This document shows, one piece after another, positions 1-64,000 of a stretch of 64,000 nt of DNA. Where the stretch lies: positions 806,001 to 870,000 of the forward strand of contig NZ_CP049783.1 in NCBI RefSeq assembly GCF_015710975.1, read 5' to 3'. Each line of letters begins with the position of its first letter. Position 1 is the first letter of the stretch. The stretch is from Paenibacillus polymyxa (GTDB taxonomy: Bacteria; Bacillota; Bacilli; Paenibacillales; Paenibacillaceae). A program made the position numbers and the translations under genes. The notes under the pieces are model-generated. The model ran no database searches, was not told the origin of the DNA, and saw only the letters and a list, made by a program, of their open reading frames with translations.

Positions 1-9
1 CCAACCCAT
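1..9 (-). CDS. Start of a gene running off the left edge
   Basis: An ATG on the minus strand (reading Met-Gly-Trp) lies nine bases from the edge. It is preceded at 15-22 by an AAAGGAGT-type ribosome binding site with a spacer of about six bases. That is good initiation context, so a gene probably continues to the left of the window. Only three codons are visible and nothing can be said about its product. Confidence 0.4.
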
Positions 10-23
10 GTTTTACTCCTTTT

Positions 24-585
24 ACGAATTAAAATAACGATTTATTTCAACAAAGTCAATGAATAAGTCAACCTTAGAATGTTACATTTTTGTAAGTAAA
101 AGGTCGCAAAATGTAGAAATTTGTTGATTATCATTAGATAAAGTCGTTTTCTTGAAAGAATAGCTTTTTTCATTATTTTCACTACATAAAAATAAATAAA
201 ATTAAATTATGCAATTGTTAAATATTTTTAAAAGATAAACAAATATACACTCTTATTATATTATTGTATTTATCCAAATTATGATATTATACTCTTTTTT
301 GAACCTTGCTCTTAAGCTCAGATTGCTCTATGTTTGAAAACATAAATTAAAGACACTACATGAGTCAGATGTCCTTTACCCCATGAAATTGCTGCTTAAA
401 TCATAAATACTATGTAACAACTAAATAACTCTAATAGAATTTTAGAAATATACGCACGAAAAAATCTACAGATTTTACCAACTGATGAGTTTCGCAGTCT
501 TCCACTGCCGCTCGCTTAGTCTTGAAAAAGTCTGTAGATTTTATAGATACTCGTATTCACGTTATGATCTCTCACTGCTCAAGAC
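24..585. other. AT-rich intergenic region
   Basis: This stretch is strongly AT-rich and has no convincing ORF in six frames. It should hold the promoter of the gene leaving the left edge. Near its right end lies an inverted repeat (listed separately) just past the stop of the WXG100-type gene. I see no RNA gene or known riboswitch motif here. Confidence 0.5.
461..542. repeat. Intergenic inverted repeat with nested hairpin
   Basis: AAAATCTACAGA at 461-472 is matched by its exact reverse complement at 531-542. Inside the loop GCAGT at about 494-498 can pair with ACTGC at about 504-508, giving a composite palindrome of about 82 bases. The arm ends in a T/A run, so it could terminate the minus-strand gene ending at 586. 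The nested form also resembles a small dispersed intergenic element. Confidence 0.5.
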
Positions 586-1605
586 CTAGTTATAATCCTC
601 CCAATAGCGATACTTCATTTCATTCTCACCTTTGGTGACGATAATCATGTTCTCGACATGTCCAGTTTCTTTATTTGTCCGGTAGATCATGGTACGGGTT
701 TCTCCCTCATCAGGAACAGAGAACAGCACCTTGTCACTGATCATACCGCCACCAATGCCGACAACGTGTTCCCCCCAGCCGGAGGCTGCACCCGAACCTA
801 CTCCACTGACGCCAGTCCCGCGCGACAAAATAAGACCCATTCCATATCCGGTAACGGTCTGGGCCGTTTTACCTAGAGCGTGTTCTCCGGCTGATTGAGT
901 ATGCTTTTGGACCCAGTAATCGTATTTGTCCGTATTTTGCTCATAACTTATAATATTTCCTTTTTTATCTATAGATATATCTGTTTTGCTCCCGTCTTTA
1001 CCTGTCAGTTCAGTGACGGCAACAAGGGAATCGGATGTGATCTTGGAAGTCTCTCCTGTATTGTAATCTGTACGAGTAACCGAGTCCTCGTATTGCAGCC
1101 TCAGGACATTCATCTGGTCGTGGATTTTCTGCATGACTTGCTTGTCGCCGATGGTCTCCGCGTTTTTCAATAGTTCCTCATATTGATGATATTTATCCGC
1201 GTCTGCCTGCTCCCACTCGTCTATATTTTTGGGTGAATTCACGATATCTTCAGCATGATTTCCAGCCTCTCCGCTGCCCGCCAGCGCTGCACTAGCGTTC
1301 ATCGCTGCTGCCAAGGCTGACCAGAAGCCACGTGTGCTCCCAGCATCCGCATTTCTAAACTTCAATGCAATGCTTTTCAGCTCAATTTCAATGGATTGAA
1401 CCTTATTTAATATAGAAGAAAGCGTATATTTAGCTGTGCGATAGTCATTATAAAAACGATTTCTCTCCATACCATCCCACTGGCTGTGAAGGCGGTTCAT
1501 TGTGCTATCCAGACCGTTCAGCTGGTTATACAGTATGCCGTGGGCATTGGCAAATTGGGAGGCCACGTTATCCAGCTGCTCCGGTGTGACTTGGATTTTT
1601 GTCAT
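586..1605 (-). CDS. WXG100/ESX-type secreted protein with unknown C-terminal domain
   Basis: A 339-residue protein. Residues 1 to about 90 form a helical hairpin of the WXG100 type: the start MTKIQVTPEQL is typical, and a QWDG motif occupies the turn. Such domains direct proteins to the type VII secretion system of Firmicutes. After a short Ala-rich linker there is a charged helical stretch, then a Gly-rich C-terminal part (about 240-290) that I do not recognise. An upstream in-frame ATG at 1644 would add 13 residues, but the domain normally begins at the Met chosen here. No T7SS machinery, immunity gene or chaperone is adjacent, so whether it is a toxin is open. Confidence 0.65.
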   Translation of the reverse strand: MTKIQVTPEQLDNVASQFANAHGILYNQLNGLDSTMNRLHSQWDGMERNRFYNDYRTAKYTLSSILNKVQSIEIELKSIALKFRNADAGSTRGFWSALAAAMNASAALAGSGEAGNHAEDIVNSPKNIDEWEQADADKYHQYEELLKNAETIGDKQVMQKIHDQMNVLRLQYEDSVTRTDYNTGETSKITSDSLVAVTELTGKDGSKTDISIDKKGNIISYEQNTDKYDYWVQKHTQSAGEHALGKTAQTVTGYGMGLILSRGTGVSGVGSGAASGWGEHVVGIGGGMISDKVLFSVPDEGETRTMIYRTNKETGHVENMIIVTKGENEMKYRYWEDYN

Positions 1606-1743
1606 GGTGATCACATCCCATCTTCGAAAATAGGAGATAGACATTAAAGTTTACAGTAATCCTTATTTCATATTGTAAGCTATAGAGGTCGGACATTCAT
1701 GAGGATTTATACGTATTTGTGTATCCAGAAGCAGTTCCTTTGA

Positions 1744-1749
1744 TATAAT
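1744..1749 (+). promoter_or_regulatory. Putative -10 box for the HAD phosphatase gene
   Basis: A perfect TATAAT lies 55 bases before the ATG of the downstream gene. I see no good -35 box at 16-18 bases spacing, so the assignment is tentative. Confidence 0.35.
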
Positions 1750-1803
1750 GAATCCATATGAGTTTATTTCGACAATATATTATTGAAAGTCAGGTGTAAG
1801 GAC

Positions 1804-2586
1804 ATGTCAGACAAAAAAATTATTTTTTTTGATATCGACGGTACATTACTGGACGATGAGAAGAAGATGCCGTTAACGGCTGAAAAAGCTGTCTTTGCTT
1901 TGAAAGAGCAAGGACATGAGGTAGCCATCGCAACAGGACGTGCGCCTTTTATGTTCAAGGATATCCGCGAGCAGTTAGAAATTGATTCCTACGTTAGCTT
2001 TAACGGGCAATATGTCGTGCTCCGTGGGGAAGTCGTCGCTACCAATCCGCTGAATCGAGAAGCCTTGCAAGCGATGACTGATCTGGCACTCACACATAAT
2101 CATGCTCTCGTATATATGGATCATATGGACATGAAGGCTAATATTCCTAACGATGAGCTTGTGGAGAAATCGGTCCAAACGCTTAAGGCCAAGATTTCGG
2201 TTGGGTACGATCCGCTCTATTTCCAAGGGAGAGATATTTATCAGACGCTGTTAATGTGTACAGCAGAAGAAGAGCCTTACTATGAAGCGGTATTCAAAGC
2301 ATTTGACTTTGTACGCTGGCATCCAAGTTCAGTGGACGTTGTTCCTCACTCTGGCTCTAAAGCAAAGGGAATCCGCGAAATTACATCCAGACTGGGCATT
2401 GCCGATGAGAATCAATACGCTTTTGGCGATGGATTAAACGATGTGGAGATGCTGACAACTATACATAACAGTGTCGCGATGGGGAACGGTTGTGATGAAG
2501 CCAAAGCCGCTGCTAAAATGGTCACAAAACGCGCAGATGAAGACGGTATTTTATACGGACTGCAAAAGCTTGGTTTGTTAAGCTAA
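1804..2586 (+). CDS. Cof-type HAD-superfamily phosphatase
   Basis: A 260-residue HAD hydrolase of the Cof/YkrA type. Motif I is FFDIDGTLLDDE near the N-terminus (nucleophile Asp plus acid/base Asp). A central cap domain follows, then the late Lys (SKAKGI) and motif IV GDGLNDVEML, with the AMGNG loop and a VTKRADEDGI end typical of the family. These enzymes dephosphorylate sugar phosphates, flavin or pyridoxal phosphates; the substrate cannot be read from sequence. The ATG at 1804 is used because AGGTG precedes it by seven bases; a longer frame from 1783 has no such site. It stands alone, about 90 bases before the channel gene. Confidence 0.85.
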   Translation: MSDKKIIFFDIDGTLLDDEKKMPLTAEKAVFALKEQGHEVAIATGRAPFMFKDIREQLEIDSYVSFNGQYVVLRGEVVATNPLNREALQAMTDLALTHNHALVYMDHMDMKANIPNDELVEKSVQTLKAKISVGYDPLYFQGRDIYQTLLMCTAEEEPYYEAVFKAFDFVRWHPSSVDVVPHSGSKAKGIREITSRLGIADENQYAFGDGLNDVEMLTTIHNSVAMGNGCDEAKAAAKMVTKRADEDGILYGLQKLGLLS

Positions 2587-2675
2587 CAGAATTGTTTGAC
2601 ACACTGAGCATGTTTCGGGAAAAATCAAGTCGGTTTAATGACTTAGATATGAGAAAATAGGAGGTTGTCGTTGGT

Positions 2676-3464
2676 ATGGAAACGGAAGGCTTACGCAATG
2701 TCGAACAGCTAGCCCTGAAGAAGTACAAAATTTACAAGCAAAGCCTGCTCCGGTATTTGGCGCGTTCCATGCTGGCGAGTATGTTTATCGGATTCGGCGT
2801 TATTGTCGCCTTCAAGACGGGTAACTTTTTTTACATGGAGCATTCTCCATTCACTTATCCCATGGCGGCGCTCACCTTTGGGGCAGCCATCATTCTGATC
2901 GCGTACGGCGGCGGTGATTTGTTTACTGGCAACACCTTCTATTACACCTATGCTGCGCTCCGTAAAAAGCTGCGCTGGGGTCAGGTGCTTCGATTGTGGA
3001 CTGCCAGCTATGGAGGTAACTTGTTAGGTGCGGGGGTATTCGCACTCCTTATATACCTGACAGGGCTGTTTGACTCCTCCAGCGTGAACAGCTTTCTGCT
3101 GAACGTAGTTGAGCATAAAATGGAAGCGCCTGCAATGCAGCTATTCTTCCGCGCTATTTTGTGTAATTGGCTGGTCTGCCTCGCCTTTTTTGTGCCGATG
3201 TTTATGAAGGAAAATGGCGCAAAGATGTTCGCTATGATGCTGTTTGTATTCTGCTTTTTCATTTCGGGATATGAGCATAGTGTAGCTAACATGTGTACTT
3301 TCGCCATTGCGCTCGTGCTGGACCATCCGGGTACGGTCTCTGTCGCTGGCGTCATCCATAATCTCGTTCCGGTTACGCTTGGGAATCTGGTGGGTGGCGT
3401 GCTGCTTATGGGGGTTATGTACTATTCGGTGAATCTCCCGTTTTTGGACGAGGAAGAACATTAA
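2676..3464 (+). CDS. Formate/nitrite transporter (FNT) family channel
   Basis: A 262-residue membrane protein with about six transmembrane helices. FNT hallmarks are visible: GGDLFTGNTFY in the second helix region, CNWLVCLA around residue 165, GYEHSVANM around residue 195, and NLVPVTLGNLVGG near the C-terminus. The family forms pentameric pores for formate, nitrite or hydrosulfide; selectivity is not evident here. AGGAGG lies about eleven bases before the ATG. A strong hairpin follows the stop. No formate lyase or nitrite reductase gene is adjacent to indicate the anion. Confidence 0.88.
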   Translation: METEGLRNVEQLALKKYKIYKQSLLRYLARSMLASMFIGFGVIVAFKTGNFFYMEHSPFTYPMAALTFGAAIILIAYGGGDLFTGNTFYYTYAALRKKLRWGQVLRLWTASYGGNLLGAGVFALLIYLTGLFDSSSVNSFLLNVVEHKMEAPAMQLFFRAILCNWLVCLAFFVPMFMKENGAKMFAMMLFVFCFFISGYEHSVANMCTFAIALVLDHPGTVSVAGVIHNLVPVTLGNLVGGVLLMGVMYYSVNLPFLDEEEH

Positions 3465-3466
3465 AA

Positions 3467-3503
3467 AAGAAGCCGTGGAACCTGAGTTCCATGGCTTCTT
3501 TGC
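3467..3503. terminator. Rho-independent terminator
   Basis: GAAGCC-TGGAA pairs with TTCCA-GGCTTC around a six-base loop. A-rich and T-rich flanks on both sides let it serve the FNT gene and possibly the convergent HPr-like gene. Confidence 0.75.
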
Positions 3504-3555
3504 ATTCATTTTGAAAAATAGCGTAAAACAGTGTCTGCAGATCCTTCTTTGCTGT

Positions 3556-3801
3556 TTATTCTGCTTGAGCAGGAAAATGAATAAATTCCTCCAACTCCTT
3601 GAACAGCTTTTTGGGATTGATGTTGTCAGGTACAACCAGAGTTAGCGGCTCATCCAGCTTGAGCACATACATGCCTAAAATGGATTTGGCATCTGCCATG
3701 CCGCTTTTGCCATGAATCCAGATGTCATACGTATAATTGGATACGATTTGATTGATCTTCTCAATATCCTTAACGTTTTTTACCTTGATGGGTGTCATCA
3801 T
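3556..3801 (-). CDS. HPr-like protein lacking the phosphocarrier His loop
   Basis: An 81-residue protein. Its second half aligns by eye with PTS phosphocarrier HPr: ADAKSILGM corresponds to the NLKSIMGVM segment that carries regulatory Ser46, followed by a beta strand and an amphipathic C-terminal helix. The N-terminal GIHARPAT loop with catalytic His15 is missing; a helix (KDIEKINQIV) sits there instead. It therefore should not carry PTS phosphate, but the Ser46-like position is kept, so a Crh-like regulatory role is possible. The Met-Met start is chosen because GGGAG precedes it by nine bases. It is a single gene, not near PTS genes. Confidence 0.7.
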   Translation of the reverse strand: MMTPIKVKNVKDIEKINQIVSNYTYDIWIHGKSGMADAKSILGMYVLKLDEPLTLVVPDNINPKKLFKELEEFIHFPAQAE

Positions 3802-3893
3802 TGCACAGCTCTCCCCTGCGTTGAATTGGGGCTTACGAAACAAGCCTTAACATCACTATACCCTATTTATTAAGAACGTTGCACAAACTTAAT

Positions 3894-4760
3894 TTAGAAA
3901 ATAACATGCGGCGCGGAGCTAACCTTCCAGTAGCTGCCGACCTTTTCAAAATTCACGGTGATTTTCTCGTTTGGCTGTTTGGCTTCTGCCGGATAAGGCA
4001 CGGTCAGCAGGTAGCTGCGCTTCACCGGAGTCATAGTTACCATTTTCGCCGTAGCTCGGCTGAACTCTAGCAGATTGCCTCCGTCTGCGTTCAATTGAGC
4101 GAGTCTACCATTGACCTCAACAAAAAATTTACTGACAAATTGCTCGCTGGCCTGTTTGGTATATGCCTGCGTTAGATAGTTGATCAATTTGGTCTTCGTA
4201 CCGATGTCCTCGGACAAATAGCGGTAGCTTTTACCGTTCAACTGGAACGCTTCACCCACCGAGTTGCCACCGCTGATGGCATACTGATAACGAGAATGTG
4301 CCTCCAGCACAAGCGGAATCGCACTCTCGTGGTTCAGCTTGTCCAGCTGGGTTGGTTTCACGCTGGTAGCCGTAGCTGCAGCTGGCGCCGAAGTGGACGG
4401 CTGCTGCGGCTTGGACGGCTTGGCAGTCGATGGTACGGACGGGACAGCCGCTGGCGCTACCGACGTAGATGGGCGCGGTGCTGGTGCAGACGGAGCTGCT
4501 GGTTTAGCCGTTTGGACGGAACCTGCGGCTGGGGCTGTTGTTGCTGGAACTGACGGCGCTTGCGCAGGAGCCGGCGTCGTAACAGACGCAGATGCTGCTG
4601 GTGCTGGCACCTGGGCCGGTACGGTAGCTGACGGAACGGCGACGCTTGGTTGCGCTGCGTTCGCTGGAGCGGACACAGCGGGCGCAGCAGCGGCAACCTG
4701 TGCCGCGCTCAAAAGTGTGGCCGCAACACATAGTGCGGATAGTTTCGTATTTATTTTCAT
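3894..4760 (-). CDS. Secreted Ala/Pro-rich protein with IseA-like C-terminal domain
   Basis: A 288-residue exported protein. A signal peptide (MKINTKLSALCVAATLLSAA, cleavage after an AQVAAAA run) is followed by about 120 residues of Ala/Pro/Ser/Val/Thr low complexity, a probable wall-spanning linker. The last 140 residues form a folded domain containing YRYLSEDIGTKTKLINYLTQ and AYTKQ. This resembles IseA/YoeB, the B. subtilis inhibitor of cell-wall DL-endopeptidases. If so, it would restrain autolysins outside the cell. GGAGGTG nine bases before the ATG supports the start. The linker's base composition explains the long antisense frames opposite. Family assignment is moderate. Confidence 0.65.
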   Translation of the reverse strand: MKINTKLSALCVAATLLSAAQVAAAAPAVSAPANAAQPSVAVPSATVPAQVPAPAASASVTTPAPAQAPSVPATTAPAAGSVQTAKPAAPSAPAPRPSTSVAPAAVPSVPSTAKPSKPQQPSTSAPAAATATSVKPTQLDKLNHESAIPLVLEAHSRYQYAISGGNSVGEAFQLNGKSYRYLSEDIGTKTKLINYLTQAYTKQASEQFVSKFFVEVNGRLAQLNADGGNLLEFSRATAKMVTMTPVKRSYLLTVPYPAEAKQPNEKITVNFEKVGSYWKVSSAPHVIF

Positions 4761-4871
4761 ACTTCTATACACCTCCATAATCATATGTCTGCATAAACTG
4801 CACACGTCTCTATTATAAGAATTTTGTTTCTCGATTGGGTTGCTAAATTGTTTCTATTTGCCTTTTTTTGT

Positions 4872-5105
4872 TCATTCTGCGCGAAGTTTGTCCGTATTTA
4901 CCGGGAGCGTAGGTTCTGACCGCTTCTCCTGCTTTTCCTCGATCTCTTCCAGGGATCGTGACATTTGCTTCATAGATTGGTCCAGCTGCTCCAATCTACG
5001 GTTAAGGGTGACGAGAATGTATTTTAACAGAATCAGGCTTAGTGCTGCAGGGAATCCGACATTAGTTACGAGCTCGATCATGCTTTCTGTCGTTAAAGAA
5101 CTCAC
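4872..5105 (-). CDS. YvrJ-family small membrane protein
   Basis: A 77-residue protein with one hydrophobic helix (VGFPAALSLILLKYILVTL), followed by a coiled-coil-like charged tail. The GFP motif before the helix is characteristic of YvrJ-family proteins, whose role is unknown. A GTG start at 5105 is preferred: AAGGAGG lies eight bases before it and would sit inside the coding region if the ATG at 5126 were used. Confidence 0.7.
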   Translation of the reverse strand: MSSLTTESMIELVTNVGFPAALSLILLKYILVTLNRRLEQLDQSMKQMSRSLEEIEEKQEKRSEPTLPVNTDKLRAE

Positions 5106-5281
5106 AGATTCCGCCTCCTTTTCCATACATAAATTACCTCGATAAGAACTAATGTTCCCATTATTATGGAAATCATACGTACTCTTCTATGCCCATAACA
5201 AAAAGAGCCCCGATTAGCCTGGAGCCCTATCTGATACTATTCATTTAACCTGCACTCACCCCACTATCGAGCTGCTGCACA

Positions 5282-7147
5282 TCAAGGAGTGTATATGTTC
5301 GGCTGCTGGGGCTTGGACATCCCTTCTCCCAAATAAAATCCGGTGTGCGGTGGCTGATTATAGGCTACGTTCTGCCAGGCCACACTCAGGCGGTACACCG
5401 GATCATGCATAAGCGTGTAAAATCGGTGTTCTGACTCATAAGTTGTTGTATAGATACGAAGCGCCGAATTATCACTTTTGCGCCAAATGACTTCCTCCCG
5501 CCAGTCACCGAACAGATCAGCCTGCAGCGACGGCGTTCCTTTGGTCCCGTTATTGGAACTCGTCCCTGTGGCCGTAAGCAAGTTGGAAGTCGTCGAGTTC
5601 GTATAGTTCCACTTGTCGATTTTACCAGCGCTTGAGGAGGTATGATCCAGCAGTTCACGGAGGAGATCCCCATCCCACCAAATTCCGAAGTTAATGGAGG
5701 ACGGCATCGTGTTGGTAATGAGCTCTCCCTTGGCTGAACGTAACCCAATGCCCGGTGCCCATTGCTCGTTTCCTTTGGTACGCGGATCAATGTCTGCCGA
5801 CATGCCTCGTCCGGTATCCTTGCCTGTTTTTACGCCCCATAAAATGTTGCCATTACGCGGATCATACATGGCGGCTCCGTAAGTGGCATTTTTGTCCTCG
5901 TTCACCTTGAACACTTCATAACCTGAACGATCCGGGTCCAAATCGCCGACATGAAGTGCATCGCCGTGCCCCATCCCCGTGTTAGCCAGCTTCGCCCCGT
6001 TATCGTCTACAACCAGCGAGCCATACACGATCTCATCCTTATCATCTCCATCTACATCTGCCACGCTCAAACTGTGATTCCCCTGTCCAGCCGTCCCGGC
6101 GTTGGTGGAGCTATTGCTGTCAAAGGTCCAGCGGCGGCTTAGATTGCCGTTCCGCCAATCATATGCGACTAGAACGGTGCGCGTGTAGTAACCACGTGCC
6201 ATCACTATGCTGGGTCTTACGCCATCCAGATAAGCAACCCCGGCGAGAAAACGATCCACACGGTTACCATAGTTATCTCCCCAGCTGGACACCGTTCCGC
6301 GCGGAGGTACATAGTCAATCGTGCTAAGAGCCTTGCCTGTATCACCTGAGAACACAGTTAGAAACTCGGGACCTTTCAAAATATATCCACTCGTGTTGCG
6401 ATGATCAGCCGAAGCGTCGCCAATCTTTACTCCTGTACCATCTACCGTGCCGTCTGCTGTCTTGCATACAACCTCTGCTTTACCATCTCCATCAAAATCA
6501 TAGACGAGAAATTGCGTATAGTGTGCACCAGCCCGAATATTCCGTCCCAGATCAATTCGCCATTTGCGTGTTCCATCCAGCTCATATCCGTCCAAAAATA
6601 CATTTCCCGTATAACCGGATTGCGAATTATCCTTAGAATTGGAAGGGTCCCATTTCAACACAATCTCATACTCGCCATCCCCATCGAGATCCCCCACACT
6701 GGCATCATTGGCATTGTACGTGTAGTTCACATGATCCGGGGTTGTGCCTCCTGCAGGCTGCTGGATGGGAACGTCCAGATAGTTGTTGTTCCATACCTTT
6801 ACCGCTAGTGAAGCAGCCTGCTCTGCTCCATTGACCACAGCACGAACGGTATACGAAGATGATGTCGTACCTGCCTTGTCCAGAAAGTTGGTTCTCGATG
6901 TAATCGGCGCATCATTCACCTTGCTTGACCCTCTGTACAGATTGAAGCCAACCGAATCCGCTTCCGTACCCAATAAACGCCAGCTCACCAGTATCCCCTC
7001 TGGTACCTTCACTGCGACAGTTCCCCTGTTCAGCTTCTCCATTTGCCTCGTAGACGCAGCTGAGATTGGGCTATCCATTGGAGTGACTACTCCACACAAC
7101 ATGACACCAAGACAGAGCAACACAGTATGCCGAAATTTTTTGTTCAT
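5282..7147 (-). CDS. Secreted rhamnogalacturonan endolyase, family PL11
   Basis: A 621-residue exported enzyme resembling B. subtilis YesW/YesX. A signal peptide (MNKKFRHTVLLCLGVMLCG) precedes a fibronectin-like N-terminal part (about 40-140). An eight-bladed propeller follows, full of calcium-binding DxDGDG loops such as GDLDGDGEYE, DFDGDGKAE and DVDGDDKDE. PL11 enzymes cleave the rhamnogalacturonan I backbone of pectin by beta-elimination. The Met at 7147 is taken as start, with AAAGGAG eleven bases upstream. A cre-like site lies about 85 bases upstream, so glucose repression by CcpA is likely. It fits with the PL3 pectate lyase and glycosidases elsewhere in the window. Confidence 0.9.
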   Translation of the reverse strand: MNKKFRHTVLLCLGVMLCGVVTPMDSPISAASTRQMEKLNRGTVAVKVPEGILVSWRLLGTEADSVGFNLYRGSSKVNDAPITSRTNFLDKAGTTSSSYTVRAVVNGAEQAASLAVKVWNNNYLDVPIQQPAGGTTPDHVNYTYNANDASVGDLDGDGEYEIVLKWDPSNSKDNSQSGYTGNVFLDGYELDGTRKWRIDLGRNIRAGAHYTQFLVYDFDGDGKAEVVCKTADGTVDGTGVKIGDASADHRNTSGYILKGPEFLTVFSGDTGKALSTIDYVPPRGTVSSWGDNYGNRVDRFLAGVAYLDGVRPSIVMARGYYTRTVLVAYDWRNGNLSRRWTFDSNSSTNAGTAGQGNHSLSVADVDGDDKDEIVYGSLVVDDNGAKLANTGMGHGDALHVGDLDPDRSGYEVFKVNEDKNATYGAAMYDPRNGNILWGVKTGKDTGRGMSADIDPRTKGNEQWAPGIGLRSAKGELITNTMPSSINFGIWWDGDLLRELLDHTSSSAGKIDKWNYTNSTTSNLLTATGTSSNNGTKGTPSLQADLFGDWREEVIWRKSDNSALRIYTTTYESEHRFYTLMHDPVYRLSVAWQNVAYNQPPHTGFYLGEGMSKPQQPNIYTP

Positions 7148-7229
7148 CTGATCATTAGCTCCTTTCATGGTTTGTATTTTCAATAAATTTATTTTATAGG
7201 ACTGATAAGTTATGGTTGTTTAAATCTTA

Positions 7230-7243
7230 TGATAGCGCTTGCA
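7230..7243 (-). promoter_or_regulatory. cre site (CcpA operator)
   Basis: On the minus strand this reads TGCAAGCGCTATCA, matching the catabolite-responsive element pattern TGNAANCGNNNNCA. It lies upstream of the PL11 lyase gene, where CcpA would repress transcription in the presence of preferred sugars. A pattern match only. Confidence 0.6.
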
Positions 7244-7303
7244 TCATTGTAAAGGGACGATTCCGTCCTTTTTGTTCAAAAATCCGGGCTAATGCTTTAA
7301 AAA

Positions 7304-7864
7304 TCAGAGGTCCATGAATAATCGTTCTTCGTCAGCTATGCTTTGGATATCCTCTGAGCTAATACTGATATATTGATAGCCTTCTGCCTGTTGTTTTTTC
7401 AATGCCAGTTCCTTCATAAAACGTGGGCTGCCCTCTCCGGCATCCTCATCGTACACAAGCAATAAACCGTCTGTTTTGCGGAAAAGGAGTTCATCCCGTG
7501 CCTTGAGTTGCCATATTCCCTGATACGGCTGGCGGCTAACCACTCCCACATAGTCAACTTCGGCACAAATCTGCTGAAAATATTCCTTTTTATCCTCTTT
7601 CCATTTTTCCTCCATATTTTGATAAGCCATCATAATAGAGCATTTTAAGTGAGGATATTGCTCCTTTAATGCAATGACGACCTCGCAAGCCCACAAGTCC
7701 ACCCCGTATTGACCAGGGGTAATTACCCATTCCAGCCCTTCTTCGATCAGGGGAATCAGTCTGCCTGCAATCGCCTTTTTAATGTATGGAATACCTTCGT
7801 GCTTTTGACTAAAAATATTCAGCTCATGGGCACGATAGCCAGAAACGAGCAAGTTTTTCATCAT
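7304..7864 (-). CDS. ypsA: YpsA family protein (DUF1273, SLOG fold)
   Basis: A 186-residue protein matching YpsA over its whole length: start KNLLVSGYRAHELNIF, the WVITPGQYGVDLWACE nucleotide-binding-type segment, and DGLLLVYDEDAGEGSPRF near the C-terminus. The SLOG fold suggests binding of a nucleotide-like ligand. In Firmicutes YpsA has been linked to cell-division control. AGAAGGA precedes the double-Met start. It is transcribed alone, in the same direction as the YqkB-like gene upstream but separated from it by a strong terminator. Confidence 0.88.
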   Translation of the reverse strand: MMKNLLVSGYRAHELNIFSQKHEGIPYIKKAIAGRLIPLIEEGLEWVITPGQYGVDLWACEVVIALKEQYPHLKCSIMMAYQNMEEKWKEDKKEYFQQICAEVDYVGVVSRQPYQGIWQLKARDELLFRKTDGLLLVYDEDAGEGSPRFMKELALKKQQAEGYQYISISSEDIQSIADEERLFMDL

Positions 7865-7901
7865 CTCATCGTCCTTCTGAAATTATCATAAAGATTATTG
7901 T

Positions 7902-7944
7902 AAAAACGAACCTCTGCCCTATGGGCTTAACAAGGTTCGTTTTT
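7902..7944. terminator. Rho-independent terminator
   Basis: AAAAACGAACCT and AGGTTCGTTTTT form a perfect 12-bp stem. The tract suits the YqkB-like gene on the minus strand and would also work in the other direction. Confidence 0.8.
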
Positions 7945-8006
7945 GGGAAGCTGGTGTTAATTTAGCATTGCTTTTTGGTGCTTAATATTTTTATTACCTC
8001 CGCATA

Positions 8007-8348
8007 TCACGCCTTGGACGAGTTTACACGCCGATCTTGAATTCTAACATTGTTGCTCAATATACCAGCATCGCTACTTACTTTGAACGATGGGTAACTT
8101 GGATCTGCCTCAAGCCGCATTTGGCTATCGAACTGCTGCTCCTGCTGCCGATCTACCCAAAAAGAATACGAATCGGACTGAATTGCTGTGTCGGTTGCAT
8201 TCGGTGCATCGATCACCAAAATGGTAAGTACGCCGTTGCATCCACAATCCTCTGTATCATAAAACAACTTGAACATGCCTGGCCGTCCTGAAAGGACCAT
8301 TGCTAGCCTTTCAACCGACAAGGAATCCAACTCTAAATGTATACTCAT
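8007..8348 (-). CDS. YqkB-like Fe-S biosynthesis (HesB/IscA-type) domain protein
   Basis: A 113-residue protein. An N-terminal helix-strand segment leads to YDTEDCGCNGVLTILV, the segment around which HesB/IscA-like folds are recognised in the YqkB family. It has only the CGC pair rather than the three separated cysteines of true A-type carriers, so iron-sulfur transfer is doubtful. The C-terminal 20 residues are polar and probably disordered. AAAGGAG lies about twelve bases before the ATG. Single gene ending at a strong terminator. Confidence 0.6.
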   Translation of the reverse strand: MSIHLELDSLSVERLAMVLSGRPGMFKLFYDTEDCGCNGVLTILVIDAPNATDTAIQSDSYSFWVDRQQEQQFDSQMRLEADPSYPSFKVSSDAGILSNNVRIQDRRVNSSKA

Positions 8349-8476
8349 GAAATGAATTCTCTCCTTTGTAATTGAAGTGTTTGGATATATTAGGACTCTA
8401 CAACTTCAAAAAGTCTAAATATAAACTATATTTTCATTATAATCATCTAAAAACTTTAAGTACAAGGAGATCATTA

Positions 8477-8767
8477 ATGATCGCATTTACAAAAGGATAC
8501 ACTGCACCTAGCTTGGCAGCAGGTATTGCCTCTCTCCTGTTAGGTATGGTTCCTAGTGAAAAAGAAGCTCTCAAAAGTAGGATTATTAATGGTTAGTGGG
8601 AGATGGGATATCTTCAAGACTTTTTGGAGGACAACCGAGGGAAATATGATTTGATTGATGTCAAATTTTTATTTATTAAATATGAAACAGAGGGAGTCGC
8701 TCCCTTACTTGTCGATCAGTCAGTCTACTTGCTACAGATACCCCGGCTGGTTAAAACCAGCCTTTAG
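8477..8767 (+). pseudogene. Small reading frame interrupted by an in-frame TAG
   Basis: An ATG with AAGGAG seven bases upstream opens a 39-residue hydrophobic, Gly/Ala-containing frame that ends at TAG (8594-8596). The same frame stays open for another 56 codons (to a stop at 8765-8767) with protein-like content such as LQDFLEDNRGKYDLIDVKF. The simplest reading is one gene of about 96 residues broken by a nonsense mutation. Alternatively the first 39 residues are a genuine small protein. I do not recognise either half. Confidence 0.35.
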
Positions 8768-8770
8768 TTT
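8745..8770 (+). terminator. Short terminator-like hairpin
   Basis: GGCTGG-TTAAAA-CCAGCC followed by TTTAGTTT, at the end of the interrupted small frame. The stem is six G/C-rich pairs. Confidence 0.5.
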
Positions 8771-8964
8771 CAACCATGTATTAAAAAGGGCTCTCCTGAA
8801 TTTCTCCAGAAACCCCCTACTTCTCAATCAATCAGCATTGCAGCTTCAAATGTAGCGTTCGTTTTTTGAATGAAAACAATTCAACTGAAGGAACTGGTAC
8901 GAGATCCCAATGTCTTCGGAAGACAACAATTGAGCCGAGGAACATGCCAAGCACGAGGAACATT

Positions 8965-9000
8965 AAAAAGACGTTCCTGCTTTCCCAGAAACGTCTTTTT
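8965..9000. terminator. Bidirectional terminator
   Basis: AAAAAGACGTT and AACGTCTTTTT form a perfect 11-bp stem with a 14-base loop. It lies just downstream of the minus-strand small membrane protein remnant. Confidence 0.75.
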
Positions 9001-9008
9001 CATTCCGA

Positions 9009-9123
9009 TCAAGTCATTTTATTCCGCTTTCTTTTCCATCTTCTGATAACGATAAACAAATAAGTAAACAGAAATCCGAACAAAATAATACCTATTATGA
9101 CTGCAATCAGAGCAAGTAGACAT
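9009..9123 (-). pseudogene. Frameshifted small membrane protein remnant
   Basis: The minus strand holds a clear transmembrane helix (ALIAVIIGIILFGFLFTYLF) followed by a basic tail RRWKRKRNK and a stop. The frame has no start codon. An ATG at 9123 lies one base out of frame; removing one base would give an intact protein of about 37 residues beginning Met-Ser-Thr. A single-base insertion or a sequencing error would explain this. A strong terminator lies immediately downstream. Function unknown. Confidence 0.4.
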
Positions 9124-9151
9124 GCTTACCAACCCCTATTGTTTCCAAACC

Positions 9152-9658
9152 TTAGACACTCTTCTTGGCTATAAAAGACTTTCTAAATAGAAAAGGAGAC
9201 AAGATAAGCAAAATCCCTAACAACAAGAAAATAGACCCGTACAAATATAGATAAAAATCTTGAGCAGGGATTAACATACCCATTTTGTAAATTGCTTCAC
9301 CACGTCCACGAGTCGTAAGAATATCAATCGCCTGCTCGGTTACAATTAGACCAGCGATTAGCATAATAAAAAATACTACCGCTCTTTTCAAATTCCACTT
9401 TACTTTAGAGTTAGTTGATACTCTCTTTTCTCTGGTCATAAAAAACTTTCTGAATAGTAAAGGAGACAAGATAAGCAAAACCCCTATCAACAAAAAAATG
9501 GACCCATATAAGTATAGATAAAAATCTTGGGCAGGGATTAACATACCCATCTTGTAAATTGCTTCACCACGTCCACGAGTCGTAAGAATATCAATTGCCT
9601 GCTCGGTTACAACTAGACCTGCAATTAACATAACAAAAAATACTATTGCTTTTTTCAA
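9152..9658 (-). CDS. Membrane protein made of two tandem near-identical copies
   Basis: A 168-residue protein built from two copies of a unit of about 80 residues. Each copy has a first transmembrane helix (VFFVMLIAGLVVTEQAI), the loop ILTTRGRGEAIYKMGM, and a second helix (YLYLYGSIFLLIGVLLIL), so about four helices in all. The copies are joined by a short basic linker (about 74-90). The start is TTG at 9658, ten bases after GGGAGG. I do not recognise the family. The high DNA identity of the halves shows a recent in-frame duplication. Confidence 0.65.
   Translation of the reverse strand: MKKAIVFFVMLIAGLVVTEQAIDILTTRGRGEAIYKMGMLIPAQDFYLYLYGSIFLLIGVLLILSPLLFRKFFMTREKRVSTNSKVKWNLKRAVVFFIMLIAGLIVTEQAIDILTTRGRGEAIYKMGMLIPAQDFYLYLYGSIFLLLGILLILSPFLFRKSFIAKKSV
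9155..9391 (-). repeat. Internal tandem duplication, second copy
   Basis: Encodes roughly residues 90-168 of the duplicated membrane protein. Near-identical at DNA level to 9422-9658, offset by about 267 bases. Confidence 0.7.
9422..9658 (-). repeat. Internal tandem duplication, first copy
   Basis: Encodes roughly residues 1-79 of the duplicated membrane protein. Stretches such as the one encoding TTRGRGEAIYKMGM are almost unchanged between copies. Confidence 0.7.
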
Positions 9659-9759
9659 ATTTCACTCACCTCCCTTCACAAAATAGTATAGCTGTAAAAG
9701 CTAGTAAAAAAAAGAAAAAACAGGTTCCAGTAAAAAGGAAGCTGTTTTTAATTCACGTT

Positions 9760-10493
9760 TTAGTTTACGTAAACATTCCCTGCTCCGCTTGCACCGTAAC
9801 CTTGTGGTTGGGTTAGTCCAGTGATTCTGATATGATATCCACTACCTGGCGGGATACCATCAAAGGTTCTACTGTACCAGGTTTTTGAATTGTTTTCAGA
9901 ACTGTTTCCATATATTTTCTCTGGGACACTCCAATCTTTCCATCCATTCCATACATCTTCCACAATCTCATATTTATTTTTAGCTTCTACGCCATTAATA
10001 CCTGTGTCTTGCCATCCTTGATTGTCGCAGAATGGGATGAACCGTACAGTTCCATATTGAACCCCACTAAGTCTATAATAGTCTACAGCCGCATTTGTAG
10101 AAATTTCAGATGGATTCAGTGCTTTAACGGTTGCAGGATTGCCATCACCAAGAACCAACTTCCACTCTTCACCATCTTTGAGTACTTTCAAATTTTGTTT
10201 TTCCCCATCCTCTTTGATTGTAACTGCTACACTCGAATCGGATTCTTTTTGGGCACCAACAACTTCAATTTTATCAAAATCAGTTTTTTTACTGCATCCG
10301 AAAAATTCTTTTCGTGCATAGCAGTTAAGTATTTTGTGACAACTTTTTGAGCCTCTTGCTCGGATTGATCGACAGCAGTTTCGGATGTAGCTTGATCTTT
10401 TGTTAAAGCTTCAGAAGCAGAAACCGAAACTGAAGTATCAGCCGACGGAACAACAGGTGCAGCGGATACAGAAGTACCTAATGCAGCCACCAT
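9760..10493 (-). pseudogene. Secreted protein with NTF2-like N-terminal domain, frameshifted at A7
   Basis: The N-terminal part shows the end of a signal peptide (VAALGTSVSAAP), a Ser/Thr-rich linker, then EAQKVVTKYLTAMHEKNFSDAV, the first helix of an NTF2/DUF4878-like fold. At a run of seven A residues (near 10284-10290) the frame is lost. The -1 frame continues the same fold (KTDFDKIEVVGAQ ... GEEWKLVLG) and then a C-terminal domain of about 115 residues to the stop at 9760. The signal peptide also lacks its basic start and has no ATG in frame. Decay is the likely explanation, although slippage at A AAA AAC could in principle join the frames. No function assigned. Confidence 0.55.
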
Positions 10494-10548
10494 TGTAAGT
10501 GTAGCATCATATATCCCCCGATATGTTTTTTATTGTGGTTTTATAACC

Positions 10549-10587
10549 TTAAAAGCCCCCTCTTGTATTAACAGAGAAGGCTTTTAA
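10549..10587. terminator. Rho-independent terminator
   Basis: TTAAAAGCC pairs with GGCTTTTAA around a partly paired loop. It lies just downstream of the Cys-rich protein gene. Confidence 0.7.
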
Positions 10588-10613
10588 GCGCAAACAGATG
10601 TTTTTGATTACAC

Positions 10614-10850
10614 TTATCGTTTTCCACATTTGCAAGTTTTCTTGATTTTTTTCACTTTCTTCACAACGCTGCTTTTACCACTATTTTTGCGCGAGCTGTT
10701 GTTGTTTCCGTTATGGTCTACTCTGCATTCCTCGCAAAGATCCCAGTGGTCACCATACCAGCAAGCTCTGCGACATCTTCTGTGACATCTGTGTTCTGGA
10801 GAGTTATATTGCGTTATTTTCTTTTTTACTGGACGACGTGTATTAGCCAA
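10614..10850 (-). CDS. Small Cys/His-rich, highly basic protein
   Basis: A 78-residue protein, unrecognised. It starts with TTG preceded seven bases earlier by GGGGAGGTG, an excellent ribosome binding site. The centre has clustered Cys and His (HRCHRRCRRACWYGDHWDLCEEC) that could bind zinc or form disulfides. The C-terminal third is Lys-rich and ends CKCGKR. There is no signal peptide. It could be a small nucleic-acid-binding protein or a cationic peptide; neither is demonstrated. A terminator follows. Confidence 0.55.
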   Translation of the reverse strand: MANTRRPVKKKITQYNSPEHRCHRRCRRACWYGDHWDLCEECRVDHNGNNNSSRKNSGKSSVVKKVKKIKKTCKCGKR

Positions 10851-11619
10851 TTGGATTCACCTCCCCTCATGCTCTATTACATGCTAAGAGGATGAAAAAT
10901 GCTTGTACTAATAACAGAAGACAAATCAATCAAAATTGATAACGGATCGCTACTTCAATTACATTGAGGACACGAGGGAAGTTAACAGAGGCAAAACCGA
11001 TTTGGTTACAAATATAGGAAAACTACATCATAAAAAAATACCTGGCATAAGCATAAGTAAGTAAAATATTAGACTAGATATACAGTTCCAAGCGTCTTTT
11101 CAATTTTCAAAATCGGCAAACTCGATAAAATAAGTATCCGATTGTCCCAAAAAAAAGACAGCAGCAGCCTTGGACGAGAAATAAAGTCCTAGACTACCGC
11201 TGTTTGATTAAACAAACGTTTCCCTTTAGCTTAATGCCAAAAGGAGTAGAGACCGCGAAGGAAAACTACTCCTTGGAGTGTTGAACTTTCATTCAAGGAT
11301 ACTATAATTCTCGCTCATTGAAGTCTTAATCTTTTGTTACAATTCTTCCATTCTTGTGTTAGCCGGAGAATATGACCCGGTAGATTGATGGGAAACGTTG
11401 AAAAGCAAGCTACTGCCAAGCATAACTCATGCATAACTACACATCTTTCTCCATTAGAAGCATCCAACCAAATCTGTATGGAAATCTCTAATTTTTTACC
11501 AAGCAATCCTTATAAACTAATTTCGCAAAAGTGAGTTTACCAAATATTGTAAGATACATGCAGTGAAAACCTTCAGCTTTTCTGTTCGAAGTTTTTTTGC
11601 CTCCCCCCAATATACACAA
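10851..11619. other. Non-coding stretch with remnants and an inverted repeat
   Basis: There is no convincing intact gene in about 770 bases. AAGGAGTAG (11241-11249) and CTACTCCTT (11266-11274) form a 9-bp inverted repeat. A minus-strand frame of 63 codons at 11315-11506 reads as protein-like (for example WLDASNGERCVVMHELCLAV) but lacks a usable ribosome binding site and looks like a gene fragment. Flanked on both sides by broken genes. Confidence 0.4.
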
Positions 11620-12204
11620 TTAAGGTGTATGCCTTCCCACATATTGATAAGTACCTTTCGGGTATGCAATCCACTCATTCTGCTGATTAAAAACGGGCGA
11701 TCCGCATGTTATACCTTGTTTACGAACAAATGTCCCACCTTGAGGAAACAATTGATCCTGCGAATGAGGCTCTCCAAGCACATCTACCACAGTTCCATGA
11801 TATTTTAGTACATATGCGACCGTATTAAATTCGCTTGGGTTATAAAAATGACCCTCTTGATTAAAATAGGAAACATTTGTAACATCCATAAAATTGTAAA
11901 AGATGCTGTTTATGATCAGATACGGTATTAATGGGTTAACCGGATATAGCGCTATGCTGGACACGTTCATGCGGTTCGTATTTTTCATGAATTGGTGAAC
12001 CTCCAGCTCATATCCTTCTATTTTATGAGAGAAGTCACATTCTCGGTTGTAAAACAATTGCAGCACGATGCGACCGTCTCCACCATCGACATATTGTGAA
12101 AAGAACAAAAAAAATGCCTCCTGTGGTTCCTAATGAACCTGAAATATAATCGCTCTGCCAGGCGGTACCACTAAATACAACGTGAACGTCCAGCTTTGTA
12201 ACAT
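11620..12204 (-). pseudogene. DUF6143-like protein with an in-frame TAG
   Basis: From an ATG at 12204 the frame reads ...VVPPGRAIIFQVH, hits TAG at 12130-12132, then continues in the same frame to the stop at 11620 with FFSQYVDGGDGRIVLQLFYNREC and later VRKQGITCGSPVFNQQNEWIAYPKG. The two halves make one coherent protein of about 194 residues. It resembles small DUF6143-type proteins of spore formers; that assignment is from memory and weak. The stop codon makes it a probable nonsense pseudogene. The region after the stop has no good start of its own. Confidence 0.45.
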
Positions 12205-12208
12205 CTAA

Positions 12209-12691
12209 TTAGATCAAAGTTGAGCTATAAGTAGAGCCAGTGACTGTATAGGTGAAAAACACGCTCGCTCTACCACCTTTCCCATCCTCTGCTGTCACAA
12301 ACACCTGTGTGCTTCCTGCTGATTTGGGCTTTAACGTAAGCTGTTGACTTGCTACTTCTGCTTTTACTACGTTTACATCTGAAGTGATCGCATGATACGA
12401 TAGCTCATCCTGATCAGCACCAAAAAATACATTTTTTAAATCTACTAGTGTATCTCCAGAACCTACAATGCCATATTGATCGGGAGGAACTGTGGCTGTA
12501 ACAGGTACATGGTTAGGTGTGGGTGTTGGATTCGTTATAGAACTACCACATTCCTCATGACTCACCGGAGCACCCGGGTGGAAAGCTCCTGTTGGGTCCT
12601 CAGTCATTAGACCTGCCGCACGCACCGCCTCGGTAAAAGATACTGTATTCGCTTTACTCACAATTACTGACGTGTCCCCTTTCTTTTCCAC
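12209..12691 (-). pseudogene. Fragment of a surface protein with Ig/cadherin-like repeat
   Basis: About 160 codons from a GTG. The N-terminal part (FTEAVRAAGLMTEDPTGAFHPGAPVSHEE) resembles the end of an S-layer-homology-type segment. After a Pro/Thr linker comes a beta-sandwich repeat of the kind LVDLKNVFFGADQDELSY ... VFVTAEDGKGG, common in Paenibacillus secreted proteins. There is no signal peptide and no anchor. Upstream bases in other frames also look formerly coding, so this is probably a decayed piece of a larger gene. Confidence 0.4.
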
Positions 12692-12893
12692 ATGAACAAA
12701 GCTGTGGTCTTCATGCCATACCTGCCAGCAACATCACGATTAGCGCCTTCTGCCATTCTTTATTGGTTCTTGATCACCAGTTTTTCCTCGTACACGGTTC
12801 ATTCTTTTGTTAGTGAAAAGATCTTATCATCCGCTTCTGAACCGATTCTGAACAATATTAAAATTTTATTTATTCACAATTGGAACTTGGTAG

Positions 12894-12933
12894 AGAAAAA
12901 AGAGCACTTAGCCAGTTAGGGCTAAGCACTCTA
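12894..12933 (-). terminator. Rho-independent terminator of the GH30 gene
   Basis: A 13-bp, nearly perfect stem (AGAGTGCTTAGCC with GGCTAAGTGCTCT on the minus strand) followed by a T-rich tail, about 30 bases after the GH30 stop. Confidence 0.8.
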
Positions 12934-12965
12934 AAATTTTTATAAACATTGATGTAGAGACCGTA

Positions 12966-14483
12966 TCAGGAAGTTGTAGGCTCCCATTGAAAGGTAGCTG
13001 CTGACTTGGATGGAAGGGTTGATTTGAAAACGTGATTTCCCTGCCGAACCTTAAAGGTCTTGGTGTTCTCTCCCGTATTGGCGGCAATCAGGACCAGCGT
13101 ACCATCGGGGTTACGATAAGCGACTGTTTCGATACTTCCACTATAGTGGGTAGAATCAATACGTACCGCACCTGGACGAACAAATTTGCTGGCATGTCCA
13201 ATCGCATAGTATTCTACATTTTTTGTAACGGCACCGCTTAACGGGTCGATGGTCACTACACCTCTGCAGTTGGTACATCCACCATTGGCCGGACCGCCGG
13301 ATGGATCAAGTGCAATATTCCAAAAGAGGACGTTTTGCGACCAGTTTCGAGGTGCACCAATAATCAGCTTGGACATATCCCAGCTTAAATCATCTCCAAA
13401 GCCTGAGCTCCATGCTCCTCCGCTGCATTCTGTCATATAAACAGGCTTATCCGGAAAAGCATCGTGCACGTCTGTCATCGCTGTCGGCTCTCCTTGGTAG
13501 CAATGAAAGGCTGTTCCGTGCGTATAGCTTCGAGCCTGTTCGTCTCCCAGCACGGTCTTGGCATATTCACTCCCTGTATCCCAGTTATGGTCAAAGGCAA
13601 TAATGTGGGTAGACAAATCGTTTCGACTTAAAGCAGGGCCTAAGTATTGCTTGATAAATTTCGCCTGCTCCACTGCTCCCATACTCATGCTGGGATACTT
13701 GGACGTGGTGAATTCCGGTTCATTTTGAATGGAAATCGCCTGAATTGGGACTCCCTCGTTCGCAAAGGCTTGTATATAACGAACAAAATAGTCAGCATAC
13801 GCCTGATAGACACGCGGATCGGTATAGTCCAAATACCAGCCGTTATATATCTGCTCACCATATTTCATCCAGGGCGGGGCCGTCCAAGGAGTCCCCATAA
13901 TCCGTAGATCCTGGTTTCTTCTCAGAATTTGCTTCAGCACATCGATCACATCCCGATCCTTGGCAATGGAAAAATGATTTAGCTCATAGTCCTTGCCGGT
14001 TGCCACATCATCGTAAGTATAGCTGCTAGGTTGTCCCTGTTCATCCACTGAATAATCTGATGCTCCTATGGTATGGCGAATATAGCTTAATTGAATGCCG
14101 CCAGCTGTAAACAAATCATTGAGCAACTGGTCACGCTGATTGGCAGACATGCCATGATTCATCAGATATGCGGACGAACCGGACACGGCTGCACCAAACC
14201 CTTCTATCGTCTGGTAACGAATATTGGGTCTAATCTCAACCGTCAGTGTATCCGCACTCGCTGCAGCTTCGTTACTGTCGTCTATTCTCCATGGAATTGG
14301 GGCTTGCTGTGTTAGACGATTCGCGGGGTCCGGTGTGGTTAGCCACATACTGACATTCTTTTCGCCTGCCGTGTTCACACCATTCTGCATAGCCAGACTG
14401 ACCAGAATAGCACCAATCAAGATGATAGCTGCAACTATAAGCAGCAAGAAGTCAGAACGTCGTTGTTTTTGGAGTTTCTTCAT
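12966..14483 (-). CDS. Membrane-anchored GH30 glycoside hydrolase
   Basis: A 505-residue enzyme. Residues 12-32 are one transmembrane anchor (FLLLIVAAIILIGAILVSLAM) after a basic start. The catalytic (beta/alpha)8 domain starts at about residue 90 (QTIEGFGAAVSGSSAYLM). The acid/base Glu is in ISIQNEPEFT and the nucleophile Glu in VYMTECSGG. The C-terminal beta-domain ends in ATFQWEP. GH30 includes glucosylceramidases and beta-1,6-glucanases; the motifs fit that branch better than the xylanase subfamily, but the substrate is uncertain. AGGAGG precedes the ATG by six bases. It follows the GH3 gene on the same strand with a terminator between, so it may work with it on fungal or plant glucans. 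Confidence 0.87.
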   Translation of the reverse strand: MKKLQKQRRSDFLLLIVAAIILIGAILVSLAMQNGVNTAGEKNVSMWLTTPDPANRLTQQAPIPWRIDDSNEAAASADTLTVEIRPNIRYQTIEGFGAAVSGSSAYLMNHGMSANQRDQLLNDLFTAGGIQLSYIRHTIGASDYSVDEQGQPSSYTYDDVATGKDYELNHFSIAKDRDVIDVLKQILRRNQDLRIMGTPWTAPPWMKYGEQIYNGWYLDYTDPRVYQAYADYFVRYIQAFANEGVPIQAISIQNEPEFTTSKYPSMSMGAVEQAKFIKQYLGPALSRNDLSTHIIAFDHNWDTGSEYAKTVLGDEQARSYTHGTAFHCYQGEPTAMTDVHDAFPDKPVYMTECSGGAWSSGFGDDLSWDMSKLIIGAPRNWSQNVLFWNIALDPSGGPANGGCTNCRGVVTIDPLSGAVTKNVEYYAIGHASKFVRPGAVRIDSTHYSGSIETVAYRNPDGTLVLIAANTGENTKTFKVRQGNHVFKSTLPSKSAATFQWEPTTS

Positions 14484-14603
14484 CTATATCCTCCTCTCTC
14501 TATAATCATCCTGTCTCCATCGTTCCTACTATTACAGCTTTCACTCGGTTTTCCCTTTGCATACCTATTAAATCCTATTAGAATGGTTACCTACTTATAG
14601 CAA

Positions 14604-14635
14604 AAGAGAGCCGGTGCTAGTGCCCGTGCTCTCTT
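14604..14635 (-). terminator. Terminator after the GH3 gene
   Basis: AAGAGAGC pairs with GCTCTCTT, 8 bp, around a GC-rich loop, between the GH3 stop and the GH30 start. Confidence 0.65.
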
Positions 14636-14669
14636 GAAATTTAACCACTTTAAAAGGAATATAACGGGA

Positions 14670-17399
14670 TTACTTTTTTGCCTTTTCTGTAGAGGTTGCC
14701 GGAATCGTAACACTTCCTGTCAGTCTTGTATCCTGAGAGGAACTGCCTACATAAATCGGAACTTCACCAGATGGCATAACCCATGCTTTGGATTTTTCAT
14801 CCCAATAAGAGAGAGCTTTCGGGTCAAGCTCAATGCGGACTTTCTTCTCTTGGCCCGGCTTTAATTCCACCTTGGCCCAACCTGCCAGTTGACGGGATGG
14901 GGTCTCTACATTGGTCGGGAGCTTACCGCTGTATACCTGTACAACCTCAGCTCCAGCTTTTTTCCCAGTGTTTTTCAATTTAAGCGAAACCTCGACTGAA
15001 CTTGTACGATCGGATTTCTTTCCACTCGCATGCTGTTTTACCTTCAAATCACTGTATCCGAAAGTCGTGTAGGATAAACCGTGTCCAAAGGAGAACACAG
15101 GTTGGATACCCGATTTTTCATATCCACGGTAGCCTACAAAAATACCATCTGAATAGTCACCCACTCCATTGACACCCGGAAATTTCTCCGGTGAGGATAC
15201 AGGTGTAGACTGCTCGTTAACCGGGAAGGTTACCGGTAGCTTGCCAGAAGGATTTACATCCCCAAACAAGACGCGCGCTATGGCATTCCCTTGCTCTTGA
15301 CCAGCAAACCATGCCTGTACGATCGCAGGAACTTTGTCCTGCCAGGTGTCCATCTGCACAGCTCTGCCGCTCATTTGTACCACAATGGTTTTCGGATTGG
15401 CAGCGGCAACCGCACGGATCAGCCGATCCTGATTGTTCGGCAGCTCCATATCGGAACGCTCCACATATCCTTCGCTCTCATACGTACGTGTGACCACAAT
15501 CGCAACATCCGATTTTTTGGCCAGCTTTACAGCATTGTCAATCAGCTTGTCTGTCGTATCTGCCGGAGGCTCCCAGCCCAGACGAACCATACCGCCAGAA
15601 TCGCGACCATTTGTTGGATAATCGGCACGATATTCAATACGTATCTTATGTTTTTCCCCCGCTTTGAACGAGATGTTTTTCTTCGTTGTTTCCAGCTTCG
15701 TACCCTGATTATCTACAAATAGCTTATCATCAAGATACAGCTTGCTTGATCCCAAACTGGTTAATGACAATGCATAGTCACCATCCTTGGGAGCTGCAAT
15801 AGCCCCTGTCCAGCGTGCAGATATCAAACCGTTCAGGGTCGTGGGTGTATTAGGAACTTTAGGGGACTTCGCATTGAAACCCTGATAATTATAAAAGCCA
15901 AGGTTCATATTGACTTGATCATCATTGCGCACAAGAATCGGATTGCCTTCCATCTTGTTATTCTTCCAGTATTCGCCTCGCAGTCCCTGCTCAGCATCGC
16001 CATAAGTCGCATATCCAACACTGATATTCTCTTTCTGATCGGATGTGGTCAGCAACGAAGACGGAACAGCTGATGGACCTGGCATAATGTCCCCCGCAGA
16101 AATAGGATCCGTGCCCGGTGCATACTGGACGGTAACTCCTTTGCCTACACGATTACGAATGCCCTCCAGCGGACTCACCGTGTACGTCGGGTTCACCAAC
16201 GAACTGCCTCCGCCTGCCACAGTGCCGTTATCTGCATCTGGACCAATCACAGCAATGGATTTGAGTTTATCTTGAGACAACGGTAATACGTTGTTTTTAT
16301 TTTGAAGCAGCACCATACTTTCCTCAGCCAATTGACGGGCTGTTTTACCATGGTCACGGGCATCAATTTGATTATTTTGAGCCGGGTGATCAAACAAACC
16401 TTTACTGAACATCTGCACCAGAATACGCTTAGCTTTATCATCAATCGTTTGTTCACTTACTTTACCAGTCTTGACCGCATCAAGCAGTTGATCTCCCCAT
16501 TTACCATAAGGGGTTCCCGGTGTTTCCAGGTCCAAGCCGCTATTTGCCGATTCGACTGTACTCAGATTCGCGCCATAATCACTCATCACGAAGCCCTGGA
16601 ATTGCATTTCCTTTTTCAAAAGGTCTGTCAGGATGGTCTTGTTCTCACATGCCGATTCGCCGTTGACCTTGTTAAAGGAGCACATAGCTCCGCCCAAATC
16701 TGCCTTGGCAATAGCCTCCTCAAACGGGCGTATGTAAATTTCATGCAGCGCACGGTCACTGACTTTGACATTTGTCGTGAAACGCTCCGTCTCCTGATTA
16801 TTCATAAGGTAATGTTTCGCAGTCGCCAAAACAGGATGGCTTTGTACACCTTTGACATAAGCGGTCACCATTTGCGATTGCAGTAGCGGGTCCTCGCCCA
16901 TAGATTCAAAGTTTCTCGATCCCCATGGAATACGGGCAATATCCATCCCCGGTCCAAGCACCACATTATGAGTTGTATTAAAAGCCTCGTCTCCAAGCAA
17001 ATCTCCATATTGTTTGGCAGCCTGAGTATCCCACGTTGCAGCCAGTGCAATAGGGGCCGGCAACGCAGTTGATTGCTTGTCCTGCACATCCGGATTGGCG
17101 ATCCGCACACCCGCAGGTCCATCTGCCATCTTTAACGCTGGAATACCCAACCGTTCCATCGAATTATTATAAAATCCATAATAATTGTTGACCTTACCAG
17201 TCACCAGATCTATTTTTTCTTCCAGCGTCATTTCTTGTAACAGCAATGCTGTCCGTTTCTCAGCCGACAGGGACGTGTTCATCCAAGGCCGATCTGTCCG
17301 GCTTCCTGCCGCTCCTGCAATATGCATAGGTCCGATCACAACAGCCGCAATGACTGTCATCATCACCATACGGAACACCCATGTTGATTTTACTTTCAC
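14670..17399 (-). CDS. Secreted GH3 beta-glucosidase with PA14 insertion
   Basis: A 909-residue exported enzyme. Signal peptide at 1-30 (basic start, VMMTVIAAVVIGPMHIAGA). The GH3 N-terminal TIM barrel has KMADGPAGVRI, AKHYLMNNQE and the nucleophile Asp in GFVMSDYGA. The alpha/beta sandwich contains SIAVIGPDADN. A PA14 domain (GLRGEYWKNNKMEGN ... GLISARWTG) is inserted as in cellobiose- and gentiobiose-acting GH3 enzymes. A fibronectin-III-like domain follows. GTG at 17399 is taken as start because AAGGAGG lies ten bases before it; an ATG further upstream would place that site inside the gene. A cre-like site about 250 bases upstream suggests CcpA control. Confidence 0.88.
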   Translation of the reverse strand: MKVKSTWVFRMVMMTVIAAVVIGPMHIAGAAGSRTDRPWMNTSLSAEKRTALLLQEMTLEEKIDLVTGKVNNYYGFYNNSMERLGIPALKMADGPAGVRIANPDVQDKQSTALPAPIALAATWDTQAAKQYGDLLGDEAFNTTHNVVLGPGMDIARIPWGSRNFESMGEDPLLQSQMVTAYVKGVQSHPVLATAKHYLMNNQETERFTTNVKVSDRALHEIYIRPFEEAIAKADLGGAMCSFNKVNGESACENKTILTDLLKKEMQFQGFVMSDYGANLSTVESANSGLDLETPGTPYGKWGDQLLDAVKTGKVSEQTIDDKAKRILVQMFSKGLFDHPAQNNQIDARDHGKTARQLAEESMVLLQNKNNVLPLSQDKLKSIAVIGPDADNGTVAGGGSSLVNPTYTVSPLEGIRNRVGKGVTVQYAPGTDPISAGDIMPGPSAVPSSLLTTSDQKENISVGYATYGDAEQGLRGEYWKNNKMEGNPILVRNDDQVNMNLGFYNYQGFNAKSPKVPNTPTTLNGLISARWTGAIAAPKDGDYALSLTSLGSSKLYLDDKLFVDNQGTKLETTKKNISFKAGEKHKIRIEYRADYPTNGRDSGGMVRLGWEPPADTTDKLIDNAVKLAKKSDVAIVVTRTYESEGYVERSDMELPNNQDRLIRAVAAANPKTIVVQMSGRAVQMDTWQDKVPAIVQAWFAGQEQGNAIARVLFGDVNPSGKLPVTFPVNEQSTPVSSPEKFPGVNGVGDYSDGIFVGYRGYEKSGIQPVFSFGHGLSYTTFGYSDLKVKQHASGKKSDRTSSVEVSLKLKNTGKKAGAEVVQVYSGKLPTNVETPSRQLAGWAKVELKPGQEKKVRIELDPKALSYWDEKSKAWVMPSGEVPIYVGSSSQDTRLTGSVTIPATSTEKAKK

Positions 17400-17640
17400 G
17401 TTTGTAATTCCTCCTTGATGTTTGGTCATGAGGTGAATGCCTATTCAACGCTCACAGGCTTGCAAAGGCTCTCGACCCTGCGAGCTCCAACAAAAATCCA
17501 GAGCCACGGGGTAAGCAAGCAAATCAGCAAAAGCCGCAATGGCTCAAGTGACACGTTTACCACCCTACCGCACATTTTCGGAAATTTCATTGAAAGTTTT
17601 TGGAAGAAGAACACTAGGACCTTCATTCTTTCTCATAAAA
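17400..17640. other. Upstream region of the GH3 gene
   Basis: There is no credible gene in this interval. It forms the long leader and promoter region of the GH3 gene, with the cre-like site at its far end. I could not assign a clear -35/-10 pair. Confidence 0.4.
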
Positions 17641-17654
17641 AGAGAGCGCTAACA
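17641..17654 (-). promoter_or_regulatory. cre-like site upstream of the GH3 gene
   Basis: The minus strand reads TGTTAGCGCTCTCT, matching the TGNNANCGNNNNC core of CcpA operators with one end mismatch. It lies in the upstream region of the GH3 beta-glucosidase, consistent with catabolite repression. Confidence 0.45.
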
Positions 17655-17843
17655 ATTCAGTTAACCGATCATAAGATTACACTTTTGTAACTTTTTAATG
17701 ACGTAATTTTTAACTATTTATAATCATAAAAAATGATTCATATGTCCCACACTTTGACATGCTTCTATGGTCTTTTTTAGCGTGTGACCAAAGCCTCTAT
17801 TTTAGGGAATTGGGAATACTTATGTATAAAAAAGTTCAGATAA

Positions 17844-17876
17844 CAAAAAAATCCAGGAACCTGAACGGTCCCTGGA
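17844..17876 (-). terminator. Terminator of the oxidoreductase gene
   Basis: On the minus strand TCCAGGGACC pairs with GGTTCCTGGA and is followed by seven T residues. Confidence 0.8.
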
Positions 17877-17897
17877 AGCACTGTGGATTCAATGTGA

Positions 17898-18881
17898 TTA
17901 TTCAAACGGATACCGAAGTCCCCACTGTGAACGAATCTGATCCATCAATTTCATGATTCCTAATGATTCATCCAAAGAAATAGTAGAGCTTTCGAGCAAA
18001 CCTTCGTTCAAGCAGCGCCCGACTTCTTCTGCCTCAAAAGCATAGCCTGTAGAGGAACGATCATCCTGAAAGTTCTGTGCCTCTTCACCGTCCACAACTA
18101 AAGTAGCCGATGTACCATTCAGGAACGACGGAATGTGAATATAGCCCTTGGTTCCATGGATATAAGCTTCATTCGTCAGTCCGAGACGAACTGCCCCATT
18201 AAGCATAGCTGTACGTCCTTTTCCATAATCCAACATGATTGAAAATGTCTCATCAACGCCAGTTTCCCCGATATAAGCAGTACTCCATACATGCTCTGGT
18301 TCAGGGCCAAACACCATCGAAGCAAAAGAAACGGGGTAAATTCCCGCATCTAATAATGCCCCTCCGCCCAGCTCGGGATTCAATAATCTTCCCTCTGGGT
18401 TCCAATCTATGCGAAAACCGAATTCCGCCTTCACCAGCTTCACTTCACCAATACGTCCCGCATGTATCCACTCCCGCACTTGGCGAATCGGAGGCAAAAA
18501 ACGCGTCCACATTGCTTCCATCAGGAATAGCTTATGGTCACGGGCGTAACGGATTAGTTCCTCCAACTCTTTGCTGTTGACGGTGAAGGGTTTCTCACAT
18601 AAGACGGCTTTGCCCGCTCGTAGAGCTGCTAGAACATTTTCTTTATGAAAAGGATGAGGAGTCCCTATGTAAATAGCATCGACCTCGGAATCTTGCACTA
18701 ATTCCTCATAGCTACCATAAGCCTGTGCCATTTGATGCTTGGCTGCAAATTCGGTAGCGCTTTCAATATTGCGTGATCCAACGGCGTATCCTTCTCCATT
18801 CGTAACATGTTGCAGATCGGCAACAAACTGATCTGAGATCCATCCCGTACCGACAATTCCCCATTTAATCTTTTTGCTCAT
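17898..18881 (-). CDS. Gfo/Idh/MocA-family NAD(P)-dependent dehydrogenase
   Basis: A 327-residue protein. The N-terminal Rossmann fold starts with KWGIVGTGWISDQF (GxGxxG). AIYIGTPHPFH and the signature CEKPFT (catalytic Lys of the EKP motif) follow near residue 97. The C-terminal sheet domain has GGGALLDAGIYPV. Members oxidise sugars, inositols or trans-dihydrodiols; the substrate is not evident. Its position next to glycosidase genes suggests sugar metabolism, but it is separated from them by its own terminator. It ends cleanly at a T-run terminator. Confidence 0.85.
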   Translation of the reverse strand: MSKKIKWGIVGTGWISDQFVADLQHVTNGEGYAVGSRNIESATEFAAKHQMAQAYGSYEELVQDSEVDAIYIGTPHPFHKENVLAALRAGKAVLCEKPFTVNSKELEELIRYARDHKLFLMEAMWTRFLPPIRQVREWIHAGRIGEVKLVKAEFGFRIDWNPEGRLLNPELGGGALLDAGIYPVSFASMVFGPEPEHVWSTAYIGETGVDETFSIMLDYGKGRTAMLNGAVRLGLTNEAYIHGTKGYIHIPSFLNGTSATLVVDGEEAQNFQDDRSSTGYAFEAEEVGRCLNEGLLESSTISLDESLGIMKLMDQIRSQWGLRYPFE

Positions 18882-18960
18882 ACTTGTATCCCTCCCAGTT
18901 GTATAGTTAACATTGGCTTACACGGTCTTCTTCATTCTAGCAAACACCTGTCCTAAACAA

Positions 18961-19051
18961 AAGGAATTCCTGCTCGGCGGCAGTTTGTATTGCAGCTCGG
19001 CAGGAAGGCAGCGAGGCGAGCACGAAGTCAGTTTTGAGCAGGAATTTCCTT
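18961..19051. repeat. Imperfect palindromic intergenic element
   Basis: AAGGAATTCCTGCTC at 18961-18975 is mirrored by GAGCAGGAATTTCCTT at 19036-19051. The loop itself contains GC-rich complementary segments (CTCGGCGGCAG and others). It fills most of the gap between two genes and has the look of a small MITE/REP-like element. Confidence 0.5.
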
Positions 19052-19078
19052 TAGGATCATCTTGGTTCAGGCCATTTA

Positions 19079-19570
19079 TTAAATGGTGTATTTGTAAAAC
19101 TTTTTATCTACTTTCATAACTGGAAAGCCCATTGGCAATTCATCAAGAGCTATACTAACAAATCCATTCTTCTCATAAAAATGATGAGCGGCTACGAATT
19201 GCGGTGTTGTTCCAAGATAGATTCCCTCAACAGACCGTTCCTTGGCCCATCCTATGGCATGCTGAAGTAATTGATTCGAAACATTAAAGGCTTTGCCTCT
19301 ATAGTTTTGTTTGACAAACATCTTTCTGAGCGCCGTCTTATGGTTTCCGATATTTAGTAAGGCAACCGTCCCTACTACGATTCCTTCGTGAAGAGCCACC
19401 CAGAAGTTGCCGTTACCATGCTGATAAAAGTTTTCAATATCAAGCAGATCAGGCTGATCTTCTTTAGTGATGGCGATATTATATTCGTTCTGTTGAATAT
19501 GTAGAATTAAATCGACTACTTGCGATTGATACTCAGTTGTGTACTCTTGTAAAAGGATACTATTTATCAT
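19079..19570 (-). CDS. GNAT-family N-acetyltransferase
   Basis: A 163-residue GNAT protein. Core features: FWVALHEGIVVGTVALLNIG (strand with acceptor contacts), KMFVKQNYRGKAFNVSNQLLQHAIGWA (the acetyl-CoA pyrophosphate loop, here QNYRGKA, and helix), and the ending AAHHFYEKNGFVSI typical of strands 5-6. The acceptor is unknown. AGGAGAATACAGCG precedes the ATG. It is about 23 kb from the lantibiotic locus, so I do not link it to that pathway. Confidence 0.85.
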   Translation of the reverse strand: MINSILLQEYTTEYQSQVVDLILHIQQNEYNIAITKEDQPDLLDIENFYQHGNGNFWVALHEGIVVGTVALLNIGNHKTALRKMFVKQNYRGKAFNVSNQLLQHAIGWAKERSVEGIYLGTTPQFVAAHHFYEKNGFVSIALDELPMGFPVMKVDKKFYKYTI

Positions 19571-19798
19571 CGCTGTATTCTCCTATTATCGTCAATTGTG
19601 ATGTCGTAAGCTTCCCTTCAAAACCAGGAACAACTTTTTACGCATATCTCCTTATTCGTGCTCGATTCATACCTGATATTAAATAACTCAACCTCCGCAG
19701 CTAAACTTAGCTTCCACTTGCACAGTCGATGATTTGAAACCTTGTCTAGATGCGAACGTTGAGTTAATTATGAATTTCTCTATATTACAATTTCTATC

Positions 19799-22700
19799 CT
19801 ACGCTTGAAGCTGTTCAAGAATTTGTGGGTCCTTGATTTTCTGATCATCAGCCAGCAACGCTATTTTGGATAGAATCTCGGCTGTTCTTGGATCCTCATC
19901 CAGAAACGGCAGGAAGATGCGACCACGATGCTGCGAATGCACCGGAATAATGTGCAGTGCTCCCTTGGCTTGCTTGTAGACCCCACCGCTTCCGAGGTGC
20001 ACCGCATACTCGCCAAGATTCCCATCTATACGTGCGTAATTCCCATCTAAGCGTACATTGCTAATTTTTAGCAGACGAAGGGATTCCTGTACAATGACCT
20101 TACGCATTTCAACGGTTGTCAGACTAGCCTCTGGATCAACGCCGCCTACATGAGCAACACTGACGACCAGATCCACGTCCCGCATAACTTCAGAGAACAG
20201 AACAGGTGGAACCTCCTCCAAAGGCACGCTCTTATATGTTGTCCGATCAAAGAACTGCACGGTCTCCAGTGTAGGAGCCTCAGTATCCGCTGGTGAGAAC
20301 CAGTCGGCCATGGCATACAGGTTCGCAATCAGATTCTCGGCATAGTACACCTTCTGGAGTCCGTCTTCATAGCTGACTGTCCATTGGCGACTTTTTAGTA
20401 AGGATACCGTTTTATTCGGCTGTACCTGATGTCCCGCATACCGACGGGAAACTGTCGCGTTGGCACGTTCATCAGCATTCAGCAGATACAGCTCACGGAA
20501 CACCTGCTTAAATGGCTGGCGTATCTGGCGGTCGAATAAGTCCTTCTGGAATTCGCTCCAACGACCACTTTCGTACAAATGAAGTGGATGTGCAATAACC
20601 AACTTATCCTCTTCTCCAATAGTATGCTGTTCAGCAGAAGGAGCAGTCAACACCAACGTATCCCCATTAAAATAACCGAGGTGATCACCAGCTTTGAAAA
20701 CCAGTGTCCTCACCAGCGGAGCAAGCACAGGATTGCCTAACAATCCTCTTAATTCCTTCACCATAAAGGTCGTACCAGACTCCATAGAGCGTTCCAATTC
20801 TTTGCGAGCTCTGCGATATTGGTCTACCAGATCTCCTTTAAGCTCTTTCAACGCCGTAACATACTCATCCTTCTTGAAACGAGCCGGAATGGATTTCAGC
20901 GTCTTCCCTTTGCTGACAATTTCAATATCTGCCGTTCCTTCATCATCAATGACCAGTTGTATCGTTGTAGCCTCATCCAAGGCATGGGGCTCAAAATAAG
21001 AGCGGAGATCATCCAGCTTGCGAGCTTCCATGTCCCAGACGAGACGGGTTACGTCATCATAACCTGCATTACGTGCCAAATTCCCGAGCGCAATCCGTGA
21101 AACCAGTGCCTCACTAGCCTTCCGCTGTGCCCCAAATTTCTTGCTTTGTTCCAGAAACTTCTGGATAAAATCATAACGTTCGCGGACATCTGGTTCAGGC
21201 GGCTCGGCAAGTGGAATCAAACTGTAGGTCAACAAATGGTCTTTGTTTCGCTTATCTTCCACTGATTTTTCCATTTCACTCCGTTTCAGCTTACCCAGCG
21301 TTGCATCCGCAAACAATTGGGATCGACGATGATTGGCTCCAGCCGAAATATACTTGGCACAGTCGTACAGCAGATCAAATCGTTCCTCGCCCAGCGTCTC
21401 ATAGGCCTCATGAAACCAGTGAATATCAAAGGCACCATCATTAAAATCCTGCGGAGCTATCGGTGAATAATGAGCTACAATCGTTTCCTTCTCAGCCGAA
21501 AAGCCTTCATTGATATGCGCATGGAAGTACCATGCTGCACTGCGAAGTCCTTCCCACCCGAGATAGCCTGCTACAATCTCAATCCATTGTGGGGCATACA
21601 TTGCCGCCTCCAACAAACGTTTATCTGTAATTTTAGTTTTCTTCAGCTTCTCCTTGAGTAATGCAGCATCCTCGCCATCACTTGGATAACATGCCTTGAG
21701 CAAGTGGCTGAACGATTCTTTTTTGGTAATACGATCACCGTAGCCATACACATAACCACGCACGAACGTTTCCTTGTCGAGCCCCTCCAGAATACGGATA
21801 AAATAATCCATGCCTTCAATCCGGCTCAGACCCATCACCTTTGACGTGGCTTCGGTAGGCAAATCGCCTCGAACCAATTCAACCTCCAGCAGTCGATCAA
21901 TAACCGTACGACGTATCTCCAAAAATTCTGGCTTGCTGGAAATCCATGTATTACGAGCATTGGTTAAGGTGCTCATATGCCTTCTGCTTTCACTACCGGC
22001 CAGCAGCTCCCGATACACTTCACCTACACTGATCAGTCCTTTTTCATAGGCTTTGAAGTGATCCTCCAGATCCAGCGGAGAATAAAAACGATTTTCCATG
22101 CCTGGCCATTCTGCGTAGTTCACAAAGGTATGGAAAAAGCGCTTAAAGGACTCATTATCATGGACTCGCCCTTTCTCCAATGCCAACCACGGGCCGGACA
22201 ATAAATGAAACATTCCCATATCCTCTACAGGTCTATCCTTAGGCATACTTTGCATTAGTGAATTGAAGGCAAGGTCGATTACGTCAAATGTTTCGGAACC
22301 GGCTGTGTCCATAAAATAAGCATTAATTAATGTGCTTACCTGATCGGAATAGGTCAGCTCTGCCATCCACTTTTGAACCTCGTTAATCCGCTCTAAAGGA
22401 TACATTTGTTCGGCGAAGTCTTTACGCCATCCTTCTAGCAGCTTTTGCTTGCTTTGTTCTGAATAGCCAAAGTTAAATGAGAAATATCGATAGTAGCGAT
22501 CCAACGTTTGGTCCATTGGCTCCAATCGATCATAAAAAACAAGCTCCAGCAGATCACGTGCTTCTATGCCGCTTTCCTGCAAATAACGTTCCCATTCCTC
22601 ATAAAGAGGATATAAAGACAGCCTGGAATCTACTTCTTCATCGACCTGAACCAGTCGTAGAGGGCGAAGATTCGTCCCAATAAGCAATGTATCTTTGTAG

Positions 22701-24766
22701 CCTGAATAATACTCCGCAGTATATTCCACATCACGATGATGATGAATAAGCTCATCCAGTCCACTCAAAAACTGCTTGAGCTTCTCCAATGGACTAGCAA
22801 AAACATCGGCCATTCGGAAATCACCCAGATCAACCTTCTCTTCCAACCAAGCTTCCTTGACATTCGGATCGTACAAGCCAAAGCCGTTTGTCCCTGTATA
22901 AGCATCCTCCTGTCCCAGCTTGGACAGCAGTTGCTCCTCTTTGGCGGTGGGTTGCTGAATGATATCCGCTAAAGCCCGCAGATTTTCATACTGCTGGGCA
23001 CGATCCGGGTCTGCATATATCTTTGTCAATATTTCCAGTCCACCCAATCGTTGCAGTTCCGCCTTCGCACGAAGCAAGCGTTCCAATGAGCCAGCGAGCG
23101 GATCTTCCGATTGTGAAAGCAACACACCAATGACACTTTGTCGCAACGAGCCTGTCTTGAGCTTTAATAAAGCTTCCATTTGCTGCATTTCTGGTTCCGA
23201 CAGCGTCAGCTTGCGCGCCTTGGCCACAGCGAACTCACGGATACTCATACTTTTGTCAGACAAGCTGGAAAAAATAAAATCACGCTGTACCGCATCCTCA
23301 GGGTTCTGCACAAAATGGTTCAATATCTCGCCGCGCAGATTAGGGCTAATCTGATCCTTTAAGGCTATAATTTCCCCAATCCAGGAAGCATCCATATCAT
23401 AACCAGCGAGATACAGCATTTTTTGAATAGGTGCATCCGAGCGGTGATACAGGTTTACATAATCCAGCACCTTGGAAGGCTCGGTAGACTCACCCTTTTT
23501 CATATGTACAAATAGATTATGAAGTCGTTCAAAATCCTTACGACGCTCCTCTTTGCTCTCCAGCAAAGGAGTGCGCGCCACTTTAACGATTCGATCCGCG
23601 ACCGTCCCGCCTTCTACCCATTCATAAAAATAATCAGTTGTATAGTTCGTCAGTATCCAATAGCGAAGCTCCGGGTCCGTCTCATCCAGATATTCTCTCG
23701 CAATTCCGAGGCGCAGATCCTTGTTTTTAGTATTAGACAGTACATACTGTGCTACAATCTTCTGGTATGCTGCTCCCTGCTCCATAAGTTGGCGAACCTG
23801 TCCATATAAATCACGTTCCTCATGTACTGCCGTAGCCCACAAGCTCATATACAGTTCGTTAGCATTTGAGCTGGTCAGCCATTCCTGGCGCAGTTCAGTG
23901 CGAGTTAATGCTTCATATGCCTGCTCGATCAGCTGGCGAACGACCCGCTGATTGGCAGATTCCAAGCCCATGCCCGTCCACACTGCAAGCGCCCGCACTA
24001 CCGAACTGTATCGAATGAAGCCTTGGTCGATGATCACCTTTAACAGATAAATGAGAGCCTGAGGAGTTCCTTCATCCATTTGCTCCACAATGCTTTGGCG
24101 CAATCCCTCTTGAAGCCTGGCCGCTGCCAGCAGCTCGCCAATCATGTGATAATTCTCATCTTGATGGCTTAGCAGCATGCCTTTAATCATATTGCGCGTA
24201 AGTAGCGCCGCCTGATTATCCCCATAAATAATAGCTTTTAGCGCCTCTAGCACCTGTGAATTGCCGTTGTCTAGCTCGTAAGCAATCCAATCCCCAATCG
24301 TTTCCTGAATCCGGTAATCCCTGCCTGGTTCGTAATCCTTTTTCGTTAAATAATCCATTATAGAGAATCCGATACAGTCCATTCGGATCAACTGCACCAT
24401 TTTTTTATAAACCCGGGAAGTATGAGCGGTAATTTCCGAAGTGCGAAACGGTCTGCGCTCATACCCAGTGCTGTAAGGATATTCGGTCACATGCTCGGTT
24501 AGATGTGCAAACACATCGCCAGCTGTTTGTCCAATTAGAGAACGCAACACTTCTGCCAGTGGCTTGAACAGCGGTTCTCCGCTTTCTGCCGCCCGTTCTT
24601 TCAGTATTTGCTGACATTTGATAAATGGCTCCTCAACCTCTTGTATGTAATGAAGCTTACCCAGTTCCACAACATACTGAGCCAACTCCTGCTGTTGTCC
24701 ACCCAGTTGCGCCGCGCGCTCTTTCAGTGTGGCGAAATATTCTTGCTCATTGTTCTCCTGATGCAT
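19799..24766 (-). CDS. Giant DUF4132-family protein
   Basis: A 1655-residue, mostly helical cytoplasmic protein without signal or membrane segment. The N-terminal about 1200 residues have HEAT-like alpha-helical repeats (for example AVAKARKLTLSEPEMQQMEALLKLKTGSLRQSV). The last 350 residues are the DUF4132-type region: LVIAHPLHLYESGRWSEFQKDLF, then a DVDLVVSVAHVGGVDPEAS segment and the ending ALLADDQKIKDPQILEQL. Relatives include E. coli MolR/YehI; YehI lies near a MoxR ATPase and a VWA protein, neither of which is seen here. Biochemical function unknown. It lies 15 bases behind the small partner gene, so the two are almost certainly one operon. Confidence 0.75.
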   Translation of the reverse strand: MHQENNEQEYFATLKERAAQLGGQQQELAQYVVELGKLHYIQEVEEPFIKCQQILKERAAESGEPLFKPLAEVLRSLIGQTAGDVFAHLTEHVTEYPYSTGYERRPFRTSEITAHTSRVYKKMVQLIRMDCIGFSIMDYLTKKDYEPGRDYRIQETIGDWIAYELDNGNSQVLEALKAIIYGDNQAALLTRNMIKGMLLSHQDENYHMIGELLAAARLQEGLRQSIVEQMDEGTPQALIYLLKVIIDQGFIRYSSVVRALAVWTGMGLESANQRVVRQLIEQAYEALTRTELRQEWLTSSNANELYMSLWATAVHEERDLYGQVRQLMEQGAAYQKIVAQYVLSNTKNKDLRLGIAREYLDETDPELRYWILTNYTTDYFYEWVEGGTVADRIVKVARTPLLESKEERRKDFERLHNLFVHMKKGESTEPSKVLDYVNLYHRSDAPIQKMLYLAGYDMDASWIGEIIALKDQISPNLRGEILNHFVQNPEDAVQRDFIFSSLSDKSMSIREFAVAKARKLTLSEPEMQQMEALLKLKTGSLRQSVIGVLLSQSEDPLAGSLERLLRAKAELQRLGGLEILTKIYADPDRAQQYENLRALADIIQQPTAKEEQLLSKLGQEDAYTGTNGFGLYDPNVKEAWLEEKVDLGDFRMADVFASPLEKLKQFLSGLDELIHHHRDVEYTAEYYSGYKDTLLIGTNLRPLRLVQVDEEVDSRLSLYPLYEEWERYLQESGIEARDLLELVFYDRLEPMDQTLDRYYRYFSFNFGYSEQSKQKLLEGWRKDFAEQMYPLERINEVQKWMAELTYSDQVSTLINAYFMDTAGSETFDVIDLAFNSLMQSMPKDRPVEDMGMFHLLSGPWLALEKGRVHDNESFKRFFHTFVNYAEWPGMENRFYSPLDLEDHFKAYEKGLISVGEVYRELLAGSESRRHMSTLTNARNTWISSKPEFLEIRRTVIDRLLEVELVRGDLPTEATSKVMGLSRIEGMDYFIRILEGLDKETFVRGYVYGYGDRITKKESFSHLLKACYPSDGEDAALLKEKLKKTKITDKRLLEAAMYAPQWIEIVAGYLGWEGLRSAAWYFHAHINEGFSAEKETIVAHYSPIAPQDFNDGAFDIHWFHEAYETLGEERFDLLYDCAKYISAGANHRRSQLFADATLGKLKRSEMEKSVEDKRNKDHLLTYSLIPLAEPPEPDVRERYDFIQKFLEQSKKFGAQRKASEALVSRIALGNLARNAGYDDVTRLVWDMEARKLDDLRSYFEPHALDEATTIQLVIDDEGTADIEIVSKGKTLKSIPARFKKDEYVTALKELKGDLVDQYRRARKELERSMESGTTFMVKELRGLLGNPVLAPLVRTLVFKAGDHLGYFNGDTLVLTAPSAEQHTIGEEDKLVIAHPLHLYESGRWSEFQKDLFDRQIRQPFKQVFRELYLLNADERANATVSRRYAGHQVQPNKTVSLLKSRQWTVSYEDGLQKVYYAENLIANLYAMADWFSPADTEAPTLETVQFFDRTTYKSVPLEEVPPVLFSEVMRDVDLVVSVAHVGGVDPEASLTTVEMRKVIVQESLRLLKISNVRLDGNYARIDGNLGEYAVHLGSGGVYKQAKGALHIIPVHSQHRGRIFLPFLDEDPRTAEILSKIALLADDQKIKDPQILEQLQA

Positions 24767-24781
24767 ATTTCATCTCCTCCT

Positions 24782-25201
24782 CTACCATAGGCCTCCAGCC
24801 AACATTGTGAAGCGTATAAATACAATCTCATCCCCTGCATGAAGTGACAAAGGAGCGTCCAGTTCAATCGCTTCCTCATCACATACAAAAACCCTGTATA
24901 AACCATCCTCAAAGGCCTGCATCGCCGTGTTCACGGCAGCCTCAATATTAGGAACACCATCATTATATATGGAACCGAATCCAACTTTGCCTGTCTCGCC
25001 TTGTGCCTGAATTTCCTCTCCCGTGAGGAACGGAATCAGCGCGACACTCTCCTGCTTTTCCCGTAGCTTTTGAACATTCAGGGCAACGGTTGCTGTAATC
25101 AAATCTCGCAATGTTTCTGGAGTAGGGCTCAGCTCTATTTCCTGTTGTGCGAGTGCGGGTTTACGCTTTCCCAAACTTTTTACAGTTACAAACAGCTTCA
25201 T
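24782..25201 (-). CDS. Small partner of the DUF4132 protein, MoaD/ThiS-like C-terminus
   Basis: A 139-residue protein, family not firmly recognised. It opens with a beta hairpin (KLFVTVKSLGKRKPALAQQEIEL) and a helix (TPETLRDLITATVALNVQKL). It closes with APLSLHAGDEIVFIRFTMLAGGLW. The ending (L-x-GDE-hydrophobic-strand-x-GG) is what MoaD, ThiS and other beta-grasp ubiquitin-like proteins show, but here Leu-Trp follows the Gly-Gly. The middle is a longer insertion. The Met at 25201 is taken as start because AAAGGAAGGG precedes it. A candidate LexA box lies about 90 bases upstream. Ubiquitin-like function is my inference only. Confidence 0.55.
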   Translation of the reverse strand: MKLFVTVKSLGKRKPALAQQEIELSPTPETLRDLITATVALNVQKLREKQESVALIPFLTGEEIQAQGETGKVGFGSIYNDGVPNIEAAVNTAMQAFEDGLYRVFVCDEEAIELDAPLSLHAGDEIVFIRFTMLAGGLW

Positions 25202-25291
25202 ATTGTTTCCCTTCCTTTTTATTGACGCTTTTGAACCGTTGTCAGCTGAATTTCTCGACCCTCCTACAAACATCGTTAATAAAACATAAAA
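25202..25291 (-). other. Leader of the DUF4132 operon
   Basis: A short untranslated stretch between the candidate LexA box and the ATG at 25201. It holds no gene. A GGAGGG motif near 25258-25263 is not followed by a good in-frame start. Confidence 0.35.
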
Positions 25292-25305
25292 CGAATGTTT
25301 GTTCG
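25292..25305. promoter_or_regulatory. Candidate LexA (SOS) box
   Basis: CGAATGTTTGTTCG is close to the Gram-positive LexA/DinR operator CGAAC-N4-GTTCG, with one mismatch in a half site. It lies upstream of the DUF4132 operon next to AT-rich promoter-like sequence. A pattern match only. Confidence 0.4.
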
Positions 25306-25444
25306 TATATTTATTTTAATAGGTTCCTTATCATTACTCTATCACCCTTTATGACCAAAATTCACAGTGCTGTAATACACTAAAATCTTAAAAAATAAGA
25401 CTTTGTACCCTGATTTCGATGAATTTTACCCATATTAAGGATGA

Positions 25445-25511
25445 AAAAGAAAAAGACCTGCACAAGGGAGACCATCTGCTCTTCACAGACTGCACTCCAT
25501 TATACAGGTCA
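25445..25511 (-). terminator. Stem-loop with T tail after metQ
   Basis: On the minus strand GACCTG-TA ... TGCAGGTC is followed by TTTTTC. The loop is long (about 40 bases) and can form inner pairings. It probably ends the metNIQ transcript about 160 bases after metQ. Between it and metQ there is no gene. Confidence 0.5.
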
Positions 25512-25669
25512 AATATCATCAAAAATAATGTTTCAATACTTATTTCAGGATTTTGCAAAATTCGATTCCAGTCGCTCCAAAGTGCAAGATATAGACGAAC
25601 TAAACCATTTCGATCTATATCTTATTCATTGGAAGTCGCTTATTGGATTTTTGCAAAATCCTCATTTAT

Positions 25670-26527
25670 TTAAAATGCTGGAACCACGCTATCCTTGTAA
25701 TTGTCCTCAAAAAATTTGCGTACTTCCGGTCCGGTCATTCGTTTTGCCAGCTTTTGAATGGCATCGGAATCTGCATTATCCTTACGCGCTACCAAATTAA
25801 TGGCAAAGTGCGTATCATCTTTTTCGGTAATCAGCGCGTCCTTCTTCGGTGTCAGACCGAGCGGCTTGGCATATGCGGGATACATGGCAGCCATGTCCAC
25901 ATCATCCAGCGACCGCGCCAGCATCAACAAATCCACTTCTTTAAACACAAACTTTTTCTTATTCTCAATAATATCAGCCTGTGTAGCATTATAGCCTACA
26001 CCTTCTTTAAGCTTGATTAGACCGTTTTGCTCCATCATTACCAAAGAACGTCCGGTATTGGCCGGATCATTGGCAATGGCAATCGTCGCACCTTCGGGCA
26101 GGTCTTTAATGTTCTTGTATTTTTTGGAGTACGCGCCATAAATGGCGTTGTAAATCGGTTTTACCGCTACCAAATCAGATTTGTTGCTTTCATTATATTG
26201 TTGCATAAACGGAGCATGCTGAAAGAAGTTAGCATCCACTTCACGGCTTGCCAATGCGTTGTTCGGTTGGATATTGTCTGACAGCACAACAATTTCCAGA
26301 TTGACTCCGTCCTGTTTAAGCAGTGGCTTCACGATATCCAGCACATCTGTCATCGGTGGGATCAGCGTGGCTACTTTCAAGGTCACTTCTTTTTGGGATG
26401 TTGCTTCTTTAGTTGTTGTTTCTTGTGTAGCCTGCTTCTGACCACCGCATCCGGCAACCAGCAGCATAACCACTGCAAATAGTGTAAGTAATTTCAAGTT
26501 CGTTTTCATGTTGTTTTTCCGACTCAT
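25670..26527 (-). CDS. metQ: Methionine ABC transporter substrate-binding lipoprotein
   Basis: A 285-residue NlpA-family lipoprotein. Signal peptide with lipobox LLVAGC, so lipid-anchored outside the membrane; a Gln/Thr/Lys linker follows. The binding domain has the family motifs VDANFFQHAPFMQQYNE, AIYGAYSKKYKN, ANDPANTGRSL and the C-terminal RKFFEDNY. It delivers D/L-methionine or its derivatives to MetI-MetN. The start at 26527 (MSRKNN) is preferred because GGAGG lies eleven bases before it; an internal Met at 26509 lacks a site. It is the third gene after metN and metI, separated from metI by a palindromic element. Confidence 0.9.
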   Translation of the reverse strand: MSRKNNMKTNLKLLTLFAVVMLLVAGCGGQKQATQETTTKEATSQKEVTLKVATLIPPMTDVLDIVKPLLKQDGVNLEIVVLSDNIQPNNALASREVDANFFQHAPFMQQYNESNKSDLVAVKPIYNAIYGAYSKKYKNIKDLPEGATIAIANDPANTGRSLVMMEQNGLIKLKEGVGYNATQADIIENKKKFVFKEVDLLMLARSLDDVDMAAMYPAYAKPLGLTPKKDALITEKDDTHFAINLVARKDNADSDAIQKLAKRMTGPEVRKFFEDNYKDSVVPAF

Positions 26528-26628
26528 TCGATGATGAACCTCCAAATTAGTTGTGATTGGGAAGATAAAAAATGAGTTACAGTGGGAGGTCGAGCCGCTT
26601 CGCGTGCAGATTGTTCTTCCGATCGCTG

Positions 26629-26681
26629 TTGAAATGGGATTCTCTCATTTAAAGTGATGATAGGTTAGAATCCCATTTCAA
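26629..26681. repeat. Inverted repeat between metI and metQ
   Basis: TTGAAATGGGATTCT (26629-26643) and AGAATCCCATTTCAA (26667-26681) are perfect reverse complements with a 23-base loop. Outside them ATTGTTCT and AGAACAAT can extend the structure to about 120 bases. It lies between two genes of one operon, so it may stabilise or attenuate the mRNA, or be an inserted palindromic element. Confidence 0.6.
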
Positions 26682-26798
26682 AGGCGAACGCTGACGCTTC
26701 TCCAGAACAATTCTGCCCGCTCCGCTTTTGAGATACTGTAAGGTCATTTTTATTTCCCATAGTGGGTGGTGCAAGTGTAATGCCATACAACTTACCAT

Positions 26799-27470
26799 TT
26801 ACCGCTTGTCGATCCGGCGGGATATGGTGCTTCCGGTGAACTGGATCGTTTGTACGAAAATAATCATAACGACGATGGTGAACGCCATCAAGCCTGTTTC
26901 AAACCGCTGGTAACCATAGCGAATGGCAAAATCGCCTACCCCGCCGCCGCCCACAATGCCCATCACCGTGGAGTAGGAAATGAAGCTAATGGTGGATGTG
27001 GTCAAACCCAGTACAAGTCCGGAACGGGCTTCCACGTATAGAAATTTAAAAATAAGCTGGAGGGTGGATGCTCCCATAGACGTAGCGGCTTCAATCACAC
27101 CCTTGGGCACCTCAAGCAACGATTGTTCCACCAGCCTCGAATAATAGGCGATGGCTACCACTGACAAGGGAACCGTAGCTGCCATCGTGCCCAGCGCCGT
27201 GCCTACCACCAAACGTGTAAATGGAATCATAAACACCACGAGCAGCAAAAACGGAAACGAGCGGATGACATTGACCAGACTGTTCAGTATGGTGAAGAGC
27301 AGTCGATTTTCATATTTTTGCCCTTTACCACACAAATATAAAATCGTTCCTGCCGGAAGCCCTAACAGTACAGCTGCTGCGATAGAAATCCCCACCATGA
27401 TAAACGTCTCCCCGATGGCTTTCCATATCTCTGACTGATACTGCGCAATGATGCTCAACATGTCATTCAT
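26799..27470 (-). CDS. metI: Methionine ABC transporter permease
   Basis: A 223-residue integral membrane protein with five to six helices. The ABC-permease EAA-type loop reads EVPKGVIEAATSMGASTLQLIFKFLYVEA, where it docks on MetN. The following GGGGVGDFAIRYGYQRFE is typical of MetI. The ATG at 27470 overlaps the end of metN, with AGGTG six bases upstream, indicating translational coupling; a GTG at 27479 is an alternative start. Confidence 0.92.
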   Translation of the reverse strand: MNDMLSIIAQYQSEIWKAIGETFIMVGISIAAAVLLGLPAGTILYLCGKGQKYENRLLFTILNSLVNVIRSFPFLLLVVFMIPFTRLVVGTALGTMAATVPLSVVAIAYYSRLVEQSLLEVPKGVIEAATSMGASTLQLIFKFLYVEARSGLVLGLTTSTISFISYSTVMGIVGGGGVGDFAIRYGYQRFETGLMAFTIVVMIIFVQTIQFTGSTISRRIDKR

Positions 27471-28188
27471 CAGCTTCACCTGCTTCCAAGGTTGAACCTA
27501 CCATAGGGTCAGCTACATGTTTCGTTGAAAGTAAATGCCCGTCCCGCATTTCGGATACACGGGTACAAATATTGCGTACCACGTCCATATCGTGTGTGAC
27601 GATTACAATCGTAACTCCCAGTTCACGGTTGATCTCCCGTAACACACCTAGAATATCCGCAGTCGTCTGCGGATCAAGGGCCGAGGTCGGCTCATCACAA
27701 AGCAGCACCGCAGGACGATTCGCCAGTGCTCTGGCAATCGCCACACGTTGCTTTTGGCCTCCGCTCAGTTGTGCCGGATACTGTTCTGCCTTATCCGCTA
27801 AACCAACGAATTGCAGGCATTCGCGCACGCGTTCTGCTCTCTCTTTTTTCGCGACACCTGCCAGTTCCAACGGCATTGCTACATTTCCACTTACCGTCCG
27901 ATTATGAACAAGATGATAATGCTGAAAAATCATCCCTATGGATCGCCGCGCTTCACGGAGATGTTTTTCCGGCATGCGAGTCAGATCTTCCCCGTTCACA
28001 ACCACGTTTCCCTCATCCGGCCTTTCCAATACATTCATCAACCGGAGTAACGTAGACTTGCCGGCACCGCTGGCACCTATGATACCGTGAATTTCCCCTT
28101 CCTCCACTTGAAGAGACACGGATTGAACCGCATGAAATGGGCCGCTTGAGGTGGTATAATGCTTGTTTACCTGATGCAGCGTAATCAT
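27463..28188 (-). CDS. metN: Methionine ABC transporter ATPase, short form
   Basis: A 241-residue ATPase. Walker A GASGAGKST, Q-loop FQHYHLV, signature LSGGQKQRVAIARAL, Walker B VLLCDEPTSALD and the switch His in IVTHDMD are all intact. It ends soon after the switch, so it lacks the C-terminal NIL domain (about 100 residues) by which MetN senses methionine in other species. CAGGAGG precedes the ATG. It is first of the operon metN-metI-metQ. Specificity is inferred from metQ and metI. Confidence 0.9.
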   Translation of the reverse strand: MITLHQVNKHYTTSSGPFHAVQSVSLQVEEGEIHGIIGASGAGKSTLLRLMNVLERPDEGNVVVNGEDLTRMPEKHLREARRSIGMIFQHYHLVHNRTVSGNVAMPLELAGVAKKERAERVRECLQFVGLADKAEQYPAQLSGGQKQRVAIARALANRPAVLLCDEPTSALDPQTTADILGVLREINRELGVTIVIVTHDMDVVRNICTRVSEMRDGHLLSTKHVADPMVGSTLEAGEADE

Positions 28189-28226
28189 GAAACTTGGCCT
28201 CCTGATGATCCATTACTGCGGGAAAA

Positions 28227-28253
28227 TGTAATAAGCCCGCCAGCCCAGGCGGG
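28227..28253 (-). terminator. Hairpin between ykoC and metN
   Basis: CCCGCC and GGCGGG form a strong 6-bp stem with a 6-base loop, followed on the minus strand by TTATTACATTTT. It probably terminates the ykoEDC transcript. It also falls in the leader of metN if the weak TTGCCC/TATATT promoter at 28284-28311 is used, so attenuation is possible. I saw no S-box or T-box. Confidence 0.5.
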
Positions 28254-28327
28254 TCTGTACGAGCCGTCAATTCCCATTGCATTAATATACCACAGAGCAG
28301 AAATCGGGCAAAGCCTTTTGACAACAA

Positions 28328-29119
28328 TTAACGTACATCCCATACCCCCACATAAGGAAAGCAGGTACCAAGTCCCCAAGCTAGCATCAGCAGCACCACA
28401 AAATACAAAATAAATATAATATCTACAGCCGAATAGCCGATCGCATAATAATACGTACGCTTGGTTTCATTAGCAAAACCCTTGGCTTCCATGGCTATAG
28501 CAATGCGCTGCGCACGCCGGATACTTTGAGCGAGCAGCGGAATGGCGTACCTGCGCAGCGTGGCATACATATTCCATTTGGACACATGCTGGTGCAAACC
28601 TCGAATACGGTGGGCATGTCTCAAAGCCTGAAATTCATCCAGCATCATCGGCATCAACCGCATAGCTGCCAAAAAGCTGTACGCATACTTGGGAGGGAGC
28701 TTCCATTGCTGCATCAGTGAATAAAAAAGGCTCACCGGACGAGTCGTTAAACCAAACAGCAACCCTGCTGCGGCCATACTCAGTGCACGAAAACCCAGAT
28801 GCATCCCTCGGAAAAAGCTTTCCTGCGTAATATGGATCAGGCCCCATGTCCACCAGGTCGTCACTCCCTTGCCAAACATCATCATGCCTGTTGAGGTTGA
28901 AATAAACACCAATATAAAGGGAGATCCATACAGCAGCAGCCGCTTCCATGGATGGCCTGACCAGACAAGCAACAGCAGCATAGCACATGTAACATTAAAC
29001 ATAACGTTCGGATCATGGATGACTATAACGATCACAAACAGCAGAGAAAACATTACGAGCTTTAGGCCCGGATTCACACGATGCAGCCATGTTTCATGAT
29101 GAGGAAAGGACAGACTCAT
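28328..29119 (-). CDS. ykoC: ECF transporter T component (YkoC-like)
   Basis: A 263-residue CbiQ/EcfT family transmembrane protein with about five helices. The coupling helices with A-R-G-type motifs are recognisable: ALRHAHRIRGLH and SIRRAQRIAIAMEAKGF, which contact the two ATPase sites. It begins at the Met at 29119 (MSLSFPHHETWLHRVNPG), after AAAGGGG, inside the end of ykoD, so the genes are coupled. With YkoD and YkoE it forms the importer for a thiamine precursor, probably hydroxymethylpyrimidine. Confidence 0.85.
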   Translation of the reverse strand: MSLSFPHHETWLHRVNPGLKLVMFSLLFVIVIVIHDPNVMFNVTCAMLLLLVWSGHPWKRLLLYGSPFILVFISTSTGMMMFGKGVTTWWTWGLIHITQESFFRGMHLGFRALSMAAAGLLFGLTTRPVSLFYSLMQQWKLPPKYAYSFLAAMRLMPMMLDEFQALRHAHRIRGLHQHVSKWNMYATLRRYAIPLLAQSIRRAQRIAIAMEAKGFANETKRTYYYAIGYSAVDIIFILYFVVLLMLAWGLGTCFPYVGVWDVR

Positions 29120-30581
29120 ACTGTAGTTCCCCTTTCTGAATCCGCCATATATCAGTACAATATCGACGGACAATTTCCGGGTCATGCGTAACCATCACAA
29201 TGGCCGTGCCTGCCACTCTCAGCTGTTCCAACATATCCAGCATGACAAAGGTATTACGCGCATCCTGCCCAAAAGTCGGTTCGTCCAGCAGCAGCACTTC
29301 CGGCTCCCGGATCATTGCCGTAGCAATACTCAACCGCCTTTTTTGGCCCAGCGAGAGCTGATACGGATGGCGCTCATCCAGCCGCTCCAGTCCGAATTGC
29401 ATAAGCATTCGATCCACTCGTTCCCTACACTGTTCAGCTGTAAACAAACTCTTGGGTAACGAATACTCCAGTTCACTTCGCACGGTGTTCGCTACAAATT
29501 GCAGCTCTGGATTTTGAAACGCGAACCCAATGCGCTCAGCCAGTTGCTCCGTATTGCCTGCCTCAGCTCCGCACACGCGATAACACCCCTGCGTGTGAAG
29601 TAAGCGCATCATAGAGAGCAAAAGCGAGCTTTTGCCAGCCCCGTTTTCACCGACCACACCAACCCAGTCGCCAGGCTTCACCTGCGCTTGCTCCACATAA
29701 ATGACTGAGCTCCCTCCCCGAAGTCCGCTAAAATGTTCCAACTCCAGCAAATTTGTTGTACATGCTGAAGTGGACGGACTATCCGCAAGCAACGCATCAT
29801 TCTGCTGCGTCATAGAATCATTCCAACGTGGTGAAGACGATTCATCCCATACTCCCGGATACCATACGCCATACTCGGATAATGCCTGCCGGTGTATATG
29901 AAATACTTCTTCCGCCCTTCCGTCCGCAATAATCTCCCCTTGAGCAGAAAGCACCACAATCCGATCCACATCCTGGACAATTTCATTAATTTTATGCTCT
30001 ACAATCACCATCGTCTGGTCTGCCGAAATGTTGCGAATGGTATCCCACACCTGTGTAGTGCCTTCCTCGTCCAACAAGGCTGTCGGCTCATCCAAAAAAA
30101 GCACTTCCGGTTCCATAGCCAGCACCGATGCAATCGCCAGCCGCTGTTTCATTCCTTGTGACATGCTGGCAATGGGCAGATGTATATCATCCGTTGGAAG
30201 ACCAACCTGCATTAGCAGCTCGCGAATACGGGATGGCATCTGCTCCCTTGGAACCTGCTTATTTTCCAATACAAAAGCCAGTTCCTCGTCTGCATATGAC
30301 ATACAAAATTGTGTGTCGGGATCTTGAAATACAATACCAGAGAGACTCGGGATCACGGCAGCATCGTATTTCATAGGCACTTCTATCGTGCGTGGAATCA
30401 GACCGCTCAGCACCTGAAGCAGCGTTGATTTGCCGCATCCGCTCGGCCCCAGTAGCAGCAGCTTTTCCCCTTTGCGAACAGATAAGGACATATTGTGAAA
30501 AAGCAGCTCTTGCTCACCGGGGAATTTCAACCGAAGACGGGTGATCGAAGCCACCACATCTTCGTTGGCCGGGCTCATCAA
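29094..30581 (-). CDS. ykoD: ECF transporter ATPase, two fused ABC domains (YkoD-like)
   Basis: A 495-residue protein with two complete ABC modules. The first has Walker A GPSGCGKST, signature SQGMKQRLAIA and Walker B VLFLDEPTALLD. The second has GENGAGKSS, SLGQKRRLSIA and VLLLDEPTFGQD. A linker of about 60 residues joins them. The fusion replaces the usual EcfA/EcfA' pair and matches B. subtilis YkoD. It overlaps the stop of ykoE by four bases (ATGA). It energises uptake through YkoC/YkoE. Confidence 0.9.
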   Translation of the reverse strand: MMSPANEDVVASITRLRLKFPGEQELLFHNMSLSVRKGEKLLLLGPSGCGKSTLLQVLSGLIPRTIEVPMKYDAAVIPSLSGIVFQDPDTQFCMSYADEELAFVLENKQVPREQMPSRIRELLMQVGLPTDDIHLPIASMSQGMKQRLAIASVLAMEPEVLFLDEPTALLDEEGTTQVWDTIRNISADQTMVIVEHKINEIVQDVDRIVVLSAQGEIIADGRAEEVFHIHRQALSEYGVWYPGVWDESSSPRWNDSMTQQNDALLADSPSTSACTTNLLELEHFSGLRGGSSVIYVEQAQVKPGDWVGVVGENGAGKSSLLLSMMRLLHTQGCYRVCGAEAGNTEQLAERIGFAFQNPELQFVANTVRSELEYSLPKSLFTAEQCRERVDRMLMQFGLERLDERHPYQLSLGQKRRLSIATAMIREPEVLLLDEPTFGQDARNTFVMLDMLEQLRVAGTAIVMVTHDPEIVRRYCTDIWRIQKGELQYESVLSSS

Positions 30582-31174
30582 TCCAGCCCCTTATAATCTT
30601 GTTCCGTTGCCGGTCTCAAACTTCGCGTAACGCCGGTTACTTCCAATGCCTTAGCCAGATAGAAAGCGAATATTCCAGCAATCACAATACTGCCAATCAT
30701 CCGAAATCCAATATACAAAACATAGTTCCAGGTCGATAGCTGATCAATATACCCATAGCTGAAGTCTAAAATCAGAGAAGTGACAGCCGCTCCTGCCGCA
30801 GCTAGTGAAGCAATCCACAGGTTGGCGTTCCGATATAGAAAAATCGCAAAGAACAGCTCCGCTCCCAAGCCTTGCAGCAAACCGTAGTACAAGGTGGACA
30901 TGCCCCATTCACTTCCCAAAAAAGCACTGACGGTTGCCGCGGCCACCTCTGCCAAAATCGCAACACCCGGTTTGCGAATGATGAGATAAGCGAACGTGCC
31001 AGCCATAAACCACATGCCATACATTAGTTGTTCGGCGTGCATACCGAATGGTTTCATCAAATCATAGGCAGGTCCCCATATTTTGTAGACCAGCCCAAAC
31101 ACCACGGAGATTACAATCGTGACCAAAATATCAGTCAGCTTCAGTCCTTTGGACGCCCTTACATTCGTATTCAT
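30578..31174 (-). CDS. ykoE: ECF transporter S component (YkoE-like)
   Basis: A 198-residue membrane protein with five to six helices. KLTDILVTIVISVVFGLVYKIWGP and EWGMSTLYYGLLQGLGAELFFA mark it as YkoE, the substrate-binding subunit for hydroxymethylpyrimidine or thiamine. The Met at 31174 follows AAGGGGAG by ten bases. A TPP riboswitch and a strong terminator lie upstream. The B. subtilis partner ykoF (a thiamine-binding protein) is absent from this operon. Confidence 0.88.
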   Translation of the reverse strand: MNTNVRASKGLKLTDILVTIVISVVFGLVYKIWGPAYDLMKPFGMHAEQLMYGMWFMAGTFAYLIIRKPGVAILAEVAAATVSAFLGSEWGMSTLYYGLLQGLGAELFFAIFLYRNANLWIASLAAAGAAVTSLILDFSYGYIDQLSTWNYVLYIGFRMIGSIVIAGIFAFYLAKALEVTGVTRSLRPATEQDYKGLD

Positions 31175-31219
31175 TGTTGATACGCTCCCCTTTTTCTTTA
31201 AAATAGGCCATTTGGCCAT

Positions 31220-31252
31220 AAAAAAAGCCTGTCCGGAGCTGAATCTCCAGGC
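31220..31252 (-). terminator. Leader terminator, probable expression platform
   Basis: On the minus strand GCCTGGAG-ATTCAG-CTCCGGACAGGC followed by seven T residues, ending about 45 bases before ykoE. It lies downstream of the TPP aptamer, so TPP binding can promote premature termination. Confidence 0.75.
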
Positions 31253-31487
31253 AAGCTTTATGCGCAGTCATAAAATGATCACCATACATTATCAGTTGTC
31301 GACATATCTCATATAGCACAGCAGTCTACTGCACTAAAACCAAGCCAAAGTCAGGTACAGAACAAGACACGCTTGTCCGTCTGCAACTTTTTACAGACTG
31401 TAGCTCATTAACTTGATATAGGATATGAAACGTTTCTATCGACTAGCCGCCGCTAATCGGCGGTATTCCTGTTTCTTGTAAGGTGTT

Positions 31488-31580
31488 CTAGGTTTCTCTA
31501 CGCTGGCATTACCCAGATCAGATTTCACGGTCGGCGGCAAGGGCCACCCTCTCAGCCTGACTATCTCAAGCTCCCGACAA
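31488..31580 (-). ncRNA. TPP riboswitch (THI element)
   Basis: The minus strand reads the conserved THI-box core: GGCTGAGAGGGTGG, then CCGTGAAATCTGATCTGGGTAATGCCAGCGTAGAGAA, with closing pairs CGGGAGCT at the 5' side. These are the pyrimidine-sensing CUGAGA and the pyrophosphate helix segments. A CCGCCG/CGGCGG hairpin follows at 31447-31463, then the leader terminator. It should repress ykoEDC when thiamine pyrophosphate is abundant. Confidence 0.93.
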
Positions 31581-31629
31581 TGCTTTTTAATTCACTATAA
31601 TATATACCACATCCATGGCTTTGACAATC

Positions 31630-32427
31630 CTATAATCCGAAGAAACGTTTGGCCGTTTCCGTCGTCGCAATTTCGATCTCCATCATGCTGCGGCCTGTGC
31701 ACTCGGCAATCGTAGCGGCGATGTGAGCGAGATACACCGGCTCATTACGCCCTTCTTTGGGCTTCACGGGCAAATTACGCGGGGTCAAAAATGGAGCGTC
31801 CGTTTCAATCATCAACCGGTCCAATGGAATATCCCTGACCAGCTCCCTTAGATGCTTGCCGCGCCGTTCATCACAGATCCAGCCCGTAATACCGATATAC
31901 AGTCCCATCTCCACATACGTATGCAATTCCTGTGCAGTGCCGGTAAAACAATGCACCACCGCTTTATCAACAAGCCCCTGATGCTCTCGCAACATAGCGA
32001 CAAAGTCCTCATGCGCATCTCGTTCATGCAGGAATAAAGGCATATGCAGCTCCCCCGCCAGTTGAATCTGCTCTCCGAACCATCGGCGCTGTACATCACG
32101 CGGAGAAAAATCACGGTTATAATCCAACCCGCATTCCCCTATGGATACGACCTGCGGCTGAGCCGCAAGTTGGCGGAGCTGCTGAATTGTATCTCTGCTG
32201 CAACTTTTGGCATCATGGGGATGCACGCCAGCCGTCGTGTACAGTTTACCCGGATAACGAGCCGCATACTGAGCAGCCTCCCGACTGCTCCGGACACTGG
32301 TTCCGGTAATAATTAACGGTGTAATTCCTGCAGCCGCTGCTCTCTCTACCACCTGTTCCCGATCTGCATGAAACGAACGGTGCATCAAGTTCACACCAAT
32401 ATCAATTAACGGTGTACTCCTATCCAT
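31630..32427 (-). CDS. tatD: TatD-family metal-dependent nuclease
   Basis: A 265-residue TIM-barrel hydrolase. It has the TatD-proper start LIDIGVNLMHRSF (in place of DSHCHL), followed by TAGVHPHDAKS, GECGLDYNRDFSP (metal Glu), PLFLHERDAH, VVHCFTGT and MIETDAPFLTP, and so all metal-binding His/Glu/Asp positions. E. coli TatD is a 3'-5' exonuclease acting on DNA and RNA. It lies 20 bases after pnkp on the same strand, with GAAGGAGG before the ATG, so it is probably the last gene of the RNA-repair operon and could trim damaged ends. Confidence 0.85.
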   Translation of the reverse strand: MDRSTPLIDIGVNLMHRSFHADREQVVERAAAAGITPLIITGTSVRSSREAAQYAARYPGKLYTTAGVHPHDAKSCSRDTIQQLRQLAAQPQVVSIGECGLDYNRDFSPRDVQRRWFGEQIQLAGELHMPLFLHERDAHEDFVAMLREHQGLVDKAVVHCFTGTAQELHTYVEMGLYIGITGWICDERRGKHLRELVRDIPLDRLMIETDAPFLTPRNLPVKPKEGRNEPVYLAHIAATIAECTGRSMMEIEIATTETAKRFFGL

Positions 32428-32447
32428 CTCAATCCCTCCTTCGCAAA

Positions 32448-35057
32448 CTACAATCTCGGATCAATCGGCTCCGATTCCAGAGATAGCGCGGCAAGGACGC
32501 ATTCATGAATACGATCCACCGTATCCTTGCGGACAAAACGTTCTACGCCCTCCATACCAAGCGCTCCTTCCATCAGGGCATGACGCTCCTTTTTGTTCGT
32601 TCGGCGCTGCTTCAGACGCTTTAAATTCTCAGGGACAAGATAATCCATACCGTAAATGATATGCAAATACTTCCGGCCTCTCACCTTGATTGCAGGCTGA
32701 ATCATCTTGTCCCGATTTTTCATCAAAAAGCGTTCCGGCTTGATCACAATGCCCTCATGACCATCCTCTGTCATCTCGTTCCACCAGCGGATAACCTCTT
32801 CCTCGCTTGCTTCGTCCGTGATGACCCGATACTCTGTCTCCATAAACAGCGAGGACAGTCCTGCTAGCTCCCGGTTGTGCTCCATATGCCAAAGATGAGA
32901 TTGGTCAAAAAACGTCCGGCCGCTGTGGGCCAGTGTATGAAACGGTGCAATACGAATTTCATCCAGCCCGTCTACATCCCAGCAATATTTTTGAAAAGCT
33001 TCTTGGAACGTTACGGCATTGCCATATTTCCGTTCCATTTCCTCCAGCCAGTCTCCAACCTCCCGGCCTGCAGCCTTCGCTTGCTTCAGCTTGTCTACCA
33101 GCTTACTGCGATCCAGCAGAGCTGCTTCACCCACATGCGCATACTGTGCGGCAATCAGTTCCCGAGCCTTGAGATTCCACGGTACTATTTCCGCATCCAG
33201 CAACACGAAATCCGTCTGATTCCGCTCAAAATACCCGGCAGTCTGTAGATCGACATTCAGCTTTTCCAGGACCTGCTTCGCAAGGCCTGGTTCAAAGAAA
33301 GGGCGGCCGCTGCGGCTGTAGATCGTGCCTAATGTCGGGTATCCTACATATTCGACAGCTGCCTGTTCGTTTTTGAATAATAGCAAAATCGCCCGGCTAC
33401 CCATATGCTTTTTCTCCGCTACCATCGTCTGTACGCCTTGACCACGATAATAAGCCAGCGCCTCACGCGGATGCTCCAGATATCCTTCTTCTGCGGAAAC
33501 CGTGGGAGCAGGACTCATAGTTGGTGGAATGTACACCAGTTCCTCCATCGGTACTGTCACATGTGACACGGTATCTATAGCGGATTTGACCCATTCTCCT
33601 TGTACGCGCACTTCGCCATACGATTCCGTCAGTACACTGTAACCAGCGATGAGCTTACGTAAATTCGGCGGGGAAAACCGTTTTTTCTGCCACCTGACAA
33701 GTGGGCTATCGGGGTCATTCGCATAATTCTCATGAGCCGGTACGCTGACAAATTCCTTTTCCGGATAACGATAAGCGGTCAGCATGCCGCCAAATACCAC
33801 ACCCTGATCAATATTCACCGTCTGGTTCACAATCGTAGGCTGCGGTCTCGGATCATGTCCCCATACTACTATTTCTCCCGATTCATGGTCTACGAACCAA
33901 TCTTTGCGGATTGGTTTTCCGTCTGCATCCTGACCATCCGTATCTCCATAACGACAGTAATCAGAAATACGTGCCGACTGTTTGCCAATAAAATGATCCT
34001 TAATCCCCGCATGAGTCACAACCAGGTGTCGCAACCCATTTCTGCCGAAAATAAGATGAGAGGGCGCATGTAGCAGAAAATCCCTCAGCTCGCCTCTAAG
34101 CTGTTCCGCTGCTGCCTTACCCGCTTGTTGTTCATATTGAACCAGTTCCTCTGCAAATCGTTCATCTCCATGATTGAGAGTTACTTTTCTTCCATCAAGG
34201 TAACGACCGATTTTCCAGCCATGATTGCTGTCAATCATGTAGGCGAGTCCAGCATCCACGTGCTTTTTCCAGAACTGCACCGCTAATAACGATTCTGGGC
34301 CACGGCTCATCACATCTCCGACGGATACCAGTCTTCTGCCTTCTGGATGATGATATAGTCCTTCCGTATCTTCCATATATCCGAGCCGCTCTAGCACTTC
34401 CAGCATCTCCCGGTAGCACCCGTGGATGTCACCAATGATATCAATGCCTGCACCTATATCATGAAACAGCGGCTGAGCACGGCGGGCGAAGTTAAGCTTT
34501 TCTACATCCTTGAGGACATAACAAGCGTTAAAACCTTCTTCCCGGATACCGCGCAGGTTCCGCTTTAACAGCTGTGCCTGCTGCTTGACCCGTTGGCGAC
34601 CACGCGGATGCGCCCTACCTGCATCACGTTCCAGCAGCACAGATTCGGGCACATCCAGCACCAAGGCCATCACTGGTACATGCGCTTTGGCTGCCAGCTG
34701 TACATATTTCTGGCGATCCTCAGCATACAGATGGGTGGCATCCACAACCGTCAGCTTATTCAGACGACAGCGCATAGCCAGAATGGTATCCATCGCTTCA
34801 AACGCCTTGGCTGACATCTGCTGGTACTCATAAAACAGCACGTCCGATTCCAGCCTTGGAAGTCCGCTCCAGTCTATAAATTCCGTATCTCCGACCAGCT
34901 GGCGAAAATGATCTGAGGATACCACTTCCGTTTTCAATAGAATCCCTTCGCTCACCAGCCTGTCCAGTAAAGTGGTTTTGCCACTATTCGAGGCCCCTAC
35001 CAACACAACCAGTCCAGCATGCGGTAGATTAATCGTTCGTTCGGATGAAATGCTCAT
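32448..35057 (-). CDS. pnkp: Pnkp: RNA 5'-kinase / 2',3'-phosphatase / ligase
   Basis: An 869-residue three-domain RNA-repair enzyme. Kinase: P-loop GASNSGKT at residues 21-28. Phosphatase: calcineurin-like metal site GDIHGCYRE (about 209), VSVGDVMSRGP, HAGI and VVWGHDPRP. Ligase: adenylyltransferase motif KHMG with the nucleotidyl-accepting Lys near 550, and later ILLLFKNE, IVIKPERF and KVRGRKYL (motif V-like). It phosphorylates 5'-OH ends, removes 2',3'-cyclic phosphate and, with Hen1, joins the ends. Its ATG overlaps the hen1 stop by four bases. Length fits the Clostridium thermocellum enzyme (about 870). Confidence 0.95.
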   Translation of the reverse strand: MSISSERTINLPHAGLVVLVGASNSGKTTLLDRLVSEGILLKTEVVSSDHFRQLVGDTEFIDWSGLPRLESDVLFYEYQQMSAKAFEAMDTILAMRCRLNKLTVVDATHLYAEDRQKYVQLAAKAHVPVMALVLDVPESVLLERDAGRAHPRGRQRVKQQAQLLKRNLRGIREEGFNACYVLKDVEKLNFARRAQPLFHDIGAGIDIIGDIHGCYREMLEVLERLGYMEDTEGLYHHPEGRRLVSVGDVMSRGPESLLAVQFWKKHVDAGLAYMIDSNHGWKIGRYLDGRKVTLNHGDERFAEELVQYEQQAGKAAAEQLRGELRDFLLHAPSHLIFGRNGLRHLVVTHAGIKDHFIGKQSARISDYCRYGDTDGQDADGKPIRKDWFVDHESGEIVVWGHDPRPQPTIVNQTVNIDQGVVFGGMLTAYRYPEKEFVSVPAHENYANDPDSPLVRWQKKRFSPPNLRKLIAGYSVLTESYGEVRVQGEWVKSAIDTVSHVTVPMEELVYIPPTMSPAPTVSAEEGYLEHPREALAYYRGQGVQTMVAEKKHMGSRAILLLFKNEQAAVEYVGYPTLGTIYSRSGRPFFEPGLAKQVLEKLNVDLQTAGYFERNQTDFVLLDAEIVPWNLKARELIAAQYAHVGEAALLDRSKLVDKLKQAKAAGREVGDWLEEMERKYGNAVTFQEAFQKYCWDVDGLDEIRIAPFHTLAHSGRTFFDQSHLWHMEHNRELAGLSSLFMETEYRVITDEASEEEVIRWWNEMTEDGHEGIVIKPERFLMKNRDKMIQPAIKVRGRKYLHIIYGMDYLVPENLKRLKQRRTNKKERHALMEGALGMEGVERFVRKDTVDRIHECVLAALSLESEPIDPRL

Positions 35058-36493
35058 GAATTCTTCGGCTCCTTTCTGCGCGTAAATACAGCCATTTGGG
35101 TCGGTTGTCCAAAGCCTTCGACCTCTTCTCCGATCCCTTCCAGCGCTAATGAATAAGGAGCTTCCTCAATCCAATGCTCGCATCGTTCACGAAACTCGCT
35201 TCTGCTCCATTCAAAACGGTGATCGCCATGCCGCAGCTCTTGCTGATCCATACGATACACCTCATTATATTCTCGATTGGGAGTCGTCACGATCAGCACA
35301 CCCGGCTGATATTCTGTCACAATCGTATCCATCACCCGGTTCAGACGATGCTTATCCACATGCTCAATGACTTCACACAGGATCATCACATCTTTTCCCC
35401 GCAGTTGTTCATCATAATAAAAGAGAGAGCCCATCATAGGTGTAGGGCGAATTGCATCGGCATGCCTTTCCAGCTTGGCAAAACGCTCCACAGCCCTCAC
35501 CTGTGCATATGCAGACGGCTCCACCGCCCAAATCTCTTCAATGCCCTTCATTCGAGCCATCCGAGCCGAAAGCTTCCCTTCCCCTGATCCAAAATCTACG
35601 ATTTTCTGTCTTCGGGGCAGCTTGCGAATCACATCCATAATGGCTTGATACCGCAGCTCATTTAGCCGCATTACAGGCTGTTGCTTTCCTTCCTCCAGTG
35701 ACTGATCTTGCTGCTGATCCTGTTCGTGATTACGGTTTTGTTCTTGGACCGCATGTTTTTCAGTCTGTGTAGCAGCAGAATCAGATTGCTCAAATTGCTC
35801 AATCAGATTGGTAAAATGAAGCGTGCGTCGAATGATGAGCTCGCGCATCGGATGCTCTTGCAGCCAGCCTTCACCGTAACGTCTCAGCTTGTCAAACTCT
35901 TCTTCGCTAATATAGTAGTGCTTATAATTATCCAACACTGGAATCAACAGCAATAACTGACGCAGCGCATATTGCACCGTCTGATGGCCACTTAGCGTGA
36001 CATATCTGACGGTGCTTCGATTTTTCAGCTGAAAAGAATAATCCGCTTCACCTCGTTCGATGGTCACTTGATAGCCCAGCGGCGCAAATAGTCCCTCCAC
36101 CACAGCATCCGGCAAATCCGACGCAACAGGCCCAAACGATAACTCCAGCGCAAAAGGATGCGTCACCCACGCTGTATAGTCTTCCTTGGGTTTGCCGTTC
36201 AGGGCTGTGCCAAGCGCGCCGCGAATATAGGTACAGAACAAGCTGCTGGTTACAAACTCCCGGTCATTAATATATTGTGTAATGTCATAGCTATCCGGAC
36301 TGTTTTTGACCAAATCTATTGAATCTGGTGAAGCCTGAATGACGATTTCTGCCTCTTCCTCTGTAAAAGTGGTGTACACCATGCGTACACGTGCACCCTT
36401 TTCCGTGCGATCATACGTATTGTAAGGGTTCTTGGCGAGCAAATGCGAAATCATCCCAGCATTGTTTCCGGTTGCTTTTAGCGTGATGTGCAT
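35054..36493 (-). CDS. hen1: Hen1: RNA 3'-terminal 2'-O-methyltransferase
   Basis: A 479-residue bacterial Hen1. The N-terminal half (1 to about 235) is the Pnkp-binding part that activates the ligase in known systems. An acidic Gln-rich linker (about 240-275) follows. The C-terminal methyltransferase has KIVDFGSGEGKLSARMA (SAM loop) and LCEVIEHVDKHRLNRV, which carries the Mn-binding E-x-x-E-H set, plus VTTPNREYNEVY. It methylates the 2'-OH at the 3' break before sealing, so that the repaired site resists the same nuclease. AAGGAG precedes the ATG by nine bases. Coupled to pnkp by a 4-base overlap. Confidence 0.94.
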   Translation of the reverse strand: MHITLKATGNNAGMISHLLAKNPYNTYDRTEKGARVRMVYTTFTEEEAEIVIQASPDSIDLVKNSPDSYDITQYINDREFVTSSLFCTYIRGALGTALNGKPKEDYTAWVTHPFALELSFGPVASDLPDAVVEGLFAPLGYQVTIERGEADYSFQLKNRSTVRYVTLSGHQTVQYALRQLLLLIPVLDNYKHYYISEEEFDKLRRYGEGWLQEHPMRELIIRRTLHFTNLIEQFEQSDSAATQTEKHAVQEQNRNHEQDQQQDQSLEEGKQQPVMRLNELRYQAIMDVIRKLPRRQKIVDFGSGEGKLSARMARMKGIEEIWAVEPSAYAQVRAVERFAKLERHADAIRPTPMMGSLFYYDEQLRGKDVMILCEVIEHVDKHRLNRVMDTIVTEYQPGVLIVTTPNREYNEVYRMDQQELRHGDHRFEWSRSEFRERCEHWIEEAPYSLALEGIGEEVEGFGQPTQMAVFTRRKEPKNS

Positions 36494-36514
36494 ACTCCAC
36501 TTCTCCTTCCCTGC

Positions 36515-37333
36515 TTATGTTTTCCATACTTCATTCACCGCAGCGCGGAACATCTCGTCCAATTGCTGATCCCGTCCGCCCTCCATATGCTGAAGCAAAG
36601 GCGCCTTCTGTTCAAAATAAGCAATTTGCTGTTCAATAAAGTCATTCACCACCGAAAGCTGCGGCTCCATATCCAGCTCCTCACCCGCTTTTTTACGCTC
36701 CAGCAAAAGCTCGATCACCTGATAAAGTTCGGTATCAGCCGGAATGAATTCCTCCAGCAAGTCTACGAATTCCATCGGAGGCATGCTGTTGTATCGTTCA
36801 ATCCAGCCACAGGCCAGCAGCGGGCGCAGCACGTAAAAATACTTTTTAATCTTCACCTGTTCACCTTGCAAATAATCCCGATAATTTCCCCGCGCCATAT
36901 TCAGATAATGGTACATACATGACTTCGGAGAGAAGGTTAACGGCGAGATCGCACGAATCTGATCAGCCACTGAATACTGCTCCAGATAGGGAATCGGAGA
37001 TTGCAGCCATTCCAGCAAAGGCGGATTGGATTTGCGAAATAAATGGAGCGCCTTTTTCAAATCCCAGCCGTTTATATCCAGCATATTGCTGATTGGCCGC
37101 TCAATCACATCCCGCTTATCAAAAATAGATAAATACCATTCTATGGGTCTTACATAAATAAATCGAACATCATAGTCACTGTCCTGTGAAGGAAACCCCC
37201 ATGCCCGACTGCCTGATTCACAGGCGTATACAATGCGCACCTGCTCCTCCTGCTCCAACGCGCGCAGCTCACGCAAAATCGTTTCGCGCATTTCCGGTTG
37301 AATGAAACCCTGCCCATGCTTCACATCTGTCAT
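36515..37333 (-). CDS. RlaP-type predicted nucleotidyltransferase
   Basis: A 272-residue polymerase-beta-superfamily nucleotidyltransferase. The catalytic core is ESGSRAWGFPSQDSDYDVRFIYV: the G-S-R loop followed by the metal-binding D-x-D pair. MARGNYRDYLQGEQVKIKKYFYVLRPLLAC forms the helical part seen in RlaP (RNA-ligase-associated) proteins. It may add nucleotides to RNA 3' ends before ligation; that role is predicted, not shown. It lies 21 bases before hen1, with GGGAGG ahead of the ATG, so it is part of the repair operon. Confidence 0.8.
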   Translation of the reverse strand: MTDVKHGQGFIQPEMRETILRELRALEQEEQVRIVYACESGSRAWGFPSQDSDYDVRFIYVRPIEWYLSIFDKRDVIERPISNMLDINGWDLKKALHLFRKSNPPLLEWLQSPIPYLEQYSVADQIRAISPLTFSPKSCMYHYLNMARGNYRDYLQGEQVKIKKYFYVLRPLLACGWIERYNSMPPMEFVDLLEEFIPADTELYQVIELLLERKKAGEELDMEPQLSVVNDFIEQQIAYFEQKAPLLQHMEGGRDQQLDEMFRAAVNEVWKT

Positions 37334-37352
37334 GTTGTTCCCTCCCTTATCA

Positions 37353-38024
37353 TTAAAGTAATTCCCGAATCTGTTCTCTAATCGACTCCTCCGTTTCAGC
37401 TACCGATAAGCGGCGAAGACGCTCTGTCGTTTCCTCACCCCACATCTCAGAAGGCCATTCCTTGAGTACATGAAGCGCTGCATGACGATTGGAGGTCACC
37501 GGACTCCAGAGTCCGGCAGCAACTAGCTCTTGCCCCATTCCTTCGTAAGAAGACAATAGCTGAAGCAAAATACCCAGACACTGATGCGCTTCATACTCCG
37601 GTCCAAAGCCTGGCACATCAGCAGGACCAGAAGCAATCTCTTCCAGAGGCAAGCGCTTGTCTGCAAAAGCCACCAGCTTACGAGCCCGTTGTTCATCCTC
37701 TGTCCTGATGAGTTCAAAGTACAGATTAGGCTTGACTGGGTGTTTGCTTAATTGATCAAATAGCACGGGCCATACATCTAGTGCTAACATTCGAGCTGCG
37801 CGAATGGCACAGTGAAGATGCGGTGAATCTGCATGATGTAGTTCCTGCTCTACCAGCTTCATCCACTGCGGATCGTCCATCATCTGCTGGCATATCGACG
37901 CGTAACGTTTACGTAATTCCGGCGTCCATTCATGCTCATAACGTGCCTCCCATGAATCGTCTTCTTCATCGAGGAAGTCCGCAATATCCATGATGATCGT
38001 AAGATGCTTCACAGTCGTACACAT
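37353..38024 (-). CDS. C-terminal half of a split HEAT-repeat protein
   Basis: 223 codons of alpha-helical repeat sequence (for example PHLHCAIRAARMLALDVWPVLFDQLS, NRHAALHVLKEWPSEMW). It has no ribosome binding site of its own. Its first codons overlap the end of the upstream HEAT gene in a different frame. Removing one GT from the GTGT at about 38015-38018 would fuse the two into one protein of about 520 residues with an unbroken helix (NYLRHARLCTTVKHLTII). I read it as the lost C-terminal part of that protein, or a coupled second subunit. Role in RNA repair unknown; perhaps a scaffold or damage sensor. Confidence 0.55.
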   Translation of the reverse strand: MCTTVKHLTIIMDIADFLDEEDDSWEARYEHEWTPELRKRYASICQQMMDDPQWMKLVEQELHHADSPHLHCAIRAARMLALDVWPVLFDQLSKHPVKPNLYFELIRTEDEQRARKLVAFADKRLPLEEIASGPADVPGFGPEYEAHQCLGILLQLLSSYEGMGQELVAAGLWSPVTSNRHAALHVLKEWPSEMWGEETTERLRRLSVAETEESIREQIRELL

Positions 38025-38920
38025 AGTCTAGCATGACGAAGGTAGTTGCCTATGACCATAGCGGCATGCTCATAATCGTCTATACTTTCCGCAGGTCCGC
38101 CTGCCGCCAGCAAAGCCGACAGTATATCGCCTGCTCCGTCAAACAACTCCCGATCAATGTGCGGTACAGCCATGGCTGTATGCAGCTCGCCTTTATGAGC
38201 GCATTCATAAGCAAGGTACTCATACATGACATTATTGCGGAATCCTTCCCGTAATAACCAATCACGTATTTCCTGCCGCGCCGGCTCCAGTCGTTCCACG
38301 ACGTGAATACGTCCCCAACCATGTACCTGTAAGGCTAAATTATACAACTGCTCATTGGCCTGATCCGAAATATTACGGATAGCTACAGCCGCATATAGCG
38401 TGAATTCATCATGCTTGGCTAGTGTTAAAATAAGCTCGTGGTGCTGCTCTGTCTCCAGCAATCCGAGCAGCGCAATACCGACCTTCACCACATTGCGATG
38501 TGCTCCGTGTTCGGCCAGCCAACGCGCCTCCTCATACAATCGATCCGGCTGAATTGCTGGATGTTCGCGCACCGCATCTAGCAGCGGATCAATCAGGCTG
38601 AGCGCATTTCCCTCCATCAAGCGTACATACGTCTCACGTCTTGTTTTCATCCCTGGCTTGCGGCATTGTCTGGACAACAAGTGTGCTAGCTCCTTAATTT
38701 TCTCAGTCTCTCCATCTCCGCCAGCGCCATGATGTCCAAACGCTCCATCTAGCCCTCCTGCCACCCAACGCATCGTATGACCTGCCCAATATTCCTCATC
38801 ATCCGGCAAATGATCATCCGTAAGCCTGCCCTGAGGGTCCAATCCCTGCTTAATCGTTTCATAAATCGAAAGCTTACCTACCCATGGATATAACACTTCA
38901 TTTTTGAATCGTCCAAACAT
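38009..38920 (-). CDS. HEAT-repeat protein of the RNA-repair operon (N-terminal half)
   Basis: A 303-residue helical protein, first gene of the repair operon. Repeats such as NVVKVGIALLGLLETEQHHELILTLAKHDEFTLYAAVAIRNI are HEAT-like. It begins MFGRFKNEVLYPWVGKLSIYE, with AGAAGGGTGAGG upstream. It ends CVRL directly after a GT duplication that shifts the frame; the next frame carries on the fold. HEAT proteins commonly act as binding platforms, and in this context it could hold damaged RNA or protein partners. Function not known. Confidence 0.7.
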   Translation of the reverse strand: MFGRFKNEVLYPWVGKLSIYETIKQGLDPQGRLTDDHLPDDEEYWAGHTMRWVAGGLDGAFGHHGAGGDGETEKIKELAHLLSRQCRKPGMKTRRETYVRLMEGNALSLIDPLLDAVREHPAIQPDRLYEEARWLAEHGAHRNVVKVGIALLGLLETEQHHELILTLAKHDEFTLYAAVAIRNISDQANEQLYNLALQVHGWGRIHVVERLEPARQEIRDWLLREGFRNNVMYEYLAYECAHKGELHTAMAVPHIDRELFDGAGDILSALLAAGGPAESIDDYEHAAMVIGNYLRHARLCVRL

Positions 38921-39118
38921 GTTGCCTCACCCTTCTGTTATGTATGACTTTTTACTTATCGTGCTACCTTATGTCCCTATAATCCTTTATTTTGGAAGTC
39001 ATGAACATGGTGAAAGTATTACAAAGATGAATAAATTACCTTTTTCCTGCATCCCTTCCCTGATAGAATAAAGGGATACTTGTTTTCGGAGAACGGCTAC
39101 AGAAACGGGGAATGCATC
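38921..39118. promoter_or_regulatory. Divergent promoter region, repair operon and WYL genes
   Basis: This 198-base gap separates the RNA-repair operon from the regulator pair transcribed the other way. TAGAAT at about 39064 is a candidate -10 for the WYL genes. I found no clear -35, no sigma-54-type element and no LexA box. WYL autoregulation and control of the operon from here is inferred from layout. Confidence 0.4.
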
Positions 39119-40444
39119 ATGGCGAGAGAGAGTTTTGATAAAGAAATTCAATTCCTGCGTATGCTCACACTAACAAGCGGCGCTTATAATCGGCAGCAGT
39201 TTGCAGACAGACTTGGCATTTCGGTACATACCTTTGATAAAACGATCCGGCGCCTCAAGGAAATCGTCCAATCCGTACAACAGCAGTTGCCTGCGGAACA
39301 GGGACATGATTTTAATGAGATGCTGCGCTTTAATTATTACGAATCCACTGATCCGTTATTGTTATTCCTGTTTCGGGCCAAATCGCTCAAGGAATCGGAA
39401 AGCGTCCGCTTATCCCTTCTGCTGACAGCGCTGCAATCACAGCCTATGACCACCATGGAACTGCTGGACGCTTGCTGCAATGGGCTGCCTTCCGACAGTG
39501 CACTGCCGGATGAAAAAACAATCCGTTCTGATCTGAAATATCTGGTCGAAGTCGGCGTAGTTCGTAAGGAGCCTGGCGGCAGACCCTATCGCTATGCTGT
39601 CCGTAATGATCTGGTGACAGAACTGACGGACGAGGAATTACTGGACTTATATGATTTTGTGGACGTTATGGCCAACACTCAGCTCCCCTCTGTGCAGGGA
39701 TATCTGTTGCGAGATCATCTTAAAAAGGCCATGCGCCGCCAGCTCGGAGATCGGGAGATGGCAGAGCCTTTTTTATATAAATACCATTATTATTCACGCA
39801 TTCTGGACGAAGCCCATATTCATCCGCTTCTGCATGCCATTCGGCAACGCCGCTGCGTAACCTTTTTATATTTTTCGGCATCCAAACGAAGCATGTACGG
39901 GTCACAGAACACAAACCCACGATTTGAAAAAGAGACTGAAGGCCGTGAACATACCATTCTGCCCTTGCAAGTCATCTATGATCATCAATATGGACGTTGG
40001 TACGTGCTTGGTCATGTGGGCGGCAAAGGAATCATGAAGTTTCGTATGGAGGGCATGACCCAATTGGTGGAGGGCAAGCCTGTCCCAGAACAGCTTTATG
40101 CCGACCTGTTAGCCGTGTTGGAGGAAAAAATGCGGTACAGCTGGCTTGTTGATACGGGTCGTCCCGTGAAGGTAAGGGTACGTTTTTTTAATCCCGAAGG
40201 GGCAAAACGCAACTTTATTCGGGAACGTGTGCTGTCACAAGGACAATGGGGTACGATTACGGAGGAAGAAAGTGAATCCTTTATCTACGAAATCACAGTG
40301 AATGGAATCACTGAGATTAAACCGTGGATTCGCAGCTTCGGATCAAGCTGTGAGGTATTGGAGCCCCAGCGGCTGCGTAAGGAATTCAGACAGGAATGGA
40401 AGGAGCTGCAAGCCTATTATGAGCCTGTTCGAGAAAATATTTAA
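39119..40444 (+). CDS. WYL-domain transcriptional regulator
   Basis: A 441-residue protein. The N-terminal helix-turn-helix (YNRQQFADRLGISVHTFDKTIRRLKEIV) is followed by a second winged helix (PDEKTIRSDLKYLVEVGVVRKEPGG). The WYL domain reads HTILPLQVIYDHQYGRWYVLGHV, where the W-Y-x-L ligand residues appear as WYVL. A WCX-type C-terminal extension ends in EIKPWIRSFGSSCEVLEP. WYL regulators sense nucleic-acid or nucleotide ligands in several defence and repair systems. GGGGA lies seven bases before the ATG. It overlaps the second regulator by 26 bases. Confidence 0.85.
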   Translation: MARESFDKEIQFLRMLTLTSGAYNRQQFADRLGISVHTFDKTIRRLKEIVQSVQQQLPAEQGHDFNEMLRFNYYESTDPLLLFLFRAKSLKESESVRLSLLLTALQSQPMTTMELLDACCNGLPSDSALPDEKTIRSDLKYLVEVGVVRKEPGGRPYRYAVRNDLVTELTDEELLDLYDFVDVMANTQLPSVQGYLLRDHLKKAMRRQLGDREMAEPFLYKYHYYSRILDEAHIHPLLHAIRQRRCVTFLYFSASKRSMYGSQNTNPRFEKETEGREHTILPLQVIYDHQYGRWYVLGHVGGKGIMKFRMEGMTQLVEGKPVPEQLYADLLAVLEEKMRYSWLVDTGRPVKVRVRFFNPEGAKRNFIRERVLSQGQWGTITEEESESFIYEITVNGITEIKPWIRSFGSSCEVLEPQRLRKEFRQEWKELQAYYEPVRENI

Positions 40445-41219
40445 CTATCAGATTGTCTCACGGTTGGATGAATCGGGCGCTTTTGCTACCACCTCGCAGG
40501 AAAGAGTCTGGCTTAAGTCCATGCTTGCAGACTCGGCAGCGACAGAGGCTTTTACCCCGTCTACACTTGATAAGCTTCGGCAATTACTTGCAGACGACGA
40601 GCCATTGGAGGCCGATGGCAGCCTGCGCGAAAAGGCAGGAGTTCCTGCTGCTTCGGTTTATCATCCGCTCCTGCGTGAATTGCGTTCCATTCTGCGATCC
40701 CGTTCAGGCATCTGTATGACCTACAAACTGCGCAACGGACGCCTACATGAGCGAATGTCCGGATTTCCCTATAAGCTGGAGTTTTCCATGGTCAAAAAAG
40801 AATGGAGTCTGCTATGGTATAATCGCCGACATCGCGCATTCATGTCTACTAAACTATCCAACATCGTAACCGTTACGGAGGATGAGATTCTTCCTGAAGA
40901 AGCCGAGAAGTTTACCCAACGAATACTCGGTATACTGGAGTCGCGCAAAGAACAGGGCATCATTGAAATTATTCCTGTATACAACGGTGAAATGTCTCGT
41001 ATTTTATATGCTTTTTCCTGTTTTGAAAAAGAGGTCGAATATGTACAGGAAGCTGATACCTATCGTATTACGCTCACCTTCCAGGCAGACGAATGTGAAT
41101 ATGTGCTATCCAAAATCCGTTTCCTTGGCAAACGTGTCAAGGTCGTCCAAGGCTCACGGCTGATCTCACGAATGAAAGAAACAACAGCCAAAGCCCTCGC
41201 ACGGTACGAAGAGGAATAG
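40419..41219 (+). CDS. Second WYL-family regulator
   Basis: A 266-residue protein. It starts MSLFEKIFNYQIVSRLDESGAF inside the end of the upstream WYL gene. Its middle has SGFPYKLEFSMVKKEWSLLWYNRRHRAFMSTKLSNI, a WYL-like fold in which WSLLWY replaces the usual triad. A C-terminal WCX-like part has DTYRITLTFQADECEYVLSKIRFLGKRVKVV. No clear DNA-binding domain is present, so it may pair with the first regulator and supply ligand sensing. Overlap implies co-translation. It ends before a strong terminator. Confidence 0.7.
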   Translation: MSLFEKIFNYQIVSRLDESGAFATTSQERVWLKSMLADSAATEAFTPSTLDKLRQLLADDEPLEADGSLREKAGVPAASVYHPLLRELRSILRSRSGICMTYKLRNGRLHERMSGFPYKLEFSMVKKEWSLLWYNRRHRAFMSTKLSNIVTVTEDEILPEEAEKFTQRILGILESRKEQGIIEIIPVYNGEMSRILYAFSCFEKEVEYVQEADTYRITLTFQADECEYVLSKIRFLGKRVKVVQGSRLISRMKETTAKALARYEEE

Positions 41220-41248
41220 CTGCTGCAGAAATTAGGATCTATCCATGT

Positions 41249-41291
41249 AAAAAGCCCCCCCTCCGTCTGTTAATGAGACGAAAGGAGGGCC
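41249..41291. terminator. Bidirectional terminator between convergent genes
   Basis: GCCC-CTCC-GTCT pairs with AGAC-GGAG-GGGC (near-perfect, one C run longer), with A-rich and T-rich flanks. It serves the WYL genes on plus and the aldo/keto reductase on minus. Confidence 0.75.
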
Positions 41292-41377
41292 TATTAAATA
41301 CAGTACGTATAAACGAAACGAGGTCATGTACTTACATCCGCACACGTCTGCTGTAACAAGCTAGTCCGTAATGTCAG

Positions 41378-42355
41378 TTACGGCAAGGCTTGTCCACGTG
41401 CACTGACATACAATTGATACCATTCCTCACGGGTCATCAGCTCGCTCTGGCGTTCAGCATCCTGACATGCTTGGATTCGTTCAGGATTGGCGCTGCCAAT
41501 GACAGGCTGAATCCGTGCCGGATGCTTCATAAGCCAGCCCAGGACGATCGCTTCGCGTGTCGTCCCCTTTTCAGAGGCCAGCTTCTGCACCAGTTCTGCC
41601 GTCTTATGGATATGCTCAGGTTTTCCTTCCAGAGAACCTCCGCTAAAACGCCCCTGCGCCAGCGGTCCCCAAGCCTGGAGCTGAATATCCTCAGTTTGGC
41701 AATATTCCAGCAAACCTTCGCCAAAATGTACATTCGTCCCCGCCTGCTGGTTCACGTGTACGGTCTGATCTATAAAATGCAGATGTGCCAGGCTCATCTC
41801 CAGCTGATTAGCAATCAGCGGCTCCGTTAGGCTGCGCTCCAGAAAACGAATTTGGCTTACATTCATATTGGAAACGCCAAAATGCCGTACTTTGCCGGAT
41901 GTCTTAAGCTCGCTGAACGCCTTTGCTACTTCTTCCGGCTCTACCAGCGGATCGGGGCGGTGCAGCAGCAGGATGTCTAAATACTCAGTACCCAGACGCT
42001 TCAAGATACCATCTACGGACTCCATAATATGATCATATGAGAAATCAAAACGGCCTGGGAGCGTGCCATCCGGCAAAAAAATGCCGCATTTGGACTGAAT
42101 TACGATTTGTTCACGCAATCCGGGCTGTCCCTTTAAAATCCGACCGAAAATTTCTTCCGCTTTTCCCATACGATAGATATCCGCATGATCAAACATCGTA
42201 ATCCCGATGGATTGTGCAGCTTCTACAGCTCTCTCCGCTTCAACGACATGCTCCTGTGTATACGGTGCATGGCTCCATTCTCCACCAAAAGGCATGCAGC
42301 CAAGTACCAGCCGACTATCGGAGATTCCACGTTTCTGTAAAGGCATAATTTTCAT
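41378..42355 (-). CDS. Aldo/keto reductase
   Basis: A 325-residue NADPH-dependent oxidoreductase. The catalytic tetrad is visible: Asp in FDHADIYRMGKAEEIFG (Tyr in the same motif), Lys in IQSKCGIF and His in LLLHRPDPL. The cofactor-binding end reads IQPVIGSANPERIQACQDA. It resembles E. coli YdhF, which reduces ketones. Physiological substrate unknown. AAGGAGGAGCAGC precedes the ATG. It stands between the repair island and the lantibiotic locus and belongs to neither. Confidence 0.88.
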   Translation of the reverse strand: MKIMPLQKRGISDSRLVLGCMPFGGEWSHAPYTQEHVVEAERAVEAAQSIGITMFDHADIYRMGKAEEIFGRILKGQPGLREQIVIQSKCGIFLPDGTLPGRFDFSYDHIMESVDGILKRLGTEYLDILLLHRPDPLVEPEEVAKAFSELKTSGKVRHFGVSNMNVSQIRFLERSLTEPLIANQLEMSLAHLHFIDQTVHVNQQAGTNVHFGEGLLEYCQTEDIQLQAWGPLAQGRFSGGSLEGKPEHIHKTAELVQKLASEKGTTREAIVLGWLMKHPARIQPVIGSANPERIQACQDAERQSELMTREEWYQLYVSARGQALP

Positions 42356-42422
42356 GCTGCTCCTCCTTGAACCCTCAAAGTATTCCTTGCTTCATCAACA
42401 TTCGAATAGTTCGTCAAACCGC

Positions 42423-42463
42423 AAAAATCAGACGGAAAACATGTCGTTTCCCGTCTGATTTTA
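42423..42463 (-). terminator. Terminator at the end of the lantibiotic locus
   Basis: AAAATCAGACGG pairs with CCGTCTGATTTT, a 12-bp stem with T tail, 28 bases after the TraX-family gene. Confidence 0.85.
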
Positions 42464-42490
42464 TTTTAGTTACTTATTAGACAGCCCTTC

Positions 42491-43249
42491 TTATATGTAA
42501 TAATCAATAGCCAACTTCAGCAGATAAAGCGCGAGCAAATGCAGCGGATAAAACAAATAGAAGAAGGTTCGTGGACCTTTTCCCCTCTCTCCGTTATATC
42601 GGGATAGCAAAGGGAGTGCAAAAATACAGGCCCCGCCGATCGCAAACGGATAAAGATATTCGTTCATTGTGCTGGCGTTGATGCCCATGATGCTGAGCGA
42701 ATCGGGAACAGCCCATATAATGATGACTCCGAAAATGAACATAAGCGCAATTATTGCAATAATCCATCCGTTGTAAATCTTCTGTTGTTTGCGAGCCACA
42801 TAGAAAGCCAGAACCAGGAACACTCCAATCACACTCCAGTCTCCCAAAAGAGAGACTACGCAAAGAGCCGAAATAGCCAAGTATTTAAGCACAGGATTGG
42901 TCGTGTTGTCATAGAACCATATTGCCAGTAGGCCCATCAACAACGTTAGCATGATGTTTCCCGAAGTATACCAATCTTTAAATACCAATCCGTAAGGCAC
43001 CACACTGGCTAGCCCGGTTAGAGCAAGGCGCATTGTATATTTTTTGAAGCTTCTGGTATGGATATATCCTTCGGCTACAAAAAAAGCCATGATAGGCAAT
43101 GTAATTCTGCCTACCACCTGAAAGCCCAAAAAATCGGCAAAAAATAGCCCTCCAATATGATCAATTAGCATTGCCAATACTGCAATTAATTTTAAACTGG
43201 TGGCATCAATGCCTTTCACCTCTGCTTGAACGGATAATCTTTGTTCCAT
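42491..43249 (-). CDS. paenN: TraX-family N-acetyltransferase, probable lantibiotic acetylase
   Basis: A 252-residue membrane protein with about eight helices. It shows the TraX pattern: SLKLIAVLAMLIDHIGGLFF, then VVGRITLPIMAFFVAEGYIHTRSFKKYTMRL, and the ending FFYLFYPLHLLALYLL. TraX acetylates the N-terminal alanine of F pilin. Here the predicted mature lantibiotic also begins with Ala, and paenibacillin is known to be N-acetylated, so this gene very likely does that step. GGGGAGG precedes the ATG. It is the last gene of the locus, 46 bases after agrA. The symbol is from memory of the published cluster. Confidence 0.8.
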   Translation of the reverse strand: MEQRLSVQAEVKGIDATSLKLIAVLAMLIDHIGGLFFADFLGFQVVGRITLPIMAFFVAEGYIHTRSFKKYTMRLALTGLASVVPYGLVFKDWYTSGNIMLTLLMGLLAIWFYDNTTNPVLKYLAISALCVVSLLGDWSVIGVFLVLAFYVARKQQKIYNGWIIAIIALMFIFGVIIIWAVPDSLSIMGINASTMNEYLYPFAIGGACIFALPLLSRYNGERGKGPRTFFYLFYPLHLLALYLLKLAIDYYI

Positions 43250-43295
43250 ATTCCTCCCCTTTTCTTCCCGAAGAACTATGCCCTCCGTATCTATT

Positions 43296-44075
43296 CTATT
43301 CGTAAACAGGTCTGTTCAGGAGGCTCCGGTCTCCCATCTTATCTAAGAGGTGCTTCAACAATTGGCGGGAAACGGGAATAATGCGCCTTGCTTCTCCGGA
43401 ATTCTGATTGGTTTGAAAAATGATCTCCTTCTTGCTCTTATCTATAGATTCCACCTTCATCAGGTTTACGATAAATGCCCGATGACACCGGAACAACCTT
43501 GGGTCCTTAGCCTCAATATCTTTCAGATCGCCGTAAAACTCAAGAGTTCTGTTTTCGGAAACCAGACGGATTTTGTGGGGAACACCGGTTGTTTCAAAGT
43601 AATAAATGCTGGAGAAGGAAATTTGAAATTTCGTAAATTTATTGTCGAGTATAAACCAATCATTGACATCCAACACAGGCTTTCTTTGATGGGCAACAAC
43701 AAGAACTTCTCTGACCTTTTTTTCCATTTCATCCTGAGTAGCATCCTTGATAATGAAATCAAGAGCTGCTACCTTATATTGGAAGGTAAGCGGAGACAGA
43801 TGACCGTGGGTAGTTACAAAGACAATATGCCCATACATATCATATTTTCTGATTTCCTGGGCAACTTCCAGTCCCTTCATCTGACAACCAGAGATTTCAA
43901 TATCAAGGAAATACAAGTTATTCGCACAAGCTTTAGATTCAAAAAGCAGGAGATCCGGCTTACTGGTGGCAATGAGATTGCTGCAGCAGATGCCAAGTTC
44001 CTCGCAGCTTTTACGGACCATCTTTTCCATTATGCGCTGCTGGATAAACTGATCTTCCAGAATAAAAATATTCAT
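43296..44075 (-). CDS. agrA: AgrA-type LytTR response regulator
   Basis: A 259-residue regulator. The receiver domain has IFILEDQ, the phospho-acceptor Asp in NLYFLDIEISG, the switch Thr region VFVTTHG and Lys in IIKDAT. The LytTR DNA-binding domain covers about 140-250 (IYYFETTGVPHKIRLVSENRTLEFYGDL ... FRCHRAFIVNLMKVE). It should bind direct repeats ahead of the agr or lantibiotic promoter once phosphorylated by AgrC. It overlaps agrC by four bases. Confidence 0.88.
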   Translation of the reverse strand: MNIFILEDQFIQQRIMEKMVRKSCEELGICCSNLIATSKPDLLLFESKACANNLYFLDIEISGCQMKGLEVAQEIRKYDMYGHIVFVTTHGHLSPLTFQYKVAALDFIIKDATQDEMEKKVREVLVVAHQRKPVLDVNDWFILDNKFTKFQISFSSIYYFETTGVPHKIRLVSENRTLEFYGDLKDIEAKDPRLFRCHRAFIVNLMKVESIDKSKKEIIFQTNQNSGEARRIIPVSRQLLKHLLDKMGDRSLLNRPVYE

Positions 44076-45400
44076 GATGTCGCTCTCTTTATAATTAATG
44101 TTTGCGTGAAAAAATCCGGTTCCTTTTTGGTATCCAAAGTTACATACTTGTTGCTGCGCAGCACCTTTGCTATATTGTACAAGCCAAGACCTCGATTGTC
44201 CGCTTTCGTTGAAAAGTTCCGTTTGTAGAGATCATTCACCTTAATCCCGTCAAGTGCAGAATGATTATAAGAGTTTCGTATCGTCACCGTCTGAATATCG
44301 TCTTCATGGATCAGCACAATATTTATGGACGGATTGCAGGTCTCTAGTGCCGCATCGATTGCATTGTCCAGGAAACAAGAGATTACTCTGCAAAGGTCTA
44401 TAATATCCATATACATTTCACTGATACCGCTATCAATTTCCAGTTTTACGTCAACTCCACGCTTCTTTGCCACCAGCACCTTGGATGTAATAATACTCTT
44501 GAGCTCACTCACGTCCAGATTAATCAGGTTATCCAGACTATAGGAATATCCGTTCAACTGTGAGGCAGTAGGTTGGATAGAACTCTCATATATCCGCTTG
44601 ATCATCGCCAAATCCCCAGTTCTGATCCCCTCGTCCAGCATTAACAGGATATTGGTATAGTCATGTCTGAAGCCGCGGATGTCTTCGTACATTTTTTCAA
44701 TCTCCATAATATAAGCCTCCAGCTGCAGGTATTGTTCCGTCTTGTTCTTCTCTAGCTCACGTTCACGCAGGAAGCGATACAGCCAATTGATCGTCATCAG
44801 GAAGATGGAGGTCAAGCCGATCAGCATCAACACAATCTTTAATCTGCTTGGATACGGATTGTTGCTTTCACACTCCGAATAGATAATCAGTCCTAGTCCG
44901 ATGATCCCCAAGACTAAGATTAAAGAAGCTCCGACGATAAGCTTAATCCGATATATCTTCAAAAGCCTGACCGCCGGAGTAGGAAACAAATAAGACACAA
45001 GCTTTCGGAGCGCCAAGTAGATCAGCGGAGGTGAACAAGCGGTTAGGAAGGGCGCCGTCCATTTGTTTTTATATTCATAAGGAACCGCATAGCTGATTAC
45101 CGTTATGAAATAACCCAGCAGTGTCGTAATGAAGATGGTAAGGATGGCGTAGAAGCCTATGACCCACAAGGATTCATATTTGTCGGTCAACCACCCGTAT
45201 AATGCCAGTAGCACAAATAGAAATAGGTAAACAATCAGTCCGAAGTTATTCAGAGCTGTTATTCCGATAAAATAATACATGACTAAAAACAGCAGCAGCT
45301 TATAATTCATACGGAAAACGCTTAGACCATTGCCGCTGACCATATGATATATTACAAGATAGCTGGTGTATTGCAAAAAATAAATGCCGGATGTAATCAT
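44072..45400 (-). CDS. agrC: AgrC-type sensor histidine kinase
   Basis: A 442-residue kinase. Six to seven transmembrane helices (about 5-215) form the peptide sensor. A coiled coil leads to the phospho-acceptor His in DIRGFRHDYTNILLMLDEGI. The ATPase domain has ISCFLDNAIDAALE (N box) and NRGLGLYNIAKVL (G box), as in the HPK10 family. The ATG at 45400 is chosen because it overlaps the agrD stop as ATGA; a TTG at 45418 would have no binding site. It detects the processed AgrD peptide and phosphorylates AgrA. Confidence 0.85.
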   Translation of the reverse strand: MITSGIYFLQYTSYLVIYHMVSGNGLSVFRMNYKLLLFLVMYYFIGITALNNFGLIVYLFLFVLLALYGWLTDKYESLWVIGFYAILTIFITTLLGYFITVISYAVPYEYKNKWTAPFLTACSPPLIYLALRKLVSYLFPTPAVRLLKIYRIKLIVGASLILVLGIIGLGLIIYSECESNNPYPSRLKIVLMLIGLTSIFLMTINWLYRFLRERELEKNKTEQYLQLEAYIMEIEKMYEDIRGFRHDYTNILLMLDEGIRTGDLAMIKRIYESSIQPTASQLNGYSYSLDNLINLDVSELKSIITSKVLVAKKRGVDVKLEIDSGISEMYMDIIDLCRVISCFLDNAIDAALETCNPSINIVLIHEDDIQTVTIRNSYNHSALDGIKVNDLYKRNFSTKADNRGLGLYNIAKVLRSNKYVTLDTKKEPDFFTQTLIIKRATS

Positions 45401-45570
45401 TTTTTGTTCAATTTCCAAACTTTTGGGTTGACTGGTTCATAGAACAACCCGAAACAAATCCCTCCTCCTTCACCTCTTTTACTCATATGCTCCAGTAGCT
45501 TAGCCTTGAGTCTCTGAGTATGGTTATTTCTGTATTCTTTAATATTCTTGATATTGTTCATAATTGGCAT
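45397..45570 (-). CDS. agrD: AgrD-like autoinducing peptide precursor
   Basis: A 57-residue precursor nested between agrB and agrC and easily missed. An N-terminal amphipathic basic helix (NNIKNIKEYRNNHTQRLKAKLLEHM) leads to GGGICFGLFYEPVNP and a basic tail. In Agr systems the ring Cys is followed by four residues and then a conserved acidic-Pro motif; here CFGLF followed by YEPVNP fits exactly. The likely product is a Cys-Phe-Gly-Leu-Phe thiolactone with a short N-terminal tail. The start is at 45570, or at the Met at 45561, which lies better spaced after AAGGAG. It overlaps agrB and agrC. Confidence 0.82.
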   Translation of the reverse strand: MPIMNNIKNIKEYRNNHTQRLKAKLLEHMSKRGEGGGICFGLFYEPVNPKVWKLNKK

Positions 45571-46135
45571 AACTCCTTCTCATTATGGAATAGAATACTG
45601 GTGTGATGACAACTGCTTCAAGAAACAGCCCAAATATTAACCAAGGATAAAAATCTAGTGCGATGGCCATGAAAACAAACACTATACTTAAAAAGATAGC
45701 TTGTAATCTGCATGCTCTTCTGAACTTCGGATCTACCAATGGATTGCACTCCGTATCGGCCGGAGCGTATCTGACAATCAGAATGATAGAAAGCAGACAG
45801 AGCGTCGCCAAAAAAAAGCGGTTCCATTCTACTTCCTTTAAGAGCCAGGGAACAAACACAAAGGTCAGTAGACTGACCCAGGTGCAATGATGCGACTTGC
45901 GAGCATGCCAGCCAAAGGACTTTCGCCGGACCACTGTATAGGAAAGCAGCATCGCAGCCGTTTCGGCTAATACACCGAGCAAACAGGCACTGATCAATAC
46001 AAGAAGTATTTTTTCTGTGCCAGCCAGTATGTTCTCCAGATAATAAAGCACATAAGCACGCTTCTCCGCTTCCAATTCTTCGTCTTGAAAGTATTTATCA
46101 ACGATCCACGTTGACAATTGATGATACAACGCCAC
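45539..46135 (-). CDS. agrB: AgrB-type peptide-processing protease
   Basis: A 198-residue membrane protein with about five helices. The catalytic pair of AgrB, His and Cys seven residues apart, is present in KSFGWHARKSHHCTW. RYAPADTECNPLVDPKFRR matches the conserved loop that follows. AgrB cleaves the AgrD tail and forms the thiolactone. GTG at 46135 or TTG two codons later could start translation after GGGAGG. Its last codons contain the ribosome binding site and start of agrD. Confidence 0.88.
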   Translation of the reverse strand: MALYHQLSTWIVDKYFQDEELEAEKRAYVLYYLENILAGTEKILLVLISACLLGVLAETAAMLLSYTVVRRKSFGWHARKSHHCTWVSLLTFVFVPWLLKEVEWNRFFLATLCLLSIILIVRYAPADTECNPLVDPKFRRACRLQAIFLSIVFVFMAIALDFYPWLIFGLFLEAVVITPVFYSIMRRSYANYEQYQEY

Positions 46136-46144
46136 CGCCCCTCC

Positions 46145-46226
46145 CTAACTTAATTGTGCGGGAAGCTGGAATTGAACATAATCACGATATTTATCATGCC
46201 AACTCATTAATTCGTGATGCGTGCCT
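46145..46226 (-). pseudogene. Out-of-frame C-terminal tail of the ABC exporter
   Basis: In the shifted frame this segment reads GTHHELMSWHDKYRDYVQ... and stops at TAG 46145-46147, ten bases before agrB. G-T-H-x-E-L is the standard ending of ABC exporters just after the H-loop. The tail is therefore real sequence cut off by a one-base shift. Confidence 0.6.
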
Positions 46227-47937
46227 ACCCCGTTACTTCTCCTTTATCCAAAAAGATTATCTGGTCCGCTTTGTAGATGGTTGACAAACGATGAGCGATA
46301 ACAATGGTCATTTTATTCTTGGAGAGAAGCTTGATTACATCATGGACGAGCTGCTCTGACTCGCTATCCAGGTTGGCGGTAGCTTCATCAAACAGCAGAA
46401 TCTCATGGTCTGAAAGCAAGCATCTGGCAATCTGGATTCGCTGCTTCTGTCCCCCCGATAATTTGACTCCCCTTTCTCCAACAAAGGTATCCAAACCATC
46501 CGGTAATTGATAAATTACCTCCTTCAAGCCTACTGTATCAAGAGCCGCATAAATCTCATGGTCATCCGCGTCTCTGTTTAGGCCATATACCAGATTGTCT
46601 CTCACTGATCCTACCAGTAAGTCACTATCCTGCATAACATAGGATATTTTGCGACGCCATTCTTCTGTCCTAATCTTATCCAAATATACATTATTGTAAT
46701 AGATTTCTCCATTATATTCTGAGTAAAATTTCTCTATTAAAGAAAATATTGTTGTTTTTCCCGAGCCGGAAGGCCCTACGATCGCTGTAGTGGTACAGCC
46801 TCTGAAGGTTAACTCCACGTTGGATAATACCGGTTGGCCCTGGTTGTACGAGAAAGAAACATTGGCAAAATGCAGGATATCCGAATTCTGATCATGACTT
46901 TTCATGTCCGGCACACTGCCTAACTTTTCTTGCTTCTCATCTCGCTGGTTATATATGGTATAAATTTCCTTACTTGCTCCCTTGGCCTTTTGATACTGCG
47001 AGAAAAAACTGCTGAGCTGGGTCAGAGGCGAAACCATTGTAAACAAATAAAAGATCATGGATACCAGAGTACCTGTAGTGATATGTCCAGCGGCAATGCC
47101 GGCGCTTCCATACCAAAACATTCCTACCAAAGCTAGCATGATGATAATTGTGACAATCGGCTCAATGACAGCTGACAATATTCCCTCTTTGATGTTCAAG
47201 CGAAAGATACGTCCAAGTATCTCCCGAGTATATTTCATTTCAAGCTTTTCCGACGTCGTCGCTTTAATGAATCTGATGTTATAGAGAATTTTGGATAACT
47301 CACCGGAAAAGTCTGCGGCTGCATCCTGTGCCTCAACCGCTACCCTATTCATCCTTCTTCCAATGGGATAGATTAGTAGCGCCGTTATAGGAATCAGAGC
47401 AACGAGTACACTCATTAATCTCCAATCCAACACAAATAACATGATGATGCAACCAGTGACCATCAGGACATCAGCCAGAATAGAAGGCAGAGTGATAGCT
47501 AGAAAATTACTTACAATAGCAAGGTCGTTCGTCATTCTGCTGATGATTTTGCCGTTCTCGTTGTTATCAAAATAATTAACCGGCAAATGGATAATTTTTT
47601 CCCAAATTTTCAGTCGCAGTTCCTGAAAAAACTTGCTCCCCACATATCTGAGGAGCAGAGAAGACACGGCGTTTAAAATCCCTCCGGCCAGAAACAGCGA
47701 AATAAGCACAGCTGCGGTCTGGATCGTCAGCTCCATAGCTGAGATCTTATCGACAAGCTTGCCTGTCATGATCGGCAATACTAATGAAAAAGCGGCGGAA
47801 ATCAGTGTAAATACGATGCTCCAAGCAAGCGCAAGCTTGGGCCATCTCGCAATTTTGATTAACTTCAGCAAGGAATGGGCCGTTTGTTTTTCTTCACCGA
47901 TCTTTTTATATGCCGTGCTCTCCATATTCAATTCCAT
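46225..47937 (-). CDS. paenT: Lantibiotic ABC exporter, C-terminus frameshifted
   Basis: A 570-residue fused exporter. Six transmembrane helices (about 30-320), then an ATPase with Walker A GPSGSGKTT, signature LSGGQKQRIQIARCL, Walker B ILLFDEATANLD and the H-loop His in VIAHRL. There is no C39 peptidase domain, as expected for a class I transporter whose leader is removed by LanP. The frame ends abruptly at EVTG. One base missing in the G4 run near 46227 would explain it, because the next frame continues GTHHELMSWHDKYRDY to a stop at 46145. About 27 native residues after the H-loop are lost. It exports the finished peptide. Confidence 0.85.
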   Translation of the reverse strand: MELNMESTAYKKIGEEKQTAHSLLKLIKIARWPKLALAWSIVFTLISAAFSLVLPIMTGKLVDKISAMELTIQTAAVLISLFLAGGILNAVSSLLLRYVGSKFFQELRLKIWEKIIHLPVNYFDNNENGKIISRMTNDLAIVSNFLAITLPSILADVLMVTGCIIMLFVLDWRLMSVLVALIPITALLIYPIGRRMNRVAVEAQDAAADFSGELSKILYNIRFIKATTSEKLEMKYTREILGRIFRLNIKEGILSAVIEPIVTIIIMLALVGMFWYGSAGIAAGHITTGTLVSMIFYLFTMVSPLTQLSSFFSQYQKAKGASKEIYTIYNQRDEKQEKLGSVPDMKSHDQNSDILHFANVSFSYNQGQPVLSNVELTFRGCTTTAIVGPSGSGKTTIFSLIEKFYSEYNGEIYYNNVYLDKIRTEEWRRKISYVMQDSDLLVGSVRDNLVYGLNRDADDHEIYAALDTVGLKEVIYQLPDGLDTFVGERGVKLSGGQKQRIQIARCLLSDHEILLFDEATANLDSESEQLVHDVIKLLSKNKMTIVIAHRLSTIYKADQIIFLDKGEVTG

Positions 47938-47951
47938 TATGGCTTAATCAC

Positions 47952-48509
47952 CTATTTCTCTTTGTGATTTTCGTATTCTAGCAAAAACTTCATTGCCATT
48001 GTATAGACACCTGCGGCTATCGCTACCATGACAATATAGGAGAGCGACAGCTTGGTTCCTATCCAGTCCGTTTGGTTGCTTAACTGGAACAGTAAGAAGC
48101 ACACGGCGCTTCCGGCAAGAAACTCCAAAGAGTAGGAGAATTTCCGCCCTCTCTTCAACCTATCTAGTATAATATCCACTATAATTACAGCGGATGTAAG
48201 CATAAAAGAAATTTTATACAGCATAATCTTATCTTCAGCAACAATCTGCTGATCCTCAAAACTTGCAAAGTATCTGGCCAAAATTGTACCGATTACTAGG
48301 TATAATACGACAACTAGCACATTTATTCCGACACATTCGGCTGTGCTGTAGGTAATAGTCCCTTCGCTTCGTTGAACCAGGGTCGCTGCCAAGCTTGAAA
48401 TAAACAGGACCAGAAACCAAATATAAAAATATGCATCCAGTTGAAAAGAGAGAAAATCGGTAATCAGTCCCACCATGACTGTAATAATTTCTTTTAATAA
48501 AATGAACAT
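47952..48509 (-). CDS. Membrane protein of the lantibiotic locus, possible immunity
   Basis: A 185-residue protein with about five or six transmembrane helices and few polar loops. It is not recognised by motif. It lies between the lanC and exporter genes, 14 bases before the exporter, with no promoter between. In lantibiotic loci a small integral membrane protein in this position is often the producer's immunity factor; no lipoprotein LanI or LanFEG transporter is present, which strengthens that guess. It could instead assist export. Confidence 0.6.
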   Translation of the reverse strand: MFILLKEIITVMVGLITDFLSFQLDAYFYIWFLVLFISSLAATLVQRSEGTITYSTAECVGINVLVVVLYLVIGTILARYFASFEDQQIVAEDKIMLYKISFMLTSAVIIVDIILDRLKRGRKFSYSLEFLAGSAVCFLLFQLSNQTDWIGTKLSLSYIVMVAIAAGVYTMAMKFLLEYENHKEK

Positions 48510-48524
48510 TACCGTCTCCTCCTG

Positions 48525-49796
48525 TTAGCTAAATACCAGCATCTGCTTCCATGTACTCAAGTTCTCATTATCACAGGTCAGCAGTGTCAGCAATACACCT
48601 GCACATCCATCGAGCAGCCCAACTTTATCGAGAGATAACGGATCATCGACGCTTCCCTCAAGGTCTATAAAAGGTACTCCCTCACCAGTATTTCGATATG
48701 ATAACAAACGATGCAAAAATTCATCCTTAAACGGCATGGCTGCCGCACGGCTGAAATGGTGCTGAATCAGGACCAAGCCTGCATAGCCGTGACAGATCGT
48801 CGGTGAAATTACCTTTCTTAGCGAATCTGGTCTGGAGTAGACGGTATTGAACAATTGCAGAGCCTGCTGCTGCAGTGCTTTGTCCTCCAGGGCCAATCCC
48901 AGCCGGAACATAGCCACAGAAGCTCCCGGTGTGCCGTAACACCATGCATCTCTGTGATAACCTGGATTCCGACTAGTCTCTGCGGATTCATCCGGTGTGA
49001 ACATATTAGGTATGACAAGGGTGCCGTTCCACTCCCTGATACTTCCGTGTAGAAAAGTCTTGGCAACTTCCAGTACTTCTCTCAATCCAGTTAACGGGTA
49101 GCGGCGGAGATGTGCAACGGCCAGCAGATTAATGGCTCCTGTAATTCCGTGCGCCATGCCAAGATTATAATAAATGGTCTGTTCGGGAAGTTCCTCGAAA
49201 TGTCTCAGCTTGCCTACAGCATCCGTAATCAGTTGAAGTATCTTAAGGAGCACTGCATCCAGCTTCCCAACGTATCTGTCCTGGCGTTCCTTAACCTCCA
49301 TTAATGTAGCTGCAATCCCCGTCCAGCCTGAAATCAAATCCAAGTCGCTATCCTCAATCAAAGAGTCTTCCAATTTCCCTCTTGTCTCCTCATAGAACTC
49401 CCCGTAGCTGCTAAGAAACATATCCAGCGTCTGCGAGAGCACATTTGTATATCTTGTTGAACCTCTTGAACACTCGTTGAACAGATAAATAACGCCTGCT
49501 AATCCGGTATACAGTGACAATGAATGGAACGGTATATTACCGATTAAACGCACAATCTCCTGATTGTACTTGAAAGCAAGCGCAGCCCACCCTTCCCCCG
49601 GGTAAACTTCATCTAGCTTATCCAGAAGAAGGCTGATCCCGGGGTATCCTGAAGCCAGCGATATCAGCTCCATTTCAGGGTAATCATGCATGGCGTGCTT
49701 CTTGATTAGCAGGGTTACAGTATCTATATCTTTGTAAATTTCTGCGCTTTGCCTGACTATTTCAGATAAATTTCCCGGGACTTGTTTGACCGCCAT
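48525..49796 (-). CDS. paenC: LanC lantibiotic cyclase
   Basis: A 423-residue cyclase. Zinc ligands are in DAWCYGTPG (Cys) and CHGYAG (Cys-His). Other family repeats are LYTGLAGV, LISGWTGI, LGMAHGITGA and GLLDGCAGVLL. It adds Cys thiols to dehydrated Ser/Thr to form (methyl)lanthionine rings. The Met at 49796 is chosen because GAGGAGG lies five bases before it; the ATG at 49820 would place that site inside the gene. It sits 11 bases after lanB. Confidence 0.92.
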   Translation of the reverse strand: MAVKQVPGNLSEIVRQSAEIYKDIDTVTLLIKKHAMHDYPEMELISLASGYPGISLLLDKLDEVYPGEGWAALAFKYNQEIVRLIGNIPFHSLSLYTGLAGVIYLFNECSRGSTRYTNVLSQTLDMFLSSYGEFYEETRGKLEDSLIEDSDLDLISGWTGIAATLMEVKERQDRYVGKLDAVLLKILQLITDAVGKLRHFEELPEQTIYYNLGMAHGITGAINLLAVAHLRRYPLTGLREVLEVAKTFLHGSIREWNGTLVIPNMFTPDESAETSRNPGYHRDAWCYGTPGASVAMFRLGLALEDKALQQQALQLFNTVYSRPDSLRKVISPTICHGYAGLVLIQHHFSRAAAMPFKDEFLHRLLSYRNTGEGVPFIDLEGSVDDPLSLDKVGLLDGCAGVLLTLLTCDNENLSTWKQMLVFS

Positions 49797-49806
49797 AAGC
49801 TCCTCC

Positions 49807-52800
49807 TCAATAGGCAACATGATATTTGCTTACCTGTAAATAATCTTCCAAACTGAAGTAGCATAGGTGTAGGGCAAGCTCTTCTTTTTCCCGGTCCAGG
49901 CCGAACACTCTGTTGCAGAACATGTGCATGATGCTGAACATAATATCATCGTAGTAATTGGTTCTGTCGTCAGCTTCCCGGATAGCCGTGAAATATGCAG
50001 CGTATTGCCGCAACCTGTCGTCTTTATCGCTTGCTGGCATGGATATGGAACGGGTCTGTTGAATCCTTTGGAATAGCGCTTCTTTGTGTTCCCGGTACTC
50101 CTGTCTGAATTTCTTTGGATCAATAATCGCAGCCATAGCCTTCAATTGATCTTCTACCAGCGGATACGCGCAGTTCACAACCTCAAAAAGTCCGGTGCAG
50201 CAAAATAACATCTGATCGGTTGCATTAATTGACCTCTTCCCTGCATAATAGCCTGAAACTAGATAAGAATCGATAGCAAATAACCTCTCCGCTTGTTCAA
50301 TGAAGGCTGTGCCGCCATACCGCAAAATTTCAGGCCGGTAAGGAACAACCGAATAGGAACTAACCAATCCGGACGAGGTTACAGTATTCAGGAAATCAAA
50401 AACATAGTTCAAGGCCGTGAAACGCTGATGCTCTACGCTTCCCGACATTTTGCACCTTAGCCTGATATGCGGCTCCTTATCTGCATACTGGACAAAAAAA
50501 ACCTGGTCAATGAAGTACTCGGCGCTATTGTCCATGAATGTCTTAAATGCACTGCCCAGCAAATCGGTTAGCAGTTCCTGATTGTAATATACCTGCAGGG
50601 ATATCCAATCCGAACCTGGATAATAAACAGCATTCACCGAAGAACTCAGCACTTTATTTAAGCTTTTATCGGTAGCCTGTGCAGACAATCTGTCTATCGG
50701 CAAGTACTGAAACATCGGGCTTTTGCAAAAAAATACGCACTCCTCCATATACCGGTTAACGGAAGCGAACAATTCTTTCTCCGTCTCCATAATAACAGCC
50801 GCCTTGCCTTCCGGATTCCGCGTATATTCTTTGTGCAAAAGCTTTCGATGATGATGGCGATCCAAATCCAGCAATAGCTTATTGTCCAGCTCCACCAAAT
50901 ATACATATCGCGGAATGTTATACTTTATGATCCAATCCTCCAAAAAGGCCAAAAACTGTTCTTCGCTCTGGAGCCGTTTATCCGCATATAATGTCCATTT
51001 TTTAGGGCAGATGATGATATTTTTATAGGTTACTCTCGGTGTAAAAGAAGAATCATAGAGATACTCCTCCAGATGGGACCATCCGGTCTGATACTGCAGA
51101 TTAATATCATTCAGAAACCGGATCAGATAAGGAGCCAGCTCTGTATTGTACATGCTACTGAGTTTTGGAAATACCAGTTCGCCTGTTTCCCTGTGCTTTA
51201 GATAAAAGTATCCCGAATCCTCCACACCTACCAATAATTGGGAAATATCCAAATTCCGATTCTCGGGGAACGTGGCCATATCCATGGATTGATCCGGTGT
51301 TGGGCCTGCCGTCATAATATTAGTTATTTTGGGGCTGAATGGGTAAAATGAGATTTCAGCGGCGCTCTCCCCTGCTTTCTGATCCTTCGGGTTCCTGACA
51401 AAACGGAAGATTTCATCACGGCTATCTTTGTCAAACATGTAGGCAAATCTTCCGAAGCTCTGACACGCTTCCAATGATCCGGCTCTGTTGTTTAAATAAA
51501 ACGTAACTTCACCTTGTTCATTCTCCATGCACGAATAATACAAATCGAACGAGACATGGACATTCTCCAGACTCAATTCAGACAGCTGTTGGATTTTGGC
51601 CTCGTCAAGCACGATATCCGAATGATTGGCAAGCGCTTCAGTCTGCCACTCAGCAATTAGCGCCTTGAGCTGTCGGAACCTGCCTTCATCCTTATGCCTG
51701 TGCTTATCTCCATTCTGGTAGTGGCTCTTGTACTCTTCAGGTTTGCCGAGCCCCAACGTCTTACTGAACAACTGCAATAAAGGCACTTCTTCATATACTC
51801 CGTACTTCTCAGTAAATTGCTGACGATAGTCGGAAAGTGTATCCTCTTTCCTGTACGTAGAAAGCATGCTCAATATTGAAGCTACTTGGGCCAACGCTTG
51901 CCTATCGCTGTCCGATAAGTGAATTTCATTTGCTTGATTCAGCCTTACGTCTATTTTGACCAAGTCGCCCTGATACTCGGGAAGGATAAGCTGGACTAGT
52001 TTTCGGACAGCCTCAATGCCTTCGCGTTTGACCGCAGCAACTGTGATGTCCTGAATGGCATGTCCAACTCTCTCCAAAATATCTGCGTAATATGCTGCCT
52101 TGGGAGCAGCGAGCATCTTTAGTGTACGGATCAGATGCTCCAAAGGAGCGCTATCCCGAGGATTGGGAATCATCTCACTTACCAAAAAGCCTTGTTCTAT
52201 CAATTGCTGCAAAAAATCTGTGCTGATCGTGTCATCCACGCCGAAGGCATCTTTTATAGCTTGCATAAGCTGCAGAAAAGTCTGCTGCTCTTTATCAAGG
52301 ATCTTCATGATGAAATCTATGACCGGGGTTTTGAGAATAGATATATTTTCAGTGCTTCGTTCCTCCTGATCTGCTGCAAACAGAGTCTGATAAGAGATGA
52401 CGAGCCTGTGATGGTCAATGTAAGAGGTGTTATTTACACTCAGTCTCAATTCATTGCGGACATCCGCATCCCCATGGAAAAGCCCTATTAAGCGGTAAAT
52501 TAGGCTATAATCCGGAGTTGCCCAGACGACATGTTCTCCGGCGCCTCCCGTGTTTCCAAACCGGGAAATGCCTACTCCCGCGAACAGTCCAAACGGTGTT
52601 GGTCTACAAATTGCCCGCGAAATGAACTTGCTTAGACTAAGGATAAGATTCCGCTTTTTTTTGGACTTCAATGTTCTGCCTTGTTCCAGGCTTTGCAGTG
52701 CAGCGTAGGTCGAGGGGCTGGAGACATAAATGGAATCCATCAACCCCTGCTTCTGAACGAACCGTACAAGTCTTTCAAGATATTCATCATCGTCTAGTTG

Positions 52801-52890
52801 TTCATGATCAAATATCCGCGTATAATACTCCATGCCAAGCAACGTCTTCCGGTACATGTAATTTTCCGAGATTTCAAAGTTTTCCAACAT
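49807..52890 (-). CDS. paenB: LanB full-length lantibiotic dehydratase
   Basis: A 1027-residue class I dehydratase, similar in length to NisB (about 993). The N-terminal glutamylation domain has ISRAICRPTPFGLFAGVGIS (a family signature with R-x-T-P-F-G) and runs to about residue 730. The C-terminal elimination (SpaB-type) domain has WISLQVYYNQELLTDLL, FFVQYADKEPHIRLRCK and SVVPYRPEILRYGG. It uses glutamyl-tRNA to activate and then dehydrate Ser/Thr in the core peptide. AGAGG precedes the ATG, four bases after the protease stop. Confidence 0.93.
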   Translation of the reverse strand: MLENFEISENYMYRKTLLGMEYYTRIFDHEQLDDDEYLERLVRFVQKQGLMDSIYVSSPSTYAALQSLEQGRTLKSKKKRNLILSLSKFISRAICRPTPFGLFAGVGISRFGNTGGAGEHVVWATPDYSLIYRLIGLFHGDADVRNELRLSVNNTSYIDHHRLVISYQTLFAADQEERSTENISILKTPVIDFIMKILDKEQQTFLQLMQAIKDAFGVDDTISTDFLQQLIEQGFLVSEMIPNPRDSAPLEHLIRTLKMLAAPKAAYYADILERVGHAIQDITVAAVKREGIEAVRKLVQLILPEYQGDLVKIDVRLNQANEIHLSDSDRQALAQVASILSMLSTYRKEDTLSDYRQQFTEKYGVYEEVPLLQLFSKTLGLGKPEEYKSHYQNGDKHRHKDEGRFRQLKALIAEWQTEALANHSDIVLDEAKIQQLSELSLENVHVSFDLYYSCMENEQGEVTFYLNNRAGSLEACQSFGRFAYMFDKDSRDEIFRFVRNPKDQKAGESAAEISFYPFSPKITNIMTAGPTPDQSMDMATFPENRNLDISQLLVGVEDSGYFYLKHRETGELVFPKLSSMYNTELAPYLIRFLNDINLQYQTGWSHLEEYLYDSSFTPRVTYKNIIICPKKWTLYADKRLQSEEQFLAFLEDWIIKYNIPRYVYLVELDNKLLLDLDRHHHRKLLHKEYTRNPEGKAAVIMETEKELFASVNRYMEECVFFCKSPMFQYLPIDRLSAQATDKSLNKVLSSSVNAVYYPGSDWISLQVYYNQELLTDLLGSAFKTFMDNSAEYFIDQVFFVQYADKEPHIRLRCKMSGSVEHQRFTALNYVFDFLNTVTSSGLVSSYSVVPYRPEILRYGGTAFIEQAERLFAIDSYLVSGYYAGKRSINATDQMLFCCTGLFEVVNCAYPLVEDQLKAMAAIIDPKKFRQEYREHKEALFQRIQQTRSISMPASDKDDRLRQYAAYFTAIREADDRTNYYDDIMFSIMHMFCNRVFGLDREKEELALHLCYFSLEDYLQVSKYHVAY

Positions 52891-52894
52891 GCAA

Positions 52895-53836
52895 TCAACC
52901 TCTCATCTGTCTTAAAGCACGAATTGAACCGGCAAGGCTTACTTCATAATAATTCCGCTGAACATCAATCGGTCTCGCGCCTTGACGGAGCAGACACTCC
53001 ATTTCTCTGCGCCCGGCATTCATCCCCTGCGCGATAAGCTCTCCGCTAAGAGAGGCAACAACTCCGCTGAATAAGGCGCTGGCAATACTCGTACCGATAC
53101 CTACTGTGTATGCTTTGTCAAATCCCAGCACTTCGTATAAATAATCCTCTGTGTCGAAGCTTGATTTGGCAACCATTACCCAATCATTGTTGTAATTGAT
53201 TTCATACTCATCACCACTAGGCGCAAAAAATTGGCCGCTGAGCGTATTACTGAACCCGGAGATATCCCCGTTCTTATTAGTTGATCCAATTGGGTATACT
53301 CCCTTTAAATTCGCAGGCACTCTGTACTCCTGCGTAATATCGCGTCCATCGTTTCCTGCGGAACAGACTACCCAGATGCCTTGCGCATTAGCGCAGTCAA
53401 CCAAAGCCTGAAACCGATTGAACTCGAATAAGTCGACCTCATATTCTGTACGATAGCTGATGTTGATAATTGGATATCCTTTAGCAATACCCTCTTCCAG
53501 CGCTCTATACAACCATTCAAGCTTGCTTATTCCTTTTTTGTCCGTAATTTTGTAGACAACAACCCGAGCGAAAGGGCATATCCCCTTCAATATATATTTG
53601 CCGGTAACAGAGCTAACCATTTTTGTACCATGCCCGACGTAATCGCTTAGACAAGGCTCATAAGGTACAAATGACTTGCATTCTGCCTCAACTAGATTAC
53701 CTTGGATCTCTGAGTGGGATTTATCGACGCCTGTATCAATAAACAGGATAGTAAGCGGCTGACCAACAGTTGCACCACAACTAAAATGATCGGTCAGCCG
53801 GGCTACATGCCAATTATATATATTAGGTTTTATCAT
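52895..53836 (-). CDS. paenP: LanP intracellular subtilisin-like leader peptidase
   Basis: A 313-residue S8 peptidase. Catalytic Asp in LFIDTGVDKSHSEI, His in VGHGTKMVSS, oxyanion Asn in CSAGNDGRD and Ser in GIGTSIASALFSG. It has no signal peptide or prodomain, so it acts inside the cell, as PepP and ElxP do. It should cut after Pro-Gln in the precursor leader. The Met at 53836 is taken because GGAG precedes it by five bases. It is 66 bases after lanA. Confidence 0.9.
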   Translation of the reverse strand: MIKPNIYNWHVARLTDHFSCGATVGQPLTILFIDTGVDKSHSEIQGNLVEAECKSFVPYEPCLSDYVGHGTKMVSSVTGKYILKGICPFARVVVYKITDKKGISKLEWLYRALEEGIAKGYPIINISYRTEYEVDLFEFNRFQALVDCANAQGIWVVCSAGNDGRDITQEYRVPANLKGVYPIGSTNKNGDISGFSNTLSGQFFAPSGDEYEINYNNDWVMVAKSSFDTEDYLYEVLGFDKAYTVGIGTSIASALFSGVVASLSGELIAQGMNAGRREMECLLRQGARPIDVQRNYYEVSLAGSIRALRQMRG

Positions 53837-53902
53837 GCAATCTCCATAATGTAAGTAGGGGTAGCCCATTTCACTACCCCTGACTTACGAATCGCTTATG
53901 AA

Positions 53903-54064
53903 TTATTTACAATTGGAACAAGAACCGGTACAGATACAGGTAAGAGTTTTACATACTGCTTTGGATACCTTAATGGTTGTCTTGATGATTGAAGCTTGTG
54001 GGCTAAGCTCACTGGCCTCATAGCTCTTTCTTAAATCAAGGTCAAACATTTGATCTACTTTCAT
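53903..54064 (-). CDS. paenA: LanA lantibiotic precursor, paenibacillin-type
   Basis: A 53-residue precursor. The leader is MKVDQMFDLDLRKSYEASELSPQ (23 residues), with the F-D-L-D-L box that LanB and LanC recognise, and ends in Pro-Gln. The 30-residue core starts ASIIKTTIKV and ends TGSCSNCK, with nine Ser/Thr and five Cys. Summed by hand the core weighs 3103.6 Da; nine dehydrations and one acetyl give about 2983.5 Da, which is what I recall for paenibacillin. Cys at core positions 15, 20, 22, 26 and 29 allow five rings. AGAGGAAGAGG precedes the ATG. It is the first gene of the locus. Confidence 0.93.
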   Translation of the reverse strand: MKVDQMFDLDLRKSYEASELSPQASIIKTTIKVSKAVCKTLTCICTGSCSNCK

Positions 54065-54092
54065 TTTCCTCTTCCTCTCTAAATTAAATTCT

Positions 54093-54133
54093 AATAAACA
54101 TGATTTCAGTGGTACCCCTTAATCATGTTTATT
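54093..54133. promoter_or_regulatory. Perfect inverted repeat in the lanA leader
   Basis: AATAAACATGAT (54093-54104) and ATCATGTTTATT (54122-54133) are exact reverse complements, 17 bases apart, 29 bases before the lanA ATG. It could be a regulator operator or an mRNA hairpin. A TATATT at about 54176-54181 on the minus strand is a possible -10 for lanA; its -35 is weak. Confidence 0.5.
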
Positions 54134-54311
54134 GTGAGTGACTGTATGTCATATCTTGCTGTCGATGAATAAAGAATATATCTAATTCTCCCGTTTTTTA
54201 AACTTTATTCCTAAAAGGTATTCCAAACCTCCTAAATTGCAGTCATTTTGCTTCCCATGCGGCATGACAAAAAAAATACCGACACAGAGCGGAACGATTG
54301 ACGCTTAGAGC

Positions 54312-54731
54312 ATGACGGATGCTTGCAAGAATCCGGTATGTTCCTATACAGGTGTCTCGTATAAGTCGGCTGAAGAAGAGATGCTTAGCAAAAAGCGCTC
54401 GCCCTATGTTTACGATACGCTGGATCTTGTGGACGAACTGCGATTTTTTTCAAACAGGACATGACTGTAAAGGAATTGACCGACGCACTACGTGTACACG
54501 GCATCTCATAAGTTGACCCGTTTGAGGCAGCTCTTGCTGAAATGGAGAATAGGCTTGGTGTTTCCTTCTCTGATTACTTGGTTTTTTCAAGAGGATCCTG
54601 AAGAAACAAATAAGGTCGAAGAACGGAACATGAACCGTGAGACTTTTAAAATTCTCACGAATATAAGCTATAATCGACAATTAATTAGCCATAACCTTAT
54701 GAATTGTGGCTTATTGATTTGTCAGGAGTGA
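54312..54731 (+). pseudogene. Degenerate unrecognised gene
   Basis: Three protein-like pieces in changing frames: MTDACKNPVCSYTGVSYKSAEEEMLSKK ... DTLDLVDELRFF; then a shifted frame, QDMTVKELTDALRVHGIS, a stop, VDPFEAALAEMENRLGVSFSDY; then MNRETFKILTNISYNRQ. Together they suggest one gene broken by at least a frameshift and stops. I do not recognise it. It lies just outside the lantibiotic operon, on the opposite strand, and may mark the edge of the inserted locus. Confidence 0.45.
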
Positions 54732-54869
54732 AATTAACCTATGAATATGGCAAAGATGTATTCAATGTTTATGTCTACCATATCGCCAATTCACTTCTGT
54801 AACTTCGATTAATGAGGCTGGATCTTACATATAAATGAGTCGAATCTCTTTGACCCGATCCCCATCTTT

Positions 54870-55793
54870 TTATCCGAATATCCCCATGCTCAGATAACGC
54901 TCTCCGGTATCCGGGGCAATGCAGAGTACCCGTTTGCCTGCTCCCAAACGCCGGGCTTCCTGAATGGCCGTCCATATTGTAGCCCCACTGGAGGGCCCGA
55001 CGAGAATCCCTTCCTGAGCAGCAATCGCCCGTGTCATCGCAATCGCATCCTCATCGGAAACCTGTATGATTTCGTCATACACTTCCGTATTCAGCACGGT
55101 GGGAACAAAGCCCGGACTCGTTCCCACCAGCTTATGCGGACCGGGTTTTCCCCCAGATAGGACGGGCGAACCCTTGGGCTCGACCACAACAATCCGCAGA
55201 TCCGGCAAATGCTGGCGCAGCACTTCACCTGTACCCGTAATGGTACCACCCGTTCCCGAAGAAGCGACGAACACATCCAACCGCCCCTCCGTCTGCTCCA
55301 AAATTTCAAGTGCCGTGGTTGTACGATGGATATCAGGATTTGCTTCATTTTCAAACTGATGCGGGATAAAACTCCCTTCAATTTCTGCCCCCAGTTCGAG
55401 AGCTTTACGAATCGCTCCTGGCATCCGTTCTTCCGCTGGTGTCAGTACGACCTCAGCCCCATAGGCTTTTAAAATATTGATCCGTTCCTTCGTCATATTC
55501 GAAGGCATTACCAAAATCGCACGGTAACCTCGAGCTGCCGCATTCATCGCAAGACCAATCCCCGTGTTGCCACTGGTTGGCTCAATAATCGTGCCTCCCG
55601 GCTTGAGATGTCCCGCCTTTTCCGCCTCGGCAATCAGATTGCCCGCCGCCCGATCTTTAACACTGCCGCTTGGATTAAAATACTCCAGCTTCACATACAC
55701 TTCCGCATCCTGCGGTCCTGTGAGCCGTTGCAGCCGCACACAAGGCGTATCTCCGATTAAGTCCGTAATACTATGTACCACTTTAAGTGTCAT
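54870..55793 (-). CDS. cysK: Cysteine synthase (O-acetylserine sulfhydrylase)
   Basis: A 307-residue PLP enzyme. The Schiff-base Lys is in FNPSGSVKDRAAGN, the substrate loop in EPTSGNTGIGLAM, and the phosphate-binding loop in ASSGTGGTITGTGEVL. The C-terminal GILVGPSSGATIWTA is family-typical. It makes cysteine from O-acetylserine and sulfide. Length and motifs fit CysK; cystathionine beta-synthase-type activity cannot be excluded. GGGGAGG precedes the ATG. Monocistronic. Confidence 0.92.
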   Translation of the reverse strand: MTLKVVHSITDLIGDTPCVRLQRLTGPQDAEVYVKLEYFNPSGSVKDRAAGNLIAEAEKAGHLKPGGTIIEPTSGNTGIGLAMNAAARGYRAILVMPSNMTKERINILKAYGAEVVLTPAEERMPGAIRKALELGAEIEGSFIPHQFENEANPDIHRTTTALEILEQTEGRLDVFVASSGTGGTITGTGEVLRQHLPDLRIVVVEPKGSPVLSGGKPGPHKLVGTSPGFVPTVLNTEVYDEIIQVSDEDAIAMTRAIAAQEGILVGPSSGATIWTAIQEARRLGAGKRVLCIAPDTGERYLSMGIFG

Positions 55794-56011
55794 TGTTATA
55801 TCCTCCCCGGATCATTCCTTACAACGTCATTTCCTATCTTCATATCATACTACCACCAAAATAACATAATTGGCTCCTTCCAACCTGTCGCTTTTGTAAA
55901 TTACACAAACCTTATCAGCTTAGTATGTAAAATTCTTGCAAAATGGGTCGCCAGATGTCGGCTGGAATGATATACTCGCATTACTATTTTTCAGGAGGAT
56001 ACAAGAAACTT

Positions 56012-57220
56012 ATGAGTACTCAAGAAAATATGACAGCTAATCGCTTTCCCCCCTCCTTGCTATGGTTAACCCTTGGTGCCTTCGCCATCGGCATGACCGA
56101 ATTCGTCATTATGGGACTTCTGCCCAATGTAGCCCATGATCTTCATGTTACGATTCCGCAAGCCGGGCAATTAATCACCAGTTACGCGCTTGGTGTAGCC
56201 ATTGGCGCACCTGTGCTTACTGTATTAACCCATAAGGTTCCACAAAAGAAGCTACTGTGTCTGCTGATGTCCATATTCATTCTAGGGAATCTTTTTTCCG
56301 TCATTGCTCCTAACTACGAGCTTCTGATTGCAGCCCGTATGGCTACTGCGTTATCGCACGGAACCTTCCTGGGTGCCGGTTCCCTGATCGCTGCCCGGCT
56401 GGTCCGTCCTGATAAGCGGGCAGGGGCCATCTCTATGGTGCTAACCGGATTGACGGTAGCGAACATTATTGGCGTGCCCTTCGGCACCTTTATCGGACAG
56501 CAGCTCGGCTGGCGCGCTTCCTTTGGAGCCATTGTTGTGATCGGCTTGATTTCTCTCTTCGGAATTATTCGTTACATTCCGGTGATTCAGCAGGACAAGC
56601 CTTCCAGTCTCAAACAAGAAGTCAAAAGCTTATTTAATCCAAAAGTGCTGCTGATGCTGCTGACAGGTGCAGTTGGCTGTGGTAGCTTGTTCACTGTCTT
56701 TACGTACATTACGCCCATGCTTACGGATATTAGTGGCTTTGCCGAACACAGCATTACCTGGATTCTCGTCCTGTTCGGCCTAGGCGTCACGATTGGCAAC
56801 ATTGTTGGCGGCAAGCTCGCAGATTGGAAGCTGCTTCCGTCCTTGGTTGCAAACTATGCTGTACTGGCCATTATTCTGGCCATTCTGACGTTTACGCTTC
56901 AAAACAAGGTACTGGCCGTGATCACTGTCTTTATCTGGGGGATTGCCGCATTCGGCATCATGCCGGGGATTCAGGTTCGTATCATGAATCTGGCCTATGA
57001 GGCTCCTTTGCTAGCCTCTACCTCCAGCCATTCCGCATTGAATCTGGGCAACGCAGGCGGTGCTTTTATCGGAGGAGTCGTTATTAACCAAATGGGGCTA
57101 CCCGCCATTCCATGGGTTGCATCACTCATTACTGTCGGCGGTCTGCTACTGATGCTGGTCAGCTACATGATGGATCGCAAGACCGCTCATACTGAAGCGA
57201 TAGCAGAGATACAGTCATAA
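56012..57220 (+). CDS. MFS exporter, AraJ/YdhP type
   Basis: A 402-residue, 12-helix major facilitator. AIGMTEFVIMGLLPNVAHDL at the N-terminus and AARMATALSHGTFLGAGSLIA around residue 110 are hallmarks of the DHA1 drug-efflux branch; GVPFGTFIGQQLGWRASF follows. The substrate is unknown, probably an amphipathic drug or sugar-like compound. The ATG at 56012 has AGGAGG 13 bases upstream, rather long; an in-frame start at 55943 is unlikely because the helix bundle begins later. A strong terminator follows. Confidence 0.85.
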   Translation: MSTQENMTANRFPPSLLWLTLGAFAIGMTEFVIMGLLPNVAHDLHVTIPQAGQLITSYALGVAIGAPVLTVLTHKVPQKKLLCLLMSIFILGNLFSVIAPNYELLIAARMATALSHGTFLGAGSLIAARLVRPDKRAGAISMVLTGLTVANIIGVPFGTFIGQQLGWRASFGAIVVIGLISLFGIIRYIPVIQQDKPSSLKQEVKSLFNPKVLLMLLTGAVGCGSLFTVFTYITPMLTDISGFAEHSITWILVLFGLGVTIGNIVGGKLADWKLLPSLVANYAVLAIILAILTFTLQNKVLAVITVFIWGIAAFGIMPGIQVRIMNLAYEAPLLASTSSHSALNLGNAGGAFIGGVVINQMGLPAIPWVASLITVGGLLLMLVSYMMDRKTAHTEAIAEIQS

Positions 57221-57221
57221 G

Positions 57222-57261
57222 AAAAAGGACTTTCGTTCATTAGAGCGAAAGTCCCTTTTTT
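57222..57261. terminator. Rho-independent terminator
   Basis: AAGGACTTTCG pairs with CGAAAGTCCCTT around a loop of about ten bases, followed by TTTTTT. Serves the MFS gene on plus and probably the glycosyltransferase on minus. Confidence 0.85.
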
Positions 57262-57293
57262 ATGGTCTACATCCACGCATCCTGCCTCGTCGT

Positions 57294-58292
57294 TCAGCTT
57301 AACCAATCATCAAAAAAGTCTCGGTATCCCTGCTTCATCACCTGACTCGAAAACTGTTCCATGGCGTATGTCTGATTCTCCGCAGAAACCCGGCGAGGTG
57401 AAGCCGCAGCCATATTGACCAGCTCGAACCAGTTTTTCTCATTTCCTGAAAAAGAATGCGTAGAGCTGATGTGCCCATAGCAAGGGTGCTCGGGTTTCAC
57501 CACGATTTTCCCCATCGCGAGCGCTTCGGTCAGCGGCATTGCGAACGTATCGAATTTGGAGCAGCTCCAATACACCTTCGCTGTGTTCATCAGTGCAAAC
57601 ACCTCGTCTTGCGTCAATGCAAATTGAAGTTTTACATTGTCCGGGATGTCGTACTTCTTCATGCTCTCCTTGTAGCGTTCACCACCAAACACCATATAGA
57701 CATCCTTGTCAGGATTATGCCGCGCATACTCCAGCACCAGATCCGGACGCCGATTTTCTTCATCTCTACCAATCCACATCACCCGGTTCTCCACCACTTG
57801 TGAGGGATCAAAATGCTTTTCCACCAGCCGCTCATTAAATCCGATCGGGATGACTGTCACATCGGTTACGCCAAACTTCGAGGCCATCTCCTGCTTGAGA
57901 AAGGCAGTCTGTACGATAGCCTTGTCCACAATCTGATAAAAAGGCTTCATCATCTCATAGCCTGTCAGTGCCGGATCTGGAAAACTATGTGGAAAGAGTA
58001 CGCTGTTTTTAAAAAACATGTTCAAATAAGTAAAGCCAGATACCGTATAAATAACGTGCTCAATCTGCTGCTCATGCAGTTGATCCAGTACAATGTCATA
58101 ATTGACCAGGTCACTCTTTTCATGCTCATAGCCTGGAAGCCAGTCATGGCTACTTACGTGGCGCTCCGGCGATACAAATACGATATCTACCCCCAGTTCC
58201 AATCCGATCTGCTTCAGACGTTCTGCAAAAATACGAGGCCCTTGTGCTTCAGCAAATTGTATTTTTCTCATGACCAAACCGACTTTTTTCAT
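57294..58292 (-). CDS. Glycosyltransferase, GT-B fold (GT4-like)
   Basis: A 332-residue protein. The N-terminal half (VGLVMRKIQFAEAQGPRIFAERL) is an acceptor-side Rossmann domain. The C-terminal half has RVMWIGRDEENRRPDLVLEYARHNPDKDVYMVFGG and, near residue 250, VYWSCSKFDTFAMPLTEALAMGKIVVKP, the donor-binding E-x(7)-E-like segment of retaining glycosyltransferases. It is cytoplasmic, with no membrane helix. Acceptor and donor are unknown. It follows the APH-family gene on the same strand with a 55-base gap. Confidence 0.75.
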   Translation of the reverse strand: MKKVGLVMRKIQFAEAQGPRIFAERLKQIGLELGVDIVFVSPERHVSSHDWLPGYEHEKSDLVNYDIVLDQLHEQQIEHVIYTVSGFTYLNMFFKNSVLFPHSFPDPALTGYEMMKPFYQIVDKAIVQTAFLKQEMASKFGVTDVTVIPIGFNERLVEKHFDPSQVVENRVMWIGRDEENRRPDLVLEYARHNPDKDVYMVFGGERYKESMKKYDIPDNVKLQFALTQDEVFALMNTAKVYWSCSKFDTFAMPLTEALAMGKIVVKPEHPCYGHISSTHSFSGNEKNWFELVNMAAASPRRVSAENQTYAMEQFSSQVMKQGYRDFFDDWLS

Positions 58293-58347
58293 GGATTTAT
58301 TTCCCTACCTTCTTTGGCTGACTATATAGAATCTGTGCCTTAAGCCA

Positions 58348-59343
58348 CTACTTGCATGGTTGGACTTGTACCCCATCCATCATCGCTGTACATTGGTTTA
58401 AACAAGCTAACGTTGCATCCAATTGGGACTCTAATTGCTCTTTTGACCATTTGTCGCTATTTCTATGCAGTTCTGTACCCATCCTTTGCAAATCACTTGT
58501 GATTAGCAATAGCATCCAGAGCGAAAATACCACAGCAAACATACCATACTCCTGTATAAATGCCGTTCGATCACCCTTTATCCCCAACAGCTCCAGCTGT
58601 TCCAGATAGGTGTCCAGCATACGAATACGCAATTCAGACGTCATACGTCGAGGGAACAACGGATGCGACATGTCGATTAGGTGATATACATCCCACAGCG
58701 GTGTGTTTAGATGAGCATGCTCCCAATCCAGCACCCTTAGCCTCTCCCCACTCAACGCATAGTTCCCCGGATGAAGATCACCATGAGACAGTACAAGCTG
58801 GTGTGAAAAAGATAGATGCTCCAGCTGTGCATAAATACGCTGCATCTGCTGCTTCGAAAAACCGAGTGAGCTGCAAAGCTCTAACATATCTGGCTTGCGT
58901 GTGTGCAGCTCGGAAACCATCTCCTGGATGAGCGGCTTCGGTCCACGCAATGGCATCCCGGCAAAACGACCCGGCGGCAAAGCATGCCACCTTGCGACAA
59001 GTCCAACAGCTTGCAATAGGGTTTCGTCTGCATGTAGATGATGTAACGGACCAAGATCCTCAAACACCATCCATTCTCCTCCGCCATCTGCGTCTGTATC
59101 GGAACAAGCTAGCAATTGGGGATAGATGGGTGATAATGCTGGAAGCACATGCTCATACACCCATCTCTCCCGTCCCTTCTGATCATCATTGGTCAGGGGT
59201 TTAAATATATAACTTTCAGAGGAGGACACGTAAAAACGTTCCACATGTCGGCCATTCGTACCTGTATATAAAATTTCACGACTGTGCACCAGCGTATCAT
59301 TTAAAGTACCGTCATGATTCACATATTGATGAAATAGATTCAT
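58348..59343 (-). CDS. Aminoglycoside phosphotransferase (APH)-family kinase
   Basis: A 331-residue kinase-fold protein. The catalytic loop is VLSHGDLHPGNYAL (H-G-D-x-H-x-x-N) and the metal-binding Asp is in RVLDWEHAHLN. The N-lobe ends in GEWMVFEDLGPLHHL, a hinge typical of the family. Members phosphorylate aminoglycosides, choline, homoserine or sugars; no resistance role should be assumed. GGGTGG lies two bases before the ATG at 59343, an unusually tight spacing; a frame from 59385 is longer but starts in a hydrophobic stretch without a site. Confidence 0.78.
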   Translation of the reverse strand: MNLFHQYVNHDGTLNDTLVHSREILYTGTNGRHVERFYVSSSESYIFKPLTNDDQKGRERWVYEHVLPALSPIYPQLLACSDTDADGGGEWMVFEDLGPLHHLHADETLLQAVGLVARWHALPPGRFAGMPLRGPKPLIQEMVSELHTRKPDMLELCSSLGFSKQQMQRIYAQLEHLSFSHQLVLSHGDLHPGNYALSGERLRVLDWEHAHLNTPLWDVYHLIDMSHPLFPRRMTSELRIRMLDTYLEQLELLGIKGDRTAFIQEYGMFAVVFSLWMLLLITSDLQRMGTELHRNSDKWSKEQLESQLDATLACLNQCTAMMDGVQVQPCK

Positions 59344-59442
59344 AGCCACCCAACTTTTTTGTATAAAATGTAATAGCACGATCATAACATAGTCCTCGTT
59401 CTGAACGAAGCCCAGATCATCTTAGGGTTAACTTAACATACC

Positions 59443-59494
59443 AAAAAAGGGGCATGTCCTATCAGATCATCCGACCTGTTGGACAGCCCCTTTC
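59443..59494. terminator. Terminator of the pectate lyase gene
   Basis: AAAGGGGC-TGTCC pairs with GGACA-GCCCCTTT, with A/T runs on both sides, about 30 bases after the PL3 stop on the minus strand. Confidence 0.8.
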
Positions 59495-59523
59495 CTATCC
59501 GTACTCCTATCCTACGCTAACGA

Positions 59524-60216
59524 TTAGTATTTAGTATTGCCGGACTCGCTCGTATTGCCAGATTTAAAACCTTTGAACAATTGTTTTACATTATGATAAC
59601 GAGTATTCGTAATTTTAGCTTTGCTGTTAGGACCGTCCGATCTCAGGATCGAATCCTTGACGTTGGAAATATCCGAGTTATCCAAAGTCATATTCACTCT
59701 AAACGTAGAGCCCCCAAGTTGGCGAACCAGCTTACCGATATCATCGGCTCTAAAGTTTTTAATGTTAATCGTGCCTTCGGCATTGATTTGGAATACTTTA
59801 TCATATGCATGGAACGCTCCACCACCTGTAATGTTCACCGTGCCTGGTTCTTTAAGCGTCAATGCATCTTCACCGACATCCTCCCACGTTACGTTGGAAA
59901 TGGTGCCATTGCCATATACATGCACACCATCCGCAGCAGGCGCAGCGATGATCACATTTTTCAGCGTTGCATTATTTTCTAGCTTAAAGATAGGCTTTTG
60001 AGCCTCTTTCTGGCTTCCATCTCCCAAGGTATCGGGGTCAGCCACTACGGTCTTGCCTTTACCATCGTATACTTCTCCAGCTTTAACAAGTATGGTCTTG
60101 TGAACGACCTCTGGAGCTGCATGGGCAGAGTAATTGCCGACAAATAACGCGATTAACATACCGGATAAAGCGATACTCATTCCCTTTTTCAATACTTTAG
60201 CTGTGTTTGTTTTCAT
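59524..60216 (-). CDS. Secreted pectate lyase, family PL3
   Basis: A 230-residue exported enzyme. Signal peptide [33 protein letters not shown]. The right-handed beta-helix begins at [19 protein letters not shown] and has family-typical segments [42 protein letters not shown] (acidic calcium sites) and [15 protein letters not shown] (Lys and Arg near the catalytic site). It cleaves polygalacturonate by beta-elimination with calcium. It complements the PL11 lyase at 5.3-7.1 kb. Single gene with its own terminator and a long upstream region. Confidence 0.9.
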
Positions 60217-60693
60217 TTCAATTCATCCCTCTCCTAGATCGTTTTTTATTCTTATCTCCAATTCTTCGTTGACTAGAGCGCAAGCGCGTAGACCGTATCA
60301 CCACCTTCGTACAATGAACCCATTGACCGATACATGTCCGTAAAGTTATATTTAACTATTTGCATATGTATACTTGGTTTTTGGTTCAAAGTAGCTTCTT
60401 TTTTATAAATTAAATCAATCACAAATTGTAAATAGAGCGATTACATTTACAATTTGCATAACTCTATTATATTCCTACTTCCAATAATTTCAATACGTTT
60501 TTCGGCAAAATATGTCCTTTTTTTCAATTAAGTACACAATATTGCCTCTTTTATACTTGTACAAGTTTGTTTTTCTTCCATTTACGCATTACATAACACT
60601 TGAATACCTAGTTTTTTATCTGCTGTTCTATCACTCCATTGGTAATCAGAGTCTCTTTTATCGTATACCTCATTGCTGATGTGCTCTGTACTA
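60217..60693. other. AT-rich upstream region of the pectate lyase and aroK genes
   Basis: About 480 bases without a credible gene. It must carry the pectate lyase promoter on the minus strand. I found only a poor cre-like match near 60280-60295 and no riboswitch. Confidence 0.4.
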
Positions 60694-60722
60694 TTGAATG
60701 ACACGGTTGATGAACGTATAAT
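60694..60722 (+). promoter_or_regulatory. Sigma-A promoter of aroK
   Basis: TTGAAT (60694-60699), a 17-base spacer and TATAAT (60717-60722) form a near-consensus promoter 59 bases before the aroK start. Confidence 0.75.
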
Positions 60723-60780
60723 GTATTTAGTGCTTTGAAGCGTTACATCTCAACATTACTGGTGAGAAAAGAGTGGTTAT

Positions 60781-61353
60781 GTGCAAAACAATAGTGAGAT
60801 TCCATTAAAAGAACAAAATATTGTGCTCATCGGCTTTATGGGCGTGGGCAAAACAACGATCGGTTCCCATCTAGCGCGCAAGCTGTATCGCGATTTCGTG
60901 GATATTGATCAGGAGATTGAACAAGAGTACAACATGCCTACAACAGAAATTTTCAAAACTTACGGAGAGAAGCGTTTCCGTGAGATTGAAAAAGAGCATA
61001 TTTTGAAGTTGTGCAGCAATACGCGTCTTAAAATCATTTCTGTTGGCGGTGGCGCGTTTCTACAGGAAGAGGTGAAGCAGGCTTGTTTGGCTTCCTCCAT
61101 TGTGTTCTTCTTGGATTTAAATTGGGATTCCTGGAAAGATCGGCTCAAGATGCTGATTGACACCCGCCCTAATCTGCAAAACAAGACGTTAGAGGAAATT
61201 GAAGATCTTTTCCGTTCCAGACAGGACATTTACGCGGTGAATCACTCCAAGATCGATACCGATCAGTTGGATGCGGAAGAAGTCGCAGACTATATTATTC
61301 AAACACTGAATCTGGGTTGGGAATTGTATGAACCTACTCGGGGATTGAATTAA
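60781..61353 (+). CDS. aroK: Shikimate kinase
   Basis: A 190-residue kinase. Walker A GFMGVGKTTIG, shikimate-binding DIDQEIEQ, EKRFREIEKEH and the SVGGGAF loop are all present; the lid Arg is in DTRPNLQNK. It phosphorylates shikimate in aromatic amino-acid synthesis. GTG start at 60781 with a weak AAGAGTGG site. It converges on aroD across a shared terminator, so two shikimate-pathway steps are neighbours although on opposite strands. Confidence 0.9.
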   Translation: MQNNSEIPLKEQNIVLIGFMGVGKTTIGSHLARKLYRDFVDIDQEIEQEYNMPTTEIFKTYGEKRFREIEKEHILKLCSNTRLKIISVGGGAFLQEEVKQACLASSIVFFLDLNWDSWKDRLKMLIDTRPNLQNKTLEEIEDLFRSRQDIYAVNHSKIDTDQLDAEEVADYIIQTLNLGWELYEPTRGLN

Positions 61354-61360
61354 GCATTAC

Positions 61361-61405
61361 AAAAAGGAGGACCCCAGCATGCTTATCGCATGGGGTCCTC
61401 CTTTT
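61361..61405. terminator. Bidirectional terminator between aroK and aroD
   Basis: AAAAGGAGGACCCCA pairs exactly with TGGGGTCCTCCTTTT; strong 15-bp stem. Confidence 0.9.
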
Positions 61406-61453
61406 GTGTTCACTATGAATTCCTTGCTCGCTAATGGGTATTAATTGCATCTT

Positions 61454-62218
61454 TTAAGAGTGGCTATGCAGCACCTGCAATATTTCTCTCAGTTCAGTGA
61501 CAGGAATCTGTCCCGGTGCAGAAGCCTTCTTGGCAGCACCAAAAGTCAACGCTGAACCAAATAGCTCTCCGGTCAGACGGCTCACGACACCTTTTCCCGC
61601 CATCGACATCGTGATAATCGGACGATCCGCATACTCTTCTGCCATGGTGCGTGTGGCGTCCAACAAGGTTAGGACATCGGCCGTATTGGTTGGCATCACC
61701 GCTATTTTAGGCAGATCGCCGCCCAATTCCTGTGCCTTACGCAACCGGGACACAATTTCCTCCTTCGGCGGTGTCTTTTGAAAATCGTGGTTAGAAATAA
61801 TCACATACACGTTATGCTTATGTGCCGCTTCTATCAGCATCTTCACATCAGCTTCCTCATTAAAAAGCTCTACATCAATCATATCTACTTGTCCCGTTTC
61901 GGCTATTGTACGATTCAATTCTACATAGCTTGCCGCACTGATTTCCTTTTCTCCACCTTCTCGGGCGCTACGGAACGTAAATACGAGTGGAATATTGGCT
62001 AAAATAGACCGAATCTCATGTAAGGCAGCCTTTACCTTCTCCAGCTCCTCCACATGCTCGAAAAAATCGACTCTCCACTCTACGATATCCAGGTCGAGTG
62101 TACGTAAATGGGCAGCCTCTTCCTTCAACTCCTCCAACGTTTCTCCCACCATGGGGACACATATTTTAGGCGCTCCTTCACCGATCCGTACATCTTTTAC
62201 CTTTACGATTTTTTCCAT
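61454..62218 (-). CDS. aroD: 3-dehydroquinate dehydratase, type I
   Basis: A 254-residue TIM-barrel enzyme. DIVEWRVDFFEHV (substrate-binding Glu and Arg), VFTFRSAREGGEKE, the catalytic His in VIISNHDFQKTP and the Schiff-base Lys in LPKIAVMPTN are all present, as is the ending GSALTFGAAKKASAPGQIPV. It converts 3-dehydroquinate to 3-dehydroshikimate. The Met at 62218 follows GGGGAG by about ten bases. It is next to an MFS gene on the same strand; with the LysR regulator this could be a quinate/shikimate uptake and use set. Confidence 0.92.
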   Translation of the reverse strand: MEKIVKVKDVRIGEGAPKICVPMVGETLEELKEEAAHLRTLDLDIVEWRVDFFEHVEELEKVKAALHEIRSILANIPLVFTFRSAREGGEKEISAASYVELNRTIAETGQVDMIDVELFNEEADVKMLIEAAHKHNVYVIISNHDFQKTPPKEEIVSRLRKAQELGGDLPKIAVMPTNTADVLTLLDATRTMAEEYADRPIITMSMAGKGVVSRLTGELFGSALTFGAAKKASAPGQIPVTELREILQVLHSHS

Positions 62219-62321
62219 ATCTATCTCACTCCCCAATTACAGTTTCAAGTCGAACATTCACAATAATTCATAGTATAACGCATTCTGAATAAGCATGCAG
62301 ATGATTAGGTTCAGTCGCTAG

Positions 62322-63584
62322 TTATTTCGTATCCAGTACAATTTGAGGAGACAATTCTCGTTTTGCAGGAAAAACGGCACTGTAACGAAAGTTAACAAAC
62401 ACCGCCAGTACGATCCCGAGCACATTCACGATAATAGCCAGCATAAACACACTGGAAATCTGAGAATGCTTCAAAAGAAAGCCTGTAAACACGGGAATAA
62501 GCGTATAGGACAGCGAAGTTGCGGTATAAATAAACCCGGTAATCTGTCCTTTTCGTTGACTAAAAAATTCACTCATTACGGTTAACGTCAGCTGAAGTAC
62601 ACCCGATATGGAAAACCCGATGACACTCGCACAGATAATGGCGGCAGCCCCTGATTTGAAAAGAAGAAGCGTACCAAAAGCCAACAAGGAAATACAGGGA
62701 TAAATAAGGATGATATGAACAGGTTTAACCCATTTTCCCAACACAATGACCAATACAAACACGGAAACCAGCGAACCCATATTGTAATAAACTAATAGTC
62801 TGAGAGACTCTGATTCCGTCATGCCGATAAACTGTTGTCCAAACGTAGGCAGCCATAACTGCACAATATACAGCAAAGTAGGTCCCGTAAATCCAAGCAG
62901 AATAAGACATACACCTTCCTGCCAAAACCGCGGTTTACTCGCATCATTAGCCTTTAATTTTCCTGTCTGCTCGGCACTAGATACAGTAGTACCGCTCCTT
63001 TGCTCCTTGGCGGGCTGTACGCGCATGTCTGGAAACTTCATTCTGAACAAGTAGATCGCATTCAATGCAAATATCAATGCTGGTATAAAGAAAGAGAACC
63101 CGTAAAAAATATCGTGATTCATAAAAAAGATAATCATTAGCGGTAAAAATGCCGCCCCAATGGATATAAAACCTCTCACCAACACTGTAGCCGAACCAGA
63201 GGATTGGGGGAAAGCCTCGATCAGAGCCGGATAAGTACCTGAATCAAGAAAAGAATTCGCTACACCTGCCAGCACAGCCAGTACCATCGCCATCTCAAAG
63301 GTGGGACTCAGCGGTATACCGACCAAAAATACGGCCATCAGCAGCCCTGCGGCCACAATGAACGGTTTGCGACCATAGCGGTCGGAGAGCACGCCGGATA
63401 TGTACAGCGTAAATAGTCTGCCAAATCCCATCGCGGAAACCAAAAGGCTAATGCCCGCCTGATCTGTATGCAAATGCTCTGTTAAAAAGGACATGTGCGA
63501 CGCCAGCATAATATTAAACATGCCGAACAAAAGATAGTTCACATACAAACCTGTCGCCACTGGAATAGAAGAACGTTTCATCAT
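62322..63584 (-). CDS. MFS transporter
   Basis: A 420-residue, 12-helix transporter. The MFS loop 2-3 motif reads GVLSDRYGRKPFIVAAG, and GRLFTLYISG precedes it. A cytoplasmic loop of about 40 residues lies between helices 6 and 7. The start is the first of two Met codons at 63584, after AGCAGGTGATTTC. It lies between aroD (103 bases further on the same strand) and a LysR gene. Shikimate or quinate transport is suggested only by context. Confidence 0.8.
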   Translation of the reverse strand: MMKRSSIPVATGLYVNYLLFGMFNIMLASHMSFLTEHLHTDQAGISLLVSAMGFGRLFTLYISGVLSDRYGRKPFIVAAGLLMAVFLVGIPLSPTFEMAMVLAVLAGVANSFLDSGTYPALIEAFPQSSGSATVLVRGFISIGAAFLPLMIIFFMNHDIFYGFSFFIPALIFALNAIYLFRMKFPDMRVQPAKEQRSGTTVSSAEQTGKLKANDASKPRFWQEGVCLILLGFTGPTLLYIVQLWLPTFGQQFIGMTESESLRLLVYYNMGSLVSVFVLVIVLGKWVKPVHIILIYPCISLLAFGTLLLFKSGAAAIICASVIGFSISGVLQLTLTVMSEFFSQRKGQITGFIYTATSLSYTLIPVFTGFLLKHSQISSVFMLAIIVNVLGIVLAVFVNFRYSAVFPAKRELSPQIVLDTK

Positions 63585-63713
63585 GAAATCACCTGCTTTT
63601 GTAAGTAAGTCTTGTAGTATCAAAACGTGAATCATTTCACATTGCTTGTGTCGATGATGAAGTATAGAACACAATTTAAAATTTATCAAGTTTAAATATT
63701 GCGAGACTCCAGC

Positions 63714-64000
63714 TTAGACACGCTGATGCGTTTTCAGATAAAACTCCTTGCCATAACTTAGGGCAAAGTTCCGAAACTCCACAACTGCCGGGGATAAATA
63801 TCTATTTTTAATGCTGGCTAGGTAGATAAAACGCTCGTATGCTGGATTTATAATAGGCAATGTTTTGACGTTAAAATAATCTAACGATGAAATGCGGGGC
63901 ATAACTCCGATCCCGTAATTAATAGACACCAGCCCAGCCATTGCCGTATCTTCTTCAATCTCGCAAATAATCTGTGGCGTAACGCCTGCCTTGGCGAACA
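63714..64000 (-). CDS. LysR-family regulator, C-terminal part (runs off right edge)
   Basis: The last 95 codons of a LysR-type effector domain: FAKAGVTPQIICEIEEDTAMAGLVSINYGIGVMP is the classic second-half motif of that fold, followed by SPAVVEFRNFALSYGKEFY. The DNA-binding domain lies beyond the window. It is upstream of the MFS and aroD genes on the same strand and may control them. Confidence 0.8.
   Translation of the reverse strand, partial: FAKAGVTPQIICEIEEDTAMAGLVSINYGIGVMPRISSLDYFNVKTLPIINPAYERFIYLASIKNRYLSPAVVEFRNFALSYGKEFYLKTHQRV

Follow-up and report, generated by a model that had tools for sequence, protein, structure and literature searches.

The Pnkp/Hen1 operon described here raises the question of what switches such bacterial systems on and which damage they answer. 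The operon lies in a 64,000-nucleotide stretch of the Paenibacillus polymyxa genome (the window), in which the genes HEAT, RlaP, Hen1, Pnkp, and TatD follow one another on the minus strand and two WYL genes diverge from them. We consider it probable (approximately 0.7) that this operon forms the Pnkp/Hen1 arm of a WYL-controlled RNA-damage regulon, a regulon-level organization that is new relative to the preliminary description of this DNA. The features, in window positions, are as follows:

31630..32427, minus strand: metal-dependent nuclease of the TatD family, closing the operon (PF01026)
32448..35057, minus strand: Pnkp, kinase-phosphatase-ligase (TIGR04075)
35054..36493, minus strand: Hen1, RNA 3'-terminal ribose 2'-O-methyltransferase (TIGR04074)
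36515..37333, minus strand: RlaP, Pol-beta nucleotidyltransferase (PF10127)
37353..38024, minus strand: C-terminal part of the HEAT-like gene (frame and relatives)
38009..38920, minus strand: HEAT/ARM-like alpha-solenoid, N-terminal part, first half of the same frameshifted gene (frame and relatives)
38979..38984, minus strand: -10-like hexamer GATTAT, 18 bases past the element; promoter predicted for the repair operon
39003..39024, plus strand: 22-bp element GAACATGGTGAAAGTATTACAA, where the regulator is predicted to act, with the minus-strand operon pointing away from it
39119..40444, plus strand: WYL1 regulator (WYL and WCX), start shifted to the conserved ATG
40419..41219, plus strand: WYL2, WYL-like partner, overlapping WYL1 by 26 bases

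The 4-base overlap of Pnkp and Hen1 that had been described is present, and the tight gaps and profile matches bear out the placement of RlaP, the HEAT-like protein, and TatD around this pair in one minus-strand operon. The intergenic gaps are short (19 bases between the C-terminal HEAT part and RlaP, 21 between RlaP and Hen1, and 20 between Pnkp and TatD), and 410 bases separate TatD from the next gene downstream; HEAT to TatD is therefore likely to form one transcription unit. Scans of the operon for consensus promoters (14 versus 10.5 in shuffles) and terminators (7 versus 6.9) remain near the shuffle level. No known RNA is matched in Rfam at gathering scores between 29000 and 45000, and neither the window nor 11 loci scanned contain a tRNA or tmRNA gene.

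The enzymes at the core of the operon are readily assigned. Pnkp matches TIGR04075 over residues 8-869 with 787 bits (cut-off 750), as a bacterial Pnkp should, and displays the P-loop GASNSGKT, DIHG, and the ligase motif KHMGSR; its phosphatase part reads GDVMSRGP and SNHG, so that GDxxDRG and GNH[DE], which we presumed for this part, are unmatched as written. Hen1 is a member of TIGR04074 (364 bits, cut-off 340) with a Hen1_L domain (161 bits), and contains EVIEH and H.DH, which we take to be its hallmark motifs. RlaP belongs to the Pol-beta family PF10127 (332 bits, cut-off 23), and its presumed active site, GS plus DxD, reads GSRAWG and SDYDVRF and is invariant in 19/19 aligned sequences; its structure model is nucleotidyltransferase-like (best E 1.3e-5). 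Solved structures related to Pnkp/Hen1 are 3ty8, 4drf, 4j6o, 4gp6, 3jwg, and 4dqz. By their published functions, Pnkp would heal both ends and then seal them, and Hen1 would 2'-O-methylate the RNA 3' end. RlaP is predicted to add nucleotides to RNA ends, putting back lost ones ahead of sealing; its role as an end-restoring enzyme is already predicted in the excerpted text of PMC7824862, as the common operon of Pnkp and Hen1 is already in print in that of PMC4411300.

The HEAT-repeat genes of the preliminary description, in the plural, prove to be a misreading, since both frames are a single gene in relatives. The relative G420 has one open frame of 524 aa with 94% identity to the window frames, from which the window is separated by a single frameshift (229 aligned columns around the break), and in the same-genus genomes G426 and G432 (L298, L299) the frame stays open beyond the break point. 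This comparison rules out two genes: HEAT is, as judged from its relatives, one gene of about 525 aa that is frameshifted in this genome. The structure model of an intact relative (pLDDT 85.8) is helical throughout, as expected for the all-helical repeat superhelix of HEAT/ARM alpha-solenoids, and HEAT/ARM proteins make up most of its top PDB matches, none at E <= 0.001; no Pfam family matches the protein at E 0.1 or better. The protein may act as a solenoid scaffold.

The preliminary description combined these proteins into an operon-specific machine against ribotoxins, in which TatD trims, RlaP adds, Pnkp seals, and Hen1 methylates on a HEAT scaffold, and held that it would fall if the neighbors were not conserved with pnkp/hen1. 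The neighbors do recur. At least 59 of 112 Pnkp genomes have RlaP no more than 5 kb from the Pnkp ligase domain, and at least 20/67 TatD matches and at least 16/31 HEAT matches have RlaP at a distance of up to 5 kb, always on the same strand; of the 150 WYL1 matches listed, 113 have RlaP within that distance, never on the same strand (0/113); the WYL1 and RlaP counts, each from 150 matches listed, are lower bounds. What did not hold is the attachment of HEAT and TatD to Pnkp, within 12 kb of which just 5/31 HEAT and 7/67 TatD matches are found. In the loci examined, both accompany RtcB more often than Pnkp/Hen1, and among 40 named loci at >=44% identity, 21 have RtcB immediately downstream of HEAT. 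As the commoner neighbor, RtcB rules out a HEAT protein specific to Pnkp/Hen1; a family devoted as a whole to RNA repair is likewise ruled out by loci without repair genes, as 10 of the 40 loci at >=44% identity have none within 6 kb on the HEAT strand and only 1 of 39 named loci below 44% has one within 6 kb on the same strand. The operon-specific machine is thus doubtful, particularly with its scaffold gene split in the genome at hand, although all of its genes share one tight operon and TatD carries its presumed catalytic motifs. TatD also follows KptA in 16/20 islands, which were chosen mainly for TatD-RlaP proximity, and follows RlaP directly in G129, G232, and G434. Trimming, adding, sealing, and methylating as an ordered pathway is possible on the gene content, and the role of TatD is its weakest link. 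The neighbors, as far as gene order tells, recur with RNA-repair genes as exchangeable modules, in which the divergent WYL1/WYL2 pair facing RlaP is the constant part, the ligases (Pnkp/Hen1 or RtcB) and scaffolds (TROVE, SPFH, HEAT) vary, and KptA and TatD are accessories.

TatD itself matches PF01026 with 253 bits and the subfamily TIGR00010 with 213 bits (cut-off 206), scores 318 bits against PRK10425, the E. coli TatD equivalog, below the cut-off of 395, and stays below the NCBIfam cut-off of the defense family QatD (84 versus 230 bits). It may trim or clear broken RNA ends. Could it instead be an unrelated nuclease that by chance stands last, ahead of the cobalt-transport genes? Just 27/67 TatD matches lie within 12 kb of WYL1, among the WYL1 matches listed; however, every one of these 27 runs opposite to WYL1, on the operon strand, and homologs of approximately 70% identity occur in islands with differing flanks, so that a mere flank is unlikely, being supported neither by the strand arrangement nor by the recurring islands.

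The link between these modules is the 22-bp element between the operon and WYL1. It is near-invariant and is found upstream of WYL1 in 46/47 non-redundant relatives, in one orientation throughout. A -10-like hexamer lies exactly 18 bases past the element at 34/46 WYL1-linked sites (next-best spacing, 12) and at 22/36 other sites (next-best, 8), and beside WYL1 it usually reads into the repair operon. With at most one mismatch, the element occurs in 172/246 genomes, compared with 2/246 for a backwards pattern control. Both WYL1 and the element are present in 166 of the 246 genomes, neither in 73, WYL1 only in 1, and the element only in 6. This co-occurrence is to some extent expected from the outset, as WYL1 comes with a copy of the element itself, and the Fisher test for it ignores kinship. 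Of the 37 Pnkp ligase domains examined, only 24 have a correctly oriented element within 9 kb among the element sites listed, and in 8 genomes that lack both WYL1 and the element, Pnkp is present all the same. The element is a predicted regulator site to which WYL1/WYL2 may bind, and the promoter layout would fit activation rather than repression. The fixed spacing to the -10 box would also suit an alternative sigma factor or a non-WYL activator, with WYL1/WYL2 as merely co-regulated neighbors. We find this improbable, since the element follows WYL1 across the 10 genera tallied (130/131 WYL1-positive versus 4/46 WYL1-negative genomes) and genomes with RlaP that lack WYL1 mostly lack the element (3/35 have it, versus 159/160 genomes with both RlaP and WYL1).

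The two regulators do diverge from the operon as described, and WYL1 has WYL and WCX domains in Pfam, with an HTH only at or below the cut-off in an orthologue. WYL2 has no Pfam match at E 0.001, yields E 1.1e-10 against the PADLOC WYL profile, and has an orthologue with E 2.4e-4 against Pfam WYL, just under the curated cut-off; in its orthologues WYL is the only domain, below cut-off, and neither HTH nor WCX is detected. Searched against PDB chains, the WYL1 and WYL2 profiles give no match, with chance-level hits only for WYL2. The starts are probably at 39119 (WYL1) and 40419 (WYL2) rather than at the first possible positions because the N-termini are conserved.

Away from WYL1, the element leads to other repair genes. 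Of 150 sites listed (66 genomes, 59 with a listed WYL1), 92 are more than 2.6 kb from any listed WYL1. We considered 35 distinct sites without a WYL1 frame within 2.6 kb, a non-random set (3 from this genome, 9 evenly stepped, 6 first-listed per genome, and 17 hand-picked at 16 loci, with L269 and L279 known beforehand, by coordinates, to be near Pnkp or HEAT). At 22 sites the element precedes known repair genes, the first recognized gene within 2.5 kb downstream being SPFH, TROVE, RtcB, Hen1, Pnkp, HEAT, or RlaP; 11 precede one uncharacterized family of approximately 700 aa with no Pfam domain, and 2 precede neither. This genome has four sites at 0-1 mismatches: the element is also in front of RtcB and an SPFH locus, and one site precedes a 153-aa uncharacterized gene and an MFS transporter. 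At up to three mismatches there are 6 sites versus 5 for the backwards control, and weaker sites therefore carry no meaning. For the SPFH leader of this genome, Rfam gives nothing at E 1 or better; among 8 loci scanned, one relative has a tRNA match that is borderline at 29.3 bits (threshold 29). An element common to the operon and other RNA-repair genes suggests a coordinated RNA-damage response.

In the WYL-controlled regulon, the tandem WYL1/WYL2 pair would sense a product of RNA damage, bind the element, and activate separate repair modules together: HEAT-RlaP-Hen1-Pnkp-TatD here and, elsewhere in the genome, RtcB as well as an SPFH protein with a tRNA-like RNA ahead of it. A defense or genomic island whose repair genes are co-located yet functionally independent, linked by shared transfer, would suit the patchy distribution, the decayed copy in G412/L092, the frameshift in this genome, and the sub-threshold QatD match, but is very improbable given the strict strand arrangement of WYL1 and RlaP and the common element at sites away from WYL1. 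At the locus PADLOC matches a generic WYL, Cas3c (through WCX), QatD, and, weakly, two further profiles; the plasmid comparison for mobile carriage gives no match, no HEAT relative is found in the phage collection, and the exact element is absent from viral contigs.

Compared with what we take to be the reference Pnkp/Hen1 systems, those of Clostridium thermocellum and Anabaena, the three-domain Pnkp, two-part Hen1, and gene adjacency are alike, whereas here the pair is embedded with RlaP, a HEAT-like protein, TatD, the WYL pair, and the common element. The modular systems for RNA repair described by Burroughs and Aravind (2016), a paper cited in PMC7824862, reportedly associate RlaP with RNA ligases, TROVE, SPFH with a tRNA-like RNA, and KptA, all of which also appear among the modules considered here. 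According to excerpts of the cited papers, the rsr-yrlBA-rtcBA operon of Salmonella is an RNA-repair system controlled by RtcR (PMC7790460), which is an activator of the sigma-54 type, contains a CARF domain (PMC4012209), and is triggered by tRNA fragments. Both systems would place RNA-repair genes under a nucleic-acid-sensing regulator, with a WYL pair and a housekeeping-type promoter predicted here instead. PafBC of mycobacteria, in the excerpted text of PMC11804915, is a heterodimeric WYL activator triggered by ssDNA that serves DNA damage through a special promoter motif at -26 used with the housekeeping sigma factor. Two WYL proteins and, by prediction, such a motif with a housekeeping sigma factor are common to both; the HTH-WYL-WCX architecture of both PafBC-type partners is not found in WYL1/WYL2, as WYL2, unlike PafC, has no detected HTH or WCX. 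In the titles and abstract openings listed by literature searches, neither the element nor the regulon is mentioned, and a literature search on WYL, Paenibacillus, and RNA ligase together found no paper.

Whether Paenibacillaceae and their relatives possess an RNA counterpart of the DNA SOS response is, in our estimate, evenly balanced; in it, WYL1/WYL2 would sense broken RNA, and the element 18 bases before the -10 box would co-activate Pnkp/Hen1/RlaP, RtcB, TROVE, SPFH with the tRNA-like RNA, the HEAT-like scaffold, KptA, and TatD, together with the protein of approximately 700 aa as a new repair component. A near-invariant common promoter element with a candidate regulator makes the induction of Pnkp/Hen1 directly testable, and a reporter carrying the element would reveal which toxins, phages, or stresses trigger the response. 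The element also flags possible new repair components from sequence, namely, the HEAT-like scaffold family, TatD, and the family of approximately 700 aa.

WYL1 and the divergent minus-strand repair operon (HEAT-RlaP-Hen1-Pnkp-TatD) are separated by a conserved sequence element. Removing redundancy from the WYL1 upstream regions of 95 loci left 47 sequences, 36 of which contain the 8-mer CCATGTTC; in 20 shuffles, no 8-mer occurred in more than 8. A 22-bp element with the consensus GAACATGGCGAAAGTATTACGA is present in 46 of the 47 regions at up to 7 mismatches (up to 3 in 42 of the 46), is oriented toward WYL1 in all 46, and starts 76-170 bases upstream of the gene (mean, 110). A -10-like hexamer lies 18 bases past the element on the operon strand at 34 of these 46 sites and at 22 of 36 other sites. 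The relevant features of the window's genome (G000) are as follows:

39003-39024: window copy of the 22-bp element, the one match of the 20-base search pattern in the window (chance expectation, 0.01)
38979-38984, minus (operon) strand: -10-like hexamer GATTAT, 18 bases past the element
G000:C1:873043-874269 (locus L266, 9044-10270): RtcB, 408 aa, just outside the window

Because the extended element ends near the -35 position at constant spacing, the arrangement suggests that it is read by an activator working with RNA polymerase.

WYL1 and WYL2, for which a profile search for solved structures found no relative, are the candidate readers. Across 246 genomes of the order, WYL1 and the element occur together in 166, WYL1 alone in 1, the element alone in 6, and neither in 73 (Fisher p 4e-54, with genomes counted without correction for kinship). 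In a tally of 10 genera where WYL1 is sometimes absent, the element is found in 130 of 131 WYL1-positive versus 4 of 46 WYL1-negative genomes (for example, 20/20 versus 1/13 in genus g2 and 4/4 versus 1/10 in genus g4). A copy comes with WYL1 itself, so the lack of copies elsewhere in WYL1-negative genomes carries more weight than this co-occurrence: among these genomes, any element site is present in 3 of the 35 with RlaP and 1 of the 9 with Pnkp.

At up to 1 mismatch, the element is found in 172 of the 246 genomes and the backwards control pattern in 2. The window's genome has four sites with 0-1 mismatches: the window copy, one located 107 bases before the RtcB start (approximately 4 kb outside the window), one approximately 670 bases ahead of an SPFH gene, and one preceding genes for an unknown 153-aa protein and an MFS protein. 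Only close matches count, because up to 3 mismatches yield 6 element sites versus 5 control matches in this genome. The SPFH leaders of this genome and of locus L275 contain a T-arm-like sequence, as read by eye, and the latter gives a borderline Rfam tRNA match; these features are in line with the tRNA-like RNA that Burroughs and Aravind reportedly associated with SPFH.

Sites more than 2.6 kb from any WYL1 frame were classified according to which recognised gene comes first in the next 2.5 kb downstream. The 38 sites classified, a non-random choice, comprise 3 duplicates and 35 distinct sites, which precede SPFH (9), TROVE (4), RtcB (2), a further RtcB type (2), Hen1 (2), HEAT, Pnkp and RlaP (1 each), a family of approximately 700 aa (11, one fragmented), and other genes (2). 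Some lie within approximately 10 kb of a WYL1 island and others on other contigs. In the genomes covered by the element sites listed, 9 of 18 HEAT genes have a correctly oriented element within 3 kb upstream; for six of them, which lie apart from any WYL1 island, the distance is 84-2089 bases. Of the HEAT genes lacking one, eight stand behind other genes of the island on a contig stretch that also carries WYL1; the ninth, the G001 gene of a distant subfamily, has none. For Pnkp, 24 of 37 ligase domains have a correctly oriented element, among the sites listed, no more than 9 kb away; in L279 (genome G094), the element instead follows Pnkp and precedes SPFH.

The approximately 700-aa family (for example, L270 7564-9687, L277 6830-8932, L278 and L283) has no Pfam domain, is present in 29 of 45 same-genus genomes and is absent from the window's genome. 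It matches phage family PHROG 33734, of unknown function, at 4.4e-83, and its C-terminal part may be TerD-like. In L318, the gene is followed by a Hen1 gene.

The minus-strand TatD, Pnkp, Hen1 and RlaP genes named in the preliminary description are borne out by reading frames and profiles. The operon genes are spaced by 19-21 bases or overlap, and a 410-base gap lies beyond TatD. Both Pnkp and Hen1 pass curated equivalog cut-offs in the profile search, and their matches include solved chains of these two proteins. A sequence search for solved relatives of RlaP gave nothing above one chance-level match; its predicted model (pLDDT 86.8) resembles aminoglycoside and HalB nucleotidyltransferases in structure comparison, and GSRAWG...SDYDVRF is unchanged in 19 of 19 aligned RlaP proteins. 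The nearest relatives of the window TatD are TatD-family hydrolases, including E. coli TatD, and it scores under the E. coli TatD equivalog cut-off. Adjoining the island at window 42491-46135 is an agr-like quorum-sensing group made up of a TraX-like protein, a LytTR response regulator, a GHKL kinase and AgrB.

Searches of the same 246 genomes find RlaP in 195 (E 1e-40), WYL1 in 167 (E 1e-80), Pnkp ligase in 112, TatD in 66 (E 1e-60) and the intact HEAT query in 31 (E 1e-20). Among the matches listed, RlaP lies within 5 kb of 113 of 150 WYL1, in none on the same strand. It lies within 5 kb of at least 59 of 112 Pnkp, 20 of 67 TatD and 16 of 31 HEAT matches, always on the same strand; Pnkp lies within 12 kb of 5 of the 31 HEAT matches. 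Every fourth RlaP among the matches listed was sampled (n = 37; 36 with an RlaP frame and 1 without), and two of the 36 islands are cut by contig ends. These 36 contain divergent WYL1 (31), Pnkp with Hen1 (14), TROVE (14), RtcB (13; two additional RtcB types occur in 3 and 2 islands), HEAT (6), KptA (5), TatD (4) and SPFH (2); RtcB, TROVE, KptA and SPFH identities were checked by Pfam on example proteins. TatD immediately follows KptA in 16 of 20 islands picked mainly for TatD near RlaP. In L207-L219, RlaP is flanked by two RtcB genes in 11 of 13 islands, and most carry an AAA ATPase, KptA and TatD as well, under the same WYL pair. The Pnkp ligase profile matches only at E 2.6e-37 or weaker in 74 of the 112 Pnkp genomes, some matches being fragments. 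Across the order, the form seen more often is a divergent Pnkp-like protein of approximately 862 aa accompanied by a Hen1 of 421 aa (Pfam Hen1_N), as in L063, L079, L115-L120 and others.

The HEAT N-terminal half, searched in 295 genomes of the family, matches in 32, with a single open frame of 524-575 aa in 16 (one with an internal stop) and 613-635 aa in 3; in the rest, including the window's genome, the frame is shorter or broken. The window gene differs from the nearest intact copy (Paenibacillus ottowii, 94% identity) by a frameshift, and in G412, with the same neighbourhood, pnkp and most of hen1 are gone and the HEAT gene is decayed. As the gene is likewise in two frames (280 + 199 aa) in Paenibacillus caui (L078/L160), it may tolerate or often suffer breakage. 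The intact protein matches no family in a Pfam search and gives a confident alpha-solenoid model (pLDDT 85.8). Foldseek matches to this model are predominantly proteins of the HEAT/ARM type, all weaker than E 0.001. Among 79 named loci, a same-strand RNA-repair gene lies within 6 kb in 30 of the 40 that share at least 44% identity (RtcB directly downstream in 21 of the 30) versus 1 of the 39 below 44%; thus, members of the close subfamily mostly partner RNA-repair genes, and those of the wider family do not.

Pnkp heals and seals RNA, and Hen1 methylates. From the company they keep, TatD may act as a trimmer and the HEAT protein as a scaffold. In the cited papers, a related Pnkp1-Rnl-Hen1 complex is treated (PMC4411300), the restoring of lost bases is the predicted role of RlaP (PMC7824862), tRNA fragments can induce repair operons through RtcR (PMC7790460), the paired WYL proteins PafBC activate at a special promoter (PMC11804915), and cyclic-ended RNAs are suggested to act as signals to WYL and CARF regulators (PMC9503650). 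Taken with the roles of Pnkp, Hen1 and RlaP, the RtcR and PafBC parallels and the cyclic-end proposal make it the most economical reading that WYL1/WYL2 would be an activator responding to RNA damage.
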